This document shows positions 1 through 64,000 of a stretch of DNA of 64,000 nucleotides, one piece after another. Source of the DNA: an uncultured Cohaesibacter sp. (GTDB lineage: Bacteria; Pseudomonadota; Alphaproteobacteria; Rhizobiales; Cohaesibacteraceae). The DNA lies in assembly GCF_963676275.1 (NCBI RefSeq), contig NZ_OY781091.1, forward strand, positions 1,280,775 to 1,344,774, in the 5' to 3' direction. The notes under the pieces were generated by a model that did no database searches, had not been told where the DNA came from, and saw only the letters and a program-made list of their open reading frames with translations. The number at the start of each line of letters is the position of its first letter. Position 1 is the stretch's first letter. The position numbers and the translations under genes are program-made.

Positions 1-1034
1 CCGACGAGATCACCATCAAGCGCCGCTCTCTGCTCTCCGAAATTGCCAAGGTGGAAGAAGCCGTGCAGGAAGCCGGTGACAAGCTGGCCCTTGCCGAGCG
101 CGAGGCCATGGAAGCCGGGCTCGCCGCCAGAAGCAGCATGGAGGCTCTGGGCACCACCCGCGAAGCACGCAGCCGCGCAGACGAGCGCGTCAATGGCATC
201 AGGGCGCGCAAAGATGAGCTGACCCGCCAGATTGATGACGCCATGGACTGCGCTCCGGCGGCTACCTTCGGCCTTTCCGGCCTCAAGAAAGACGCTCCGC
301 TGCCCTCCATGGTGGCTGTGGAGGGGCGGCTTGATCGCCTGAAGAATGAACGGGAACGGCTCGGTGGCGTCAATTTGCGCGCCGATGAAGAAGCCAATGA
401 GATTTCCGAGCAGCTCACCACCATGGAAACCGAGCGTGATGATCTGATAGAAGCCATCAAGAAGCTGCGCACTGGCATTTTTAACCTCAACAAGGAAGCC
501 CGCGCGCGCCTGCTTTCATCCTTCGATGTGGTCAATGGTCATTTCAAGGCCCTGTTTGCCAAGCTTTTCGGCGGGGGCGAGGCGGAACTGATCCTGACCG
601 AAGCGGATGACCCCTTGCAGGCTGGCCTTGACATCATCGCCCGCCCTCCGGGCAAGAAACCCCAGACCATGACCCTGCTTTCCGGTGGTGAACAGGCATT
701 GACGGCAATGGCGCTGATCTTTGCTGTCTTCCTGACCAATCCCGCCCCGATCTGTGTGCTCGATGAGGTCGATGCACCGCTGGACGACGCCAATGTCGAG
801 CGCTTCTGCGCCTTGCTGGAAGAAATGCGCTCGCTCACCGAGACGCGCTTTGTGACCATCACGCACAATCCGATCACCATGTCGCGCATGGATCGGCTGT
901 TCGGTGTGACCATGGCCGAGCGCGGGGTATCGCAGCTGGTGTCTGTCAATCTCGAGGCCGCCGAGGAACTGATTGCCGAGGATGAAAGCCGCGCAGCCAT
1001 CGCCACGGTTCCCCCCGGTTATCCCCGTCCGTGA
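1..1034 (+). CDS. smc: Chromosome segregation protein SMC, C-terminal part
   Basis: This is the 3' end of an SMC ATPase gene that begins before the window; the frame is open from base 3. SMC dimers organise and segregate the chromosome. The first ~150 visible residues are charged coiled coil. The C-terminal head follows, with the ABC signature (LLSGGEQAL, ~residue 224), Walker B with D-loop ([12 protein letters not shown]) and the switch histidine (TITHNP). The N-terminal Walker A half and hinge lie outside the window. The gene runs convergently towards the GFA-type gene, 79 bases away. The identification is secure because the head motifs are complete and in order. Confidence 0.95.
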
Positions 1035-1113
1035 GACGATCAGGCCCGAAAGCCTCCTCAAGATGCCTTGCAAGGCGTGCGAACCTGATCTTGTCTATTC
1101 CGGGCAGGGATAA

Positions 1114-1518
1114 TCAATCCTCTTCCTGAGGCAGTTGATCGGCAATATCGTAATAGTCGCCCTTATGGGCGGTGAAAATATGCTTGGCCAGCCGCCGTCC
1201 ATGGACATCATCGATACAGCCGACCGAAACCGCGATCTCGTCGCGCCATTCCGCATGGCGATCTGCATGCCAGAACAGGGAAGAGCCGCAATGGGAGCAA
1301 AAACCACGGCGGGCAAAGTCCGAAGACTCATACCAACGTAGCTTGTCTTGCCCCTTCTTGATCACCAACTGGCTGAAAGCAATCGTAATGCTCGGCCATG
1401 CATGACCACCCCATTGGCGGCATTGTTTGCAATGACACATCACCATGGGATTCAACAGGCCGGGAAATTCGAATTCAACAGCGCCACACAGGCAATGTCC
1501 GGTCAGCATTTCATCCAT
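1114..1518 (-). CDS. GFA-fold (glutathione-dependent formaldehyde-activating-like) protein
   Basis: A 134-residue protein of the GFA/CENP-V family, small zinc proteins first linked to formaldehyde-glutathione adducts but mostly of unknown substrate. The zinc-binding cysteines are all visible: CLC near the N-terminus, CHCKQC about 20 residues later, and CSHC near residue 80, followed by the usual GSSLFW. The frame stays open upstream, but the ATG at 1518 has AGAGAGA just before it and puts the first CxC about ten residues in, as is normal for the family. It stands alone between smc and a methyltransferase. The fold is certain; the substrate is not. Confidence 0.85.
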   Translation of the reverse strand: MDEMLTGHCLCGAVEFEFPGLLNPMVMCHCKQCRQWGGHAWPSITIAFSQLVIKKGQDKLRWYESSDFARRGFCSHCGSSLFWHADRHAEWRDEIAVSVGCIDDVHGRRLAKHIFTAHKGDYYDIADQLPQEED

Positions 1519-1700
1519 GATCAGTCTCTCTATTGCTATAAAATCAGTTGCTGAACGGACTATAGCGGCAACCATCGGTAACGGTCCAACATAACTTCTC
1601 GATCAAAGGATCAGAGAAATTGATGCACCAAGGCCGGGCGCACCTGTTGACACGCCCGGCGCTTGGACAAGTTTGCTACTCTGAGGCTTGCTGGGTAGGC

Positions 1701-2576
1701 CTAGAATGTCACAATTGCGCAAAATTCATTGCCGTAATCCTCAGCCAGCATTTCTCCTGTCAGAATATTGACCAGACTGAGGGAAGAAAAGCCCAACCCT
1801 TCCAGCTCCGCTTTCAGGCTGTCGGGGGAGAAATATTGCATCCAGTTGTAAATCTCGAAGCAATCCTGCGGGCTGGAAATCAGGTAATGGTCAAGCCCGA
1901 GATTGCGCTCGGGCCAAAGCCAGCTTTTCTTCAGCCCGACATAGGGCGATGGTGCCCAGAAACCGGCCATGAGATCTGTCTCGATGACCGTCTCCGGCTT
2001 CAGCGCTGCAAACTGGCGGTCGGAGAAGACGTCAAGAATGATCGTACCTCCCGGTTTGAGCTGGTCTTTCATGCGGGAAAGAAGCAGCGCCCGCTGCTCA
2101 GGGGAGAGGGCGCAATAGTCTGCATAAATCAGCATGACCAGATCCTGCTCTTGCGGCAGGGCCATATCCAGATAATTGCCCTCGATATAAAGCGGGCTGA
2201 TGCTGCCATCCGTGCCACCGCGAGATTGGGGAGCCGAATTGCGGGCATAGGCGAGGGAGGAGGGCGAAATATCCACGCCGGTGACGATGGCCCCCATTTG
2301 TGCCAGAGAATTGGCATAGAGCCCCGGCCCGCAGCCCAGATCACAGATCCTTTTGCCCCTGACCGCGAAGCGATCCGCAATCCAGTTCACAATGGACTGG
2401 ATGCTTTGAGAGCGACGGGAGGCAATGTCATTGTCTCCATCAATATGGAAGGCCAGCATGGATTGGGCAAGATGTGGCCGGGTCCAGAGTTCCGGTGCGC
2501 TATAGTGAGAGAAAGGGGCTGGCCGCTCGGCCAGTTTTTTCAGAATTTCATACATGACGATGGTCCATCTTTGCAT
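1701..2576 (-). CDS. Class I SAM-dependent methyltransferase
   Basis: A ~291-residue methyltransferase with a Rossmann SAM site: motif I is ICDLGCGPGLYANSLAQMG, followed by the acidic end of strand 2 (GVDISPSSL) and a motif IV-like strand (LVMLIYADYCAL). The C-terminal half (FSDRQFAAL, then SPYVGLKKSWLWPE) resembles small-molecule methyltransferases, but no substrate can be assigned. The start is uncertain: 2576 has GAGG very close to the ATG, and the ATG at 2555 is also possible. About 270 bases of AT-richer DNA separate it from the divergent GST gene and probably hold both promoters. Confidence 0.8.
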   Translation of the reverse strand: MQRWTIVMYEILKKLAERPAPFSHYSAPELWTRPHLAQSMLAFHIDGDNDIASRRSQSIQSIVNWIADRFAVRGKRICDLGCGPGLYANSLAQMGAIVTGVDISPSSLAYARNSAPQSRGGTDGSISPLYIEGNYLDMALPQEQDLVMLIYADYCALSPEQRALLLSRMKDQLKPGGTIILDVFSDRQFAALKPETVIETDLMAGFWAPSPYVGLKKSWLWPERNLGLDHYLISSPQDCFEIYNWMQYFSPDSLKAELEGLGFSSLSLVNILTGEMLAEDYGNEFCAIVTF

Positions 2577-2842
2577 CACCTCAGCCCGGATTGATCTCAG
2601 GCTGATCGGATGCCAAAGGAAAATGGGAATAAAACACCCCATCCGGCCAAATGGCGGGACTTGAAGGGGCAAGGGCCGCGCTCCCTGAAGGGCGCAGACA
2701 TGTCATGCTGAATAAAAGAAAGTGGCATGTTAATAGCTTGTTTAGTCTGTTTTGACAAGTCGCAAAGAATGCGAATGTACACTTTTCAGCGCCAGAAAAT
2801 TATGGCTAGTTTAGAGAAACAGATTTTTCGGGGAGTTCGTCG

Positions 2843-3541
2843 ATGACCGACCTAATCAGTGCTGATCGTCTCAAGTTGACCCTTTATATCGCCAACAAGA
2901 ATTACTCGTCCTGGTCTTTAAGGCCTTGGATCGGGATGAAAGCCAAGAATGTGGCTTTCACCGAACATCTGCTGCAATTTGATGAGGCAACAGGCCATGC
3001 GCATTTCATCGAATATTCACCGACCAAGAAAGTGCCTGCCCTCAAGATAGAGGAAGAAGGCAAGGACCCGGTGATCATTTGCGAGAGTCTGGCTATTCTG
3101 GAAGTGATTGCCGATCTGTTCCCCGAAACGGGGCTCTGGCCCGATGATCTGATGCAGCGTGCGAAGGCGCGGGCCTTTGCCGCAGAGATGCATGGCGGTT
3201 TCTTCGGTCTGAGAGGCTCCTGCCCGATGAATATCAGGCGAGAGGTCAAACCGCTTGATCTGGACCCCTACAGCGCGGCGGCTGTCGTCAAAAATGTGGA
3301 GCGGATCGAACAGATCTGGCGCGAATGTCTCGAAGCATCCGGCGGGCCATTCCTGTTTGGCACATTCGGCGCAGTGGACGCCATGTTCGCTCCGGTGATC
3401 AACCGGTTCGAGAAATATGCCCTGACCGACAGTGACGTCTTCCATGCCTATCGCTTCGCAATCAAGACGCTGCCTGCCTGGAAGGAATGGGAAGAGGCCG
3501 CGCTCAAGGAGCCGTGGATCGTGGAAGAAGATGAGGCCTGA
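2843..3541 (+). CDS. Glutathione S-transferase family protein
   Basis: A 232-residue GST. The N-terminal thioredoxin-like domain starts with LTLYIANKNYSSWSLRPWI, the hallmark of a bacterial GST subgroup with serine near the glutathione thiol. The glutathione-binding KVPALK and CESLAI segments follow at ~residues 58-82. The all-helical C-terminal domain occupies the rest. GGGGAG lies eight bases before the ATG and fixes the start. The gene is monocistronic and divergent from the methyltransferase. It probably conjugates or reduces electrophiles in the cytoplasm; the actual substrate is unknown. Confidence 0.9.
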   Translation: MTDLISADRLKLTLYIANKNYSSWSLRPWIGMKAKNVAFTEHLLQFDEATGHAHFIEYSPTKKVPALKIEEEGKDPVIICESLAILEVIADLFPETGLWPDDLMQRAKARAFAAEMHGGFFGLRGSCPMNIRREVKPLDLDPYSAAAVVKNVERIEQIWRECLEASGGPFLFGTFGAVDAMFAPVINRFEKYALTDSDVFHAYRFAIKTLPAWKEWEEAALKEPWIVEEDEA

Positions 3542-3592
3542 CAGCTTTCCCACCCGCTAGCATTGGAACTGTCATCAACGAGACAAAAGCTG

Positions 3593-3615
3593 TTTGCGCC
3601 CCGACTGGGCGCAAA
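3593..3615. terminator. Hairpin between convergent genes
   Basis: A perfect 9-bp stem (TTTGCGCCC / GGGCGCAAA) with a 5-base loop sits between the convergent GST gene and the orphan gene. Neither side has a strong U-run; the minus side has CAGCTTTTG. It is probably a weak bidirectional terminator. Confidence 0.5.
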
Positions 3616-3649
3616 TATCTGCGTCTTTGATGAGAGAAACAGGCTGCGA

Positions 3650-4159
3650 TCAGTCGAACAGGCGGTCGACTTCGTCCTGTGCCGTTGGATGATCGATCGC
3701 CAGCATCCAGTCGGTCGCATTGGCTGTGTCATTGATCAGGGCACTGACCCGGTCAATCAACGGCCTGACTTCAGTAGAAGCCATGAAAGACACGCTTTCC
3801 AGCGCACCTCCTGATACGTCTCCATTAAGGTCGACGATGCGTTCGGTGAGCGTCAGAATCTTGCCGTCTATTTCATGAACCAGCGACTCCAGCTTTTCCT
3901 GAAGCTCGGGCTTTACCGCATCATAAAGCGTAATGGCCAGTTGCTTTTCCTTGAAGGTCGATTGTTCGAAATAGTCCGGATAATTCATCGGGCGCCAAGC
4001 CTCGATGTCTTCGGCGCATTCGGGCATGGAAGGCAACAGCTCAATGAGCATCAGCACTTCGTTGAAGTGATTGAGATAGTCGGTTGCAAGCAATGTTGAC
4101 GGATTGATGTTGGCATCTTGCAACAGCTCAGCATCAGGAAGGACAGTCATGTCTGACAT
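3650..4159 (-). CDS. Orphan protein with CheZ/FliM-like C-terminal tail
   Basis: A 169-residue soluble, acidic, mostly helical protein with no signal peptide or membrane segment. I do not recognise the body. The last ten residues (AQDEVDRLFD) resemble the tail of the CheZ encoded in this window (NQDDIDALFG) and the N-terminal CheY-binding peptide of FliM, which has the general form SQxEIDALL. The middle region (~90-130, KLESLVHEIDGKILTLTERIVDLN) is amphipathic and could form a helical bundle or coiled coil. Codon use is like its neighbours. A chemotaxis-linked role is inference from the tail only; there is no che gene next to it. Confidence 0.65.
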   Translation of the reverse strand: MSDMTVLPDAELLQDANINPSTLLATDYLNHFNEVLMLIELLPSMPECAEDIEAWRPMNYPDYFEQSTFKEKQLAITLYDAVKPELQEKLESLVHEIDGKILTLTERIVDLNGDVSGGALESVSFMASTEVRPLIDRVSALINDTANATDWMLAIDHPTAQDEVDRLFD

Positions 4160-4468
4160 CTTGAAACTCTCAACGCAACTTCAACAGCTTTGTGGCGACT
4201 GGTCAGGAAACCTGATATGCCTTCGCAACCGCGCACCGAAAAGGGAGATGCTTTATCCCCCACATCAGTCGCATCGCGATCGGTATCAATATTACAGCCT
4301 CATTCTTGGTCATGGTCATCAGACTGCCATCCTCGGTTTCCGAACCGGACCACTTTAACCATAAGGTGCTATAGTTTCCAAATACTTGACGGTTGCCCAT
4401 GTCGGTGAAAAAGATCAAACAAGATAAAGAATTGGCAAACTTGCGAAAATGAAGAGATTTGTACAAAT

Positions 4469-5287
4469 ATGACCGGAAGATTGCATTTAGTTGCTGAAGA
4501 TATTGATTTCATGGAAGTATTTGCCAATTCAGATACATTGACTGGCTTGCACCCCATGCCTGCCAGACATAATGTCGCACCGACCGATCCTGTTTTGACA
4601 ATCCTGCATGAATATGGGCAGCGCTGCGCCCGTTTGATGAAATGGTCTTTTGTACCCGATTGGGTAAAAGATCCGCGCGAATTCTCCCTTCTCACCATTG
4701 CGCGCGTCGAAGGAGTAGAGAGAAAACCATCCTTCCGCAATGCAATCCGTTACCGTCGCTGTCTGGTGCCTGTTACGGGATTTTACGAATGGCAACGCAA
4801 CAAGGTGACTGGTGAAGCGATACCCCATTTCTTTCGCAAGGAGGATGCCGGGCTATTTGCCCTTGCTGGCATTTGGGAATCATGGATGGGGCCCAATGGT
4901 GAGGAATTTGACGGGCTTGCCATTTTGACGAGGTCTGCCACCGCGCCATTCAGAGCGATTTCAGATCGTTTGCCGCTGATTGTGGCTCCCGAGCATCATG
5001 AGATCTGGCTGGATACGCGCTCGGGGCGCTTCGAGGATGCGCGTCCCTTGCTGAAAAGCCCGTCACCGGATGATCTCGTCGCCTTTGCGGTCTCTGACCG
5101 AGTCAATCATCGCGGCAATGACGATCCCTCTCTCACACTGCCGCGCCATGGCCGCGACACTGAACGGGTGAGGGTCTCTTTTGCCAAGCCAGACAAACAG
5201 CAGAAGGGCAAAGAACAAGACAGTTCTAGGCCAGCAAAGCCGAAGAAGGAAGATGCTGAGGATAATGGGCAGCTTGATCTATTCTAG
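4469..5287 (+). CDS. SRAP/YedK-family paralogue lacking catalytic residues
   Basis: A 272-residue protein of the SRAP (YedK/HMCES) family, whose active members cross-link to abasic sites through Cys2. The fold is clear: RHNVAP (34-39), the IARVE region (77-81), GFYEW (104-108), the ILTRSA strand (152-157) and SDRLPLIV (165-172). Compared with E. coli YedK, Cys2 is Thr2, the Asn of NARxE is Ile77 and the His of IHDRxP is Ser165; only Glu107 remains. No in-frame alternative start restores an N-terminal Cys. A basic, low-complexity tail (~210-267) ends in QLDLF, the sliding-clamp binding consensus. Probably a non-catalytic DNA- or clamp-binding paralogue; the annotation 'SOS response-associated peptidase' would mislead. 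Confidence 0.85.
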   Translation: MTGRLHLVAEDIDFMEVFANSDTLTGLHPMPARHNVAPTDPVLTILHEYGQRCARLMKWSFVPDWVKDPREFSLLTIARVEGVERKPSFRNAIRYRRCLVPVTGFYEWQRNKVTGEAIPHFFRKEDAGLFALAGIWESWMGPNGEEFDGLAILTRSATAPFRAISDRLPLIVAPEHHEIWLDTRSGRFEDARPLLKSPSPDDLVAFAVSDRVNHRGNDDPSLTLPRHGRDTERVRVSFAKPDKQQKGKEQDSSRPAKPKKEDAEDNGQLDLF

Positions 5288-5349
5288 CAATCAGACGGGA
5301 TCCGGTCTGGCCGAAAAGGTTAGGCGTTGTCCTGCCCACACAAACAAAA

Positions 5350-5375
5350 GGGCCCGAGAGAAAACTCTCGGGCCC
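5350..5375 (-). terminator. Rho-independent terminator of the porin gene
   Basis: An 11-bp perfect GC-rich stem (GGGCCCGAGAG / CTCTCGGGCCC) around AAAA. On the minus strand it is followed by CTTTTGTTTG, and it lies 38 bases past the porin stop codon. It may also stop transcription arriving from the SRAP gene. Confidence 0.85.
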
Positions 5376-5412
5376 CAGAAACTATCCGTTTCCAGTCTAA
5401 GCAAGGCTTAGA

Positions 5413-6522
5413 TTAGAAAGAACGTTTGATGTAAAGTTTGCCAGCGACGTCGTCCCAGTCAGCAGTACCGGTTACGCGGTCGAAGTCAACTTTTTCGTAA
5501 CCTACACGAGCGCCAATTTCGAGGTTGGCAACAGGGGTGTAGGTGATCTGAGCGGAAGTACCCCAGGTCTTGTACTGTTCTTCGTCATAGTCAACGAGAC
5601 CAGCGTCAACACCGAATACCAGGTTGTCAGCGAATGCATATTCGATGCCAGCGGACACTGCGTATTTGCTGTAGAGGTCGCCAGTAGGAGCAACAACAGC
5701 AGCGAATGCGGTGTCGTTGGTGTAGCCATATTCATAGCCACCAGCGATACCGAATACCAGGCCTTCCATCAGGTTGAAGGAAGCTTCAGCACCAATGATG
5801 TAGCCCATGTCGGTGGAGATGGTCGGATCGGAATAACGAACCTGATAAACAGCACCAGCTACGTTTGCAGAGCCCCAGCCCTGTTTCACAGCCAAGCGAG
5901 CAGCGATAGAAGGCATGGAAGTGCCAGCTGCATTACCAGAGTAAACGTTACCAGCAACGGCAGCTTTGTTGCCGGTGATTTCTTCCAGAGCGATGGTAGC
6001 GGATACGCCGTTACCGAAGGAAGCTACATAACCGATGGCGTCCAGGTCACCGTGGCCGATGCCGAAGTCATCATAGTAGAGGCCAGCGTTGAAGTCGACG
6101 ATGGAGTCGGTCATACCAGCATAAAGACCACCGAGCTGCAGGTAGGCTTTGTCGAATGCGGTGTTTGTACCGGCGGTTGCGCCAGACGCATCGTCAAATT
6201 CCATGTGAGCTGCAAGAGTACCGAATTCGGTTTCTTCTTTAGCGTCGAAGGTGAAGGTGGTTTCGGTGTACATGGAAACCAGTTCATCATCACGGGAGCG
6301 GTTGCGATAGAAAGAGTCGGAACCAGACTCAACACCGAACTCAACTTTACCGGAGATTTTCAGGCAGGTGTCGGTACCAGGAATGAAGAAGTAGCCAGCG
6401 CCGTATGCATCACATACTTTTACGTAGTCTACAGGTTCTGCTACTGGCAGATCGGCTGCCTGTGCTGCACCGCCAGCTACCAAAGCAGCTGCGGAGCCAA
6501 GGATAAGGCTCTTGATGTTCAT
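5413..6522 (-). CDS. Alphaproteobacterial porin (Omp2b-like)
   Basis: A 369-residue outer-membrane porin of the Rhizobiales Omp2 family. A signal peptide (MNIKSLILGSAAALVAGGAAQA) precedes mature AADLPVAEPVDYVKVCDAYGAGYFFIPGTDTC, the family's invariant N-terminus with its disulfide cysteines. The rest is alternating beta-strand sequence ending in a C-terminal phenylalanine (LYIKRSF), as BAM-inserted barrels do. The start at 6522 is preferred: AAGG lies eight bases upstream, and earlier in-frame ATGs (6537, 6543) would lengthen the signal peptide. Codon use is strongly restricted (GCA/GCT alanine, few rare codons), as expected for a very abundant protein. Monocistronic, with a long leader and a strong terminator. 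Confidence 0.95.
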   Translation of the reverse strand: MNIKSLILGSAAALVAGGAAQAADLPVAEPVDYVKVCDAYGAGYFFIPGTDTCLKISGKVEFGVESGSDSFYRNRSRDDELVSMYTETTFTFDAKEETEFGTLAAHMEFDDASGATAGTNTAFDKAYLQLGGLYAGMTDSIVDFNAGLYYDDFGIGHGDLDAIGYVASFGNGVSATIALEEITGNKAAVAGNVYSGNAAGTSMPSIAARLAVKQGWGSANVAGAVYQVRYSDPTISTDMGYIIGAEASFNLMEGLVFGIAGGYEYGYTNDTAFAAVVAPTGDLYSKYAVSAGIEYAFADNLVFGVDAGLVDYDEEQYKTWGTSAQITYTPVANLEIGARVGYEKVDFDRVTGTADWDDVAGKLYIKRSF

Positions 6523-7148
6523 GTTTCTGACCTTCATTGTCATAACAAAAAATATTTTTGCAGTGACCAGTCCAGTCAGAACTGTAGTTCACTGCTTGCG
6601 ACAAGACTGACAATACTCGTTTCTCCGCCGGTAGCAATCGACTCTCGTATTCGGTGAGATGACTTTGCAGGAACTGTTGCACAAAAAACACAAAACGGCC
6701 TTCACACCGCAGATTTCTGCCAGTTCGTTACTGAATGATTAACGGATTTTATGTGAATTTACGTGTCCTCTGCCCTGCGCCAGAGCCGTCGGCAGGGGAG
6801 AAAAGGCGGTGCGGGAATAAAAAATCAGCCCTCGTTTCACAGCCGGAAGAGATTCTCACACCGCAAAACAGCATTCGGAAGGGCGATTTCGATTCTGCTT
6901 TTCGACGAGATTCGGACTGGCGGGGTTGATTGGGTGCCCCGTGGAATCAGGTGGAAACAGATTGAGCGAGATGGAATCGGGGTGCGGCAGAGGTGGGCAT
7001 ATGCGCTGCGGGGCGAATAAGAGACCGGCCCGACCTGTTCAATCGGGTAGGGTAGACTGAGCAGCAGGGTGCCAGATAACAAAAGGGCCGCTTTTGCATT
7101 GTTGCAGAAGCGACCCTTTGTCAAATTTCATGGAATGGTAAGGCGCGA
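6523..7148. promoter_or_regulatory. Porin promoter/leader region; no gene seen
   Basis: About 625 bases without a convincing gene. The part next to the porin (to ~6740) is AT-rich and must hold its promoter and 5' leader. The rest is GC-richer and contains only short open frames with no ribosome-binding site. A terminator for the lipoprotein gene lies at its far end. Confidence 0.5.
7076..7119 (-). terminator. Terminator of the lipoprotein gene
   Basis: Arms AAAGGGCCGCTT and AAGCGACCCTTT pair over 12 positions with one mismatch, and the pairing continues inward through TTGCA/TGCAG. The minus-strand product ends CCCTTTTGTT, about 30 bases after the stop codon at 7149. Confidence 0.75.
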
Positions 7149-7922
7149 TCAGTCTTCGTTCTTGCTGCCAAAAGGCCAGAGCCGGGAGAAGAAGCGCTTT
7201 TTCTTGCCGCCATTTTCTTCCTGCTTGAGCTTTTCCATTTCGCTTGCCACTTCCGGAGTCACATCGGTGAAGCGTTCCGGCGGCTGGGTCAGATAGGTGC
7301 GTTTGCCCTTTTCACCCTCTTTCTGGGAGCGGATCAGCGCCAGCCGCTGTTTGACCTGCTTGTCATATTCTTTCATCTCATAAGGATCGACCGGTCCCTT
7401 GCTGAAATCGGGCTCCTTGATCTGGCGCGCGAATTCGGATGAGGCGGTATTATTCTTGATGATGGAATCACGCTGCTCCGGCGGCAGCCGACGGATGGCT
7501 TCGAGCAGTTGGGCGCGCTCCTCGTCGGTCATATTCTCCATGCGCTCATTATAGATCTCGCGCAGCTTGTCCGGATCCTGTGGCCAGTTGGCATCCGCAT
7601 AGGCCAGCGGCTTGCTACCATCTTCAGGCGTCGGCAGAGGCGTGCCTTCGGGCGGCAGAACCAGCCCGGCGCGGGCAGAATAATCAATGTTGTTGCGCTT
7701 TTTCTCGTTCGGCAGGGCGCCGAGCAGACCGGTGACATCCTCCAGCAATTCCCGCTCGTGGGTTTCGCCGGTGCCATAGGTTGTCGAAGAAATGCCGGAG
7801 CATCCCGAAAGGCCAAGGCTGCCCAACATCACCAGAGCAATAAAGCCTGAAGGCTGGGCCGACCGGCTTTTAAGAGATTCGGCTCCGGAAAGAATAATGT
7901 CCTTGCACCTGCTGACAGTCAT
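7149..7922 (-). CDS. Putative lipoprotein, function unknown
   Basis: A 257-residue protein with a lipobox (LGLSGC) about 40 residues from the chosen start, so it is probably lipid-modified and held at the periplasmic side of a membrane. The remainder is charged and helical, with several DPxxMxEYD-type stretches, and ends in a very basic then acidic tail (GKKKRFFSRLWPFGSKNED). The ATG at 7922 has AAGGCGAGG upstream and is chosen over the start 32 codons earlier. It lies downstream of lspA and ileS on the same strand. LspA makes the cleavage that matures such proteins, but no specific link is implied. I recognise no domain. Confidence 0.75.
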   Translation of the reverse strand: MTVSRCKDIILSGAESLKSRSAQPSGFIALVMLGSLGLSGCSGISSTTYGTGETHERELLEDVTGLLGALPNEKKRNNIDYSARAGLVLPPEGTPLPTPEDGSKPLAYADANWPQDPDKLREIYNERMENMTDEERAQLLEAIRRLPPEQRDSIIKNNTASSEFARQIKEPDFSKGPVDPYEMKEYDKQVKQRLALIRSQKEGEKGKRTYLTQPPERFTDVTPEVASEMEKLKQEENGGKKKRFFSRLWPFGSKNED

Positions 7923-8111
7923 GACGACCTCGCCTTTTGATATTCGGGCATTCCCGCGAATGCACTTACGCAAACCACTTCGAGCACAGTTAACAATGTG
8001 CCAATTTGATTTAGACATACTTCCTAAAGGGGCTGAAGATCAAGTGAAGGTTGCCTCCACGAAAAGACAAAAGCGCCACTTCTCTAGAAATAATGCTGCT
8101 TTTGCCACTAA

Positions 8112-8678
8112 TCACTGATTTGCGGCATCATTGCGGCTGGAATCCGACTGTTTTCCCGGCACCGCTGCTTTTTTTCCGCCAAACAGGCTTTCGAACACCA
8201 GAAGCGCCGCACCAGCCACAATCCAGACATCGGCCAGATTGAAAATATACCAGCTGAAGCTGCCGACATGAAAATGAAACAGGTCCACCACGGCACCATG
8301 CAGGATGCGGTCAAGGCCGTTGCCCAATGCGCCCCCCATGATGAGCCCCAGCGCCAGCACGCTCAGCCTGTCATGGCTCTTGTGGATCCAAACCCCGATG
8401 GCAATGGCCGCAACCAGCGCAAGGCCAATGAGAAAATAACGACCCAGATCATCATGCTGCTGGAACAGGCCATAGGAAATGCCATGATTCCAGACCAGCA
8501 CCAGATCGAAAAAGGGCGTGATCCGGACCGGGCCCTGAAGGCGCATGGCCTGTTCGATCTGATAGCCGAAAAGCATCCAGAGCTTGAAACCCTGATCGAC
8601 GAGAAAACCAACCAAGGCAACGAGATATCCCAATGACCGTGCAGACAAACCCATCCTCCGAACCTGCGTCAGAATCAA
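8112..8678 (-). CDS. lspA: Lipoprotein signal peptidase (signal peptidase II)
   Basis: A 188-residue inner-membrane aspartyl protease that removes signal peptides from diacylglyceryl-modified prolipoproteins. Four membrane helices are apparent. Conserved boxes are VDQGFKLWM near residue 30, VWNHGISYGLF, and the two catalytic-aspartate boxes GNGLDRI and FNLADVWIV. The C-terminal ~20 residues are hydrophilic. The start is ambiguous: a TTG at 8678 has GGGG at good spacing, whereas the ATG at 8654 has GGAGG directly touching it. It follows ileS on the same strand by 95 bases, the usual ileS-lspA arrangement. Confidence 0.93.
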   Translation of the reverse strand: MILTQVRRMGLSARSLGYLVALVGFLVDQGFKLWMLFGYQIEQAMRLQGPVRITPFFDLVLVWNHGISYGLFQQHDDLGRYFLIGLALVAAIAIGVWIHKSHDRLSVLALGLIMGGALGNGLDRILHGAVVDLFHFHVGSFSWYIFNLADVWIVAGAALLVFESLFGGKKAAVPGKQSDSSRNDAANQ

Positions 8679-8773
8679 ACTGCCCCGGCATGCTGCTGGG
8701 CCATGTTAAAAAACCGGGATCCGGACAGCGCCAGACCCCGGCCATATTCATATTATAGCGTCAAATGCGGCCG

Positions 8774-11692
8774 TTAGGCGGCGTCGATTTCGCGCATGGC
8801 GGCAGCATCGCGCAGGCTGAGTTCGGGATAATCCGGATCAGAGCCAACCTCTGGCAGGATTTTCCAGCTGCGCTGGCATTTTGTTCCCTCGGCAAGCGCC
8901 GGAACGACGCCCACGCCAGACACTTCCTCGATGGCAAAGGCACCGGCAGGCGCTTCGCCCTCGATCAGTTCGGCCTGTGAGGTGATCGAGATTTCCGCCA
9001 GATCGATGTCCTTCATGGCCGCAAGGATCGCCGCATCGGTCACAAAGACTTTCGGCGCGGCTTCCAGAGAGGAGCCGATCCGTTTTTCCCGGCGCTCGAT
9101 TTCCAGCGCGCCGGTGACAACACGACGCAGAGCCTTGACCTTCTCCCATTTGGCAGCCAGCGCATCATCCTTCCACTCGCCCGGAACATCCGGGAACTGG
9201 CGGAAGTGAACCGAATCATCTTCGGATGGATAACGGCTCTGCCATGTTTCTTCCATGGTGAAAGGCAGGATCGGGGAGAGCCATGCCGTCAGGTGGATAA
9301 ACAGCTCATGGATGACATAGAGAGAAGCCTTGCGGCGCTGGGAGCTTGGTGCATCACAATAGAGCGCATCCTTGCGCACATCGAAATAGAAGGCGGAAAG
9401 CTCGATGCCCATGAAATAGTTCAGCTCATGCATGATGCGCTTGAAATCGAACTTGTCGAAGGCATCCTTGACCATTGCATCCAGCTCGTGGATACGATGC
9501 AGCATCAGCCGTTCCAGCTCCGGCATGTCGGAGAGGGCAACCTCTGTTCCATCGAAATGGGCGAGCGAACCAAGCATCCAGCGGACCGTGTTGCGCATCT
9601 TGCGATAGGCATCGGCGATGGTCTTGAGAATTTCCGGCCCGATGCGCTGATCGTCCGAATAGTCGGCGCTGGCCACCCACATGCGCAGGATATCGGCACC
9701 ATATTGCTTGATGATATCCTGTGGTGCGATGGTGTTGCCGATGGATTTGGACATCTTGCGGCCCTGTTCGTCCATGGTGAAGCCATGGGTCAGAACCGCA
9801 TCATATGGCGCACGACCGCGGGTGCCGCAGCTTTCCAGCAGCGAGGAATGGAACCAGCCGCGATGCTGGTCGGAGCCTTCCAGATAAAGATCGGCAGGCC
9901 ATTTCATGTCGCCGCGCTGCTCCAGCACGAAGGAATGGGTCGAGCCGGAATCGAACCAGACGTCGAGAATGTCGGTGACCTGGGTCCAGTCTTCGGCGTC
10001 ATAGTCGGCACCCAGAAACTGCTCCTTGGCCCCTTCGGCGAACCATGCATCAGCACCTTCCTTGATGAAGGCGTCAAAAATGCGCTTGTTCACCTCGCCA
10101 TCCTGAAGCACGACGGTAGGGTCATCCTTCTTGATGAAGATGGTGATCGGCACGCCCCATGCGCGCTGACGGGAAATAACCCAGTCAGGGCGGGTCTCGA
10201 TCATCGAGCGCAGACGGGTCTGGCCGGACTTCGGAACGAAGCGAGTCGCATCAATCGCATCAAGGGCACGCTTGCGCAGAGTGTCGCCTTCGCCATCGAT
10301 ATTGCGATCCATGGCGATGAACCATTGCGGCGTGTTGCGGAAAATGAGCGGTGCCTTAGAGCGCCAGCTGTGCGGATAGCTATGCTTGATCTTGCCGCGC
10401 GCCAGCAGGGAACCAACCTCAACCAGCTTGTCGATGACTGCGCCATTGGTGGTGCCTTCGCCGCCCTTGCGATCAAGGATATAGTGGCCCTGAAACAGCG
10501 GTACATGCGGGAAATAGGCTCCATCTTCCATCACGGTATGCGGGATTTCCGGTGTGCCGCATTCTTCAAAGCGTTCGCGGTTGGCTACAAAAACTTCATA
10601 GTCATCGGCACCATGACCCGGCGCAGTATGGACAAAGCCGGTACCCGCTTCCTCGGTCACATGCTCGCCGGGCAGCATCGGTACGTCGAAATCATAATAG
10701 CCTTCAGCGCCTTCCTGCTCGGCAAACGGATGGGCACATTCGGAAATCTGGGATGGATCAACGTCAAACTTGCGTTCATAGCCTGTGACGCGGGCAGCCT
10801 TGAAGACGCTCTCGGCCAGCGCGTCGGCCATGATCAGCTTGTCGCCAACCTTGCCCCAATTGTCGTCTGCCGCCTCGGTGACCTCGTAAAGACCATAGGA
10901 GATTTCCGGAGAATAGCAGATGGCGCGGTTGCCCGGAATGGTCCATGGGGTCGTGGTCCAGATGACCACATCCGCATCCAGCAGATCATCCATCTTGTCC
11001 GCATCCACCGTGCCATGCAGGCCGGTGACAGGAAAGCGGACCCAGATGGTGAAGGAGGTATGATCGTGATATTCGACCTCGGCCTCGGCCAGCGCGGTTT
11101 TCTCGACAATCGACCACATCACCGGCTTGGAACCCTGAAAGAGCTGGCCGGACATGGCGAATTTCATCAATTCATTGGCAATGCGGGCTTCGGCATCGAA
11201 GGTCATGGTGCGATAGGGATTTTCGAAATCGCCAACCACGCCAAGACGCTTGAATTCCTCGGCCTGGATGCCGATCCAGTGCTGTGCGAATTCACGGCAT
11301 TCCTGACGGAATTCCTTCATCGGCACAGCGTCCTTGTTCTTGCCCTTCTTGCGATATTTTTCCTCGATCTTCCACTCGATCGGCAGACCGTGGCAGTCCC
11401 AGCCGGGTACATAGTTGGAATCATAGCCGCGCATCTGGAAGGAGCGGGTGATGATATCCTTGAGGATCTTGTTCAGCGCGTGACCGATATGCAGATTGCC
11501 GTTGGCATAGGGAGGGCCATCATGCAGCACATATTTCTCGCGGCCGGCAGAGCGTTCGCGCAGCGCCTTGTAGATATTCATGTCTTCCCAGCGCTCAAGG
11601 ATCTTTGGCTCATTCTTGGGCAGACCCGCGCGCATGGGAAAGTCGGTTTTGGGCAAATAGAGCGTTTCGGAATAATCGCGTTCTTCAGTCAT
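8774..11692 (-). CDS. ileS: Isoleucyl-tRNA synthetase
   Basis: A 972-residue class Ia aminoacyl-tRNA synthetase, normal length for alphaproteobacteria. The HIGH box is [13 protein letters not shown] (~residue 68). The CP1 editing domain follows ([15 protein letters not shown]). The KMSKS box is [11 protein letters not shown] (~630), before the anticodon-binding helical domain. The C-terminal zinc finger found in E. coli IleS is degenerate: KCQRSWK keeps one cysteine and no CxxC pair follows. Upstream spacing (GGAAGTG before ATG) supports the start. The opposite strand is also open over nearly the whole gene; that is a composition effect. Confidence 0.98.
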
Positions 11693-12284
11693 TATCTATC
11701 ACTTCCGTGAAGCTCGCCATGCCGGACTGGCAGATGGTTAGAAAGCCGCACTATGGCCCGAAGGCAAAAGGAATGCGGCTTGGTCCGGGTCGGTCAAGCA
11801 ATTGAATTCTTGGGAGACAGCATCTGGCAGCATAAAGGCTGTCAGGCCTCATGATTGTCCCGGTCCCTCATGGGCGCTCTATTTGCGCCAGTCACACGAA
11901 GGCCGGGCCAGTAATTCGACTGGCTATCGGGCCAATGCGGCCAGAGGCTGGTGGTATAAAATACCGTATCTTGGCAAGTCTCATATCTGGTTTCATGCGC
12001 CGGGCATGTCTCATAAGCATCCGGGTTGCCTTTTCTCGCGCGCGACATTAATTCATGCCTCTTCCAAGCACAAGCCCCCCAGCGGCGTTGTTTTTCCAAA
12101 AATCTCCTGCTTTTCCTTGATGGCCTGCGATTGCCGGAGCCAACCGCAGAGAACTTGTCCCACAAATGCCCCTGATCCCCGCGCGTAAAACTCGTGCGAG
12201 CCTGTTGCCATGCGATCCGCAAGGCCCTTTGCGGGCCATCGCAGGCAAGGCGAACCAAACGAGAAATGCAGGGAAAGGAATATC
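11693..12284. other. Intergenic region between divergent ileS and amidase genes
   Basis: About 590 bases. I see no convincing gene, RNA or repeat. Short open frames on both strands lack start signals and resemble nothing. It presumably carries the promoters of ileS and of the amidase gene. Confidence 0.4.
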
Positions 12285-13139
12285 ATGTTCGATATCACGC
12301 CAGACAATCCATTCACCATTCGCAATCACTCCCTTTGTGCCAATGATGAGCCGGTGCCCTTTTCGCGCTCGCCCAATCAGTCGGCGGCTTTCGCTCCGCG
12401 CGGTATCATTCTCCATGACACCGCAGGCCGACTGGACAAGGGCAACGCCGTCAACTGGTTCCTGCGGCCCGAAGCCAAGGCTTCGGCGCATCTGACCGTG
12501 GAGCGGGACGGCTCGGTGACCCAGCAGGTCGCCTTCAACCGCTGCGCCTGGCATGCGGGTAAAAGCAGCTATCATGGCGAGAGGGGCGTCAATCAATTTG
12601 CCTTTGGCATCGAGATGGTCAATCTGGGCAAATGCAACAAGTTGCGCGATGGTTCGATCCAGCCATGGTTCAAGGGCGACTATCGCGACGGCACCGACGG
12701 GCTGCATTTCGCATTTGCTGCCACGCGCGCCCATGGCAAGGGCTGGTGGCTGGATTATACCGCAGCCCAGATCCGCACGGTCAGCGCCATCTGTCAGGCC
12801 CTGATCGGCAAATATGATCTCTCCTTCATTGCCGGACACTGGGAAATCTCGCCGGGTCGCAAGATCGATCCGAACCCGCTCTTTCCCCTCGATGCCCTGC
12901 GTGGCGCGCTTTTGGGTGAGACGGAAAAGGCCGGTGGCCCCACATTGCTCGCCGATGCCAATCTGCGCCGTTGGCCCTCCTATGCGGACAATGTCATCCG
13001 GGTGCTCAAGAAGGGGACTTCGCTGGATATCATCCGCACCGGCAGCTACAAGCCGCTCGGTCAGAGCGAGATCTGGCATCTGGTTGCGGTCGGGGATCAA
13101 CAGGGCTGGATCAATGGCGCGCTGGTCGATCCGGATTGA
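12285..13139 (+). CDS. N-acetylmuramoyl-L-alanine amidase (Amidase_2) with C-terminal SH3-like domain
   Basis: A 284-residue zinc amidase that cuts the bond between MurNAc and the stem peptide. The Amidase_2 core shows the first zinc histidine in IILHDTAG (~45), NRCAWHAGKS (~88) and the third ligand plus catalytic loop in GHWEISPGRKIDPNP (~186-200). A bacterial SH3-like domain (~228-284, RRWPSYADNVIRVLKKGT...GWINGALV) probably binds wall material. There is no signal peptide. The start is the ATG preceded by GGAAAGGA; an upstream in-frame start lacks this. Fold and length resemble phage endolysins, but no other phage gene is near. Probably a recycling or remodelling enzyme. Confidence 0.88.
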   Translation: MFDITPDNPFTIRNHSLCANDEPVPFSRSPNQSAAFAPRGIILHDTAGRLDKGNAVNWFLRPEAKASAHLTVERDGSVTQQVAFNRCAWHAGKSSYHGERGVNQFAFGIEMVNLGKCNKLRDGSIQPWFKGDYRDGTDGLHFAFAATRAHGKGWWLDYTAAQIRTVSAICQALIGKYDLSFIAGHWEISPGRKIDPNPLFPLDALRGALLGETEKAGGPTLLADANLRRWPSYADNVIRVLKKGTSLDIIRTGSYKPLGQSEIWHLVAVGDQQGWINGALVDPD

Positions 13140-13180
13140 TCCGGTTTTTCTGATCGGTTCCCTCCGCTTAAGTGAGAAAC

Positions 13181-13210
13181 AAAAAGAGGCCCCCGAAAGG
13201 GAGCCTCTTC
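13181..13210 (-). terminator. Terminator of ribF
   Basis: The stem AAGAGGC / GCCTCTT, with inner CCC/GGG pairs, is followed on the minus strand by CTTTTTGTTT. It lies 35 bases past the ribF stop codon and also after the convergent amidase gene. Confidence 0.75.
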
Positions 13211-13244
13211 TGCATATGTAAAAAAGCACCGGGGATGCGTGGCA

Positions 13245-14237
13245 TCACTCCCAAACCCTGCTTTCAAGCTCTGAGAGCGGTTCGGCATAGCGCAGAATGG
13301 CCCGCGCCTGCACACTGTCGGTATCCATCTGCCTGATCAGCGCTTCAAGGCCATCAAATTTCATTTCTTCGCGCAAATAGGAATAGAGAATGACGCGAAC
13401 CTCTTCATCATAGAGATCATCTTCAAAATCAAAGACATGGACCTCAAAAATGCGCGGTCCGTTGTCGAACATCGGACGGCGGCCAAAGCTGGCCACGCCA
13501 TCATGCAGCGAACCATCTGCGCGGACAAATTTGACTGCATAAACGCCTTCCCTGAGGCGGCTATTGTCCGGCAGCGTCATATTGGCTGTCGGATAGCCAA
13601 GCTTGCGGCCATTCTTGGCGCCATGCACCACCACGCCGGAGAAGAAATGGCGATAGCCCAACAGCCGGTTGGCGGGCTCCAGTGCCCCGTCTTCCAGCGC
13701 CTGCCGGATGCGGGTAGAGGAGACAGCATCGCCCGAGCGATCGGTTTTCATGTCGACAATGGTCACGCCGATGCCAAGAGCCTCGCCTTTTTCCTTCAGA
13801 TAATCCGGAGTGCCAACCCGATCCCTGCCGAAATGGAAGTCATAGCCTGCGATGGCCCTTTTGGCATGGAGTTTGTCAATCAGCATGTCGGTGATGAAAA
13901 GCTCCGGCGACTGGCTGGCAAAGGCTGCATCAAAACTCAGCGAGATCATGCCATCAAGCCCGAGAGCGCGCGCAACCATGGCCTTTTCTTCATGCGGCGT
14001 CAGCCGGAAGACAGGATAGTTCGGGCGAAACAGCGTGCGCGGATGCGGCTCGAAGGTCAGCATGACCGCTTTCAGCCCCGCTTCGCGTGCCTCCTTGACC
14101 GCATCTTCCAAGACGGCCTGATGCCCGCGATGCATGCCATCGAAATTGCCAATCGCAACGACGCCACCGCAAAGCGACGCCGGCAAGGGCTGCTCGGGAT
14201 ATCTGATGTCGATAAAGGATGCAGCAGGGGTCATCAT
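13245..14237 (-). CDS. ribF: Bifunctional riboflavin kinase / FAD synthetase
   Basis: A 330-residue cytoplasmic enzyme that makes FMN and then FAD from riboflavin. The N-terminal nucleotidyltransferase domain has GNFDGMHRGHQ (~25) and SSTRIRQAL (~165). The C-terminal kinase domain has KNGRKLGYPTANM (~205) and GVYAVKF. The ATG at 14237 has GAGGAA nine bases upstream; a TTG three codons earlier is less likely. Full length, with all motifs. ribF commonly lies close upstream of ileS-lspA; here the amidase gene on the opposite strand is inserted between them. Confidence 0.95.
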   Translation of the reverse strand: MMTPAASFIDIRYPEQPLPASLCGGVVAIGNFDGMHRGHQAVLEDAVKEAREAGLKAVMLTFEPHPRTLFRPNYPVFRLTPHEEKAMVARALGLDGMISLSFDAAFASQSPELFITDMLIDKLHAKRAIAGYDFHFGRDRVGTPDYLKEKGEALGIGVTIVDMKTDRSGDAVSSTRIRQALEDGALEPANRLLGYRHFFSGVVVHGAKNGRKLGYPTANMTLPDNSRLREGVYAVKFVRADGSLHDGVASFGRRPMFDNGPRIFEVHVFDFEDDLYDEEVRVILYSYLREEMKFDGLEALIRQMDTDSVQARAILRYAEPLSELESRVWE

Positions 14238-14471
14238 GAAAAGCAATTCCTCATGACCGGATCACGGACCGGCAGGGTTGAAAATTAAGTAGCATAGCCC
14301 GTTGGTATGCTCGGCAAGTGGCGGGAGGGTGACCAACCTTTGAGGCAAGGTCAAGTTTTCTCACTTATATAACGTCAACATGGTCCACATCAAGGGCCGT
14401 TCACGTCCATATGCTTCTGACCGTCATGCTGTTTCTTACTCGCTCGCGGCCCCTAAGATATTGATACTTAT

Positions 14472-14957
14472 CTATTGATACACCGGTTCGGGCAAGGCTT
14501 GCGGTGTTATCACCTGTCCATTGTCCGGCAAAGGCTGAAGGGCTCCATCGGTCGATGAATCAAGGGTGATGAAGGGATGAATCGTCGTTGTATAATAGGC
14601 AAAGCCGCGCGCCTTTACCATGTCGCCCGAGCGCAATTGCGCCGAATAACGGCAGGAGCCACGCGAGGCGCATTTGGTCCGGTCATTCTTGCCAATTTGC
14701 ATCGTGAAATCCACATGCTTGACGCCCGGTGCAGGAATGATTTCGACCTGCTTGAGTGCGCTGGCGGCATCCTGAAGCGAAATTTCCACCACATCTCCGC
14801 TTGTGGCGGCAAAGTCCCACTGTACCTCACCTGCGATTGCTTCATCGGAAGTGAGCATGTCGCCAACCTCTTCCATGCCCATCGGCGCGGAGCTGCAGGC
14901 GGCCAGCATTGTCAGCAGAAAAAGGGCAGGCAGGGATGCGGTCTTGCGATAAACCAT
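14472..14957 (-). CDS. Putative lipoprotein, function unknown
   Basis: A 161-residue exported protein. Its N-terminus is a lipoprotein signal (MVYRKTASLPALFLLTMLAAC, lipobox LAAC). The mature part is mostly beta-strand, with a CASRGSC pair that could form a disulfide at ~residues 97-102. GAGAGG precedes the ATG. I recognise no family. The following ~500 bases contain no gene. Confidence 0.75.
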   Translation of the reverse strand: MVYRKTASLPALFLLTMLAACSSAPMGMEEVGDMLTSDEAIAGEVQWDFAATSGDVVEISLQDAASALKQVEIIPAPGVKHVDFTMQIGKNDRTKCASRGSCRYSAQLRSGDMVKARGFAYYTTTIHPFITLDSSTDGALQPLPDNGQVITPQALPEPVYQ

Positions 14958-15497
14958 ATCAACCTCTCAACAGATGCCTTCTATGATTCAGAAGGTCTGG
15001 TTCCAGAAATCAAAAAGTCAGCCATAGGCGATTATTAAAAAAATAGGCGATCAATAAATCAGACGAACCGCTCCTGAAAAACACGCACAGAGCGCAACTG
15101 TTATTCAGGAATGATCCAGATTGAGCCTGTTTTATAACGCAACCACTTTTCAGGCCAGAGCTTTTTCGTCATTGCCATTCAAAAAGGAGACCAGCCATAA
15201 GCGGTATCGAGCTTGCAGAGCGAAAGGCCAGATCAGCAAGAGGCCTGATCTGCGCAAAGCCTGCGGGCAGGGGAGCCATTCTTGCAAAAATCCCACGCCA
15301 TCGGGAAAAACCTCTATGAGGCAAGATTGTCACTATACTTATGCGTCATGCAAGGTTAGGGTTCGGCTCCGATCAACGACAAAGTTCGGCGCGGAAAGCT
15401 TATGGCGCACCGTCTGGTCTTCATCAAAGGCGAGATGGAATCATGCCCCCAGAGTTGGACGTCTGGACCGGACCATTTTCATAACTCTGGTGATATT
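14958..15497. other. Intergenic region upstream of the MATE gene
   Basis: About 540 bases. The first 100 are AT-rich and likely hold the lipoprotein promoter. Open frames further on (15121-15669) overlap the MATE gene out of frame and look non-coding. I see no RNA gene or repeat. Confidence 0.4.
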
Positions 15498-16961
15498 ATG
15501 CAGGACCAGCCACCACAGCTGGAAGAGCAGGGCAGATTCTCTGCAATTTCAGCCCCAAGCATGCCAACGCCTCTCTCCTGGCGAGAGGAAATCATCGCGA
15601 CTCTGGCTCTTGCCTGGCCGCTCGTTCTGGCGCAGCTGGCCCAATTCTCTCTTCAGATCACCGACGTGATCATGATGGGCTGGCTTGGGCGTGAGGCGCT
15701 GGCCGCCGGTTCGCTCGCCTCTGCTCTGCTGCATCCGGTGGTCGTCTTCGGCATCGGGGCGCTTTCTGCCGTCAGCCCCATGGTCGCACAGGCCATCGGC
15801 GCCAAGGATTATACTTCGGTGCGCCGTTCCGCCCGGCAGGGCATCTGGGTTGCCTTCGTGATTTCAGGGCTGATCATGTTCCTGCTCTATCAGAGCCGCC
15901 ATATCTATGCCATCACCGGCCAGATGCCGGGAATCTCCGCCGAAGCGGCAAGTTATCTGGATTATGCCGCCCTTGGTGTTTTCCCCTCGCTTGGCTTTGT
16001 TGCCCTGCGCTCGCTGGTCACCGCCCATAGCGAAACCCGCGTCATTCTCGTTACGACCATTGCCAGCTTCTTTGTCAATTTCGCCGGTAACTACCTGCTG
16101 ATGTTCGGCAAATTCGGTTTTCCCGCGCTTGGGCTGGCCGGAGCGGGCATTTCCACCTCGCTGGTGCAGACATTTGTCTTCATACTGCTTTCCCTCTATG
16201 TGATCTTCAAGGAAGGCTATCGCAAATATGACCTGCTGGCCCGCTTCTGGAAACCGGACTGGCCCCGCTTTTTCGAACTGTTCCGCATTGGTGTCCCCAT
16301 TGGCCTGATGGTGATGGTGGAAGTGGGATTGTTCGCCGCCGCAGTCTTCCTGATGGGCTGGATCGGCACCGATGCTCTGGCTGCCCATACGGTTGCGGTG
16401 CAGTTGGCCTCGCTCGCCTTCATGGTGCCGCTCGGACTCAGTCAGGCAACCACGGTGCGGACCGGGCTGGCTTATGGTGCGCGCTGCCTTGAAGGGGTTC
16501 GCCGGGCCGGTTGGGTGTCGATCATCACTTCGGCGATGTTCAATTCGATCAGTTGCGCCAGCTTTCTGCTGTTTCCCCATTTTCTGGTCAGCTTCTATCT
16601 TGATCCGACCATCGCCGACAACGCGGTGCCCTTCACTCTTGCGGTGAGCTATCTTGCCTATGCGGGGCTGTTCCAGATGGTCGATGGCCTTCAGGCGACA
16701 ATGGCAGGAGCCTTGCGCGGGCTGAGCGATACCAAAATGCCGATGCTTATCGCAATCATGGGCTATTGGGGCTGCGGCTTACCGATATCCTATTTCTGCG
16801 GTTTTGTGCTGGGCTGGGAAGGTGAGGGCATCTGGCTGGGGCTCGGCATTGGCCTTGCCATTACCGCCGCTTCCCTGAGCTATCGCTTCATGAAGCGGGA
16901 AAAGCTGGGGCTGGTCCGCTTTTCCAGAATGATGCTCTCCGAGAGCCCGGATGGGGCTTGA
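15498..16961 (+). CDS. MATE-family multidrug/metabolite exporter
   Basis: A ~487-residue inner-membrane transporter with twelve predicted helices arranged as two six-helix bundles, NorM-like. Typical family segments include LALAWPLVLAQLAQ, TDVIMMGWLG and GALSAVSPMVAQAIGA in the first bundle, and MVPLGLSQATTVRTG with GLQATMAGALRGLSDTKMP in the second. Such proteins export cationic drugs or metabolites using Na+ or H+. The start at 15498 is chosen for its GGTGA and normal N-terminal length; the frame stays open further upstream. The DJ-1/PfpI gene follows on the same strand after a strong hairpin. Confidence 0.93.
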   Translation: MQDQPPQLEEQGRFSAISAPSMPTPLSWREEIIATLALAWPLVLAQLAQFSLQITDVIMMGWLGREALAAGSLASALLHPVVVFGIGALSAVSPMVAQAIGAKDYTSVRRSARQGIWVAFVISGLIMFLLYQSRHIYAITGQMPGISAEAASYLDYAALGVFPSLGFVALRSLVTAHSETRVILVTTIASFFVNFAGNYLLMFGKFGFPALGLAGAGISTSLVQTFVFILLSLYVIFKEGYRKYDLLARFWKPDWPRFFELFRIGVPIGLMVMVEVGLFAAAVFLMGWIGTDALAAHTVAVQLASLAFMVPLGLSQATTVRTGLAYGARCLEGVRRAGWVSIITSAMFNSISCASFLLFPHFLVSFYLDPTIADNAVPFTLAVSYLAYAGLFQMVDGLQATMAGALRGLSDTKMPMLIAIMGYWGCGLPISYFCGFVLGWEGEGIWLGLGIGLAITAASLSYRFMKREKLGLVRFSRMMLSESPDGA

Positions 16962-16980
16962 TAAGAAGCAGCAAGATTGA

Positions 16981-17016
16981 CATCACCTGCGACGGCCTCA
17001 TGGCCGTCAGGTGATG
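16981..17016 (+). other. Long hairpin between the MATE and DJ-1 genes
   Basis: The arms CATCACCTGCGACGGCC and GGCCGTCAGGTGATG pair over 15 bases with a 2-base bulge and a 3-4 base loop. No U-run follows on either strand, so it is not a standard terminator. It lies in the 83-base gap between two same-strand genes and could stabilise or partly end the upstream message. Confidence 0.55.
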
Positions 17017-17044
17017 AATGCAGAAACAGAGAAGGGGAAAGGAA

Positions 17045-17659
17045 ATGAAAGAAGCTTATATTGGCATCGTGCTTTATGAAGATGTTGAAGTTCTGGATTT
17101 CTCCGGCCCCTTCGAGGTCTTTACCACAGCCCGCCGAGTGGCACAAAAGCGTGGCGAGGCGTTCCCCTATTCTCCCTTGCTTCTGGCGCCAAGCCTGCAA
17201 GCCGTAACCGCGCGGGCCGGATACAGGGTCTTGCCGGATCATGCCCTGTCTGATCATCCCGCGCTCGATGTTCTTCTGGTTCCCGGTGGGGTGCATGAGC
17301 CGCAGCTTGAGAATGTTGCTTTGCTTGACTGGATCAGAGAACAGGCCGGTGCGGTTTCTCTTCTGACATCAGTCTGCACCGGAGCCTTCCTGCTGGCGCA
17401 AGCGGGCTGCACAACTGGCAAAACTGTAACCACGCACTGGGAAGATATCCCTGATTTCCGCCGCCGTTATCCGGATATTGACGTGCGGGAAAATGTGCGT
17501 TGGGTCGAGGATGGTGCGCTGATCAGCTCGGCGGGAATCTCCGCCGGCATCGACATGGCCCTGCAAATGGTTGCCCGGCTGGGCTCGGAAGCTTTGGCGC
17601 TGCAAACTGCCCGGCAGATGGAGTTTGACTGGCAACGGACCGGCATCACGCTGGGCTGA
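17045..17659 (+). CDS. DJ-1/PfpI family protein
   Basis: A 204-residue protein of the DJ-1/PfpI superfamily, in the branch that includes isonitrile hydratase and the N-terminal domains of GlxA-type regulators. The nucleophile elbow is LLTSVCTGAFLLAQAG, with the reactive cysteine near residue 106. The partner acidic residue is probably in FSGPFEVF (~24). There is no C-terminal AraC DNA-binding domain, so it is an enzyme or chaperone rather than a regulator. GGGGAAAGGA precedes the ATG. The substrate cannot be told. Confidence 0.87.
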   Translation: MKEAYIGIVLYEDVEVLDFSGPFEVFTTARRVAQKRGEAFPYSPLLLAPSLQAVTARAGYRVLPDHALSDHPALDVLLVPGGVHEPQLENVALLDWIREQAGAVSLLTSVCTGAFLLAQAGCTTGKTVTTHWEDIPDFRRRYPDIDVRENVRWVEDGALISSAGISAGIDMALQMVARLGSEALALQTARQMEFDWQRTGITLG

Positions 17660-17796
17660 AATGCCCAAAAGGGCTGTAAGTAAAAAGCCTGAGTCATGCC
17701 TGCGTGAGACGTGACAGGAAAGCTCAGGCAGGTTTCTTAGAAAAGGCTGTCTGGATGTGGCAGCTCATCCGGTTCCCCGCTCAATCTCGCCGCCGC

Positions 17797-18249
17797 TCAG
17801 GACTGGGGTTTCTTGACCGCCATAACCGTTGCTTCACCGGAAAGCACCACAAGACCGTCAACTTCGGCGCTGCAATCCAGCGTGACGCGCCGCCCCTTGT
17901 CATTCTTCTCGCGCACCGTTGCGGAAATCGTTACGGCATCACCGGGCCGGACCGGTGCCTTGAATTGCAGGCTCTGGGAAATATAAATCGCACCCGGACC
18001 GGGCAGGCGCATACCCAGAATCGCGGAAAAGAGACTGGCAGTATAGAGCCCGTGGGCGATATTGCCGCCAAAGCGGCTGGCTTCGCCATAGGCCTTGTCC
18101 ACATGAACCGGGTTGTGATCGCCGGTCAGATTGGCAAAAGCTGAGATATCACTTTCGGTTACCTCATGGGTGAAGCTTTCCTTCTGCCCGATCTGCATGT
18201 CTTCATAATATACGGTTTGTGGCTGAACACCCTGCAATGGTGCACTCAT
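17797..18249 (-). CDS. MaoC-like (R)-specific enoyl-CoA hydratase
   Basis: A 150-residue single hot-dog-fold hydratase of the PhaJ/MaoC type. The catalytic Asp and His are in TGDHNPVHVD (~residues 42-51), followed by GNIAHGLYTASLFS, the overhang segment of the family. Such enzymes hydrate trans-2-enoyl-CoA to (R)-3-hydroxyacyl-CoA, linking fatty-acid oxidation to polyester or acyl supply. GAGGGAGAGA before the ATG at 18249 selects this start over one 37 codons earlier. It is convergent with the DJ-1 gene, with no operon partner. Confidence 0.9.
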   Translation of the reverse strand: MSAPLQGVQPQTVYYEDMQIGQKESFTHEVTESDISAFANLTGDHNPVHVDKAYGEASRFGGNIAHGLYTASLFSAILGMRLPGPGAIYISQSLQFKAPVRPGDAVTISATVREKNDKGRRVTLDCSAEVDGLVVLSGEATVMAVKKPQS

Positions 18250-18944
18250 GTGTCTCTCTCCCTCGGCCAATGAAGCCACCTGTTGTGCGAGCTTTCCCCG
18301 CAGTCCTCCACGATTTCTCTTTAGGCATTCGGTGGCCCTATCCCCAAAAACACGCTGCAAGAGAAGAGCATTGCGCTAGCAAGCCTGACTGCTCCACCTC
18401 TCGCGGCCTTGCCTACATCCCACAATTTGCTTTTGCGATGCAGCATAACTGAGCATGTGCAACAAAATCTTTCGCGTCAACAAGGCATAGGTCTATTGAG
18501 CCAAAGTGGCAGAAATCCCCTCTCTTGCGGGCTCTGGTCGCCTGAGGGGTGCGCAAGGGGGCTATTGCCCATCGCGTCGAATCCATCGCGATCCTGCCGG
18601 AGAGTGTTAAAATGCGCCTTGTCACCAAGCGGGGAGGGAATAAGCTGTGATCTGATTGGGAGGCTTTATGGTTAATCGATATAAAGGTTAGTAAAGGCTG
18701 AACAAAATACTTCAGTGAAGTAAATATTGTAGCAGATTCCGATGATTTACTAACAAAAAGGAGCGTTTGTTAGGAATTTGGACTTTTCAGACTGTTTCCC
18801 AGTTAACCGCTTTTTTAAATCCTTGAGATAGTCTGCTCACCATGTCAGGGCGCTAACCTTCCCTGAGCAGAATAACCAACAGTCTGAAAAGTCGATAATT
18901 CCGCTGATAAAGGCGGCAATGCAGTGTGAGTTTGGAGTAAACAA
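18250..18944. promoter_or_regulatory. Upstream region of maoC-like gene and cheY
   Basis: About 695 bases with no credible gene. The right half is AT-rich and carries the paired leader of cheY. A near-CtrA motif (TTAA, 8 bases, TTAA at 18803-18818) is one base too wide to match the consensus. Confidence 0.4.
18781..18893. repeat. 15-bp perfect inverted repeat in the cheY leader
   Basis: Arms at 18781-18795 (GACTTTTCAGACTGT) and 18879-18893 are exact reverse complements separated by 83 bases. Inside, TCTGCTCA (18832-18839) pairs with TGAGCAGA (18864-18871), with GGG/CCC further in. The right arm ends 51 bases before the cheY ATG. It could be a structured leader or two copies of a protein-binding site. 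Confidence 0.7.
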
Positions 18945-19328
18945 ATGGCCCTCGATCTTTCTATGCCGGTACTGGTAGTCGATGACTATAAAACCATGAT
19001 CCGCATCATCAAGAACCTGCTCAAGCAGCTTGGTTTTGAAGATGTAGATGATGCTGCTGATGGTACCGAAGCCTTGGCGAAAATGCAGGATCGCCGTTAT
19101 GGTCTCGTGATTTCCGACTGGAACATGGAGCCGATGACCGGCTACGAGCTTCTCAAACAGGTCCGTGCGAGCGATAGCCTGTCCAAGACACCATTCATCA
19201 TGGTGACCGCCGAATCCAAAACGGAAAACGTGATTGCCGCCAAGAAGGCTGGTGTGAACAACTACATCGTGAAGCCTTTCAACGCAGCCACCCTGAAAAC
19301 CAAGATCGACGCCGTCTTTGATAGCTAA
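18945..19328 (+). CDS. cheY: Single-domain response regulator CheY
   Basis: A 127-residue stand-alone receiver domain. Acidic pocket VVDDY (~12-13), phospho-acceptor Asp in VISDWNM (~58), switch Thr in MVTAES (~87) and Lys in IVKPF (~109) are all present, so it should be phosphorylated and signal to the flagellar switch. There is no output domain. GGAGT precedes the ATG. cheZ follows on the same strand 372 bases later. No cheA, cheW or receptor operon adjoins, so the pair sits apart from the main chemotaxis cluster. Confidence 0.95.
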   Translation: MALDLSMPVLVVDDYKTMIRIIKNLLKQLGFEDVDDAADGTEALAKMQDRRYGLVISDWNMEPMTGYELLKQVRASDSLSKTPFIMVTAESKTENVIAAKKAGVNNYIVKPFNAATLKTKIDAVFDS

Positions 19329-19700
19329 GTTGATCCTCCTCTTCTCTTCCGCCTTATAGAAGGGAAGATCCTTAACAAGATCATGATTGTTTGGTTGGGC
19401 CGAGACGCCGGGCCCTAAAGCCCGGCACTCTCACCGATCAAATCAAGGCCTTCGACAATGCATCGTTTGAGTGGCCATCAAGATCCTCCCCTTTCGCTTT
19501 TGCAATTCGGGGAAAACGCCGCAGGCCTCCTCGGATGCCCCAAGCGGCGCAACGGTGGCGTCTACCGAAAAATCTCGCCTTTGACGGGACATAAAAATGA
19601 TAGGCGCTTTGGGCGATAACGTCGCAGAAACAAATAGAAATATTTTCGCGCTCCGTTCAGCCCGAAATAACTTACAAACCAGCCTCAAGGGGATGTTGAA
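19329..19700 (+). other. cheY-cheZ intergenic region
   Basis: 372 bases without a gene. A perfect 7-bp GC hairpin (GCCGGGC / GCCCGGC, 19407-19426) has no U-run. The last ~100 bases are AT-rich and may carry a promoter for cheZ. Confidence 0.4.
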
Positions 19701-20441
19701 ATGGCAGCAGAAGTAAAACAACTCAGTGCAGACAAAATAGCACAACTGGTTGCTTTTCTTGAACAGAGCAAGGGAGAAGAAATCTCTCTGAATGATATCA
19801 TGTCTCTGGCAGAGGTCATGGCCGGTAGCCTTGATTCCTATCTTCAGGCATTTGACAAATCGCTCTATCAGGAATTCACGGCCATTGCCCACGAAATTTC
19901 CTCCATGAAAAGCGAGATTGCAGCGCTGCGCCCATCACAGATGCGCCACGACGCCATCCCTGATGCCGGACGGGAGCTGGACGCGGTTGTTGAAGCCACG
20001 GAAAATGCAACCAATATCATCATGACCTCCGCCGAGGACATCATGGGCGCTGACCCCAGCGACGCCGATGCCTATCAGGCTTTGGTCAATGACAAGGTTA
20101 TCGAGATTTTTGAGGCCTGCTCCTTTCAGGACATCACCGGCCAGCGTATTTCCAAGGTCGTGCATGCTCTCAACGTGATTGACAAGCGTGTAACCACCTT
20201 TATCGAACGCATGAAAATGCAGGATATCGAGGATGCCGTGCATGAGGAGAGCGAGGAAGATCGCCGCAAGCGCGAGTTGATCCTTCATGGCCCACAGCAT
20301 GCTGGCGAAGGTGTCCAGCAGGATGAAGTTGATGCCATGCTCGCCGATCTTGATTTCAGCAACAAGAAGCTGAATGAGGGCAAAAAGTCGGATGAGGAAA
20401 AGGGCAGCAATCAGGACGATATCGACGCATTGTTCGGCTGA
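19701..20441 (+). CDS. cheZ: CheZ-family CheY-P phosphatase
   Basis: A 246-residue CheZ homologue. Long helices lead to the active-site segment CSFQDITGQRISKVV (~residues 138-152), where the glutamine corresponds to the catalytic Gln that helps hydrolyse CheY-phosphate. The C-terminal part is a charged linker carrying two CheY-binding-like peptides: QQDEVDAMLADLDF (~209-222) and the exact C-terminus NQDDIDALFG. E. coli CheZ has only one such terminal helix. AAGGGGATG precedes the start. A strong terminator follows, so cheZ ends the unit. Confidence 0.93.
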   Translation: MAAEVKQLSADKIAQLVAFLEQSKGEEISLNDIMSLAEVMAGSLDSYLQAFDKSLYQEFTAIAHEISSMKSEIAALRPSQMRHDAIPDAGRELDAVVEATENATNIIMTSAEDIMGADPSDADAYQALVNDKVIEIFEACSFQDITGQRISKVVHALNVIDKRVTTFIERMKMQDIEDAVHEESEEDRRKRELILHGPQHAGEGVQQDEVDAMLADLDFSNKKLNEGKKSDEEKGSNQDDIDALFG

Positions 20442-20484
20442 TGATCAGCGCAACATCTTTCACGTCATGATCCCAAGACATGAC

Positions 20485-20511
20485 AAGCCGGGCAACTGCC
20501 CGGCTTTTTTA
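20485..20511 (+). terminator. Terminator of cheZ
   Basis: The stem AAGCCGGGCA / TGCCCGGCTT, with a minimal loop, is followed by six T residues, 44 bases after the cheZ stop. Confidence 0.92.
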
Positions 20512-20527
20512 TTGGGGTGGGCGTCTG

Positions 20528-21064
20528 TCAGGGGCAGACATTCACTGCAGCCAGATAGTTTTCTTTGCAAAGCCGGGTAACAAAACGTTCGACTTTCTCC
20601 GCTCTGGCGCAGGAATATTCCTTTTCCCTTCCGATGGTTTCAAATCCGAATTTTCTTTGAATGGCCATCGAGCGGGGATTGTCTATATGGACGCCACTTC
20701 GGATCATTGCTTCGGTTTTGCTGAAGTGGAAATCGAGCAAGGCTCGAACCGCTTCGCTGCAATATCCATTGCCCCAATAGGGTCTCCCGATCCAATAGCC
20801 CAATTCTTCTTCGAGAGAAATATTGCCGACCACGCCGTGGGTGGCATCTTCGATCACAAACACCAGCAGCGGCGCCTTGCTCGCAATCGGGCGTCTGAGC
20901 CAGGCCTTTGCGTCTGCAAGTGTATAGGGATGGGGGACGGGAGTGAGATATTTTGATGTCTCGAAGTCATTCAGCATGGAAGCGATGCGGTCGGCATCTT
21001 CCCGGCGCGGTCTGCGCAAAAGCAGGCGTTTGGTTTCTATGCGCGTTTCGATATTCGGTTTCAT
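20528..21064 (-). CDS. GNAT-family N-acetyltransferase (RimJ-like)
   Basis: A 178-residue acetyltransferase of the RimJ/RimL type. It starts with ETKRLLLRRPRREDADRIASML and has the acetyl-CoA loop in LGYWIGRPYWGNGYCSEAVRALLDFHF (~88-114), followed by SGVHIDNPRSMAIQRKFGF. It probably acetylates protein N-termini or small amines. It is downstream of the ETF-QO repeat region on the same strand and convergent with cheZ. Confidence 0.9.
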   Translation of the reverse strand: MKPNIETRIETKRLLLRRPRREDADRIASMLNDFETSKYLTPVPHPYTLADAKAWLRRPIASKAPLLVFVIEDATHGVVGNISLEEELGYWIGRPYWGNGYCSEAVRALLDFHFSKTEAMIRSGVHIDNPRSMAIQRKFGFETIGREKEYSCARAEKVERFVTRLCKENYLAAVNVCP

Positions 21065-21233
21065 TCGGCGATCTCGGAAGGGCTTCTGATCAAGAGGTGG
21101 CCAAATGCAGCGTGCAAATAAAAGCCGGTGTTGCCTGTCGGCTGTTTGGCTGAAATATGATCGTTATTCCAGATATTTAAACAATCTGCCTGATCAGTCA
21201 ATCGCCACCATTCAAGGCATCATCCAGAAAGGT

Positions 21234-21327
21234 CATGCGGGAGCCCCGCATGACAAGCCTATCGTGGAGAACAGATGGACCGTTACATGTTGGGGTAGGA
21301 CGGCCCACCGCCACCTTCCGGGACGGT
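21234..21327. repeat. Direct repeat unit 1 (copy C of ETF-QO tail)
   Basis: About 94 bases repeated at 21340-21433 with only a few mismatches, a step of 106 bases. It begins with the hairpin CATGCGGG-AGC-CCCGCATG and includes 42 bases (21285-21326) matching the end of the ETF-QO gene, through its stop codon. Confidence 0.88.
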
Positions 21328-21332
21328 CAGCA

Positions 21333-21369
21333 GATAGGCCATGCGGGAGCCCCGCATGACAAGCCTATC
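21333..21369. repeat. Palindromic element H1
   Basis: Outer arms GATAGGC / GCCTATC enclose the inner hairpin CATGCGGG-AGC-CCCGCATG, with 0 bases on one side and 4 (ACAA) on the other. A second copy at ~21228-21262 has a decayed left outer arm. It resembles the small palindromic repeats scattered in alphaproteobacterial genomes. Confidence 0.7.
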
Positions 21370-21433
21370 GTGGAGAAAACATGGACCGTTACATGTTGGG
21401 GTAGGACGGCCCACCGCCGCCCTCGGGGACGGT
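21340..21433. repeat. Direct repeat unit 2
   Basis: This is the second copy of the 94-base unit. Its right part overlaps copy B of the ETF-QO tail, which is longer here and continues to 21468. Confidence 0.88.
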
Positions 21434-21468
21434 CCATGTGATATTGCCGTTCGGATCCTTGATGTCAC
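21391..21468 (-). pseudogene. Copy B: duplicated 3' end of ETF-QO
   Basis: 78 bases match the true gene end (21535-21612) with six mismatches. Read on the minus strand they encode the last ~25 residues of ETF-QO, ending [10 protein letters not shown] and a TAA at 21389-21391. There is no start or upstream coding sequence, so it is a gene fragment. Its match to the gene stops three bases before palindrome H2. Confidence 0.85.
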
Positions 21469-21470
21469 CA

Positions 21471-21510
21471 GATAAGCCTCGCGCGATATATCGCGCGAGA
21501 TCAGCTTATC
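21471..21510. repeat. Palindromic element H2
   Basis: Outer arms GATAAGC / GCTTATC enclose the perfect 20-base palindrome TCGCGCGATATATCGCGCGA, with 1 base on one side and 5 on the other. The outer arms and asymmetry match H1; the core differs. It lies 23 bases past the ETF-QO stop and could act as its terminator hairpin, although no U-run follows directly. Confidence 0.7.
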
Positions 21511-21532
21511 GAGGCAAAAAACTGTGACATGC

Positions 21533-23224
21533 TCACATGTTTGGATATGTCGGCCCACCGCCGCCCTCGGGGACGGTCCATGTTATGTTGCCGTTCGGAT
21601 CCTTGATGTCACAGGTCTTGCAATGGACGCAGTTGGCGGCATTGATGACATAGGCGGGCTCTTCGCCGCTTTCATCCCATTCATAAACAGCCGCCGGGCA
21701 GAAGCGCTGGGAAAGACCGGCATAGACATCATGCTCGGAGCTTTTCTGCAAGGCTTCGTCGGCAACAACCAGATGGCAGGGCTGATCCTCCTCATGGTTG
21801 GCACCGGACAGATAGACGGAGCTGAGGCGATCAAAGGTCACTTGGCCATCTGGCTTTGGATATTCGATCGGTTTGCACTGGCTGGCCGGCAATGTTGACT
21901 TGGCGTCCGATTTGCCATGCTTTTGCGTGCCAAAGAAGGAGAAGCCGAACAGGCTATTGGTCCACATGTCCAGTCCGCCTAGGCCAACACCAAGCAACAG
22001 GCCGAATTTGGCCCAGAGCGGTTTGACGTTGCGAACCTTGAACAGATCCTTGCCGATCGGGCCCTTGCGCCAGCCTTCCTCAAAGGCAACCAGTTCGTCA
22101 TTGGCGCGCCCTTCGCCAAGGGCGTCGACGACGGCATTGGCGGCAAACAGACCTGAATCCATGGCATTGTGAATGCCCTTGATGCGGGGCACATTGACAA
22201 AACCGGCCGCGCAACCAATCAGCGCACCGCCGGGGAAGGTGAGGCGTGGCACCGACTGATAGCCGCCCTCGGCAATGCAGCGAGCTCCATAGGAAATGCG
22301 CTTGCCACCTTCAAACAGCGGCTTGACAACCGGATGGGTCTTGAAGCGCTGGAATTCCTCGAAGGGCGAGAGATAGGGATTCTTGTAGTTGAGATAGACC
22401 ACCAGTCCCACAGCCACCTGATTGCCTTCCATGTGATAGAGGAAGGAGCCGCCACCGGTCGAACTGTCCAGCGGCCAGCCAAAGCTGTGTTCGATCAGTC
22501 CGACCTGATGCTTGGCGGGATCAACTTCCCAGATTTCCTTGATGCCGATACCGAATTTCGGTATGTCGCAATCCTTGTCGAGCGCATATTTGGCAATCAG
22601 CTGCTTGGCCAGTGAACCGCGCACGCCTTCGCTGATCAGGGTATATTTGCCCAACAGTTCCATGCCGCGCATATAGGTGTCCTTGGGCTGACCATCCTTG
22701 CCAACGCCCATGTCACCCGTTGCCACGCCGCGCAAGGCGCCATTTTCATCATAGAGCAATTCGGCAGCGGCAAATCCGGGATAGATTTCCACGCCCAGCG
22801 CTTCGGCCTTTTCAGCCAGCCAGCGGCAAAGATTGCCAAGGGAAATGATATAGTTGCCATCATTATGCATCAGTGGAGGCATGATGAAACCGGGCAGACT
22901 GATTGCGCCTGCCGGTCCGAGCAGGCGGAACTTGTCCTTTTTCACTGCCACTTTCACCGGGCAGCTGTCATCTTCTCTCCAGTCTGGAACGAGACGGTCG
23001 AGCGCCACCGGATCGATCACGGCTCCGGAAAGAATATGCGCGCCCACTTCCGAGCCCTTTTCCAGAACCACCACAGAAATTTCTTCATTCTTTTCGGCGG
23101 CTTGCTGCATGATGCGAATGGCGGCAGACAGCCCTGCAGGCCCTGCACCAACGATCACTACATCGAATTCCATGCTTTCGCGTTCAGGAAGTTCGCTTGC
23201 CGCGGTTCCCATTGACTCTGTCAT
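21533..23224 (-). CDS. Electron transfer flavoprotein-ubiquinone oxidoreductase
   Basis: A 563-residue membrane-associated flavoprotein that passes electrons from ETF to ubiquinone, connecting acyl-CoA and amino-acid dehydrogenases to respiration. The FAD-binding GxGxxG is VVIVGAGPAGLSAAIRI (~residue 25). The C-terminal [4Fe-4S] cysteines are CPAAVYEW and [19 protein letters not shown] (~508-545). It ends GGGGPTYPNM, the family's usual terminus. AAAAGGA before the ATG supports the start. Its last ~78 bases recur as partial copies just downstream. It is divergent from the UDG gene with ~100 bases between. Confidence 0.96.
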   Translation of the reverse strand: MTESMGTAASELPERESMEFDVVIVGAGPAGLSAAIRIMQQAAEKNEEISVVVLEKGSEVGAHILSGAVIDPVALDRLVPDWREDDSCPVKVAVKKDKFRLLGPAGAISLPGFIMPPLMHNDGNYIISLGNLCRWLAEKAEALGVEIYPGFAAAELLYDENGALRGVATGDMGVGKDGQPKDTYMRGMELLGKYTLISEGVRGSLAKQLIAKYALDKDCDIPKFGIGIKEIWEVDPAKHQVGLIEHSFGWPLDSSTGGGSFLYHMEGNQVAVGLVVYLNYKNPYLSPFEEFQRFKTHPVVKPLFEGGKRISYGARCIAEGGYQSVPRLTFPGGALIGCAAGFVNVPRIKGIHNAMDSGLFAANAVVDALGEGRANDELVAFEEGWRKGPIGKDLFKVRNVKPLWAKFGLLLGVGLGGLDMWTNSLFGFSFFGTQKHGKSDAKSTLPASQCKPIEYPKPDGQVTFDRLSSVYLSGANHEEDQPCHLVVADEALQKSSEHDVYAGLSQRFCPAAVYEWDESGEEPAYVINAANCVHCKTCDIKDPNGNITWTVPEGGGGPTYPNM

Positions 23225-23327
23225 GTGAAGGTCCTTTTCATTATCCGGTCGAAAGGCTTTCTATCGACACTTATTGCAGTTGGCCCTATAAGGAGTACCA
23301 TTAGCGGAAAAAGAAGCCCGAATCCAA

Positions 23328-24275
23328 GTGTTCAATATGCATAACGTGGTGACAACAGCTCATGATCTGAAAGCCCTCCTCGACTGGTACGAGGCGATGG
23401 GCGCGGATTGTGCTATTGATGCTGCGCCGCAAGATCGCTTCGCCGAAAGTCAACGGCAGGCGCAATCGCGCCAAATGGCGCGTACAGCGACGGTTTCGCA
23501 GGAAAACAGGCCTTCCTCCCCTCAAAGTCCTGCCAACAGACCTACGCCAGCTGTGCCGCCTAATCAATCCCATCCTTCGTTCAATGCTGCATCGCACAAT
23601 GCTGCTGCAGCTGGAAGTGGAGCCGGGGCAGGGGCGGGATTGCCCACAACAGCGCATGGGGCTGTTGAAGATGCCCGTGCCGCAGCGCTGAGGGCAACCA
23701 GTCTGGACCAGTTGCGCCAGACGCTGATGGCCTTTGACGGCTGCAGCCTGAAATTTTCCGCCAAGAATCTTGTCTTCGGGGACGGCAATCCGAATGCTGA
23801 TGTGATGTTCATCGGGGAAGCTCCCGGGCGGGACGAGGATTTGCAAGGGGTGCCATTTGTCGGCCGGGCAGGGCAACTGCTCGACAAGATGATGGCCGCG
23901 ATCAGGCTGGATCGCTCCAACAGCTATATCACCAATATCCTGCCCTGGCGCCCGCCGGGCAACCGCAAGCCAAGTCTTGATGAGCAAGCGCTCATGCAGC
24001 CTTTCATCCATCGCCATATCGAATTGGTCAATCCAAAGCTGCTGGTTCTTCTGGGCGGTACATCGGCCCAGCAACTGCTTGACAGCAAGGATGGCATCAT
24101 GCGTCTGCGAGGCCGTTGGCGCAGCTATTCCATTGGCGGGCAGGATTTGCCCCAGCGCGACATTCCGGCCATGGCCACCCTGCACCCGGCCTTTCTGTTG
24201 CGCACGCCTGCGCAGAAAAGATCTGCTTGGCAAGACCTATTGGAAGTGGCCGCAAAGCTCGACGCGCTTCGTTGA
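23328..24275 (+). CDS. Family-4-like uracil-DNA glycosylase without Fe-S cysteines
   Basis: A 315-residue UDG. Catalytic motif A is [26 protein letters not shown] (~162-187), and motif B is TLHPAFLL near the C-terminus. The N-terminal ~110 residues are a Pro/Ala/Gln-rich linker not found in thermophile enzymes. Family-4 UDGs normally bind a [4Fe-4S] cluster through four cysteines; this protein has only two in total (one in the N-terminal region, one in FDGCSLKF). The positions of the later ligands are Trp (LPWRPPGN) and Met (ALMQPF). It probably still removes uracil but cannot hold the classical cluster. The start (GTG at 23328 or ATG at 23337) is uncertain because no clear ribosome site is seen. 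Confidence 0.87.
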
Positions 24276-24356
24276 CGGTTTGACGCCTCAAGTCTGCCAA
24301 TACTGGATAAAAGGTTGAGTATTTTATTGCTTCACAATTTCTGATATCGTGATGCG

Positions 24357-24602
24357 ATGACCAACTTAATAAAGATTTCCATCGTTGTTTTGGTGTTTTG
24401 GGTGACATTGCCGAGCGCGCATGCGCAGAGTTGCTCATCCAAAAAGAGTTGTGCCAAAATGAAAAGCTGTAAAGAGGCTGCCTATTATTTGAATGTCTGC
24501 GGTCACAAAGAACGGGACCGGGACAATGATGGCATTCCTTGTGAAAAGCTGTGCGGCAAAAGCATGAAACAATATAAGGAAAGGCTGGCCGCAGGAAAAT
24601 AG
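24357..24602 (+). CDS. Small secreted excalibur-domain protein
   Basis: An 81-residue protein with a cleavable signal peptide (cut after SAHA, ~23). The mature part is a single excalibur calcium-binding motif: CKEAAYYLNVCG followed by the EF-loop-like DRDNDGIPCEKLC. Six cysteines in the mature part could form three disulfides. The domain usually occurs in extracellular nucleases and wall proteins; here it stands alone. A shared terminator lies 30 bases downstream. Function unknown. Confidence 0.85.
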   Translation: MTNLIKISIVVLVFWVTLPSAHAQSCSSKKSCAKMKSCKEAAYYLNVCGHKERDRDNDGIPCEKLCGKSMKQYKERLAAGK

Positions 24603-24631
24603 CCCTTTGGCTCTCGACCTCTATGCAAAGC

Positions 24632-24668
24632 AAAAGGCCGCGCGGACAATGTCCGGCGCGGCCCTTTT
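24632..24668. terminator. Bidirectional terminator
   Basis: A long GC-rich stem (AAAAGGCCGCGC / GCGCGGCCCTTTT, nearly perfect, around GGACAATGTCC) has T-runs on both strands. It serves the excalibur gene and the convergent chemoreceptor gene. Confidence 0.85.
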
Positions 24669-24688
24669 CATCTTCAGCTTGTGAAGGC

Positions 24689-26674
24689 CTAGGCGGCAGC
24701 CACATCTTCGAGAAACTGGTTGACGAGCTTCTGCAATTCGTCGGTCTGGGTGAGCATCTCATGGGAGACGGTCAACACGGCCTGAGCGGATTTCAGGTTG
24801 GCGCTCGCAGCTTCAGCCACGCTGCCGATATTTTCCGAGATATTGGCGGCTCCGACAGCTGCACGCTGAACATTTTCGCTAATATTCTCGGTGGCGCTGC
24901 CCTGTTCTTCCACCGCCGCAGCGATCATGTTGGAGGTCGAGCCGACTTCCGTCATGGTGTGGGTAATGGCGCGAATTGCCTCCACTGCTTCGTCGGTTTC
25001 GGTCTGAATGGCGGAAATCTGGCCAGAAATCTCTTCTGTTGCCTTTGAGGTCTGGTTGGCCAGTTCCTTGACTTCGGCAGCCACCACGGCGAAGCCGCGT
25101 CCGGCGTCTCCCGCCCGGGCAGCCTCGATGGTGGCGTTGAGAGCCAGAAGGTTGGTCTGTTCGGCGATATTCTGGATCATCGTCACCACTTCGCCGACCT
25201 GCTGGGCTGCATTGGCCAGACTGGAAATCTTCTGGTCGGCAGCCGTTGCCGTATTGACTGCTTTCTGAATAACGGAGGAAGAGCTTTCTGTCTGGCGACC
25301 GATTTCGCCGATCGAAGCGGAGAGCTCTTCGGCTGCGGCTGCAACGGCCTGGAAGTGATCCTGAGCTTCATTGGAAGAGCGTTCCACCGTATCGGCCTGT
25401 GTCGAGGTCTGGGTTGAATTGGCCGAAAGGGTGCTGGCGATTTCTTCCATGCCCTTGCTCTTGGTGGCCACAGCCTCCATCGACTGCCGCGCCAGTGTGC
25501 GGAACTGTTCGATCAGTGCTTCCATGCGGCTCTGGCGATGCAGACGGGCTTCCTGCTCCCGTTCGGTCTCGCTCTTCAGGCGCTCACGTTCGATGGCATT
25601 GCTGCGGAAGACTTCCACGGCCTTGGCAATGTCGCCGATTTCATTGCGAACATCTGCATAAGGGATGCTGGAATGATGATCGCCGCTGGCCAGATTGTTC
25701 ATGGCATTGATGATATTGCGAATTGGCTTGACGATGCTGCGGCCCAGAAAGAAAGACAACAGCAGGGTCAGAATAACAGAGCCGAACAGGGTTGAAACAA
25801 AGATCAGCGTGACCTGCTTGTCAATCTGGCTCAGCTTCTGCTCAGCAAGTTCACTGCTGTCATTCGCCATTTCGCGAATGGAAGCAAACTTGAAAGACAT
25901 GGTGTTATAGTAGGAATTCATCTCCGCAGACATTCTGAAGAGCTCGTTCTTGGCTTCCTGGATCTTGTTGATGGTATCCATATAGCCCGAGACATTCTCC
26001 GTGATGGCTTTGCGTTCTTCCGCAGTCATCATCGCAGTGGAAAGTGTTCTCGCCATTTCTTCCCGCTTGTCCTGCAGGGTAGCAAGAATGTCCGCTGCGG
26101 AAGTTTGCAGGAATTGCTTTTCCAGAATGCGCATTTGCAGCTGCATCACCATCAGCTTCTGATTGCCGCTCTTCTGGATAATGTCATCAACATCGGTGGC
26201 GATCGTGTTCAGATCGCCCATCATGCCGTTATATTCAGACAGTCCGATCTCTTTTTTCTTCTCAACAATCTTGTGAAAGCTCGTCTGATCATCCGATAGA
26301 GCCTGACGCAACTCCGCGACAGACTGCTTTGTCGCGCCGCTGACATCGACATTGTCGATTTCTTCGAGCAGGTTGACGGCATCTTCATAGGCAAGATCGA
26401 AGCGCACGGCGAATTTGCGGTCATTGACGGTCAGAAACGAGGTGGCGTTGGAGCGCATATTCAAAACGGAAAGGTTGACCTGTTGCACAATATCCTTGAT
26501 GGAGTTTGCAATTTCACCTTCCTTGATCGCCGCAGTGCGCATATTCGAGCCCAGATAATTGGTTGTACCAAGAATGGTCAGGCCCAAAAGGCAGACAACG
26601 GTCAGGACTACGATGCGATGAGAAATTTTCAGATTTTGAGTGAACTTAAGAATCCGTCTGGACTTCATAAACAT
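24689..26674 (-). CDS. Methyl-accepting chemotaxis protein
   Basis: A ~661-residue transmembrane chemoreceptor. TM1 ([16 protein letters not shown]) is near the N-terminus. A ~250-residue all-helical periplasmic region of the long bundle type follows, then TM2 ([22 protein letters not shown]), a HAMP segment ([20 protein letters not shown]) and the signalling domain with the invariant hairpin tip [32 protein letters not shown]. No C-terminal CheR-binding pentapeptide is present (ends FLEDVAAA). The ATG at 26674 or 26668 is the start; a TTG further upstream is unlikely. The ligand is unknown. Confidence 0.93.
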
Positions 26675-27068
26675 GGGAACACCGAACAAATGAGAAGATT
26701 TGTGAAGACTGGCTCGGTTGTATTTTGTCAGAAGGATCTAAAAAAATAATTTACGGTTGAGATGATAAAAATCGAATATATTCCCGATTTGGATCAAAAA
26801 TGAAATATAATTTTTGAAAATCATCGGTAAATATACAAATGGTTGAATCGAAATTAGCTGAATTTACGTACAACGTGTGAAATTGCCGCAGAGAGCGAAA
26901 ATATTCATCACCTTGCACTTCGGGGTAACTTTCCAGTTTCTACCGGAAGGGAAGGTGAAATGAAAAAAGCGGATCTGGACAGATCCGCTTTCTACTATTG
27001 GATTTATTTGAGACCAGCCATTCTGGAGGGAGTAATACTCCGCATGCGGCTCTTTGCGTTACCTGCGC
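26675..27068. other. Promoter region of the chemoreceptor gene plus terminator
   Basis: About 390 bases. The left two thirds are strongly AT-rich and presumably contain the chemoreceptor promoter. The right part holds the terminator of the SleB-type gene. No gene is seen. Confidence 0.45.
26963..26991 (-). terminator. Terminator of the cell wall hydrolase gene
   Basis: A perfect 11-bp stem (AAAGCGGATCT / AGATCCGCTTT) around GGAC is followed on the minus strand by TTTTTTC. It is 78 bases past the stop at 27069. Confidence 0.9.
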
Positions 27069-28721
27069 CTAGCTCCAGCCACCACCGTAGGTGTTGTAGA
27101 AGATATGCAGGCCGATTTTCTTGCGCTTCTGCATGGTGTTTGCCCATTTTGGATGAACATAGGTCGCATGATAATGGGTTGATGAACCAACAGCCTTGAT
27201 CCAGACCTCTTCGTTGATCACTTCGTCAGCCAGCTTCACAGCCAGATTCCACGCCTTTTTGGAGCGCACACGATCCGGAATGCCATCGCAGGCAAATGAG
27301 AACTGGCAGGCATTGCGCATTTGCTGGTTCTGATAGACCACCCCGCAAATCGTGTCGGGATAGGCCGGGTTCTTGACCCGGTTCATCACCACCTGACCCA
27401 CCGCGATCTGACCTTCTTCCGGCTCGGAGCGGCTTTCGAAATAGATGGCGTTGGCAAGACAGGTTTTCTGCTTCTTGGTGAATGAGGATTTCGGAACCTT
27501 GTTCTTCACCCAAGCATGTTCACCTTTGGCGTCAATCTTGGCCTTTTTGCTGGAGAAATCGAACCAGCTTGCCCAGCGTGATTTCTTCTTGGTTTTTTCT
27601 TCCGTATCCTCGTCACCCAGTTTGGCCAGGCGCAATTCGGCGCGACGTTCCTGACTCTTGGCCATGGTCAGGGGGATATCCTTGTCCCCTTCCTTGTTCA
27701 GGGAAGCGACTTGCGGTTCCACCTCGGCAACAATCGGAGAGATATCGAGCGGTTTGCTGACCTTGTCCGTTTTGGCAATCTCGATGGACTGGCCTCTGTA
27801 AGGCACTCGGACGCGCGGCAGCGCATTAATGGGGGCGATGGATGCCACCGCCGGGGTGGTTGCCGTCTCATCGTCACTGTTGAAATCGTCTATCGCATCC
27901 AGAACGGTAACCTGATTTTCCTCGCTGATGGCGCCTTTGCGCTGCTCGGTCAGGATGGCCTCAAACGGAGCATCCGTGCTGTCCGATGTCGGAGCATAGG
28001 CCAGCGCAGTGGAGCCGGTCACGATCCTGTCGACGCCGGCCGGGGCAGGCGAGGCGCTATCATTCTGGGCAAACATCATGTCTGTTCCGCTCGCGTCAGA
28101 CTCGGACTTGAGGAACTGTCGAGCGTCTGCCATCACCATCGTCAGGTCGTCAGCCGGAGCGAAGACCAGTTTCGGCAGAGCGTCGTTGCTTTCCTCTGCT
28201 GTCGGGCTGGCCATATGCCACACCGAACCGGACCAGTTCAGGGCAATCTCCCGTCTGCCATGGGATACCTTGTAAGGTTCCCAATTCCAGCGCCGGCGCC
28301 GGTCGCCCTTGCCGTCATGATTGACCGAGAAGCTTTCCTCCAGATCGGAATAGCGCGCAACATGATAGGGCTTGGACGTCCGAAGCATTGGTTCGTCGTC
28401 CGATTGCTCTGAAATCTGGATATAAGTGCCCTTGCTGAATTGACCGGAAGAGGGCAGCGAGCGCGAGGAAGAAGCACTGGCCATGGCCAATGCCTGATGG
28501 ATAGGCTGGGTAGATGGTGCTGACTGCATTTCATCGCCGGAACCCTGTGTCCCTTGCGCGAACATATCGCCCGTCCAGCCCCGTTCTCTCATGTCTGCCA
28601 GCGAAACCGCAGCGGAACGGTCTTCGTCGAGAGATTGAGTGAAAGAAAGGATCAGGCATGTGCTGATCATCAGACAGGTGGTCAGACCAAGGCTCTTCTG
28701 GCCAAGTGAAGATTTAGACAT
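27069..28721 (-). CDS. SleB-type cell wall hydrolase
   Basis: A ~550-residue exported protein. An N-terminal hydrophobic segment (LGLTTCLMISTCLILSF) acts as signal or anchor. Some 350 residues of low-conservation, acidic, probably disordered sequence follow. The C-terminal ~130 residues are a Hydrolase_2 (SleB) domain: CLANAIYFESRSEPEEGQIAVGQVVMNRV with the catalytic glutamate, then CGVVYQ and CQFSFACDG. Such domains cleave peptidoglycan. GGTGA before the ATG at 28721 selects the start. The long linker would let the catalytic domain reach across the periplasm. Confidence 0.88.
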   Translation of the reverse strand: MSKSSLGQKSLGLTTCLMISTCLILSFTQSLDEDRSAAVSLADMRERGWTGDMFAQGTQGSGDEMQSAPSTQPIHQALAMASASSSRSLPSSGQFSKGTYIQISEQSDDEPMLRTSKPYHVARYSDLEESFSVNHDGKGDRRRRWNWEPYKVSHGRREIALNWSGSVWHMASPTAEESNDALPKLVFAPADDLTMVMADARQFLKSESDASGTDMMFAQNDSASPAPAGVDRIVTGSTALAYAPTSDSTDAPFEAILTEQRKGAISEENQVTVLDAIDDFNSDDETATTPAVASIAPINALPRVRVPYRGQSIEIAKTDKVSKPLDISPIVAEVEPQVASLNKEGDKDIPLTMAKSQERRAELRLAKLGDEDTEEKTKKKSRWASWFDFSSKKAKIDAKGEHAWVKNKVPKSSFTKKQKTCLANAIYFESRSEPEEGQIAVGQVVMNRVKNPAYPDTICGVVYQNQQMRNACQFSFACDGIPDRVRSKKAWNLAVKLADEVINEEVWIKAVGSSTHYHATYVHPKWANTMQKRKKIGLHIFYNTYGGGWS

Positions 28722-29122
28722 TCTGTCACCAATTACACAACGCAACTACATTACTGAACCGCTGGTCCTACCCAAACTCCAGAGCAGGACAGCGCACGCA
28801 CATCAACCGGCAGACAATCCGGTTCCTGAAACAATAATGCAGCATTAACCTTGAAAGAGCGTTAACAAAACGCGGCGGCGTTTAGCAGCGGTAAAGACTC
28901 AATGGGGCGAACTCTGGGCAGGAAAAATTTTCTCTAGCTAATTTTGACGATGTGACGCATTTTGCACGGCTTGAATGTGGAATAACAGGTCAAATTGCGA
29001 GTCAGTGCCCCATCTGGAGCGAAGGAAATTTCTGGTCGCCAATGTACATTTCCGGTTGTGGACTCGGATTCGTCCCGGCAGCAAGCGCCGATGGATTCGG
29101 ATGGATTGGGTGGGGGAGAGCC

Positions 29123-29157
29123 AAAAAAATGCCCGGAACCCAATGAAGGGTCCGGGC
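29123..29157 (-). terminator. Strong intrinsic terminator
   Basis: The stem GCCCGGACCC / GGGTTCCGGGC (one bulged base) is followed by ATTTTTTT on the minus strand. The nearest upstream protein gene, meaB, ends more than 400 bases away, which argues for an independent transcript. Confidence 0.88.
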
Positions 29158-29310
29158 AAGTAATACCTGTATATCTGCCCTTCCGTTTGGTTCAAACCAG
29201 CAAAGAACCTAAAACGTAGGAGGCGAATGTCAGAACAGTCCCCGCAGAATGTCCGCACTACACCTAGAGCCAAATAAGGTGACGCTCTCCTGAGCCCATA
29301 TACAGGCAAT
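29123..29310 (-). ncRNA. Candidate structured small RNA (6S-like?)
   Basis: On the minus strand, ATATACAGG (29298-29306 on +) and CCTGTATAT (29166-29174) form a perfect 9-bp closing stem around ~120 bases. A strong intrinsic terminator (stem 29131-29157, then seven T) follows directly. The enclosed part can form further short helices, for example TGGTT/AACCA. Length, the long closing stem and the terminator would suit a 6S-type RNA, but I cannot confirm the family, and the usual 6S neighbours are absent. No reading frame in it has a start signal. Confidence 0.45.
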
Positions 29311-29569
29311 CTAAATCTAACTGGAAATGAATATTAAATCACCCCATAATTGACGTTTTTCGCTTTTTAATTTGCATATTTTGCCAAATTAACAATAGGA
29401 AAAAGTTATAAGTAGAAAAATTTTTCGTTTGATTTGAAGCTTACCTCTCTAAAAAGCAAGTTTTGACGGTGAATAGTTTATGATTAATGAATCGGCATTT
29501 GGTCAGATCAATATTGGTTCATATTCATTATGTACGGAAGCGTTTCAGGTGTATTTCTGCTAGTGATTT

Positions 29570-30550
29570 TTATTTGGCTTTCATCGAATTCATCAGCCGG
29601 TTGGTTAGATCTTCCGAGATTGCTTGCTCCGCTGCAAAGGGGCCTCCGGCTCGAAGGATCTCCTTTTGCAGATCAATTTGCGCCAGACCGATGTCTCCGA
29701 ACTTTTTGCGCACCCGATCTAATAGCCAAATTGCTGCCTGTTCCCGGCGAATTGCCGGTAATTGGTCTCTTTCCAGCAAGTTGCTCCGGTGCTGGTCAAT
29801 TACTGCTATAAGTTGTTGTAACCCTGTATCATCCCGCGCCGATGTCATCAAAACAGGGGCGCTCCAATCCTTCTCTTTTTGCGTGGTTAGCGACAGCGCG
29901 CCTTCCACATCAGCCTTGGCCCGCATGGCTGGCTTGCCCATGTCTGCCTTGGTCACCACGATGATATCTGGCAGTTCCATGACGCCAGCCTTCATGAATT
30001 GCAAGCTGTCGCCGGAGCCGGGCTGAATGCAGAGCACTACTGTATCCGTTGCGAAAGCGATATCCGCTTCTGATTGTCCGATTCCCACACTTTCCACAAG
30101 CACCCGGTCAAACAGGGCGCGCATCAGCACAATGGCCGCTACCGCTTCATGGGAGAGACCGCCAAGCCGATCCCTTGCTGCCATTGACCGTACGAAAATG
30201 TCCTTATCCGTGGGATCGGTGTCCAGCCGCGTGCGATCGCCCAGCAACGCACCCATGGAAAAACGCGAAGAGGGGTCTACGGCAACAACGCCCACACGCT
30301 CGCCATTGGCACGCCAGTGGCGGATCAGACAATTGGTCAATGTGGATTTGCCCACGCCCGGCGGCCCCGTCAGCCCGACCACATGCGCCTGAGCGCTGCG
30401 GGCGGCATCATCCAGAAGCCGGGCAATGGCAGGACTGCCTTCGTCGGTTTCCAATGCGCTGAGGGCGCGCGCAACCGCTCGCTTGCCTCCTTCCCTGATC
30501 GAGGAAAGGGTGAGGGCAGGTCGGTTGCTGGATGTTGTCTCGTTCGGCAT
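29570..30550 (-). CDS. meaB: MeaB/ArgK-type G3E GTPase
   Basis: A 326-residue GTPase of the MeaB family that protects and reloads adenosylcobalamin-dependent mutases such as methylmalonyl-CoA mutase. The P-loop is GLTGPPGVGKSTL (~60), then VVAVDPSSRFSMGALLGDRTR, switch region VESVGIGQSE, and base recognition VTKADMG. The C-terminal helical arm is present. GAGG precedes the ATG. No mutase gene is in the window, so its partner must lie elsewhere. A LysE-type gene lies upstream on the same strand, 181 bases away. Confidence 0.9.
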   Translation of the reverse strand: MPNETTSSNRPALTLSSIREGGKRAVARALSALETDEGSPAIARLLDDAARSAQAHVVGLTGPPGVGKSTLTNCLIRHWRANGERVGVVAVDPSSRFSMGALLGDRTRLDTDPTDKDIFVRSMAARDRLGGLSHEAVAAIVLMRALFDRVLVESVGIGQSEADIAFATDTVVLCIQPGSGDSLQFMKAGVMELPDIIVVTKADMGKPAMRAKADVEGALSLTTQKEKDWSAPVLMTSARDDTGLQQLIAVIDQHRSNLLERDQLPAIRREQAAIWLLDRVRKKFGDIGLAQIDLQKEILRAGGPFAAEQAISEDLTNRLMNSMKAK

Positions 30551-30731
30551 GAGGCCTCATCGGCTTGCTGGCTTGAAGTTGCACGCTCTCCCTTATCGCT
30601 TAACACAAGCGCTGGCAGCCGTCAGACAGACGTTAGACTTAGATCCTTCTGGGAATGGAAAGGAATAGGCAGCCCTATGAAGCCCGAGAAAGCACACAAC
30701 AACTACGAAGACAGGCCAGTGGGGGCAGAGG

Positions 30732-31370
30732 CTAGAGCCAGAGGTTCCCCGATTGCCAGATCAGCCGCAGGCCCCACAGAGCTAGAATGGCCCCCGATAC
30801 AAAATCAACCAGACGCATGAAATTATCCGACACCAGAGAGCGTATCAGCGAGGTGAGGCCAACAAGGAAGAACCACCACAGCGCCGAGCCGCAGAAAACG
30901 CCCAGAACCAGCCAATAGGCAGCATGTGGCCCGCTTTCCGCTCCTTTGGAAAGGCCGGAAATCATGCCAATGAAGGCAATGATGGTTGCCGGGTTGGAGA
31001 TCGTCAGCAGAAAGGTCGTGCCATAGGCCTTGAGCGGTGCATGGACACCGGGAGCCGTTGCCGGGTCGTGGGGCTGGGCTTGCAAGCCGCGCCAGAAAGT
31101 GGTGATGCCCAGATAGAGGATCAGCAACCCGCCGCCAAGGCGCATGATGTCGCCATGGCTGATCAGCAGACCGGAAATGGCCAGCCCCGTTGCGGTGATG
31201 ATGCCATAAACCCCATCCGCCGTTGCTGCGCCCATGCCGGTGGCGATGCCCATCAGACGCCCCTCGCGCAAGGTGCGGCGAATGCACAAAAGCCCAATTG
31301 GTCCGACCGGTGCCGCAATGGCAAGGCCAATGACAATGCCCTGAAGATATACGCTGCTCATCATGTTCAT
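30732..31370 (-). CDS. LysE/RhtB-family exporter
   Basis: A ~212-residue inner-membrane protein with six predicted helices. It begins YLQGIVIGLAIAAPVGPIGLLCIRRTLREG, the family signature, and has ISNPATIIAFIGMISG in the middle, characteristic of amino-acid exporters of the LysE superfamily. The exact start is uncertain (31370, 31364 or 31361). Substrate unknown. It could share a transcript with meaB downstream. Confidence 0.88.
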   Translation of the reverse strand: MNMMSSVYLQGIVIGLAIAAPVGPIGLLCIRRTLREGRLMGIATGMGAATADGVYGIITATGLAISGLLISHGDIMRLGGGLLILYLGITTFWRGLQAQPHDPATAPGVHAPLKAYGTTFLLTISNPATIIAFIGMISGLSKGAESGPHAAYWLVLGVFCGSALWWFFLVGLTSLIRSLVSDNFMRLVDFVSGAILALWGLRLIWQSGNLWL

Positions 31371-31704
31371 CCGACTTGCAAAAATGTCCCTCAACTGGCC
31401 ATGCTTCGGCAAGATGAGGGACGAAGGCTGCTTTAAACGCCGTATAATTTACTTCATGAGACTAAGTTGGTGCAATGAATTGCGGAAGGGTGGAGGAAAA
31501 TACGTGAAACTTGCGGAGTTGTGGATTGTCGCCGTAAATTTTACGACAAACCTGTGCATGACATTTTCCAAACCGAACAAATTGCGGCTGGCCAACAGTT
31601 GAAACCCGCTGGCCAGTGACAAGGGATAGTCTCAAGGAACCATCAACAAGGAACCGGTATCAAGGAATTTGCCAATATCGGAAAAAGGGGCCGCTGGAGG
31701 CCAG

Positions 31705-34377
31705 CTATCCGATCCGCTGATGACGCCTCAGGGTCGCCTGTGCCGCAGAGAGGCGGGCGATGGGCACGCGATAGGGCGAGCAGGAAACATAATCAAGCCC
31801 GACCTTCTCGCAGAATTCGATCGACACCGGATCGCCACCATGCTCGCCGCAGATTCCCAGCGTGATATCCGGACGGGCAAAGCGGCCCCGTTCGGAGGCA
31901 ATTTCGATCAACTCACCCACCCCCTCGATATCGATCGAGATGAAGGGATCCTGTTCCAGCACACCGGCCTTGATATAATCGGCGATGAAGCGGGCTGCAT
32001 CGTCGCGGCTTATGCCATAGGTCGTCTGGGTCAGATCGTTGGTGCCGAAGGAGAAGAATTCTGCCGATTCCGCGATCTTGCGGGCCTGTAGCGCCGCGCG
32101 TGGCAACTCGATCATGGTGCCGACCTTATAGGCGATCTCATGACCCATTTCCTTCATCACGGCCTTGGCGGTGGAATCAATCCGTGCCTTGACAAATTCC
32201 AGCTCCTCGCGGATCGAGACCAGCGGCACCATGATTTCCGGCTGCACCGGCGCGCCGGTTTTCTCACCCGCAGAAACAGCAGCTTCGAAAATCGCCCGGG
32301 CCTGCATTTCCACCACTTCCGGCTTGGAAATGGCCAGACGGCAGCCCCTGTGTCCAAGCATCGGGTTGAACTCATGCATGGCGTGGATACGGGCAGTCAG
32401 GCTGGCCTCGTCAACCTTGAGTGCCCGAGCCATGGTCGCGATGTCGCCGGGATTGTTCGGCAGGAATTCATGCAGCGGCGGGTCCAGCAGGCGGATGGTC
32501 ACCGGCAACCCGGCCATGGTTTCAAACAGCGCCTCGAAATCGGCCCGTTGCAGCGGCAACAGCTTGTCCATCGAGCGGCGTCTGTCTTCCTCGCTGGTGG
32601 CGATGATCATGGCGCGAATGTCAAAGATGCGGTCATCCTGAAAGAACATATGCTCTGTGCGGCAAAGCCCGATGCCCTCGGCGCCGAAATCCCGCGCAGC
32701 CTTGGCATCCTGCGGTGTGTCGGCATTGCAGCGCACCTTCAGACGGCGGATCTTGTCGACCCAGCCCATCAGGGTGGAAAATTCCTCGCTCAGTTCCGGA
32801 TTCTGCATTTGCACATCGCCATTGAGCACATCGCCCGAGCTGCCATCGATGGTGATCAGGTCGCCCTTGCGTAAGGTAACCGTTCCCACGGTCACACTCT
32901 GCTCTTCATAATTGATATGCATCGCCCCGGCCCCGGTAACGCAAGGGATGCCCATGCCGCGGGCAACCACGGCCGCATGGCTCGTCATGCCGCCGCGGGC
33001 CGTCACGATACCCCGTGCCACATGCATGCCATGCACATCTTCCGGGCTGGTCTCGACGCGCATCAGGATGACCTGTCGCCCATGGCTGACAAATTCCTCA
33101 GCATCCTGTGTGCGGAAAACCAGATGGCCCGATGCAGCCCCCGGCGATGCCGCCATGCCCTTGGCAAAGATCACCCGTTTTTCACTCTCCGATATGGTCG
33201 GATGCAGCAACTGGTCTAGAGATCGTGGGTCAACGCGCGAAACCGCTTCCGATTCCGTGATCAAGCCTTCCTTGGCAAGATCGACCGCCGCCCGCAGCGC
33301 CGCCTTGGGCGTGCGTGGCGCGGCCCGGGCCTGTAGCATCCACAATTTGCCATTCTCGATGGTGAAGCCCAGCTTCATCATGTCCATATACTGGGTTTCA
33401 AGCCTTTTGCAGATCGAGAGGAATTCGCTGAAGATATCCGGCATCAGCTCTTCCATGCTCTTGATGTCCGAGCCCTCGCTCCGGCTCAAGGGCAAAGGCT
33501 TGAGGTCGCCTGCGGAGATGTCCTCACCGTGCGCAACGGGCAGGAAACTGCCTTCGAGTTTCTTCTCGCCGCTATCCTGACTGCGCGTGAAGGCAACCCC
33601 GACGGCGGATTGGGCATTGAGATTGCCGAACACCATCGCCTGTACATTGGCCGATGTGCCCCAATCCTCGGGGATGTCATGCAAATGGCGATAGGTAATG
33701 GCGCGGGCATTCATCCAGGAGGAAAAGACCGAGCTGATCGCTCCCCATAACTGCTTCTGGATGTCCTGTGGGAAGGGATCGTCCAGTTCGTCCTGAACCA
33801 TCGCCTTGAATTGTTCGATGATCACCTTCCAGTCATCGGCCTTAAGATCGGCATCATACAGGATGTCGCGCTCATCCTTGTATTCCTCGATGATTTCTTC
33901 AAAGGCGATCTGGTCGATGCCCAGAACCACATCACTATATTTCATGATGAAGCGGCGATAATTGTCATAGGCAAAGCGCTCATCTCCGGTCTGGCGAGCC
34001 AGCCCCTTCACGGTCTGGTCATTGAGGCCGAGATTGAGGATCGCTTCCATCATGCCGGGAATGGAAATGCGGGCACCGGAGCGAATGGACAGCAGTAGCG
34101 GATTGTCCGCATCGCCAAGCCTGCGCCCAGTCAGCGCGCCGATGCGTTCGACCGCGGCATCGACTTCGCCCTTCAGGCTGGCCGGATAGACATGGCCCAT
34201 GGCGAAATAGCTGTTGCACAATTCGGTGGTGATGGTGAAACCCGGCGGCACCGGCAGGCCCATATTGGTCATTTCGGCAAGGTTTGCGCCCTTGCTGCCC
34301 AGCAGGTTCCGCATACGGGCATTGCCGTCCGCTTCGCCATCACCGAAATTATAAACCCAATGAGATGCCAGAACCAT
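31705..34377 (-). CDS. ppdK: Pyruvate, phosphate dikinase
   Basis: A full-length 890-residue dikinase that interconverts pyruvate + ATP + Pi and PEP + AMP + PPi. The N-terminal ATP-grasp domain starts VYNFGDGEADGNARMRNLLGSKGANLAEM. The swivelling phosphohistidine domain has GGMTSHAAVVARGMGIPCVTGAG (~450). The C-terminal PEP-binding barrel has LCRTEHMFF, FGTNDLTQTTYGISRDDA and GICGEHGGDP, with the catalytic cysteine in YVSCSPYRVPIARLSAAQ. In rhizobia-type bacteria it supports gluconeogenesis or C4-acid metabolism. It is divergent from the arsR-type gene. Confidence 0.97.
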   Translation of the reverse strand: MVLASHWVYNFGDGEADGNARMRNLLGSKGANLAEMTNMGLPVPPGFTITTELCNSYFAMGHVYPASLKGEVDAAVERIGALTGRRLGDADNPLLLSIRSGARISIPGMMEAILNLGLNDQTVKGLARQTGDERFAYDNYRRFIMKYSDVVLGIDQIAFEEIIEEYKDERDILYDADLKADDWKVIIEQFKAMVQDELDDPFPQDIQKQLWGAISSVFSSWMNARAITYRHLHDIPEDWGTSANVQAMVFGNLNAQSAVGVAFTRSQDSGEKKLEGSFLPVAHGEDISAGDLKPLPLSRSEGSDIKSMEELMPDIFSEFLSICKRLETQYMDMMKLGFTIENGKLWMLQARAAPRTPKAALRAAVDLAKEGLITESEAVSRVDPRSLDQLLHPTISESEKRVIFAKGMAASPGAASGHLVFRTQDAEEFVSHGRQVILMRVETSPEDVHGMHVARGIVTARGGMTSHAAVVARGMGIPCVTGAGAMHINYEEQSVTVGTVTLRKGDLITIDGSSGDVLNGDVQMQNPELSEEFSTLMGWVDKIRRLKVRCNADTPQDAKAARDFGAEGIGLCRTEHMFFQDDRIFDIRAMIIATSEEDRRRSMDKLLPLQRADFEALFETMAGLPVTIRLLDPPLHEFLPNNPGDIATMARALKVDEASLTARIHAMHEFNPMLGHRGCRLAISKPEVVEMQARAIFEAAVSAGEKTGAPVQPEIMVPLVSIREELEFVKARIDSTAKAVMKEMGHEIAYKVGTMIELPRAALQARKIAESAEFFSFGTNDLTQTTYGISRDDAARFIADYIKAGVLEQDPFISIDIEGVGELIEIASERGRFARPDITLGICGEHGGDPVSIEFCEKVGLDYVSCSPYRVPIARLSAAQATLRRHQRIG

Positions 34378-34639
34378 TTTCGTCCATTCCTTTTCTTCTA
34401 TGGTTCTTTACTACCTTCCTTGCGGCACAGATCAAGGTGAAACTGATCTGCCAGCGCTTTTTTCTTCTCCCTGTTGCATTGGCAAGACGGAAATAGCCGT
34501 GCGTTTTTCCAACTTTTGCAGCGGTTGTCATGGGGCTGTCATTAGCTGTCGATATTTTCCGACCTATATCCGGGCCAGCATCAAATGGCCCTCACCATAT
34601 ATCAGTGCTCTTCGTCCGCTATTCATAGGAAGAGGTTCA

Positions 34640-34993
34640 ATGCAAACGGCGTCCGAAACTTGGAATCCGCAATCGCGGGCACAGATCATCCTGTCCGCAC
34701 TGGCTCAGGAAACCCGTCTGAAAGTCTTCCGCCTGCTCTCTCAGGCTGGCCCCGAAGGTATGGGGGCTGGTGCAATCGCCAAAAGCCTCGATATCCCGCA
34801 CAATACCCTGTCTACCCATCTTTCCATTCTCCAGCGAGCCGGGCTGATCAAGTCCGAGCGCAATGGCAGGAATATCATCTATTACGGATTGCAGGATTGT
34901 CTCACGGATTTGATGGCATTTCTTCAGGATGAATGTCCTCAGGCCATGCCGACCAGTCATGAGGAACTGCATGCAAAAAGAAGCGTGAGTTAG
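34640..34993 (+). CDS. ArsR-family transcriptional regulator
   Basis: A 117-residue winged-helix repressor. The recognition region is GAGAIAKSLDIPHNTLSTHLSILQRAGLIKSERNGRNIIYYGL (~48-90). An ELCVC-type arsenic box in the recognition helix is absent; one cysteine follows in LQDC and one in DECPQ. The metalloid-binding mode is therefore unclear. AGGAAGAGG precedes the ATG. It lies 102 bases before an ArsC-type gene and probably regulates it. Confidence 0.9.
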   Translation: MQTASETWNPQSRAQIILSALAQETRLKVFRLLSQAGPEGMGAGAIAKSLDIPHNTLSTHLSILQRAGLIKSERNGRNIIYYGLQDCLTDLMAFLQDECPQAMPTSHEELHAKRSVS

Positions 34994-35095
34994 TCCATTC
35001 GGTTAATATCCATCATGCCAAAAGTGTGGTGTCTCTGCTGCGCAATCAATCCTGACATCATCCGTCGAATATTACGCGCTGCGAGGGAACTCCAA

Positions 35096-35605
35096 ATGCA
35101 GAATGTCCTGTTTCTATGTACCGGCAATTCCTCCCGATCCATTATGGCGGAAGCCATTCTGGATCGAATGGGGAAGGGGCGCTTCAAGGCCTTCTCCGCC
35201 GGTACCCTGCATGTTGGCCAACCCAACCCATGGGCCATTCAATTGCTTGAACAGCTTGGTTATCAGATCTGTCGCCTGCGGTCCAAAAGCTGGAATGAAT
35301 TCACCCGCCCCGGATGCCCGCATATGGATCATATCATCACCGTGTGCGATACGGCCGCAGACGAGATTTACCCGGACTTCCCCGGCCACCCGACGTCGGC
35401 GCATTGGGGCATTCCCGATCCCTCGGTCGAGGTGGGCGATGACAAGGATATGCAGCTGGCTTTCCTGACCACCTATGCACAGCTGGCCGATCGCATCGGG
35501 CGTTTCGTCGCTTTGCCCATTGAAAGCATGGACGCTCAAGCCCTGAAGCTGGCGATGCAGGAGATCAGCAATTTCTCCGGAAACACAAGAGACCGCGATG
35601 ACTGA
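35096..35605 (+). CDS. arsC: Arsenate reductase, low-molecular-weight phosphatase type
   Basis: A 169-residue ArsC of the LMW-PTPase fold. The P-loop CTGNSSRS (residues 8-15) carries the nucleophilic cysteine and arginine, and the general-acid aspartate is in WGIPDPS (~105). The resolving cysteine is probably in VCDTAADE (~82). GAGGGAA precedes the ATG at 35096, which starts directly at the P-loop strand as in the family. It reduces arsenate to arsenite. No arsenite pump gene (arsB/acr3) or arsH follows in the window. Confidence 0.9.
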   Translation: MQNVLFLCTGNSSRSIMAEAILDRMGKGRFKAFSAGTLHVGQPNPWAIQLLEQLGYQICRLRSKSWNEFTRPGCPHMDHIITVCDTAADEIYPDFPGHPTSAHWGIPDPSVEVGDDKDMQLAFLTTYAQLADRIGRFVALPIESMDAQALKLAMQEISNFSGNTRDRDD

Positions 35606-35802
35606 TGATCTACGGATGATTGCGGGATGATCGCCGCAAGATCATCAGATAATCCTCAGAAGTGAAACTTGCCCGTGGCGGCCCGCTATTCCTGTTACAA
35701 TTGAGCATTATTGTGCCTTGACCCGGTGCCGCTCCATTGGCTTAGTGGAAGCATGGGGGCTGATGACGATATTGCGACAGCATGGGATAAAGGATCAAAT
35801 CC

Positions 35803-37155
35803 GTGGCGGATACAGAAAGCAGACTGGCCAAGGCACGTTTCAACCACTCGCTCCGCGCGCCAATGATCGCGGAAATGCATGCGCGGCCTTTTCTCAAGCT
35901 TGGTGCTCCCAGTCGCCTTGCCTTCATCGCGCTGAAACCCGAGCGTGACGGCGCCCATACACCAGCATTGGCGCGTGCGCAGCTGATTGCCTTTCTCGAT
36001 CAGTTCGGCGCCGGACATCCCACCGAGGAGGCCGTCTATCATATTGCCAATATTGGCGAAATGATCCTGAAATGGGAGAATCATTCAGAATTCGCCACCT
36101 ATACTCTCTTCACCTACGCGCCGCGTCCTGCGCATCTGGGGCCGGACAGCTTTGCCACGGATCTGCATGATTATTTCAGCATCGAGTGGCTGGAAGCTTT
36201 TTCCGGCCGGATCGTGTCTTCGGTTTCCGCCCGGATCGAAAAGGTGTCAGATCAGGCCGCGCTGGAAGAGCAGATGTCCGGCGTGGTGCATGGCTGGTTC
36301 GGTTCCACATCGAGTTTTGCCGCCGCCTATGTCAGCGATGGCGATGCCGCGATTGCCGCCGATTTCGATCTTGACCATCGCGGCCAGATCAGGCTTGCGG
36401 TTCTGGCTTGTGGCGAGATTGGCTCCAGCAGGCTGGGGCGGATCATCCAGCGTTTTCTGGAGGTGGAAACCTACCGCGCCATGTCGATGCTGACCCTGCC
36501 TATCGCGCGCAAGGTACTGGCCAATATCAATGCCATCAATGTCAAGCTCAGTGAGAATGTGGCCCGAATTGGCGACGAGAAGGAAAGCGACAAGGCGGTT
36601 CTCGATGAGTTGCTGGATATCTCGGCGGAGCTGTCATTGCTGTCCACGAGCAGCTCGTCGCGTTTCAGCGCTGGCCGCGCCTATGAAGAACTGGTCATGC
36701 AGCGCATCGAATTACTGCGCGAGAAGCGCATTCTGGATCGCCAGCTCTTTTCCGAATTCATGAAGCGCCGCTATCTGCCAAGCATGCGCACCTGCCGTTC
36801 GGCACAATATCAGCTTGATGATCTCACCTTCCGCGCCGCCCATGCCTCAGACTTGCTCGGCACCCGCGTTCAGGTGACCACCAGCGATCAGAACCGCCAG
36901 CTTTTGGCCCAGATGGATCGTCGCGCCGCGCTGCAGGCACGTTTGCAGGAAACGGTCGAGGGGCTCTCCGTGGTGGCTATTTCCTATTATGCCGTCAGCC
37001 TGCTGACCTATCTTCTGGCACCATTCGCCAAGCTCATCCACATGGACAAGACCATGATGGCCGCAGCGCTTGTGGTCCCCGTTGTCGCCTTTATCTGGCT
37101 CTCCATGCGCAAGGTGAAGGAGCGGCTCATCCGCAAACCCGGCAAGGAAGAATAG
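35803..37155 (+). CDS. DUF3422 family membrane protein
   Basis: A 450-residue protein of the DUF3422 family, common in alpha- and betaproteobacteria and of unknown function. Family hallmarks are EMHARPF near residue 25, ILKWENHSEFATYTLF (~87-102) and a long central helical region. Two closely spaced C-terminal membrane helices (VAISYYAVSLLTYLLAPF and MMAAALVVPVVAFIWLSM) end in a basic tail, so the large N-terminal part is probably cytoplasmic. The start is a GTG with AAAGGAT at correct spacing. Confidence 0.9.
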   Translation: MADTESRLAKARFNHSLRAPMIAEMHARPFLKLGAPSRLAFIALKPERDGAHTPALARAQLIAFLDQFGAGHPTEEAVYHIANIGEMILKWENHSEFATYTLFTYAPRPAHLGPDSFATDLHDYFSIEWLEAFSGRIVSSVSARIEKVSDQAALEEQMSGVVHGWFGSTSSFAAAYVSDGDAAIAADFDLDHRGQIRLAVLACGEIGSSRLGRIIQRFLEVETYRAMSMLTLPIARKVLANINAINVKLSENVARIGDEKESDKAVLDELLDISAELSLLSTSSSSRFSAGRAYEELVMQRIELLREKRILDRQLFSEFMKRRYLPSMRTCRSAQYQLDDLTFRAAHASDLLGTRVQVTTSDQNRQLLAQMDRRAALQARLQETVEGLSVVAISYYAVSLLTYLLAPFAKLIHMDKTMMAAALVVPVVAFIWLSMRKVKERLIRKPGKEE

Positions 37156-37303
37156 GGCAGGCATCGAAGAGGGGGGAACAGTCAGCTAAGGCGGAAGCAA
37201 CGAGGGCAGGGCATTCGCTGAGACTGGCCGTACTCTATAGGGCCCGCTCATAAGACCCCGCGCTATAAGGCCCAGTCTTCGGGCTCAGCTCTACAGGGCT
37301 TGT

Positions 37304-38188
37304 CTATTGCACGCCGCCATGGCTGACCCACCAGTTGGGATGGGAAAAGGCGACGCGGCGGGCGGCATATTCAGCATGTTTGACGGTCGCGAACAGGCCA
37401 AAACAGGTAGCTCCTGATCCGGACATGCGGGCAAACAGACAATCGCCATCATCTTCCAGCGCCTGCAAGACGGTTTCGATCACCGGCACTTGCTCGATTG
37501 CGGCCATTTCCAGATCATTGCGCTGGTTGTCCAGCCAGTCGGCCAGCGCAACGGCGGAGAGAAAGGCCGAGGGGACCGGTCCCATCGGAGCGTTATTCTT
37601 GCGCTTGAGTGCTCTGAAAATTTCCGGTGTAGACACCGGAACCCGCGGATTGACCAGCACCATGCCAAGATCCTTGGGCAGTCTTGGCCCGGCGCGCAAG
37701 GCATCGCCAATGCCTTCTGCTATCAGGCAGGAGCCCTCCAGACACATGGGCACATCGGCCCCCAACTGAAGCGCGATCATCCGCAGCTTTTCGTCGGCAA
37801 TGGTGCGTTGCCATAGGCGCAGCAATCCCAGAAGCGTCGTCGCAGCATCTGACGAGCCACCACCGATCCCCGCCGAGATGGGCAGGGATTTCTCAAGGAT
37901 CATATCCGCTTCCGGCGGGCAATTGAGTTCTGCTGCAAGCAGGCGGGCCGCACGAACCATCAGATTGTCCGGCTCCTGCCTCAGGCCCTCGGCAAAGGAT
38001 CCCTCGACAGACAGATGCAGATGTCTGGCCGGTTTGAAGCGGATACGGTCTTCCGCGCCGCCAAAGACCACCAGCGATTCCAGCAGATGATATCCGTCTT
38101 CTCTTTGCCCCGTGATATGCAATGCCAGATTGATCTTGGCAGGAGCGCTCAAGGTGAGAATGGATTGATCTGTTGCCGTCTTGGTCAT
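37304..38188 (-). CDS. ispE: 4-diphosphocytidyl-2-C-methyl-D-erythritol kinase
   Basis: A 294-residue GHMP kinase of the non-mevalonate isoprenoid pathway. N-terminal LSAPAKINLALHITGQREDGYHLLESLVVF and the ATP loop LPISAGIGGGSSDAATTLLGLL (~103-124) are diagnostic. The C-terminal motif is FARMSGSGATCFGLF. It lies on the same strand as the TPR protein gene, downstream by ~500 bases and after that gene's terminator, so it likely has its own promoter. Its product route supplies the polyprenyl synthase encoded 3 kb away. Confidence 0.96.
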   Translation of the reverse strand: MTKTATDQSILTLSAPAKINLALHITGQREDGYHLLESLVVFGGAEDRIRFKPARHLHLSVEGSFAEGLRQEPDNLMVRAARLLAAELNCPPEADMILEKSLPISAGIGGGSSDAATTLLGLLRLWQRTIADEKLRMIALQLGADVPMCLEGSCLIAEGIGDALRAGPRLPKDLGMVLVNPRVPVSTPEIFRALKRKNNAPMGPVPSAFLSAVALADWLDNQRNDLEMAAIEQVPVIETVLQALEDDGDCLFARMSGSGATCFGLFATVKHAEYAARRVAFSHPNWWVSHGGVQ

Positions 38189-38695
38189 TGCAAACTATCT
38201 GTTTAAAGCGGTTGCGGTTGGTGATCAGCAGTTGGATTCGCTTTTGGGAAGAAAGATCATGCGGTCTGCTGCACGGCGCTGGGCCGGAGCCGTCAAGCAA
38301 CTGCCTGCCAATAGGCGAACCGCCTTCAGGCCTCGCGCACAATCTGATCTGCCCACAGAACGAAACCATAAGATGATTCTCGTTCCCCTGTCGCCTTCCT
38401 GATAGGTAAATAACTTGGCAACCCTCAGACAAAGGCGGGCAAGCCTTTGCGTTTGATGAAATTTCCACTCAAATCGCAAGCATATGAACATCCCTGCGGC
38501 TTGTCCAGTTGGTTTCCGTTCCCGGTGGTGGATACGTATTATACACAAGCATGAGCTGTGATGGGGCCGGGCGCCTGGATGCGCCATCAGACAGGCCAAC
38601 GGGGCCTGTTGGAGGGATCCCGAAAGAAAAATGGCGCAAGATCGTTTGGTTTGATCCCGCGCCATTGATATCAATATGTATGAGCCGAAAGCCGA
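38189..38695. other. Intergenic region upstream of ispE
   Basis: About 500 bases with no credible gene. It contains the TPR-gene terminator at 38627-38666 and a second hairpin (ACAGGCC / GGCCTGT, 38591-38609) without a U-run. The rest probably includes the ispE promoter. Confidence 0.45.
38627..38666 (-). terminator. Terminator of the TPR protein gene
   Basis: AATGGCGC...GATC / GATC...GCGCCATT form an interrupted stem. The minus-strand transcript ends in ATTTTTC, about 30 bases past the stop at 38696. Confidence 0.75.
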
Positions 38696-40627
38696 TCAGT
38701 CGGCCAGCCCGTTTGCGATTTTCTCGTCAACCGATTGCAGCAGCTTTTCGTCCGGCTGCATGGTTTTTACCCGCTGCCACTGGAAGGTGGCTTCATTCTT
38801 GCGGCCAGCGCGCCAATAGGCATCTCCCAGATGATCGGTAATGGTTGGATCTTCCGGACGCAGTTCGACAGCGCGTTCAAGGAAATTCACCGCTTCCTGA
38901 TATTGCTTGAGGCGATAATGCGCCCAGCCAAGGGAATCAACAAAGAAGCCGTCAAACGGGCGCAAGGCCACGGCCTGCCGGATCATTTCGATGGCCTTGT
39001 CCAGATGCAAGCCGCGATCAACCCAGCTATAGCCCAGATAGTTCAGCACGGTAGGCTGATTGGGGAACAGCTTGAGCGCCGCCTGCATGTCCTTTTCGGT
39101 ATTGGGCCAGTCTTTGAGCTGATCATAGGCCGAACCTCTGAGGAAATAGAGCGACCAGTGAATGTCCCGCTTGACCTTGATGCTCTTCAGACCATGGGTC
39201 AGGATATCGACCGAATCCTGAAAACGCTGCTCGGACTGGTAGATCCGGGACAAGACGGAGACGGTCTCCAGATCGGAATAGTCTCCCTCCAGAAGAGTCT
39301 TGAGCCGTTCGACCGCTTCGTCTGCGCGTTCCATGCGAGCCAGCACGATGGCCTCGCGGCGCTGTGCCTTGCGATAGACTGCACTGTCCGGCTTGATCGA
39401 TTCATAATGGGCAAGAGCCGCATCATTCTTGTCGATACGCTCATAGAGGCGGGCCAGAGAGAAGTTTGTATAATCATCTCCCGGGCGCAGATATTCGGCA
39501 AATTGCAGATAGAGCGCGCCCCCTTCAATTGCCCCTTCTTCCGTGAAGGCATTGCCAAGGGTCGAGAAATATTCCGCAGCGCCATCCTGTGGCGTACGAA
39601 TATTGGAGGCAATCGGCTTGAGCGCTTCAAAGGTGCGCTTGAGCCATTCCTTTTCCTCGGTATCGGCGGCGCTGGCTTCAAACTCCTTGATGACTTCGCT
39701 CGCCCGTTCCTTATTCTCAGCCTTGAGCAGATTGTTGACCAGAGCGGTTGCCGTCGCCAGAGAATTGGGGTCGGCATCAAGGCTCTGCTGCAACAGGCTT
39801 GTGGCCTTGGTATAATCCTTGGCATAGGCCGCCACCAGACCGGCATGCAGCGAGAAGAAGAATTGATTGACTTCGCTGTCGTCATCGGCCCGCAAAAGCC
39901 CAAGCGCCTCATCAAGCTTTGCCCGGTCCTGACCGATCATTGACCAGGCATCCAGAACAGTCTGGGTGATGAGGGCAAAGGGGCCAAACTGGGCCGATGC
40001 ACTCAGCCCGCGCGGGTCGGTAAGATTGCGTCGCAGCGGTGGCTGAAGCAGCAATTGCTGCGGATCATTGCGCAGAACATCCATCCCGCTCTGAAACTGG
40101 ATGGAGGCGCTTGAATAGTTCCGGCCCTTGAGGGCCTTGACCCCCAGCGCCATGTGAACCATCGGGGCGATGCGGCCGCCAAGACCGGCGCTTTCCCCCG
40201 CATCTTCGCTCTCTTCGCTTTCTGCAGGCTTGGCATCCTTGGCTTCAGCGCTGTTGCTGTTGCTGTTGCTCATCGTTGCCATCTTGTCGGCAAGCGCAAA
40301 GGCGGTCTTGTGATCGCCCGTAGCCAGCGTCAGGGCAAAATTGCGCTCGAGCAGCAAAAGATTGTCCGGATCCTTCTCCAGCGCCTGTGCATAGAAATGC
40401 GCGGCAAGGTCCAGATCCTGCTCATCCTGTGCCAGACGGGCGGAAAGATAGGTGCCGGTGAGTGTCGTGGGAATGCCGGCCAAGGCCTCCGGTACGGACA
40501 ACGGCGTCTCTTCCGGCGTTTCGGTTGCCGCCCCGGCGATGGATGCAGGCCCCACCAGCAAGGCAATCCCCACAGTGCCATTCAGGAGGAATTTTCGAAA
40601 CATCTTGAGGGAAAATCGAAAGTGCAT
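38696..40627 (-). CDS. Exported tetratricopeptide-repeat protein
   Basis: A 643-residue protein with an N-terminal signal sequence (LLNGTVGIALLVGPASIAGA). TPR units are clear at ~60-100 (LAAHFYAQALEKDPDNLLLLERNFAL) and especially from ~370 to 620 (for example EKDMQAALKLFPNQPTVLNYLGYSWV and EAVNFLERAVELRPEDPTITDHLGDAYWRAGR). A Ser/Asn/Glu-rich insert (~118-145) interrupts the first set. AAGG precedes the first ATG. Homologues sit next to ispE in many Rhizobiales; the role is probably scaffolding at the envelope. Confidence 0.88.
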   Translation of the reverse strand: MHFRFSLKMFRKFLLNGTVGIALLVGPASIAGAATETPEETPLSVPEALAGIPTTLTGTYLSARLAQDEQDLDLAAHFYAQALEKDPDNLLLLERNFALTLATGDHKTAFALADKMATMSNSNSNSAEAKDAKPAESEESEDAGESAGLGGRIAPMVHMALGVKALKGRNYSSASIQFQSGMDVLRNDPQQLLLQPPLRRNLTDPRGLSASAQFGPFALITQTVLDAWSMIGQDRAKLDEALGLLRADDDSEVNQFFFSLHAGLVAAYAKDYTKATSLLQQSLDADPNSLATATALVNNLLKAENKERASEVIKEFEASAADTEEKEWLKRTFEALKPIASNIRTPQDGAAEYFSTLGNAFTEEGAIEGGALYLQFAEYLRPGDDYTNFSLARLYERIDKNDAALAHYESIKPDSAVYRKAQRREAIVLARMERADEAVERLKTLLEGDYSDLETVSVLSRIYQSEQRFQDSVDILTHGLKSIKVKRDIHWSLYFLRGSAYDQLKDWPNTEKDMQAALKLFPNQPTVLNYLGYSWVDRGLHLDKAIEMIRQAVALRPFDGFFVDSLGWAHYRLKQYQEAVNFLERAVELRPEDPTITDHLGDAYWRAGRKNEATFQWQRVKTMQPDEKLLQSVDEKIANGLAD

Positions 40628-41179
40628 TTAGTCAGCCTTGTTGTTGCGCCATCCGAAGCGATAGTACCAGTATAGCCATCGGGACCGATCAGCAATTGCC
40701 CGTTGGGGCCGCCTTCGGACAAGGCCTGTCTAGCTGGCCTGTCAAAGAGGCCCGCCGGGTCGGCCTGTCGTCTCGATCTGTCCGCTCTTTCGGGCAGCTT
40801 GCAACCCCGTTTGAGCAGATCTTATCGAGTCATGTCTGTCCCTGTTGTGACTGTGTTCCGCTATTCTTGCGGATCAGTATGAATTAGGAATGTAGCATGG
40901 CTTTTTTGAGGCTTGCTCGCAAGCCCCACGCATTGGTCCTGTACACAATAAAGACCGATTAAAATCAATATATGGGTAAAGAGGCGGAATTCGCAGAAAT
41001 CCGATCACGCATAGCATGATCTTTTGTGCCGCTGACAAAGCGGATGGCAGCCCCATTGCCAGACTGGATTTTGATTGGATTTTGACTGGACTTTGGCCGG
41101 CCCCAACTGGACAGGCAGCAAACATGCTGTGGCATCAGGCAAGGCGCAGTAAGCAGCGCCTTGTCGCTGATCTTTGCGG
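40628..41179. other. Intergenic region with short micro-repeats
   Basis: About 550 bases without a gene. GGCCTGTC recurs three times within 40720-40770. At 41067-41098 a ~12-base unit (TGGATTTTGA plus one base) is repeated three times imperfectly. A perfect 8-bp hairpin (CAAGGCGC / GCGCCTTG, 41140-41163) follows the polyprenyl synthase stop on the minus strand but has no U-run. Confidence 0.5.
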
Positions 41180-42208
41180 TCAATGGCCCCGTGCGATGCA
41201 GAATTCCACAGCATCGACAAGAGCGGCCTTGTAGGCGCTGTCTTCAAACACATCAAGGCTGGCTATGGCCGTTGCCCCGTGGGTGCGCGCCTGCTTGAGC
41301 GTATCCTCAAGAGCGTTGGTTTTCTTGAGCAATTTCATGGCATAGTCAAGCGCGCCGTCAGTGACATCCTTGCGTTCTTCCATGACCCGCTTCCAGAAAG
41401 CCTTGTCATCCTCGCTTCCGCGCTCATAGGCCATGATGACCGGCAGAGTGATCTTCCCTTCGCGGAAATCATCCCCGACATTCTTGCCAAGCGCCGCAGC
41501 CGAGCCGCCATAATCCAGCGCATCGTCGATCAACTGGAAGGCGTTGCCCAACTCCATGCCATAAGCGCGCAAGGCCTTGATCCGCGTTTCATCGCAGCCT
41601 GCGATGATCGGCCCTACCTCACAGGCAGCCGCAAACAGGGCTGCCGTCTTGGACTGGATCACCTGCATATAGTCGGCAACCGAGGTCTTCATATTCTGCG
41701 CCACGGAAAGCTGCAAGACTTCCCCTTCGGCAATGACACAAGCGGCCGTTGAGAGCACATCCAGAGCCCGGATAGAGCCAACATCCACCATCACGCGGAA
41801 GGCCTGTCCCAGCAGGAAATCCCCCACCAGCACGCTGGCCTGATTGCCCCAGAGCATACGGGCGGCGAGCTTGCCCCGCCGCATGTCGCTTTCATCCACC
41901 ACATCGTCATGCAGCAGCGTTGCGGTATGCATGAATTCAACCGCCATCGCCAGCTTGACATGGCCCGCTGCGGCTCCATCTTCATAGCCGCACATATTGG
42001 CAGCAGCCAGCGTCAGCATCGGGCGCAGCCGTTTGCCGCCTGAATCGATCAGGTGCTTGGCCACTTCCGGAATCATCTCGACATCCGAGCCTGCTTTTTC
42101 AAGAATCAGATCATTGACCCGACCCATATCCTGCTTGACCAGGTCAATGAGGGGTTGAATGCTGGCTTGGGACTTGTTTGCCTCATTCAGAGGTGGGACA
42201 TCGCTCAC
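41180..42208 (-). CDS. Polyprenyl (octa/decaprenyl) diphosphate synthase
   Basis: A ~342-residue trans-prenyltransferase that builds the ubiquinone side chain. The first aspartate-rich motif is LLHDDVVDESDMRRG (~98-112) and the second is LIDDALDYGG (~225). GGKRLRPML and the KTAALF/GELxQ-like regions are also present. A GTG at 42208 with GGAG eight bases upstream is chosen; a second GTG 9 codons earlier lacks a site. It is divergent from the DUF2007-trmN6 unit, a neighbourhood conserved in Rhizobiales. Chain length cannot be read reliably. Confidence 0.93.
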   Translation of the reverse strand: MSDVPPLNEANKSQASIQPLIDLVKQDMGRVNDLILEKAGSDVEMIPEVAKHLIDSGGKRLRPMLTLAAANMCGYEDGAAAGHVKLAMAVEFMHTATLLHDDVVDESDMRRGKLAARMLWGNQASVLVGDFLLGQAFRVMVDVGSIRALDVLSTAACVIAEGEVLQLSVAQNMKTSVADYMQVIQSKTAALFAAACEVGPIIAGCDETRIKALRAYGMELGNAFQLIDDALDYGGSAAALGKNVGDDFREGKITLPVIMAYERGSEDDKAFWKRVMEERKDVTDGALDYAMKLLKKTNALEDTLKQARTHGATAIASLDVFEDSAYKAALVDAVEFCIARGH

Positions 42209-42560
42209 GCGGCGGCTCCAAATTCTGTGTCTCACAATTTCGGGGCGAGAATAGGCGGGTCACCGGGCAACGACAAGGGGCAGGGTAAAGAATGTTACCA
42301 AATCACATCAAAAAATTTCCCTTTGTCAGCATTTTTCTTCGCGACCCGACATGCCTATCCTCCGATCCACGCCTTTTGCTCCGCTCCGGACTGCTTTGGC
42401 TTCTGGTCGCCGATACTATCAGGCTTTCAGGGGCGCCTCTCATCCTCAAGCCCCTTTTCAGCGCACCTATTTCAATTTAAGGTCCTTCAAACCTTGAAAA
42501 AGCTGCTTTGTCTCAATTCTGCACTTCGCGCAGAAATGCCGACGGCAAAAGGATATTGGC
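42209..42560. promoter_or_regulatory. Divergent promoter region
   Basis: 352 bases between the polyprenyl synthase and DUF2007 genes. No gene, hairpin or repeat of note is seen; it should contain both promoters. Confidence 0.4.
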
Positions 42561-42803
42561 GTGGAAGAACTCATCAAGACGAACAATCCCGTAACGCTTT
42601 CCTTCGTGGAAGCCTTGCTCAGGGACGCAGGGATTCCCTTTCAGTCGCTGGATCACAATATGAGCACCCTATATGGCAACACTCTCAACCATATCGCACG
42701 GCGCATTCTGGTTGACGGGGATTTTCTGGTGCAAGCCCGCCAATTGTTGCGTGATGCCGGACTGGAAAAAGAGGCCGACTGGTCGCTGGAAGAGCCATCC
42801 TGA
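42561..42803 (+). CDS. DUF2007 domain protein
   Basis: An 80-residue protein matching the small DUF2007 (putative signal-transducing) family: KTNNPVTLSFVEALLRDAGIPFQSLDHNMS and the closing RRILVDGDFLVQARQLLRDAGL. The start is a GTG with AAAAGGA upstream. It is 56 bases before trmN6 on the same strand and probably cotranscribed with it. Function unknown. Confidence 0.87.
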   Translation: MEELIKTNNPVTLSFVEALLRDAGIPFQSLDHNMSTLYGNTLNHIARRILVDGDFLVQARQLLRDAGLEKEADWSLEEPS

Positions 42804-42859
42804 AACATGGCCTTTGCAATGAGCTTCAAGGTGAAAAAAGCCAGCAGGAAAGAGACCTC

Positions 42860-43705
42860 ATGCCTTCAATAGACAGCGCCAGCCCGCTTCCCGCCCTGCT
42901 TGAGCATGTACCGACGGTGCAAGCTGCGGCTTTGCCTGAGGATGTGGCCATGAGCGCGGATGATTTCCTCGGTGGCCGGATCAATCTGTTGCAGCCCAGG
43001 AAAGGGCACCACCGCTCGGGTACCGATGCCGTGTTGCTGGCGGCCTGCACGCCCGCAAGGGCAGGGGAACTGGTCGTCGATCTTGGCTCTGGCGTGGGAG
43101 CGGCCGGGCTCTGCGTTGCTGCCCGCGTGGCCGGGATCAAGTTGCTTGCCGTGGAGATCGATCCAGATGTCGCCACCATTGCCGCGACCAACATGGCCCG
43201 TGCATCGGAATGTCTGGCCGCCGCTTCGGTCATTTGCTGCGATGTGGGCTTGCGGGGAGAGGCACGCCAGCAGGCTGGGCTGACTGAAAATCTGGCAGAC
43301 CATGTTATTGCCAATCCTCCCTATTATCGGCCAGAACGCTTCCAGACCTCGCCGAATGAAGCCCGCGCCACCGCGCATATGCTCACCGATGAAGGCATGG
43401 AGCCATGGTTTCGTACCGCTGTCTCCATCCTCAAGAGCAAGGGGACCTTCAGCGTCGTTCAGCGGGCAGATGAATTGCCCACTCTCTTGAGGTTGATGGA
43501 GGGGCGTTTTGGCGGCATCACGGTTCAGCCCTTCTCGCCAAGGGAAGGCGAACCGGCCCATCGGGTGGTCATTCAGGGCCGCAAGCAATCCCGCGCCCCT
43601 TTTCGCCTTTTGCCGACAATTGCCCTGCATGACGCCGGATCGGATACCCCCGGCGCCAGAATAGAAGCCGTGCATCGTCATGGGGCGGCGATCCATTTGG
43701 GCTGA
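42860..43705 (+). CDS. tRNA1(Val) (adenine37-N6)-methyltransferase-like protein
   Basis: A 281-residue N6-adenine methyltransferase of the TrmN6/YfiC family. GHHRSGTDAVLLAACTP (~49-65) precedes SAM motif I (VVDLGSGVGAAGLCVAAR), and the catalytic NPPYY is at ~152. The C-terminal sequence FSPREGEPAHRVVIQGRK is typical of the alphaproteobacterial form. AGGAAAGAG precedes the ATG. The family modifies A37 of tRNA-Val; the exact tRNA target here is by analogy. Confidence 0.88.
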   Translation: MPSIDSASPLPALLEHVPTVQAAALPEDVAMSADDFLGGRINLLQPRKGHHRSGTDAVLLAACTPARAGELVVDLGSGVGAAGLCVAARVAGIKLLAVEIDPDVATIAATNMARASECLAAASVICCDVGLRGEARQQAGLTENLADHVIANPPYYRPERFQTSPNEARATAHMLTDEGMEPWFRTAVSILKSKGTFSVVQRADELPTLLRLMEGRFGGITVQPFSPREGEPAHRVVIQGRKQSRAPFRLLPTIALHDAGSDTPGARIEAVHRHGAAIHLG

Positions 43706-43799
43706 AGGTGCGACTGTGCTAGAGTGATGCGACACTGGCTTGGTCGCAGAAAGCCAAATGAGATCAGAAGACAAGCAGCAAGGGGAGGCGGCGGAAAAC

Positions 43800-44270
43800 A
43801 TGAAAGTGATGAAAAACAACAATGCTCGATTTCTTCGGCTGATGCATGCGACGATATCTGCGCTGATGTCTGCAAAGGCGCCTGTAAAGGTCTATGTACT
43901 GGCGTCTATGCTGGCAATGGCGGTCATCAGCTCCAGACCGGCTCTGGCGCTTGATTGCGAGAATGCAACAACGACGGTTGAGATCAATGAATGTGCTTAT
44001 GCGGATTACCAGAAGGCTGATGAGGAGCTGAATGCGACCTATCAGGCCCTGCGCGAGCAATTGAACGAAACCGGCAAATTCCTTTTGCGTGATGCGCAAC
44101 GGACATGGATTTCCTTTCGCGATGCCGAATGTCAGCGTATCACCGATCCCTACCGTGACGGTTCCTATCAGAGGGTCGCCTATAATGCCTGTCTGACCGA
44201 TCAGACCCTCAAGCGCTCACAGCAATTGCGCGACAATCCGGGAACGGGTGAACAGGCTTCAGGCGACTAG
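43800..44270 (+). CDS. LprI-like (DUF1311) secreted protein
   Basis: A ~156-residue protein with an unusually long N-terminal region before the hydrophobic segment VYVLASMLAMAVISS, then a cut after ALA. The mature part is a DUF1311/LprI domain: CENATTTVEINECAYADYQKADEELNATYQAL, then LRDAQRTWISFRDAEC, with four cysteines in the usual places. LprI of Mycobacterium inhibits lysozyme; most family members are uncharacterised. Several in-frame starts exist; 43800 gives a 35-residue signal. Confidence 0.8.
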   Translation: MKVMKNNNARFLRLMHATISALMSAKAPVKVYVLASMLAMAVISSRPALALDCENATTTVEINECAYADYQKADEELNATYQALREQLNETGKFLLRDAQRTWISFRDAECQRITDPYRDGSYQRVAYNACLTDQTLKRSQQLRDNPGTGEQASGD

Positions 44271-44326
44271 CAAAAGCTTCTGTCGTCCAGATGCGTGCCC
44301 TCCGCTCCAAGCGAAAGGCAACTCTG

Positions 44327-45532
44327 TCAGCCCAGTCTGTCGCGTATGATGCGCTCGAAAATTCCGGCCCCAACCGGTGTCAGGCTATCGGGATAGTCAA
44401 AATCGGGATTATGCAGCTGCGGCTGGTTCACACCCGACCCCAGCACGAACAGGGTGGTGGGACAATAATGGCCGAACTGCCCGAAATCCTCTGACCAGCG
44501 CATCGGCTCGCTCTGCTCGATGCATGTTATCTCTTCTGCTGCAAGGGCTTTGGCTACCATGGCCGTGGTTTCTGGCGCATTGGTGCAGGCATCGAAAATA
44601 TCGTCCTGCTCGATCCTCAAGGCAAGGCCGGATGCTTTTGCTGCTTCTCTGGCCAGTTGTTCAGCCGCCTCGACCAGATTGCCCATGACATCGTCGCTGA
44701 CCGTGCGCAAGGTGGCCCAAATTTCCCCGGCACCGGGAGCCACCCCGAAACAGGGCTCGCCAAGGCTCATATGGGTGATGGTCACCAGCCGATACTGCGC
44801 ATCCAGTGCCTGATCCTCGTTCAGCCCGTTGGAGAGGGCACCAAGGCCCTTGGCAATGGTCATCATCGCTTCAAGTGGCGAAACCCCGTCTTGCGGCATC
44901 GAAGCGTGCGAGGTCTTGCCTTCCAGCTGGATGCGGATGCCGCGCGAGGCGCAGCACATGGCGCCTGATTTGAGCGCCACAGTGCCGAGCTCCAGACCGG
45001 GCAGATTATGAAGGGCAAAGGCCATGTCCGGCTTGGGCACTTCTGTTGCAAAGGCCGGGTCTGAGAGCAAAGCCGCAGCTCCCTTGCCGGTCTCCTCGGC
45101 CGGTTGGAACAGCAGCACGACGCGTCCCGTTGCCGGACGCTCCCTGCCAAGCCGCATCGCCAGCGCCAGCAAGATCGCCATATGGCCGTCATGGCCGCAA
45201 AGATGGCCTCTGGTTTCCAGTTCAGAACAATAGGGAAGCCGCGGTTGCTCGGCGATGGGCAATCCATCAAGCTCGCAGCGGAATAAAAGCGTCGGGCCTT
45301 CCTTGCACGAATCAAACAGCGCCGCAATGCCGGTTGCGCCGAGCTCGCTCCCGTCTTTCTCCTGCCAGGGGCCAAGCCCCGTCACGATCCTGTCTGGCGA
45401 CAGCGCCTCCAGTTCAGCGATCACCTTGCGGGCGGTTTCCACTTCTTCGCCGGACAATTCCGGCCGCCGATGCAGCTCGTGCCGGAAGGTCACCAGATGG
45501 TCGATTTCAGCGTTGGTCAGCTTTCTGTTCAT
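44327..45532 (-). CDS. M20 family amidohydrolase
   Basis: A 401-residue metal-dependent amidohydrolase of the M20D type (hippurate / N-acyl-amino-acid hydrolases). HELHRRPELSGEE opens the catalytic domain. Metal ligands appear in GHLCGHDGHMA (~110), PAEETGKGA (~145) and in the downstream histidine-containing LHNLPG (~178). The dimerisation lid domain (~195-305) begins IQLEGKTSHASMPQDG. The substrate is unknown. Monocistronic, convergent with the LprI-like gene. Confidence 0.92.
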   Translation of the reverse strand: MNRKLTNAEIDHLVTFRHELHRRPELSGEEVETARKVIAELEALSPDRIVTGLGPWQEKDGSELGATGIAALFDSCKEGPTLLFRCELDGLPIAEQPRLPYCSELETRGHLCGHDGHMAILLALAMRLGRERPATGRVVLLFQPAEETGKGAAALLSDPAFATEVPKPDMAFALHNLPGLELGTVALKSGAMCCASRGIRIQLEGKTSHASMPQDGVSPLEAMMTIAKGLGALSNGLNEDQALDAQYRLVTITHMSLGEPCFGVAPGAGEIWATLRTVSDDVMGNLVEAAEQLAREAAKASGLALRIEQDDIFDACTNAPETTAMVAKALAAEEITCIEQSEPMRWSEDFGQFGHYCPTTLFVLGSGVNQPQLHNPDFDYPDSLTPVGAGIFERIIRDRLG

Positions 45533-45870
45533 GTGATTTCAATATCCGGAATATCCATTAAGGCGAGGAGGGATGCGCGAAAGGGCGCGGCAGTGACGAC
45601 CCGCAGCGCTTGGCATGCATGCAGCGCAGTGATGCCAATGCTGTCCATTTTAGGAACGGATGAGCGACAAAGAAAAGCGAAAACTGGCAAAAGGCTTGGA
45701 AAAGGCATTTTTATTGCCACTTTTTTCAAAATGGCAACCAAACCTCAATAGCTGAGTGATTATTGCAGCTTTCATGAAGCTTGGACTGGAAATGGGCCAT
45801 ATTGAACCCTAAGTAAAAGCTATCAAAACAGTCAATTCGCCTCTATCGCCAATCATTGGAGGATGCCACC
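45533..45870. promoter_or_regulatory. Divergent promoter region
   Basis: 338 bases between the M20 and S49 genes, AT-rich in the middle (45690-45840). No gene or strong structure is seen. Confidence 0.4.
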
Positions 45871-46791
45871 GTGAAAATCATGAAATTTGTCAGGAAAGTT
45901 GTACCCAACAGCATTCTGCCTGAAAAATGGCTGCAAGAGCCGGTGGTCATTCCCGTGGTGCGCATGGTTGGTCCCATCATGGTCCATCAGGGCGGGCCGA
46001 TGCGCCACCATCTCAATATGGCTTCCGTTGCCACCCCGCTGCAAAAGGCCTTCGACATGAAGGATGCTCCGGCCGTGGCCATTGTCATCAATAGCCCGGG
46101 CGGGTCTCCCGTACAGAGCCGTCTCATTCATGAGCGCATCCGGCAACTGGCCATCGAGAAGGAAAAGGAAGTGCTGGTCTTCTGTGAAGATGCTGCCGCT
46201 TCCGGAGGCTATATGATTGCCGTGGCTGGCGATGTCATTGTCGCAGATCCGAGCTCGATTGTTGGCTCCATCGGCGTGGTGTCTGGCGGCTTCGGCTTTG
46301 TCGATGCCATCAGCAAGCTGGGAATCGAACGTCGGGTCTATACCGCAGGCACGCAAAAGGCGATGCTGGACCCCTTCAAGCCGGAAAATCCCGAACATCT
46401 GGCCCATCTCGATGAGCTGTTGCAGGATCTGTTCGACAGTTTCAAGACGCTGGTGCGTGGTCGGCGCGGCGACAAGCTGACCGAGCCGGAAGACAAGCTT
46501 TTTACCGGCGCTTTCTGGACCGGCAACAAGGCGCTCGATTATGGCCTTGTCGATGAGCTGGGCGACATCAACAGCTATGTCAAACGCCGTTTCGGCGAAG
46601 ATACCAGACTGAAGCTGATCTCCCAGTCTTCAGGCCTGTTCAGCCTGTTCCATTCCTCAAGCCTTTCCATGGGGATAAGCCATGGCGGCGCGGCGGGCGA
46701 TCCGATTGACCGCATTGCCGAAGGCTTCTCTGCCGATAAAATCCTTGCCAGCCTTGAAGAACGCGCCTTATGGTCCCGTATCGGATTGTGA
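45871..46791 (+). CDS. S49 family (SppA-like) peptidase
   Basis: A 306-residue single-domain S49 peptidase. The nucleophile is in DAAASGGYMIAVAGD (~110), followed by ADPSSIVGSIGVV; the general-base lysine is in AGTQKAMLDPF (~160). INSPGGSPVQS is the substrate-strand motif. There is no clear membrane anchor, unlike SppA, so it may be cytoplasmic or peripheral. The start is a GTG with GGAGG eight bases before it; an upstream TTG is rejected. A small membrane protein gene follows. Confidence 0.9.
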   Translation: MKIMKFVRKVVPNSILPEKWLQEPVVIPVVRMVGPIMVHQGGPMRHHLNMASVATPLQKAFDMKDAPAVAIVINSPGGSPVQSRLIHERIRQLAIEKEKEVLVFCEDAAASGGYMIAVAGDVIVADPSSIVGSIGVVSGGFGFVDAISKLGIERRVYTAGTQKAMLDPFKPENPEHLAHLDELLQDLFDSFKTLVRGRRGDKLTEPEDKLFTGAFWTGNKALDYGLVDELGDINSYVKRRFGEDTRLKLISQSSGLFSLFHSSSLSMGISHGGAAGDPIDRIAEGFSADKILASLEERALWSRIGL

Positions 46792-46859
46792 TGCCTTCAT
46801 CATATCCGGCTGTTGCCCGACAGGGCGGTGCTGAAAGACGAGAAAGAGGATAAGGGCCT

Positions 46860-47093
46860 TTGATCGCGAAATTGATGGTAATGCTGGCCGCATTGGCCGC
46901 CCTCTGGATCATCTCGAAGCTATTGACGAGAATTCGTGAACAAGGCAGCGAGCTGAAGCGCCGCCAACAGGCAGAAGTCTTGCGAAAGCAAGCCGAAGCG
47001 CTGAAAGATGAGAGCGAAAGAGCCAAGCGCGAAGCCGACATTATCGATCTGGAGCAGGACCCGGAAACCGGTGATTTCCGTGAAAAGCGCTAG
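46860..47093 (+). CDS. Small membrane-anchored coiled-coil protein
   Basis: A 77-residue protein with one N-terminal membrane helix (LMVMLAALAALWIISKLL) and a charged helical tail (REQGSELKRRQQAEVLRKQAEAL) ending in an acidic segment. The frame starts at a TTG preceded by AAGGG; an ATG five codons in is the alternative. It follows the S49 peptidase by 68 bases and is probably cotranscribed. I recognise no family; an accessory role with the peptidase is a guess. Confidence 0.65.
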   Translation: MIAKLMVMLAALAALWIISKLLTRIREQGSELKRRQQAEVLRKQAEALKDESERAKREADIIDLEQDPETGDFREKR

Positions 47094-47319
47094 GGCTTTT
47101 CTTCCATTCCCATCCCCATTTGATGAGCCTGCGAAGCCTCGAACGGGATAAGGAAAGCGCCTTTGCCCCCGGCAAGCTGCTTCCTTTTGACCCCTTTGAC
47201 CGATGGGCTCAATTCGTGCTTGCCAAGCCACCGGACAGGCTTCTAGATTGGCTCAGATACGGGGCTTTGGGGAAGCTTGCCTTTGAGGTGAGCGGTGCCT
47301 GTGGGGGAGGGGCGCTGCC

Positions 47320-48258
47320 ATGTCGGTTCTTGATCAGATTCTGCCTATTCTTTTTCTCATTCTGGCGGGCATGCTGCTGCGGCTGTTCAATGTGCTGTCC
47401 GCCCAGATCATGGAAGGCTTGACCAAACTGGTGGTCAATCTGGTTCTGCCCAGTGTGCTATTCACGGTCTTCCTCGACATGGAGATGAAGGTCGCCTATC
47501 TGGGCATGTTCGTGGTGACGGCGGCCATTTGCGGCGGTCTTTACGCACTGGGGCGCTTTGCCGGGCCGAAAATTGCGCCAGACCATCCCTATTTTCCTTT
47601 CCTGATAACCGGTTTTGAATATGGCATGCTGGGGGTGAGCCTTTTTGGAGGCGCTTACGGCTTGCAGGCGGTCGGCTATATTGCCGTGGTCGATCTGGCC
47701 CATGAACTCTTCATCTGGTTCATCTTTGCCCCCATGCTGATGATCCGCCGCGACGGGCAGAGCGATCCGGCAACGATTCTGAAGATGTTTGCCACCTCGC
47801 CAGTGGTCATCGGGCTGGTGGCTGGCCTTGTTTGCAACGCGCTCGGCCTGTCCGGCTTCATCAAGACAACACCGGTTTTCTCAAGCCTCTATGGCACCAT
47901 GAAGCTGCTGTCCGGCATGGCCATTCCGCTCATTCTGCTGGTGGTGGGCTATGGCATCCGCATTCGCCGCGAGGGGCTGGGCGATGTACTCAAGATGGTA
48001 TGCCTGCGCTATGGCATATTGGTGCCGCTGGCGCTGTTGCTCAATATCTTTGTGCTGGACGGTCTGCTCGGTCTTTCCGAGCCCTTCCAAATGGCCTTTT
48101 TCACCCTGATGATCCTGCCGCCACCCTTCATCATTCCGCTTTTCATGCAAAAGGCATCCGACAGCGAGAAGGCATATGTCATCAACGCTTTGGCTGTCTC
48201 GACCGTGGTCAGTCTGGCGCTCTTCGCCATCTATCTGGGCTTCCACCCCTCGATTTGA
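47320..48258 (+). CDS. AEC-family (auxin efflux carrier-like) transporter
   Basis: A 312-residue inner-membrane carrier with about ten helices in the AEC arrangement: LPILFLILAGMLLRLFNVLS, LTKLVVNLVLPSVLFTVFL, and in the second half LLSGMAIPLILLVVGYGI with a conserved Pro in the crossover helix. Bacterial members move malate or other organic acids; the substrate here is unknown. GGAGGGG precedes the ATG. It lies 61 bases before the convergent PP2C-like gene. Confidence 0.9.
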   Translation: MSVLDQILPILFLILAGMLLRLFNVLSAQIMEGLTKLVVNLVLPSVLFTVFLDMEMKVAYLGMFVVTAAICGGLYALGRFAGPKIAPDHPYFPFLITGFEYGMLGVSLFGGAYGLQAVGYIAVVDLAHELFIWFIFAPMLMIRRDGQSDPATILKMFATSPVVIGLVAGLVCNALGLSGFIKTTPVFSSLYGTMKLLSGMAIPLILLVVGYGIRIRREGLGDVLKMVCLRYGILVPLALLLNIFVLDGLLGLSEPFQMAFFTLMILPPPFIIPLFMQKASDSEKAYVINALAVSTVVSLALFAIYLGFHPSI

Positions 48259-48321
48259 AAAGAGGGGGGATGGAATGCGGAATAGGCAAGACATCAATGG
48301 CCCGGCAAGCACAGGCTTTGC

Positions 48322-49128
48322 TCAGGATTGGATATCCGCACTGATCAATGAACGATCATCAAAGGACAGCCGATCAGGCCCCAGTCCCTTGCATTGCAGA
48401 TTTTCCGCAATGCAGAGCGGATCGATGACCAGAAGCCGCGCAAGCTCCTGTTCGCATTGATCCAGACTGGCAAACACTTTCGGATAGCCATCGGATGTGA
48501 TGACCAGCCGACCGGCCCGCGCAGGAAAGCGTTCAAGATAGCACTCAGGCACCTGCTGCCCATTGATTGCGCCAAAGCTGAGGGGATTGTCTGGCCGGTT
48601 GAGAAAGCTGGCCTCGTCCACCAGCAGATCATCGATCAGATGATCATAGTCGGCCCGCGCCATGATGGCATCCACATCAAGGCCGGTTTGCAACAGGGCA
48701 TTCAGCTTGAGGGCTCGCGCTCTGGCGCAGATTTCCTCGCTTTCCCAGAAAACCGCGTTTTCCAGCCCATTATTGCGAAATTTGCAATCGCCCACGCGCC
48801 AGATTTCGCCGAAATGCTCCGAATAGAGGCCGAAGACAAAACCGCCGCTGGTCCGGTAATCCGTAAAACCGGCTTCTCTCTTGTGTTCGAGCGCGAGGCC
48901 GGTAAGCTCCGCAACGAGTTTGGGCAGGCTGATGTCGAACGGCATGCTCTCGATAAAGGCTCTGGCATCGTCGAGCATGGCGGTGATCACCTCTGAGCCG
49001 GAATAATGAGGGCCGCGCGAGCCATCCAGAATGCCGAAATGATGGCGCGAGTGGATGATCCTGTCCTCGCTATAGCCGTTCTTGACCTTGCCGCAACTGA
49101 ACTGCTCGATAATGCTGAATGGCATCAT
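48322..49128 (-). CDS. PP2C/PPM-like phosphatase domain protein
   Basis: A 268-residue protein with the metal-site pattern of PPM phosphatases spread in the right order: SEDRIIHSRHHFGILDGS (~20-37, metal aspartate in LDG), WRVGDCKF (~112), VITSDGYP (~215) and DDRSLI near the C-terminus. Similarity is weak, so it belongs to a divergent branch. No sensor or kinase is fused. It could dephosphorylate an anti-sigma factor or other phosphoserine protein; this is inference. The next gene upstream, a LysR regulator, is on the same strand. Confidence 0.65.
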   Translation of the reverse strand: MMPFSIIEQFSCGKVKNGYSEDRIIHSRHHFGILDGSRGPHYSGSEVITAMLDDARAFIESMPFDISLPKLVAELTGLALEHKREAGFTDYRTSGGFVFGLYSEHFGEIWRVGDCKFRNNGLENAVFWESEEICARARALKLNALLQTGLDVDAIMARADYDHLIDDLLVDEASFLNRPDNPLSFGAINGQQVPECYLERFPARAGRLVITSDGYPKVFASLDQCEQELARLLVIDPLCIAENLQCKGLGPDRLSFDDRSLISADIQS

Positions 49129-49179
49129 AATCCTCTTAATAATAAAAATCCTGCACCAGCTGAAAACCTCTGCGGTCGA

Positions 49180-50115
49180 TCAGCCCCAAACCGGATCAAG
49201 CACACCGGCGGCCAGATAACCGTCATCACCAAGGCGACCATGTTCGGCCAGCCAGCTCAGGAAAACCTGAGCATTATGGCTTGGATGTGGCCGCTCGGAA
49301 GAGGGGCGCACGACAAGACCTTCCCTGAAACAATAAAAGCCGGCCGGAGCGATCAGCGTTCCGCTTTTCAATTCCTTCTCGATCAGGAATTTGGGAGCCA
49401 GCGCCACGCCCATGCCCCGTTCTGCCGCTTCATAGGCAAGCCCGGCAAGCTCGAAGGTCTGGTGTGTTTGGCAATCAATGCTCAGGCCCGTCACCTCGGA
49501 CCAGCGCTGCCAGCCCGCTTCCGAGCCGCGCCGGTCAATTCGGGTCTTGAAGGAAAGCACTCTGCGCTCCAGATCAAGCCTGTGTTGATAGGTGGGCGAA
49601 AGAACCGGCCCGATATGGACATCGCCAAGGGTGGTCGCATTGGGATGGGCTTCCTGCGGGCTGACAAGCCGATCCCATGACAGAACCAGATCGACCGAAC
49701 CGTCGATCTGATGTGAATTATGCGCAATGGTCAGGGAAATCTGGATTTCAATATCGGGGTGATGCCGGTTGAAGCGCGCGACAATGGGGATGGCCCAGAC
49801 CCGGGCAAAGGTCGAACTGACCTTGATGGAAACCTTCTGCTGCCCGCGACTATGGAGCAGGCGCTCATATCCCTTGCGGATATCCGACAGGCTGGCCGCC
49901 ACGGTAATGGCGAATTTCTGCCCTTCCGGCGTGAGCTTTATGCCCGAACCGTTTTTCTCGAACAGGGTGGTATCGGCGTGATTCTGCAATTGATGCAACT
50001 GCTTGCTGACCGCGCTGTGTGTCCGCCCGAGCCGATCGGCAGCGCCCGTTACCGAGCCGCTGTGATAAAGCGCTTCGAAGGCCAGCAACGAGGCGAGGGG
50101 AGGCAATGGCGCCAT
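49180..50115 (-). CDS. LysR-family transcriptional regulator
   Basis: A 311-residue LysR regulator of the GcvA-like branch. The winged helix is ASLLAFEALYHSGSVTGAADRLGRTHSAVSKQLHQLQ (~8-44), followed by the linker helix and an effector domain with VSIKVSSTFARVWAIPIVARF. Such proteins usually control a divergent neighbour: a DUF1127 gene starts ~200 bases away on the other strand, and the PP2C-like gene lies downstream. The effector is unknown. Confidence 0.92.
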   Translation of the reverse strand: MAPLPPLASLLAFEALYHSGSVTGAADRLGRTHSAVSKQLHQLQNHADTTLFEKNGSGIKLTPEGQKFAITVAASLSDIRKGYERLLHSRGQQKVSIKVSSTFARVWAIPIVARFNRHHPDIEIQISLTIAHNSHQIDGSVDLVLSWDRLVSPQEAHPNATTLGDVHIGPVLSPTYQHRLDLERRVLSFKTRIDRRGSEAGWQRWSEVTGLSIDCQTHQTFELAGLAYEAAERGMGVALAPKFLIEKELKSGTLIAPAGFYCFREGLVVRPSSERPHPSHNAQVFLSWLAEHGRLGDDGYLAAGVLDPVWG

Positions 50116-50313
50116 ATTCTTCGCTTCCGCTTCAGGAGAAGATGTAACTATTCCTCACATATAAGGGTCGTATTTTTCAATTTTATTACAAGCCAAAAGG
50201 CGCAATAATTGCGCCGAACTGATTGGCCCGAAAATCAACAAGACAATCAACGGGAAGGCCATCAGCAAGAATCGGTATGAACCGGAATAACAACAATAAT
50301 GAAGGAGAGAGCC

Positions 50314-50568
50314 ATGAAGACGATGCTCGAAGGCGATTTCAATCGATTCACCCAGCAACAGGCCCTGAGCCTTATCTGCTCCTATCATCCCGACCGCAAG
50401 CATGGCGTCAGGCAGATTCTCGCTCTGTGGCTTGGTCGCTATAAGGAGCGCAGGGAAATGAGACGGGATCTGCGCACGATCGGTTTCAACGATGCGGTGC
50501 TGGAGGATTTCGGCATGACCCGCCATGAGGCAGAAAGGGAAGCCTCAAAATATTTCTGGCAGGCCTGA
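50314..50568 (+). CDS. DUF1127 domain small protein
   Basis: An 84-residue basic protein whose C-terminal ~45 residues match DUF1127: YKERREMRRDLRTIGFNDAVLEDFGMTRHEAEREASKYFW. In Agrobacterium and Rhodobacter, short DUF1127 proteins affect phosphate, carbon and RNA metabolism. The N-terminal half (FNRFTQQQALSLICSYHPDRK) is a non-standard extension. GGAGAG precedes the ATG at 50314, chosen over one five codons earlier. It is divergent from the LysR regulator. Confidence 0.87.
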   Translation: MKTMLEGDFNRFTQQQALSLICSYHPDRKHGVRQILALWLGRYKERREMRRDLRTIGFNDAVLEDFGMTRHEAEREASKYFWQA

Positions 50569-50636
50569 GCCTGCCAGAATGAATGCTTGTCTAGATCATC
50601 GCCTTGCACGCTTGTAGTGCGCAGCGCGTTCCTCGA

Positions 50637-51218
50637 TCAGCCCACTTCGGCGTGTGAGGTGATGATTTTGGAAACCAGGCCATAGTCCTTGGCCTCTTGC
50701 GCAGACAGCCAGTAATCGCGGTCGGTATCGGCTGCGATTTTTTCAATCGGCTGGCCGGTGGCCTCGGAAAAGAGCTTGTTCAGGCGCTCATTCATCTTGA
50801 TGATTTCGCGGGCCTGAATTTCGATGTCGGAAGCCATGCCGCGCGCACCGCCTGACGGTTGGTGCAAGAGGAAGCGTGTATTCGGCAGGCAGAGGCGGCG
50901 CTCGACCGGAACGGAAATATAGATCAGGGCACCGGCAGAGGCGACCCATCCGGTCCCGATGATCCAGACCTTTGGCTTGATGAATTTGATGATGTCATGC
51001 ATGCAATCGCCCGATTCCACATGACCACCCGGCGAATTGACAAAAATCTTGATATCTTCATCGCTGGTCGCAGCCAGCGCGATCAGCTGAGCGCTGACCT
51101 TCTGGGCCATTTCCTGCGTGACTTCACCGTAAATGAAGACGGACCGGGATTTGAACAGGGCCTCGGCAGCATCCTTGCCCATTGAGTCTTCCGACTTTTT
51201 TTCGTTTTCTTCGCTCAT
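50637..51218 (-). CDS. ClpP-like serine protease paralogue
   Basis: A 193-residue ClpP-family protein. The catalytic triad is intact: Ser in [15 protein letters not shown] (~98), His in [14 protein letters not shown] (~123) and Asp in [18 protein letters not shown] (~171). The N-terminal segment that forms the axial pore loops in standard ClpP (LVPMVIE...ERAYDI) is missing; the protein goes directly from an acidic, polar tail to the first strand ([10 protein letters not shown]). GGGAG at good spacing fixes the start. It is not next to clpX, so it is an accessory paralogue rather than the main clpP. Confidence 0.85.
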
Positions 51219-51615
51219 GGTGCGAACTCCCATCTGGACAACGTCATTGCTTCTGAAAGGCCATTCCTCTCATGACGTAGCTCGAATCAACACATACTCG
51301 CGCAAACGTTAGCGACAACAGGTAAAGAAGTCATTGTCCAAACCGTCTACATCCTTCCTCTTCTCGCTGGAAGGGGAGAATCTGACGAAACGGACCGTCA
51401 ACGCAGCTTTCCAAGCTGCCTCTCTTCTGCGACCATATCTGGACCATTTGAAGACGCCTTGAAACGACAAACGGGAAGAAATAAATTTGTTCTTGCTATG
51501 TTCCTGTTTCTAGATCATCCTCTCCTGAGAACAAAGCGCTAACAGAGTCGGTGTGCATGCGCAAGAGCCAGCCTCGATGCGCGCCAGTCCCGACGAGCGA
51601 TGGAGAATGATAAAG
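51219..51615. promoter_or_regulatory. Divergent upstream region
   Basis: About 395 bases between the ClpP-like and radical SAM genes. It is AT-rich around 51290-51340 and 51470-51500. The radical SAM frame is open into this region, but no better start is seen. No RNA or repeat is evident. Confidence 0.4.
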
Positions 51616-52773
51616 ATGGTCGCCGCCAAAGCCATTGCCTGCGCACCTGCTGGCCAGAATATCGATGCTACCGCCGAATATCAGGTTGATCCGAGCCTGC
51701 ATAAGGGCAAGCGTATCCGGGGCCGGGGGGCGCGTTCCAACAAGTCAGGCCGTTTCGAGCCCTATCAGGTCGAACCGGTGGATGATGGCTGGTCATCGCC
51801 CGATCATGAGGAAGATCTGCCACCCCTGCGCACGGAAGTGCAGGAGGAGAAATCCCGCACCATCATCACCCGCAATGATTCTCCTGATATTCCCTTTGAT
51901 CGCTCCATCAATCCTTATCGCGGCTGTGAGCATGGCTGCGTCTATTGTTTTGCGCGGCCGACCCATGCCTATATGGGCCTGTCCGCCGGGCTTGATTTCG
52001 AGACCAAGCTTTTCGTCAAGCCCGACGCGGCCATCCAGCTCAGGAAGGAACTCTCTGCTCCCGGCTATCGCCCGCGGCCAATTGCGATTGGCACCAACAC
52101 CGATCCCTATCAGCTAGTGGAGCGGAATTATCGCCTGATGCCGGATATTCTCGATATTCTGGAAGAGACGGGGCATCCGGTTTCCATCACCACCAAATCC
52201 GCCCTTATCCTGCGGGATCTGGATCGGCTCAAAAAGCTCAACGAGCGCAATCTGGTCAAGGTGGCCGTGTCCGTGACGACGCTGGACAACCGACTGTCCA
52301 GAGCGATGGAACCGCGCGCGGCCAGCCCGAACCGCCGCCTTGAAACCATCGCCGGTCTTGCTGAAGCGGGCATCCCCACCGCCGTTCTGGTCGCCCCCAT
52401 CATTCCGGCGCTGAATGACAGCGAGATGGAAGCCATCCTGAGTGCTGCCTATGAGGCGGGAGCGAGAGAGGCGGGAGCGATCTTGTTGCGCCTGCCCAAT
52501 GAGGTCGGCCCGCTGTTTCAGGATTGGCTGCTGCATCATTATCCTGATCGCTATCGTCATGTAATGAATGTCTTGCGATCCATGCGTGGTGGCAAGGATT
52601 ATGACAGTCGTTCCGGCTACAGAATGAAAGGCACCGGCCCTTTTGCAGAACTTCTGCATAAAAGAAAGGAGCTTGCGTGTAAAAAGCTGGGATACAACAC
52701 AAAGCCAACAAGGCTATCCTTGAAATATTTTGTACAAACAAAGACAAATGAGGCTCAGTTGTCATTATTTTGA
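51616..52773 (+). CDS. PA0069-type radical SAM protein (SPL-related)
   Basis: A ~385-residue radical SAM protein of the PA0069 family, related to spore photoproduct lyase. The N-terminal GRGARSNKSGRFE is the family marker. The [4Fe-4S] cysteines are CEHGCVYCFARPTHAYMGLSAGLDFE (~102), followed by GTNTDPYQ, the SPL-like substrate loop, and VSITTKSALILRDLD. The C-terminus is exactly QLSLF, the bacterial sliding-clamp binding consensus. The function of the family is unproven; DNA repair is suspected from its SPL relation. The start is uncertain (51607 or 51616); GGAGA spacing favours 51616. Confidence 0.88.
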   Translation: MVAAKAIACAPAGQNIDATAEYQVDPSLHKGKRIRGRGARSNKSGRFEPYQVEPVDDGWSSPDHEEDLPPLRTEVQEEKSRTIITRNDSPDIPFDRSINPYRGCEHGCVYCFARPTHAYMGLSAGLDFETKLFVKPDAAIQLRKELSAPGYRPRPIAIGTNTDPYQLVERNYRLMPDILDILEETGHPVSITTKSALILRDLDRLKKLNERNLVKVAVSVTTLDNRLSRAMEPRAASPNRRLETIAGLAEAGIPTAVLVAPIIPALNDSEMEAILSAAYEAGAREAGAILLRLPNEVGPLFQDWLLHHYPDRYRHVMNVLRSMRGGKDYDSRSGYRMKGTGPFAELLHKRKELACKKLGYNTKPTRLSLKYFVQTKTNEAQLSLF

Positions 52774-52847
52774 CAAAATCAATTTTAAAAACTCTATCTG
52801 AAGTGAGGAGGAAAGACTTCCGTCACCAGTCTCTGGCCCTTTTGCCC

Positions 52848-52862
52848 TTAACCACCAGTTAA
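52848..52862. promoter_or_regulatory. CtrA-type box
   Basis: TTAACCACCAGTTAA matches the alphaproteobacterial CtrA consensus TTAA-N7-TTAA exactly, and the first half-site continues as TTAACC. It lies ~160 bases before the small RNA candidate and ~650 before the TipF-like gene. Binding is inference. Confidence 0.5.
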
Positions 52863-53004
52863 GTGTGAAAATTTTAGATGAATGCGTCTAGTTGAAGTGT
52901 GATTTATAGTTCACTTGATGCATGTCAATTGTCTTTGTTGCGGAATCAATCTACTAGCCGTCACAATTGCATGAATAGCTGGATGTCCGGCTCACTCGAC
53001 AAGT

Positions 53005-53126
53005 TTTATACAGGAACACGCCGCATCGTTCCTGTCGCGCGGTGAAAGTGGCTTCCCTTCACCGCGCTCCCAGCTGCCCCGTTTTGATCGCCACCCGGCG
53101 AGCCTACCGGGGCAGCTTATTTTTTG
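53005..53126 (+). ncRNA. Candidate three-hairpin small RNA
   Basis: Three consecutive perfect stems lie within ~110 bases: CAGGAAC/GTTCCTG (53011-53034), GCGCGGTGAA/TTCACCGCGC (53037-53067) and AGCTGCCCC/GGGGCAGCT (53072-53117), the last followed by TTATTTTTT. This is the shape of alphaproteobacterial trans-acting small RNAs. There is no open frame with a start signal. I cannot match it to a named family, and no clear sigma-70 promoter is visible at the predicted 5' end. Confidence 0.55.
53072..53126 (+). terminator. Intrinsic terminator ending the small RNA candidate
   Basis: A 9-bp perfect stem with a 28-base loop that can itself pair (CCGG/CCGG) is followed by a T-rich run. Confidence 0.8.
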
Positions 53127-53510
53127 CCCTTTTCCGTATGCGGTGAGAAGCGCTTGAAGATCCTGCAAGGTGCAAAACGGGCCTCAAGTCGCTACTGAAG
53201 CCGCAAGGGTAGGGCTGATTAGCCCACAATAAAGCGCTGGAAGAAGGCAAATAGCCCACACCCTTGAGTGAAACACTTTTCTCTACAGGCCCGGCATACT
53301 ACCCTAACAAAAGGTTAACTGTTTGATTCGTGCTTTTTGCACGACAAACAGCCATTTTGATGATCCCGAAGGAGGAATGGGAAAGCATTTCCTGCCGAGA
53401 CGGTCACCTGGAGTAGCGGCGGCGAACAAGGCGAACAGGCCTTGAGCGCAGCTGAATATGTAACTAGTAGAGCAGCGGGCGCAGCTATCGCCTGGTACGG
53501 AGATGAAAAC

Positions 53511-55628
53511 ATGCAAAGGCTAGGGGCCGTTTTTATCGCCATTTGTATGGTCGCCATCTCTTTGTCTGTCGGAGCCATGCTGCATCTCAAATTCGGCTTG
53601 TCGATTACCGAGGCCTCTCCCTTTTCCTTTGGCATCCTGCTGACATTGCTGCTGGTGCATTATCAGATCTCCCGCGTGCGCGATCGCCTTATGCTCGATG
53701 AACAGATGGATGATCTCACCCGCCTCAAGCTCGCCCTGACAAAGGAAGTGCAGGATGTACGCGATATGGCGCGCGAGCTGGATAGCACGGTGACCAACCG
53801 TCTCGAAAAGGAGATGGAACCCATTCTGGCTGAGCTGGACGTGATCGGCACTTTGGTCAAGCAGTTGGCAGAAAGCTGCGCCGATCTTGACGACCGGGTG
53901 CAGAAGGGCGACCGGCAGGTTGCCGAAGTGCATGCAAAGCTCGTGGCAGCAACCGGTTCTGTCAAGGAGTTGGAGGAACATCTGCGCGCCAACGCGCGCT
54001 CTCTGGCCGCAAAAAGTGAAAGAGCGGCAAGCGAGCGACTGGCAAGCGAGAGATTGGCGTCCACTCCTGCCCCGACGTCTGCGGCCGAGCGGAATATGCT
54101 GCATCCAGAGCCGATGACGCCGGAGCCCATGAAGGATGAGGGGCGGGGCTATGCGACCGAGCGTCAGAACTCATATTCGGATGAGCCTCAAGCCGCACGG
54201 CAATCCCTGGAAAGCCAGTCCCCAGAACGCCAATCCCCTGAACGCCAATCTCTTGAGAGGCTGCAGGGCGGCCTGACCGGTCGGCATGAAAAACAGGTGT
54301 CGCCAGAAGACGAAATCGCAGTTCGCCGGGCGCTGGCGCTTGGCCATATCGAGCTTTTTATGCAGCCGATCGTCTCGCTGCCAATGCGCAAGCCACAGTT
54401 CTATGAAGCGCTGACCCGGCTCAAGAAGGATGACGGGGATGTAATCACGCCGGATATATTCCTGCCGGTCTGCCGCAAGAATGCGTTCCTGCCGATGCTG
54501 GATCGCCTTGCAATAAACGAGGCTTTCCGCCTGTTGCGCCGATTGGCTGACCGTGGCCATCCGGTTGATCTGTTCTGTAACCTGTCACTGGAGAGTCTGG
54601 CCGACAGCGATTTCTTTGCCCTGATGCGCGATCTGTTCGATCAGAATCGCGATCTCGCTCCCCATGTCATTCTTGAATTCGCGCAGGCGGATATGCGCAG
54701 CTTCGGCTTGATGGAGGAAGAAACCATCAAGCTGCTCAGTTCCATGGGGTTCCGCTTCTCGGTTGATCGCGTTACCAATCTCGCGGCAGGCTTTGACGAC
54801 TTTGCCCGTCAGGGCGTCAAATTTGCCAAGATCGCGGCCCCCATCCTGACCCATCGCGAAGCTGGCCGCGGACTGGATATCCATCCCGCCGATTTCTCGC
54901 GCCTGCTCTCACGCAAGGGCATGGATCTGATCGTCACCCATGTCGAAAGCGAGACGGATCTCGTCAATCTGATCGATTACAACATCCATTTGGCACAGGG
55001 TAATCATTTCGCGCCCGCCAAGGCCCTCAAGGGCACGGCGCCCGCTGTGCGTGCTATCGAGAAGTCCGGTACGATTGCGCAGCAGCAACAGGCCGCCGCA
55101 ACCCAGCGCGATCCCCGTCTGGACAATCGCGGGATGGACAATCGCGTCCAGCCCAAGCCGCGCATTTCTGCCGGCGCGGTGCAATCCATTGCCAATCGCG
55201 TGCCTCCCGCCCCCGCTCCTCAGAGCGCTCAGGTGGCAAATCGCCCGGCTGCGATGGCGCCTTCTGCCCATCCTGCAGCCGCAAGGGCAGATACGCGCGC
55301 TCCGTCCAACACTGGAGGAGATCGCGTTCTGGGTGAAAATCCACGCATCGCTCAGGCATTGCGTGCCATGGCAGCAGAGGATGGCAACAAGAGCGAAGGT
55401 CGCGATCACTTCCGCGCAGTTCTGGCTGAAGCGGCAGGCCTGCTTGAGCCGGGGACAGTTTCCGCTGGTGGCCTTAATGGCGGCGTTGCACCATCCGTCA
55501 GGGCCACAGCGCAGGATCGCCCTCAACAGCAAAGGATCGCTGGAGCGCGCTCTGACCGGCTCCCCGCCGCAGATGACTTCGGCCTGCAAACAGGCACAGA
55601 TCGCGGTCAGTATATTGAAGTGTCCTGA
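53511..55628 (+). CDS. TipF-like membrane protein with degenerate EAL domain
   Basis: A 705-residue protein with two N-terminal membrane helices (LGAVFIAICMVAISLSVGAML and SPFSFGILLTLLLVHY), a long coiled coil (~60-165), a linker with repeated SPERQ-type units (~225-250) and an EAL domain (~275-520). The EAL signature (FYEALTRL), NLS, LEF and VKFAKI positions persist. The DDFGTG loop is DRVTNL, so a metal aspartate is lost and catalysis is doubtful. The order TM-TM-coiled coil-EAL matches Caulobacter TipF, a c-di-GMP-binding flagellar protein. A Pro/Ala/Gln-rich C-terminal extension of ~180 residues is additional. The ATG at 53511 with CGGAG is the start. Confidence 0.85.
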   Translation: MQRLGAVFIAICMVAISLSVGAMLHLKFGLSITEASPFSFGILLTLLLVHYQISRVRDRLMLDEQMDDLTRLKLALTKEVQDVRDMARELDSTVTNRLEKEMEPILAELDVIGTLVKQLAESCADLDDRVQKGDRQVAEVHAKLVAATGSVKELEEHLRANARSLAAKSERAASERLASERLASTPAPTSAAERNMLHPEPMTPEPMKDEGRGYATERQNSYSDEPQAARQSLESQSPERQSPERQSLERLQGGLTGRHEKQVSPEDEIAVRRALALGHIELFMQPIVSLPMRKPQFYEALTRLKKDDGDVITPDIFLPVCRKNAFLPMLDRLAINEAFRLLRRLADRGHPVDLFCNLSLESLADSDFFALMRDLFDQNRDLAPHVILEFAQADMRSFGLMEEETIKLLSSMGFRFSVDRVTNLAAGFDDFARQGVKFAKIAAPILTHREAGRGLDIHPADFSRLLSRKGMDLIVTHVESETDLVNLIDYNIHLAQGNHFAPAKALKGTAPAVRAIEKSGTIAQQQQAAATQRDPRLDNRGMDNRVQPKPRISAGAVQSIANRVPPAPAPQSAQVANRPAAMAPSAHPAAARADTRAPSNTGGDRVLGENPRIAQALRAMAAEDGNKSEGRDHFRAVLAEAAGLLEPGTVSAGGLNGGVAPSVRATAQDRPQQQRIAGARSDRLPAADDFGLQTGTDRGQYIEVS

Positions 55629-55819
55629 TCCGGCTGATGCTTTGAAGTGGCCTCGGCGCCTGATTGCAGCATGAGCTTCATCTTCCGCTAACAGAGCGAC
55701 CAATTGTCGCGTTGCACACATGTTTGCGCAGCATGTCGCGTGCCTCCTCTTGACCTTGTATTTCTTACAAGAGACAAGAAGTGGAACCTGAACCGACTTC
55801 TCGACAAAAAGGGATCGCC

Positions 55820-56677
55820 ATGTCTTCCCGCATCGCTGGCCTTTCAGCCATTGCGCCGAATTACAAGGGACTGCTGTCCGATATCTGGGGTGTTCTGCAT
55901 AACGGGGAAACCGTCAATGGCGGCACAGTCGAAGCGCTGACGAAATTCCGCGCTGACTATGGCAAGGTGATCTTGATCACCAATGCGCCGCGCCCTGCCG
56001 CCAAGATTTGCGAACAGCTCGATGGTCTGGGCGTGCCGCGCGAATGCTATGATGGAGTGGTCACCTCGGGCGATGTCACGCGGGCCGCCCTGCTGGCAAC
56101 AGGCAAGAAGCGGGTGTTTCATCTGGGGCATCCCCGCAATCTCATCCTGTTTGAAGGGTTGGATCTGGAACTGGTTGGCGAAGACGAAGCCGAGATGATC
56201 TGCTGCACCAGCCTGTTGGATAATCTCACCGAAACAACCGATGATTATGACGAGCAGCTGCATCGCCTTGCAAGGCGGAAACTGCCATTCGTTTGTGCCA
56301 ATCCGGACCGGATTGCAGATCAGGGCAACAAGCTGGTCCATTGCGCCGGTGCGCTGGCAGACAGATATGAGGCCTATGGCGGCCAGATCATCATGGCAGG
56401 CAAGCCCGAGGCCCCGATCTATGATGCCTGTCTTGCCAAATTCGCCGAACTGAATGGTGCGCCTCTTGCAAAGTCCGATATTTTGATCATCGGCGACGCC
56501 TTGCCTACGGACATGCGCGGCGCTCATTATCAGCAGATCGACGCACTTTTCATCACTGCGGGCATCCACGCGCAGGATTTCGGCCCGATGGATGCTCCCG
56601 ATGATGAGCGGGTCAGCCTGCGTCTCACCCATGAAGATGTGGAGACCGTGGGCTTCATGACTCGCCTTGGATGGTAG
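55820..56677 (+). CDS. TIGR01459-type HAD hydrolase
   Basis: A 285-residue HAD-superfamily protein of the NagD-like class IIA. Motif I is LLSDIWGVLHNG (~18), where the second aspartate position is Trp, as is usual for this alphaproteobacterial family. ILITNAPRP carries motif II, AGKPEAPIYD motif III and IIGDALPTDMRGA motif IV. It is probably a small-molecule phosphatase. AAAAGGGA precedes the ATG at 55820. It is followed by the ygfZ-like gene on the same strand with 99 bases between. Confidence 0.92.
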   Translation: MSSRIAGLSAIAPNYKGLLSDIWGVLHNGETVNGGTVEALTKFRADYGKVILITNAPRPAAKICEQLDGLGVPRECYDGVVTSGDVTRAALLATGKKRVFHLGHPRNLILFEGLDLELVGEDEAEMICCTSLLDNLTETTDDYDEQLHRLARRKLPFVCANPDRIADQGNKLVHCAGALADRYEAYGGQIIMAGKPEAPIYDACLAKFAELNGAPLAKSDILIIGDALPTDMRGAHYQQIDALFITAGIHAQDFGPMDAPDDERVSLRLTHEDVETVGFMTRLGW

Positions 56678-56776
56678 CTGGAAAGAAGGCCCCAGCCACC
56701 TATATCTGATACCGATATCTGATATGTATATGCAGGCGCGGCAATATGGCCGCCGCACGCCAAAAGGGGAACAGTC

Positions 56777-57616
56777 ATGTCCGAGCAGCCGATTCTTCAT
56801 CTTGCAGACCGCGCCGTTGTCCATCTTTCCGGCGCCGATGCAGAAAGCCTGTTGCAGCGCCTGATCACCATCGATATGGACGATCTGCAAGAGGGAGAGT
56901 TACGCCATGGTGCCTTGCTCACCCCGCAAGGCAAGATCGCGCTGGATTTTCTGCTTTCCCGTGAGGGCAAGCTCTTCCGCTTTGATCTGGACCGGGAGCT
57001 TCTTGCCGTCTTCACCAAGAAGATGACCCTCTATCGCATGCGCTCGGATGTGACGATTGCCGAAAGCGACGAGCGCGTTGGTGTTGCCTTCTCTCTGCCG
57101 ACCGACCAACAGGCCGTCGCCATGCGGGACATCCGCTCCGATCTGCTGGGCTGGCGTCTTTATGGCAAGGGCGAAGCATGGCAGGCGTCAACTGAAGGCG
57201 AGCGGGACTATCTGGCCCGTCATCTGGACGCCATCATTCCGCAAGCCGGGCTGGATTTTGCTCTTGAGGATGCCTTCCCCCATGACATCAATATGGATTT
57301 CCTCGGCGGTCTTGATTTTGCCAAGGGCTGCTATGTCGGTCAGGAAGTGGTCTCACGCATGCATCATCGCGGCACCGCCCGCAAACGCCTTGTGCGCATC
57401 GAGGCCGATACCGCACTGCCCGAAAGCGGCACGAGCATTATGGCAGGTGGCAAGCCTGTCGGGGCTATTGGTGCCGTGCTCGACAAGCGGGCGCTGGCCA
57501 TCGTCCGGCTGGACAGGGTTGCCGATGCTCTCAAGGAAGGTCTGTCACTGACGTCCGGAGACACGCCAGTGCGTGTCATTTTGCCAGACTATGCCGATTT
57601 CACTCTGGATCCCTGA
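56777..57616 (+). CDS. YgfZ/GcvT-domain folate-binding protein
   Basis: A 279-residue GcvT-fold protein. The diagnostic KGCYVGQEVVSRMHHRG (~188-204) contains the conserved cysteine of YgfZ/IBA57 proteins, which bind tetrahydrofolate and help mature certain [4Fe-4S] enzymes. The N-terminal half has the folate-site sequence HGALLTPQGKIALDFLL. AAAAGGGGA precedes the ATG. It may share a transcript with the HAD gene. It may serve Fe-S enzymes such as the radical SAM protein and ETF-QO of this window; that is inference. Confidence 0.9.
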   Translation: MSEQPILHLADRAVVHLSGADAESLLQRLITIDMDDLQEGELRHGALLTPQGKIALDFLLSREGKLFRFDLDRELLAVFTKKMTLYRMRSDVTIAESDERVGVAFSLPTDQQAVAMRDIRSDLLGWRLYGKGEAWQASTEGERDYLARHLDAIIPQAGLDFALEDAFPHDINMDFLGGLDFAKGCYVGQEVVSRMHHRGTARKRLVRIEADTALPESGTSIMAGGKPVGAIGAVLDKRALAIVRLDRVADALKEGLSLTSGDTPVRVILPDYADFTLDP

Positions 57617-57768
57617 TCCTTCACAACCACGGGTAAAGACGAGGAAGGCTAGCGGGTCAGGGTGGTTTTTGATTATACTTAACAAAAAATCAAAGCTTAT
57701 CCCCAGATCAATCCTTTATTAAGCATATTTCACTAGCCTGATGACATTGGGGATGAGGAATAGCTCAG

Positions 57769-58104
57769 ATGTCAACTGACTTGCTAATATTGGATGCGCT
57801 GGTTGCGGATATTGCCGATTTTGCCAGAAAGCAGATAGAAGAGGGCGATCTTTCAGGACCGCGCTTTGGCTCTTATGTCAAACTGGCCTGGTGTACACAG
57901 TCCGGTACGCCCTGTTATTCCGATTGTCAGAATATCATCGATGCCTTGCAAAAACTGCGCGCGCTCGATGATAGCGAAGAGGTCGACAATTTCTATGTTT
58001 CCATGACCGCAGCGAGCATGGAAGCTTTCCCGCAAACCGCCACGACATTGAGCGATTTTGACGCCATCCGCCGCATGGGGGCAGCCCTGCGCGAAGTGGC
58101 GTGA
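57769..58104 (+). CDS. Small protein of unknown function
   Basis: A 111-residue soluble, acidic protein with no recognised domain. A helical N-terminus (LLILDALVADIADFARKQIEEGDL) is followed by a segment with three cysteines (WCTQSGTPCYSDC) that could bind metal or form a disulfide. It lies between ygfZ and the convergent moaB. A near-CtrA site (TTAA, 7 bases, TCAA, ~57678) precedes it. Codon use is ordinary, so it is probably real. Confidence 0.65.
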   Translation: MSTDLLILDALVADIADFARKQIEEGDLSGPRFGSYVKLAWCTQSGTPCYSDCQNIIDALQKLRALDDSEEVDNFYVSMTAASMEAFPQTATTLSDFDAIRRMGAALREVA

Positions 58105-58193
58105 GCCGCTCACACGCCTTGCGTCATTTCCTGTCCCATCAAAGGCAACAGCCCGCAGGGGCTGTTCATGCATGATCTGGTGATAAGCACCGG

Positions 58194-58754
58194 TCAGCTG
58201 CGCGCCTTTTCTCTTTTGAGATGCTCATCAAGCCGTGGCATGATCTCGACAAAATTGCAGGGACTGTGGCGATAGTCCAGTTGCGGGGCAAAGATCCCGT
58301 CCCATGCATCCTTGCAGGCTCCGCTGGAGCCGGGAATGCAGAAAATGAAGGTTGTTCCCGCCAGCCCTGCCGTCGCGCGCGACTGGATGGTGGATGTGCC
58401 GATGGTCTCTAGAGAAATCTTGTGAAACAGCCAGGAAAAGCCGTCCATCTGCTTGTCAAACAGCGGCATCATGGCCTCTGGCGTGACGTCCCTTCCGGTA
58501 AAGCCCGTGCCCCCCGTCGAGATGATGACATCCACCTCCTTATCAGCAATCCAGGCCTTTGCCTTAGTCTGGATCATCTCCACATCATCCCGGACAATGG
58601 CACGGTCAGCCAATCGATGCCCGGCCGCCTGCAGGCGATCGACAAGAAGCTGACCGGACTTGTCATCGGCCATGGTGCGCGTATCGGACACGGTCATGAT
58701 GGCGATTTTCAGCGCGATGAAGGGGCGCGGCGTATCGGAATGGGAATGGGCCAT
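58194..58754 (-). CDS. moaB: Molybdenum cofactor biosynthesis protein MoaB
   Basis: A 186-residue MoaB/MogA-fold protein that adenylylates molybdopterin or assists metal insertion. Core motifs are IMTVSDTRTMADDKSGQLLVDRL (~18-40), IISTGGTGFTGRDVTPEAM (~76-94) and FCIPGSSGACKDAWDGIF. AGAGGA before the ATG at 58754 picks this start over one 12 codons earlier. No other moa/moe gene is in the window. Confidence 0.92.
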   Translation of the reverse strand: MAHSHSDTPRPFIALKIAIMTVSDTRTMADDKSGQLLVDRLQAAGHRLADRAIVRDDVEMIQTKAKAWIADKEVDVIISTGGTGFTGRDVTPEAMMPLFDKQMDGFSWLFHKISLETIGTSTIQSRATAGLAGTTFIFCIPGSSGACKDAWDGIFAPQLDYRHSPCNFVEIMPRLDEHLKREKARS

Positions 58755-58878
58755 GGCGTCTGTCCTCTCAGGCGAAAGATGAACGAGCAAATGAATGCAA
58801 AGCAGTCTTTGACCGATCTAGGGGGCAAGATAGGGGACATGTCAAGCCGGTGATAAAATCAGGGCCTGTTAACAGCCG

Positions 58879-59499
58879 CTAGCGGCCGATATAGCGATCC
58901 CGGCGATGGTTGATGGCGATGATGCCATTGAGCACAAAGGAGCCGAACACCGACCAGGCCACGATCTGCCATGGAAAGAAGAAAAGCGCCGTTGCAAAGA
59001 TGACGAAATCGAGCAACTGCTGCACATATCCTGCCCTAAAGCCGGTAAATTCCTGAATGGTGACCGCCATGGCACCCGCTCCGCCGAGGCTGCCTTCATG
59101 GCGGATGATCGCCAGCAAACCGGCCCCGACCATGGCCCCGAAAGCCAGCATGCCGACCAGAGGATCCAGATGCTCAAAGCTGATGGCCGGAGAGACGAAT
59201 TTCATCATCGCCGACATGCCCACCACGCAGATGACGGACTTGATGGTGAAGCGCAGGCCCATGCGATGATAGGTGAACCAGTAGAAGGGGATATTGACCA
59301 GAAAGAAGACCGTACCGAAATCATAATCGGTGAGATAGGAAATCAGCAGCGCAAGCCCCGCCGTTTGGCCGGTCAGAAAGCCAAGATGGGTGAGAAACAC
59401 CATGCCCAGAGAACAGGCGAAAACGCCGAAGGTCAGCCCTTGTACATCTTCAAACAGGCTATGTCTGGCACTGGGTTCGCTCTTCGTCTCTTCGCTCAT
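58879..59499 (-). CDS. YitT-family membrane protein
   Basis: A 206-residue inner-membrane protein with five or six helices of the YitT/DUF161 type: LTFGVFACSLGMVFLTHLGFLTGQTAGLALLISY near the N-terminus, then GMLAFGAMVGAGLLAIIRHEGSLGGAGAMA. It lacks the C-terminal soluble DUF2179 domain found in Firmicutes homologues. GGAAAGA before the ATG at 59499 fixes the start. Function unknown. It is on the moaB strand, 124 bases upstream of it. Confidence 0.87.
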   Translation of the reverse strand: MSEETKSEPSARHSLFEDVQGLTFGVFACSLGMVFLTHLGFLTGQTAGLALLISYLTDYDFGTVFFLVNIPFYWFTYHRMGLRFTIKSVICVVGMSAMMKFVSPAISFEHLDPLVGMLAFGAMVGAGLLAIIRHEGSLGGAGAMAVTIQEFTGFRAGYVQQLLDFVIFATALFFFPWQIVAWSVFGSFVLNGIIAINHRRDRYIGR

Positions 59500-60254
59500 G
59501 GTCTTTCCGGTCCGATTGGGGGCAATGATGGGATGTTGATTTGCATCTAAAGAAATCGGGCGAAGGATGCCAGAGGAAATCGTCAAAAAGACCATTCGTC
59601 ATTGCAGCCTTGCTGAAAATGCGGAGCATGAACCGCTCAACGAACAAGCATTCGCATGAGATAGCCAATGGTGGATGTCAGAAGGAGAGGGGAAAAAGTG
59701 AATACGATCCACCTTTGGAACATTGCGCGTTTGGGGGACGCATAGGCAATTTCACCGCTAAACCATGTTTTGCAGCCATCGTTATGGGGACGAAGAAAGC
59801 TGCTGCATCGTTTCTGCGGAGCCAAAGGCGGATCGCAGGTTCAGCCACCCTTGCGGAGCGCCGAACCACTTCAGTCTTGAGTTGGGGAGGATTTCTTTTT
59901 TTAATATATGCTTTTTTTAAGCGGGCATCAGTAAAAGCCACATCTCCTGAGACCCGGGGCAGCTTATAATGCATCCAGCATGAATGAAGTCTGAGTGTTT
60001 CATTCATTTTATGTTCATATTGGCAACGATTAGGCAGTGATTGTTGCCAAAAAGAGAGCGTAGTGAAATTATTTCAGCAGGTCTAGCTGAATTTTGCTTC
60101 AACTGCATGACAGAGTTGATAAGCCCATCTGAGCAGAAGATAAGCACAGTGCAAAATCGCACTTTTCATATGGTGCCGATTGCATTAGGGTCCGCTCGAG
60201 CCTTTGAGGCTACATACTTTGGATTTTCCACTTCGAACGAGACACTTTAGGACG
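59500..60254. other. Intergenic region upstream of glyQ
   Basis: About 755 bases. No convincing gene is seen; open frames at 59541-59969 have basic, low-complexity products. An 8-bp inverted repeat TTGGCAAC / GTTGCCAA with a 15-base gap (60020-60050) could be an operator. The last 130 bases should hold the glyQ promoter. Confidence 0.45.
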
Positions 60255-61202
60255 ATGACCGACATTCTTGCCCCTCACATGCAGCCGGAACGCTCTTTTC
60301 AGGGAATGATCCTCGCGTTGCAGAATTATTGGGCCGATTACGGCTGCGCAATTCTCCAGCCCTATGACATGGAAGTCGGTGCCGGTACGCTCCATCCGTC
60401 GACCACCCTGCGCGCGCTTGGTCCGCGCCCATGGAATGTTGCTTACGTGCAACCGTCGCGCCGTCCGACAGATGGCCGCTATGGCGAGAATCCGAACCGT
60501 TTGCAGCATTACTATCAGTTTCAGGTTCTGCTCAAGCCAAGCCCCAAAGAGTTGCAAGAGCTTTATCTTGGGTCACTCAAGGCCATCGGTATCGACAGCT
60601 CCATTCATGACGTGCGCTTTGTCGAAGATGATTGGGAAAACCCGACGACCGGCTCATGGGGCCTTGGCTGGGAATGCTGGTGCGATGGCATGGAAGTGTC
60701 CCAGTTCACCTATTTCCAGCAGGTGGCAGGCATTGAATGCGCACCGGTTGCTGGCGAACTAACCTACGGTCTGGAACGTCTGGCCATGTATGTGCAGGGT
60801 GTCGACAATGTCTATGACCTCAATTTCAACGGGCGTGATGGCGATGAGCGCATCACCTATGGCGATGTCTTCCTGCAGACCGAGCAAGAATATTCCCGCC
60901 ACAATTTCGAATTTGCCAATACCGAGATGCTGTTCCGCCATTTCTCCGATGCTGAGGCTGAATGTCGCTCGCTATTGGAGCAGGGCGAGAAGGCTGGCAG
61001 CGAAGCTGGCATGCATTATTGCGTCTTTCCCGCCTATGACCAGTGCATCAAGGCATCTCACGTCTTCAACCTGCTTGATGCCCGCGGTGTGATCTCGGTG
61101 ACCGAACGTCAGAGCTATATTCTGCGCGTGCGCGAGCTGGCCAAGTCCTGCGGCGAGGCCTTCCTCAAGACAAAAGCCGGTGGCCTCGGCTATGAAGGCT
61201 GA
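60255..61202 (+). CDS. glyQ: Glycyl-tRNA synthetase alpha subunit
   Basis: A 315-residue class II synthetase subunit that joins GlyS to form the alpha2beta2 enzyme. [31 protein letters not shown] and [36 protein letters not shown] are diagnostic (motifs 1 and 2), and GLERLAMY is motif 3. The start at 60255 follows an AGGA; an ATG eight codons later is possible. A strong terminator follows, and glyS does not come next on this strand. Confidence 0.96.
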
Positions 61203-61230
61203 TCAGGCGCGCATTCCTGCAAGATAATGA

Positions 61231-61264
61231 AAAACCGGCCTCCATATCTGGGGCCGGTTTTTTT
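61231..61264 (+). terminator. Terminator of glyQ
   Basis: A perfect 10-bp stem (AAAACCGGCC / GGCCGGTTTT) is followed by further T residues, 28 bases past the glyQ stop. On the other strand it can also stop the convergent FecR-type gene. Confidence 0.93.
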
Positions 61265-61293
61265 ATGACGCTGCCTGTTAACCGTGGCTCTTG

Positions 61294-62301
61294 CTATTTC
61301 TTCTTGCCAGCATTGCTGTTGCTGGTCGCGTTGCTGCTGGCATTGCTGCTCGATGATTTACCCGCACCATTGCTGTTGCCCGGGCTTGATGAGCTGCTGG
61401 AACTTGAGCTGTTGCTGCTGGAGTTCGAAGAACTGTTGGAAGAATTGCCTCCGGCATTGCTGCTGGATGAATTTCCCGCCCCGTTGCTGTTGCCACCTGC
61501 ATTGTTCGACTTGGATGAGGAACTCGAACTGTTTGATGAGGCATTGCCGCTCGCATTGCTGTTCTCGTCATCCGAAGTCGAAGTGCTGGTGACTTCTTCG
61601 CGGACCTCTTCAATGCTCGCTGTCTCGGCCTTGGTGCCGGGTTTCAGGGCAACGATTTTGCCCTTCACTATGACCGTGGCGTAGAAATTGGGCTTGGTGA
61701 TCTTGGCCTTGATTGTCCGTATGGCGGGTTTCTTACCCTGTGCCTTGACGCTCATCCGGGTTTGCCCGTTGAGCCCCTTGGCAACTGCCGCGCTCTGGCC
61801 ACGGGTGATTTCCGTCGTGTTGCCAGTCTCGCCGTCCGAAACTTCAACCCGTCCCCGATTAACTGCGACATTGGAGCGATTTTTGACCACATCAACCGTA
61901 AAGACGGTTCCCTTGACCACGGCCGTCAGATAGGGGGTGCGCACAGAAAAATGCTGCACATCCTGTTTGTTGACGGTCAATTGCAGGCGGCCACTCTGTT
62001 GCAGGATGACAGTCTTGCCCTGCTGGATATATTTCGCTGGCGGGATCGCCATGATCGCACCGGGACCGACCTGTATGCGCTCCTTGCCCCGGATCAACAG
62101 CAGGCGCGTGCGATCTTTGGTCGACAAGGTCTGGCCCGGCTGCAACACAGATCCCTTGCGCACCTTGATTGCCTTTTTGTCTTTTTCCGCGATATAGGCT
62201 TGACCCGTGATTTTCTCCACGGTCCAGCTTGCGGTTGCCTGCGAAAAGGCATGCAGGGGCGAGAAGACCAGAAACAGGAGTATGAGCGCAATGTGCCGCA
62301 T
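61294..62301 (-). CDS. Exported FecR-domain protein with Ser/Asn-rich tail
   Basis: A 335-residue secreted protein. The signal peptide ends at HAFSQA. A FecR-like beta-domain spans ~28-170 (VRKGSVLQPGQTLSTKDRTRLLLI; VRTPYLTAVVKGTVFTVDV). A second strand-rich part runs to ~235. The last ~95 residues are almost only Ser, Asn, Gly and Ala, ending GKKK. No TonB-type transducer or ECF sigma gene adjoins, so it is not a classical FecR regulator; FecR domains of this kind also occur in surface and adhesin proteins. The tail DNA is repetitive GCTGCTG-like sequence. AAGGACGAG precedes the ATG. Confidence 0.85.
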   Translation of the reverse strand: MRHIALILLFLVFSPLHAFSQATASWTVEKITGQAYIAEKDKKAIKVRKGSVLQPGQTLSTKDRTRLLLIRGKERIQVGPGAIMAIPPAKYIQQGKTVILQQSGRLQLTVNKQDVQHFSVRTPYLTAVVKGTVFTVDVVKNRSNVAVNRGRVEVSDGETGNTTEITRGQSAAVAKGLNGQTRMSVKAQGKKPAIRTIKAKITKPNFYATVIVKGKIVALKPGTKAETASIEEVREEVTSTSTSDDENSNASGNASSNSSSSSSKSNNAGGNSNGAGNSSSSNAGGNSSNSSSNSSSNSSSSSSSSSPGNSNGAGKSSSSNASSNATSNSNAGKKK

Positions 62302-62608
62302 GAGATGCTCGTCCTTGAATGAATTTGTGCCGACTTCGGAAAGTCTGCAAATAGCTTGGCAAAAATGACGAGTTCATCTAAATGTCACATTAATATCTGC
62401 AAATATTTAAATATATTTCCGTTGTTTGATGGATCTTCTGCATCTTAAGGTAAATAGGTGATTACCGCAGATGTGGGTAAAGCAAGATCGCCCACTTTTG
62501 GCAAAAGTGGCAAATATTGATAAATGGGATATCTTCTCGCACTCCAAGCGTACCAGAACAGTGCTGCAGCATAGTCTGGCCGGGACTGGGGGCAAGGGAG
62601 GGGTGCTG
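62302..62608. promoter_or_regulatory. Upstream region of the FecR-type gene
   Basis: 307 bases, AT-rich next to the gene. A near-perfect 19-base palindrome (CCACTTTTG-G-CAAAAGTGG, 62492-62510) has a one-base centre and no U-run, so it suits a protein-binding site rather than a terminator. Confidence 0.5.
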
Positions 62609-63700
62609 TTACTGTTTCTTGCTGGAGCCTTGCTGCATAGCCTTCAATTGCTCCCTGAACTTGTCGCATGGATCGATCTCGTCAACCCGTGGAGTGAACC
62701 AGATCCAGTCATAAAGGTCCGGATCAAAGGCACCATAGGATGAGGCATCTTCCTCTCCGCGCACAACTTCGATCAAGCCAACGGAAATCACGTGGGCGTC
62801 CTCTTCCAGAAACATCGGAACGCCGCGATCCTTGCGGCTATGTCCGTTGCCCGCGATCAAGATGGAAAGCGCGGTTTCCCCTTGCTCTTTCCGGCTGTTG
62901 CGCATGGCGCGGGCCATATGGGCGTCCTTGAGCCTTTGCATCACCATCATCGGGGCAACGGCTTCGGCGCTCATCATCCCGCAATGGGCTGCGACCAGCT
63001 CGTCGGTCAGGCTGGCACTCTGTTCTTCATCATAGCTGCGCTCCCACCAGAGATCGTCGAGCAGCTGGGCGGACATTTTGCCTTCCCGTCCGGCGGCCAT
63101 CAGGGCGTCGCGCTCCGGGTTGCCCGCATAGAGCGGCATGCCTTGCTTGATGGCTGAGGCAAAAATGGGCTGGTAAAGTGACCAGTTCGGCCAGCCACGA
63201 GCCTCCCAAGCAAGCTTTTCGCCAAGTTCGGCAAGATAGGCATCAGAGCCTGCCATTTTCTTGCCCGCAGCATCTGACGCCATTTCTTTTGCCTGATCGA
63301 GATCGGATTGATGATGCGGTTCAAGCATCTCGAACACGAGGCTCGCCTTGCGCCCTTGTGCGCCCACCTGCTCAATCAGCAGCGCCTGAAGCGCATGATG
63401 ACGCAGATTGTCATGCTTCTCGCCCAGCAAAAGATAATCGGCCGAGCCGATCGCCTCAAAAAGAGCCTGAGGCTCACTTTGCTTTCCGCTTTCTGTTTGC
63501 CAGAGGCTACCTGCCAATGGATGCTCGCTCAGAATCATGGGACTGTCATTTCCGGTTGTCTGCGCATGGGCGGGTGCTTTCCCCGCGCTGCAAGCAAAGA
63601 AGAGGGATAGGGCAAGAATAGCCATCGCGGAAATGGCGCAGCGCTCCAGTAATGCCGCGTATTCCACCTTTGAAGACCAGAGTTTCCCGATGATTTTCAT
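62609..63700 (-). CDS. ChaN-family putative lipoprotein
   Basis: A 363-residue exported protein of the ChaN/DUF399 family, some of which bind haem. The N-terminus has an extended basic region, then a hydrophobic signal ending in a lipobox-like LFFAC (~37). Family motifs are LLLGEKHDNLRHHALQ (~91-106), VFEMLEPHHQ and GNGHSRKDRGVPMFL (~290-305). It has histidines available for metal or haem. The FecR-type gene follows on the same strand, 307 bases away. Confidence 0.87.
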   Translation of the reverse strand: MKIIGKLWSSKVEYAALLERCAISAMAILALSLFFACSAGKAPAHAQTTGNDSPMILSEHPLAGSLWQTESGKQSEPQALFEAIGSADYLLLGEKHDNLRHHALQALLIEQVGAQGRKASLVFEMLEPHHQSDLDQAKEMASDAAGKKMAGSDAYLAELGEKLAWEARGWPNWSLYQPIFASAIKQGMPLYAGNPERDALMAAGREGKMSAQLLDDLWWERSYDEEQSASLTDELVAAHCGMMSAEAVAPMMVMQRLKDAHMARAMRNSRKEQGETALSILIAGNGHSRKDRGVPMFLEEDAHVISVGLIEVVRGEEDASSYGAFDPDLYDWIWFTPRVDEIDPCDKFREQLKAMQQGSSKKQ

Positions 63701-63932
63701 GCTCTACATCCCCGCGTTGTTCCCTCTGCTGGCGCATCGGGTTTGAAGCTATTCTAATACATAGGCCATAAGCTTGCAGCAATCTCACGTTGGTCTTGGT
63801 CCAAAGGGGTACAATCGCAGGAAATGCTGTGTTCGCAGCCAAGTCGTGCTTGCACTTTGTCCTATCTGAGTTACTCTTCCGCTGAAAGCGCCTCCTCGCA
63901 GCGAGGCAAGTCAATGCACAGGAGACATGATC

Positions 63933-64000
63933 ATGGCTATCAGTTGGGTCCTACTCGGGATCGTGGTTCTTTTGGGGCTTTATGCCATTACCATCTACAA
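63933..64000 (+). CDS. lemA: LemA family protein, N-terminal fragment
   Basis: Only the first 22 codons are in the window: a single membrane helix (MAISWVLLGIVVLLGLYAI) followed by TIYN/K, the start typical of LemA proteins, which expose a helical bundle outside the inner membrane. AGGAG lies eight bases before the ATG at 63933; another ATG at 63927 is too close. The family call rests on this short segment only. Confidence 0.65.
   Translation, partial: MAISWVLLGIVVLLGLYAITIY

Follow-up and report, generated by a model that had tools for sequence, protein, structure and literature searches.

We show here that a gene of an uncultured Cohaesibacter sp. encodes a natural SRAP-derived protein in which three of the four active-site residues of the YedK/HMCES family are replaced, while the catalytic glutamate is retained. 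The gene lies in the window, by which we mean the whole stretch of 64,000 nucleotides that was analysed. An altered SRAP of this kind is found in 10 of the 18 genomes of the genus and is under purifying selection, with omega around 0.09. It is the native orthologue at its locus and stands beside a second, intact SRAP elsewhere in the genome. Judged by its sequence, the C-terminus is a motif of the clamp-binding type, a feature missed by the initial annotation. Tentatively, we regard the protein as a clamp-tethered, SRAP-derived factor that engages ssDNA, probably at abasic sites, reversibly and without a stable thiazolidine cross-link.

An altered active site maintained in ten genomes

The open reading frame begins at the first ATG, GTG or TTG past the upstream stop codon, and Cys2 can therefore not be restored by any upstream start. 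The 272-residue protein carries an SRAP domain by profile (Pfam PF02586, 175.4 bits with a cut-off of 27.1), and phmmer matches it to solved YedK, HMCES and other SRAPs. The sequence of E. coli YedK was taken from NC_000913. In the alignment with YedK, Cys2 is replaced by Thr2, Asn75 by Ile77 and His160 by Ser165, while Glu105 corresponds to Glu107 (Table 1). Of the features of a cross-linker, the window protein thus lacks Cys2, Asn75 and His160, and has Glu105, the SRAP domain and the fold. An AlphaFold2 model is of moderate quality (pLDDT 74.9, from 12 sequences; the other four models range from 47.7 to 65.6). Foldseek places this model closest to HMCES/YedK structures in the PDB (best E 4.0e-17), and all 20 matches with E<=0.001 are HMCES, YedK or structural-genomics entries that phmmer also matched. 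Superposition on the Schiff-base structure of YedK C2A (8d2m, TMt 0.84) supports the predicted fold of the window protein, not an activity. The initial annotation had described the changes at Thr2, Ile77 and Ser165 and the persistence of Glu107 and the fold, and this proved exact in the alignment with YedK and SRAP homologues. It had also held that the standard cross-link cannot be made; we agree that a thiazolidine should be impossible without Cys2.

Table 1. Positions of the altered SRAP gene, its codons of interest and neighbouring elements (window coordinates unless a locus is named).
Feature	Position	Strand	Remarks
p169, divergent neighbour	3650..4159	-	169 aa; adjoins the SRAP gene in the window and in G018 (tblastn)
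Upstream element with TTGAC box, possible promoter	4366..4391	+	conserved; putative promoter role
SRAP-derived protein, active site altered	4469..5287	+	272 aa, ATG start, begins MTGR
Thr2 codon (canonical SRAP Cys2)	4472..4474	+	orthologues T 9, S 1; Cys in 65/65 canonical, with N-termini placed at M-x-G-R or MC motifs, which biases canonical rows toward Cys2
Ile77 codon (canonical SRAP Asn75)	4697..4699	+	orthologues S 5, T 4, I 1 (window); Asn in 61/65 canonical
Glu107 codon (YedK Glu105), retained	4787..4789	+	Glu in 10/10 orthologues and 65/65 canonical
Ser165 codon (canonical SRAP His160)	4961..4963	+	orthologues S 6, T 4; His in 65/65 canonical
Linker, variable, low-confidence	5153..5269	+	about residues 229-267; length and sequence differ among orthologues
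C-terminal QLDLF, consensus beta-clamp-binding motif	5270..5284	+	residues 268-272
Exact GAACN7GTTC box, L044	3315-3329		between p169 and altered SRAP
Exact GAACN7GTTC box, L047	4912-4926		between p169 and altered SRAP
Exact GAACN7GTTC box, L048	4699-4713		between p169 and altered SRAP

A PF02586 search of 61 genomes, the window genome and relatives, gave matches in 55 genomes and 81 rows in total. The two rows of G027 and those of G030, G046, G047, G051 and G052, seven in all, were never read. L002 duplicates the window gene, and eleven further loci were added to the SRAP set. L073, L077, L078, L080 and L081 are divergent or partial and stay outside the alignment, L074, L075, L076 and L079 had no phmmer match at 1e-5, and the second matches in G042:C1826 and G042:C1382 were not extracted. 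The resulting alignment holds 10 altered and 65 canonical SRAPs, YedK being among the latter.

All ten altered proteins have lost C2, N75 and H160 and kept E105, at 44-65% identity of the orthologues to the window protein. A sequencing error or a wrong start had been named beforehand as what could overturn the initial interpretation. The former is excluded because 10/10 orthologues carry changes at these three sites, the latter by the lack of an upstream start codon. Twenty-nine columns reach a conservation of 90% or more among the 65 canonical sequences, and 24 of these are kept in at least nine of the ten altered proteins. Exactly three, C2, N75 and H160, are lost in all ten, and all of them belong to the four-residue active site; by our own arithmetic, a random draw of three columns would fall wholly within the active site in about 4 of 3654 draws. 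The remaining two columns are changed in 9/10 altered proteins, at YedK positions 60 (R to K) and 163 (M to L). Taking the three sites in ten proteins together, 29 of the 30 changed cells are Ser or Thr, and both residues occur at each site. Such a pattern would fit a pocket rebuilt with small hydroxyl residues for recognition of a different lesion or ligand. However, one of these sites is occupied by Ile in the window protein, and we consider this reading, which rests on sequence, quite improbable.

Codon models of the ten orthologues yield an omega of 0.092 (MG) or 0.087 (GY) for the altered clade. The intact paralogue of these ten genomes gives 0.079/0.080, and the four canonical orthologues give 0.113/0.119. 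Among the 22 of 45 pairs listed, dS was saturated or above 1.8 in 13; the other nine, none of which includes the window genome, gave omega values of 0.07-0.11. A pseudogene is ruled out by omega. Overall, the altered lineage is the faster one (codon tree length 9.66 vs 5.07 for the intact copies). That the protein has been kept intact, as proposed before, is borne out by an omega of about 0.09 across one clade of ten genomes.

The native locus and a second, intact SRAP

The gene order in the window is the end of smc, a variable GFA/methyltransferase position, GST, p169, SRAP, porin, p289, lspA and ileS. GFA, methyltransferase and GST were named by Pfam; the genes that we take to be smc, porin, lspA and ileS were named on reading the sequence, and p169 had no Pfam match and no NCBIfam match above the cut-off. 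By tblastn synteny, this order is common to the nine other altered loci (L044-L052). Four congeners with a single SRAP (L085-L088) have the same order, with an MCGR protein retaining N, E and H as the SRAP; the contig of L086 stops after this gene. In a member of another genus of the same family (G018), p169 likewise adjoins an MCGR SRAP, and the other tested neighbours were not found within 15.5 kb. A representative of a third genus (G019, 87% complete) gave no SRAP match in the PF02586 search. Since the locus is common to the altered and the canonical SRAPs of the congeners, the native syntenic orthologue is the altered gene, with the intact copy as an addition, a point that the initial annotation had missed.

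Phylogenies agree with this assignment. A tree of five neighbouring proteins unites the ten altered genomes in a single clade (UFBoot 100); support is 57-79 for the nodes by which the four other genomes fall just outside it, and 44-58 for the deepest nodes. The SRAP tree supports monophyly of the ten altered proteins (98) and unites them with the four canonical congeners (99). A recent duplication within the genome was considered and ruled out, because the SRAP tree places the altered genes next to the canonical congeners (99) and the intact copies next to L069 (99).

An active paralogue elsewhere in the genome had been suspected from the window alone. The genome search indeed recovered an active-looking one, at G000:C1:1106082-1106711, with an MCGR start and N, E and H intact. 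This intact type is present in 14/14 genomes whose native gene has been altered or lost and in 0/4 canonical congeners, one of which (G005) has a completeness of only 64%. Together with L069, which comes from another family, the 14 intact copies group at 99; without L069 their grouping has a support of only 50. The intact copy may have arisen by transfer or by an ancient duplication followed by losses.

In four further congeners (G006, G008, G013 and G016; loci L094-L097), p169 and the porin gene are about 250 bases apart, and no SRAP match was found between them. These relatives already without the native gene, together with the faster evolution of the altered lineage, might indicate that the altered gene is redundant beside the intact copy and on its way out. 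Yet, ten genomes keep an open frame with an omega of about 0.09 and a conserved tail, and we hold decay through redundancy to be very improbable.

Upstream of the SRAP gene, at a distance of about 80-100 bases in the window, GTTTCCAAA together with a TTGAC block is found in 13 of the 14 altered and canonical loci; it has diverged in G015. SOS control was also considered. The sequence GAACN7GTTC, which we take to be the alphaproteobacterial LexA box, occurs in the window 16 times with at most one mismatch, with 19.19 expected by chance, and none of these matches lies between p169 and the SRAP gene. With a window count below chance and no box in this gap, SOS control by a LexA box was ruled out. 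Only in 3/14 loci, all from closely related genomes, is there an exact box in the gap between p169 and SRAP, at about -265.

A clamp-type tail and the remaining chemistry

The model of the window protein drops below a pLDDT of 50 at residues 229-253 and 258-272. The protein thus has what a clamp client should have, a canonical clamp-binding motif (QLDLF) in a region predicted to be flexible. According to the available portions of a 2024 clamp review (PMC11139829), QL(S/D)LF is the consensus clamp-binding motif of 2001, the general pentamer is Q-phi-x-[LM]-[FL], and QLDLF is the strongest clamp-binding peptide. Exact QLDLF ends 7/10 altered proteins, and Q[LF]x[LM][FL] ends 10/10 of them vs 0/14 intact paralogues. 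In our main count, which allows L, M, I, V, A or F at the second residue, the tail is also present in 4/5 canonical orthologues of the family and in 18/45 other SRAPs; the fifth canonical orthologue, from G017, has QLSLF further in and not at the end. Omission of F at the second residue changes the counts to 8/10 altered proteins, 0/14 intact copies, 3/5 canonical orthologues and 16/45 other SRAPs. Shuffled tails gave an expectation close to zero (0.002 of ten), and YedK has no clamp-type tail. As the tail is ancestral, its retention is no proof of a new role.

Any Q-x-x-[LMF]-[FL], a relaxed tail, ends 35 of the 45 other sampled SRAPs. HMCES is linked to PCNA by binding, and by comparison the relaxed tail may point to a route of bacterial SRAPs to the replication fork; a passage on HMCES and PCNA was not found in the open-access literature searched. 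In eleven canonical alphaproteobacterial SRAPs (L003-L013), the Q, L and F of a terminal Q-x-x-L-F are invariant behind linkers of different length. A relaxed tail of the form Q-x-S-L-F is seen on the intact copy (L065, L066 and L067) in G008, G013 and G016, that is in 3/4 genomes without the native gene. Overall, 3/14 intact copies have such a tail, and it occurs in 0/10 genomes with the altered gene; because the genomes are related, this association with loss of the native gene is a hint and not a test.

A DNA pattern for Q[LF]x[LF]F followed by a stop matched 14 times in the whole genome and 24 times in the reversed control, and the raw genome count is therefore no evidence. Three of the 14 matches end open frames of more than 100 residues: the SRAP gene, a radical SAM protein and Cas2. 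The radical SAM protein, of the PA0069 family (521.1 bits, cut-off 360), is encoded in the window at 51553-52773 (+) and ends in QLSLF. The Cas2 protein has 121 residues, lies by a type II Cas1 (L137 1501-1866 (-), G000 near C1:3266828) and has the C-terminus ...NPSQLALF. Among the open-access literature matches listed, we found no report of an SRAP as clamp client or of an SRAP clamp motif. The portions of the clamp review at hand mention neither SRAP nor YedK (PMC11139829), and the single paper among the matches with both 'YedK' and 'sliding clamp' has YedK, in its available text, in the reference list only.

A clamp-type tail in 10/10 altered proteins, combined with impaired chemistry, could mean that the protein has given up DNA binding and acts only through other proteins, for instance by competing for the clamp or by serving the intact SRAP as a scaffold. 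This we consider improbable. Apart from the three lost positions, the conserved SRAP columns are kept, including R4, R77, T149 and R162 (YedK numbers) in 10/10 altered proteins; we take these four to be DNA-contacting residues, and their retention would be unexpected if the DNA face had been released.

What chemistry might remain can be judged from YedK mutants. In the available portions of that study (PMC9436759), Cys2 closes the thiazolidine and Glu105 is an essential residue. The C2A and C2S variants form no stable adduct, yet make a Schiff base via the N-terminal amine, and C2A cleaves AP DNA. E105Q in the C2A background slows Schiff-base formation 10-fold and cleavage 25-fold, while in C2A/H160Q the Schiff base arises at the rate seen with C2A and cleavage is 2.5-fold slower. 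The effect of N75A is modest at internal AP sites, but this variant is poor on 3'-PUA ends, and H160Q with a blocked N-terminus/Cys2 does not cleave AP DNA (PMC9436759). A function 'without chemistry', as stated in the initial annotation, is thus too strong a claim: variants at position 2 still form the Schiff base, C2A still cleaves, and the essential Glu105 is the residue kept here. Furthermore, a 2021 paper attributes to YedK, by its title, a role through ssDNA binding, and a non-cross-linking role would hence not be strange for this fold.

The loss of C2, N75 and H160 with retention of E105 is expected of a protein that is unable to shield permanently and maybe still reacts reversibly. We tentatively favour such a clamp-tethered hit-and-run SRAP and rank a true AP lyase next. 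Removal of Met1 would expose Thr2, and the conserved SRAP residues would hold ssDNA. Going by the YedK mutants, any Schiff base that Glu107 and the Thr2 amine could form would be transient and reversible at most, as a thiol for ring closure is lacking. The QLDLF tail would dock on DnaN. Permanent shielding could pass to the second, intact SRAP, and the native clamp-tailed copy would then work in a hit-and-run manner or as a placeholder, perhaps holding abasic ssDNA at the fork or passing it on.

An AP lyase would go further, with a Schiff base of the Thr2 amine and Glu107 leading to beta-elimination with turnover on abasic ssDNA, and with the tail bringing the protein to forks or gaps; this would be the opposite of shielding by the intact copy. 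By analogy to active C2A, to the C2S Schiff base and to the 25-fold and 2.5-fold slower cutting of C2A with E105Q and H160Q (PMC9436759), such an activity is conceivable, and it would suit a protein that retains Glu alone of the catalytic residues and has, in 10/10, T or S at position 2, residues that permit removal of Met. We nevertheless regard it as unlikely: ring opening would be slowed by the loss of His, Cys2-blocked H160Q did not cleave, cutting of ssDNA at a fork would be dangerous, and no new catalytic residue is seen.

Several lines of evidence argue for the reversible, clamp-tethered factor: the loss of three residues with Glu kept in 10/10, the 24/29 conserved columns, an omega near that of the intact paralogue, the locus of the canonical orthologue, the second SRAP in 14/14 vs 0/4 genomes, the tail in 10/10 vs 0/14 proteins, the relaxed tail of the intact copy in 3/4 vs 0/10 genomes, the 8d2m fold match, and the mutant chemistry and 2021 title, as far as these sources were available. 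Speaking against it are the faster altered lineage, the moderate structure model and the ancestral tail, which has an aliphatic second residue in 8/10. Moreover, Glu107 may be retained for fold reasons, the lack of cleavage by Cys2-blocked H160Q means that His loss may leave little chemistry, and N75A YedK is poor on 3'-PUA ends. It is possible, if doubtful, that a suicidal cross-linker, tethered to the clamp, has become an AP lyase or an enzyme working through a transient Schiff base while the second, intact SRAP shields, so that shielding and processing are split between two SRAPs.

Relation to known systems

A profile of the ten altered proteins had matches in 358 of 397 genomes of the order, and the best 30 matches were made into loci: the ten altered genes, L041 and 19 that were read (L109-L127). 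Among the matches listed, the ten altered proteins score 424.9-514.1 bits, the four canonical congeners 309.4-326.3 and the rest at most 272.1. MCGR is present in 18 of the 19 loci read and N, E and H in 19/19, L122 having no readable N-terminus; in this non-exhaustive screen no altered SRAP was seen outside the genus among these 19. No paper on a naturally Cys2-less SRAP was among the literature matches listed. The available portions of the 2013 family paper describe Cys, His and Glu as absolutely conserved (PMC3765255), and a clade without Cys2 contrasts with this description of the second residue. A selected Cys2-less clade of ten genomes, whose sister species still carry the canonical orthologue at this locus, offers a natural experiment on non-cross-linking roles of SRAPs.

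With the SRAP/YedK/HMCES family (PF02586) the window protein shares the fold, most family-wide conserved residues and the catalytic Glu; it differs by the absence of Cys2, Asn75 and His160 and by a linker and QLDLF tail, both absent in YedK. The YedK C2A and C2S laboratory mutants have the same kind of change at position 2 and keep the Glu, whereas the window protein is natural, is changed at Asn and His as well, and is described here from its gene. In its C-terminal Q-phi-x-[LM]-[FL] after a flexible stretch it resembles the beta-clamp clients Pol II, Pol IV and Pol III alpha, as these are presented in the accessible parts of the clamp review (PMC11139829). Although they belong to other protein families, SulA, ImuA and ImuB, inactive paralogues of the SOS network, offer a parallel in the portions of the family paper at hand (PMC3765255), being catalytically altered relatives that are kept for a role in repair.
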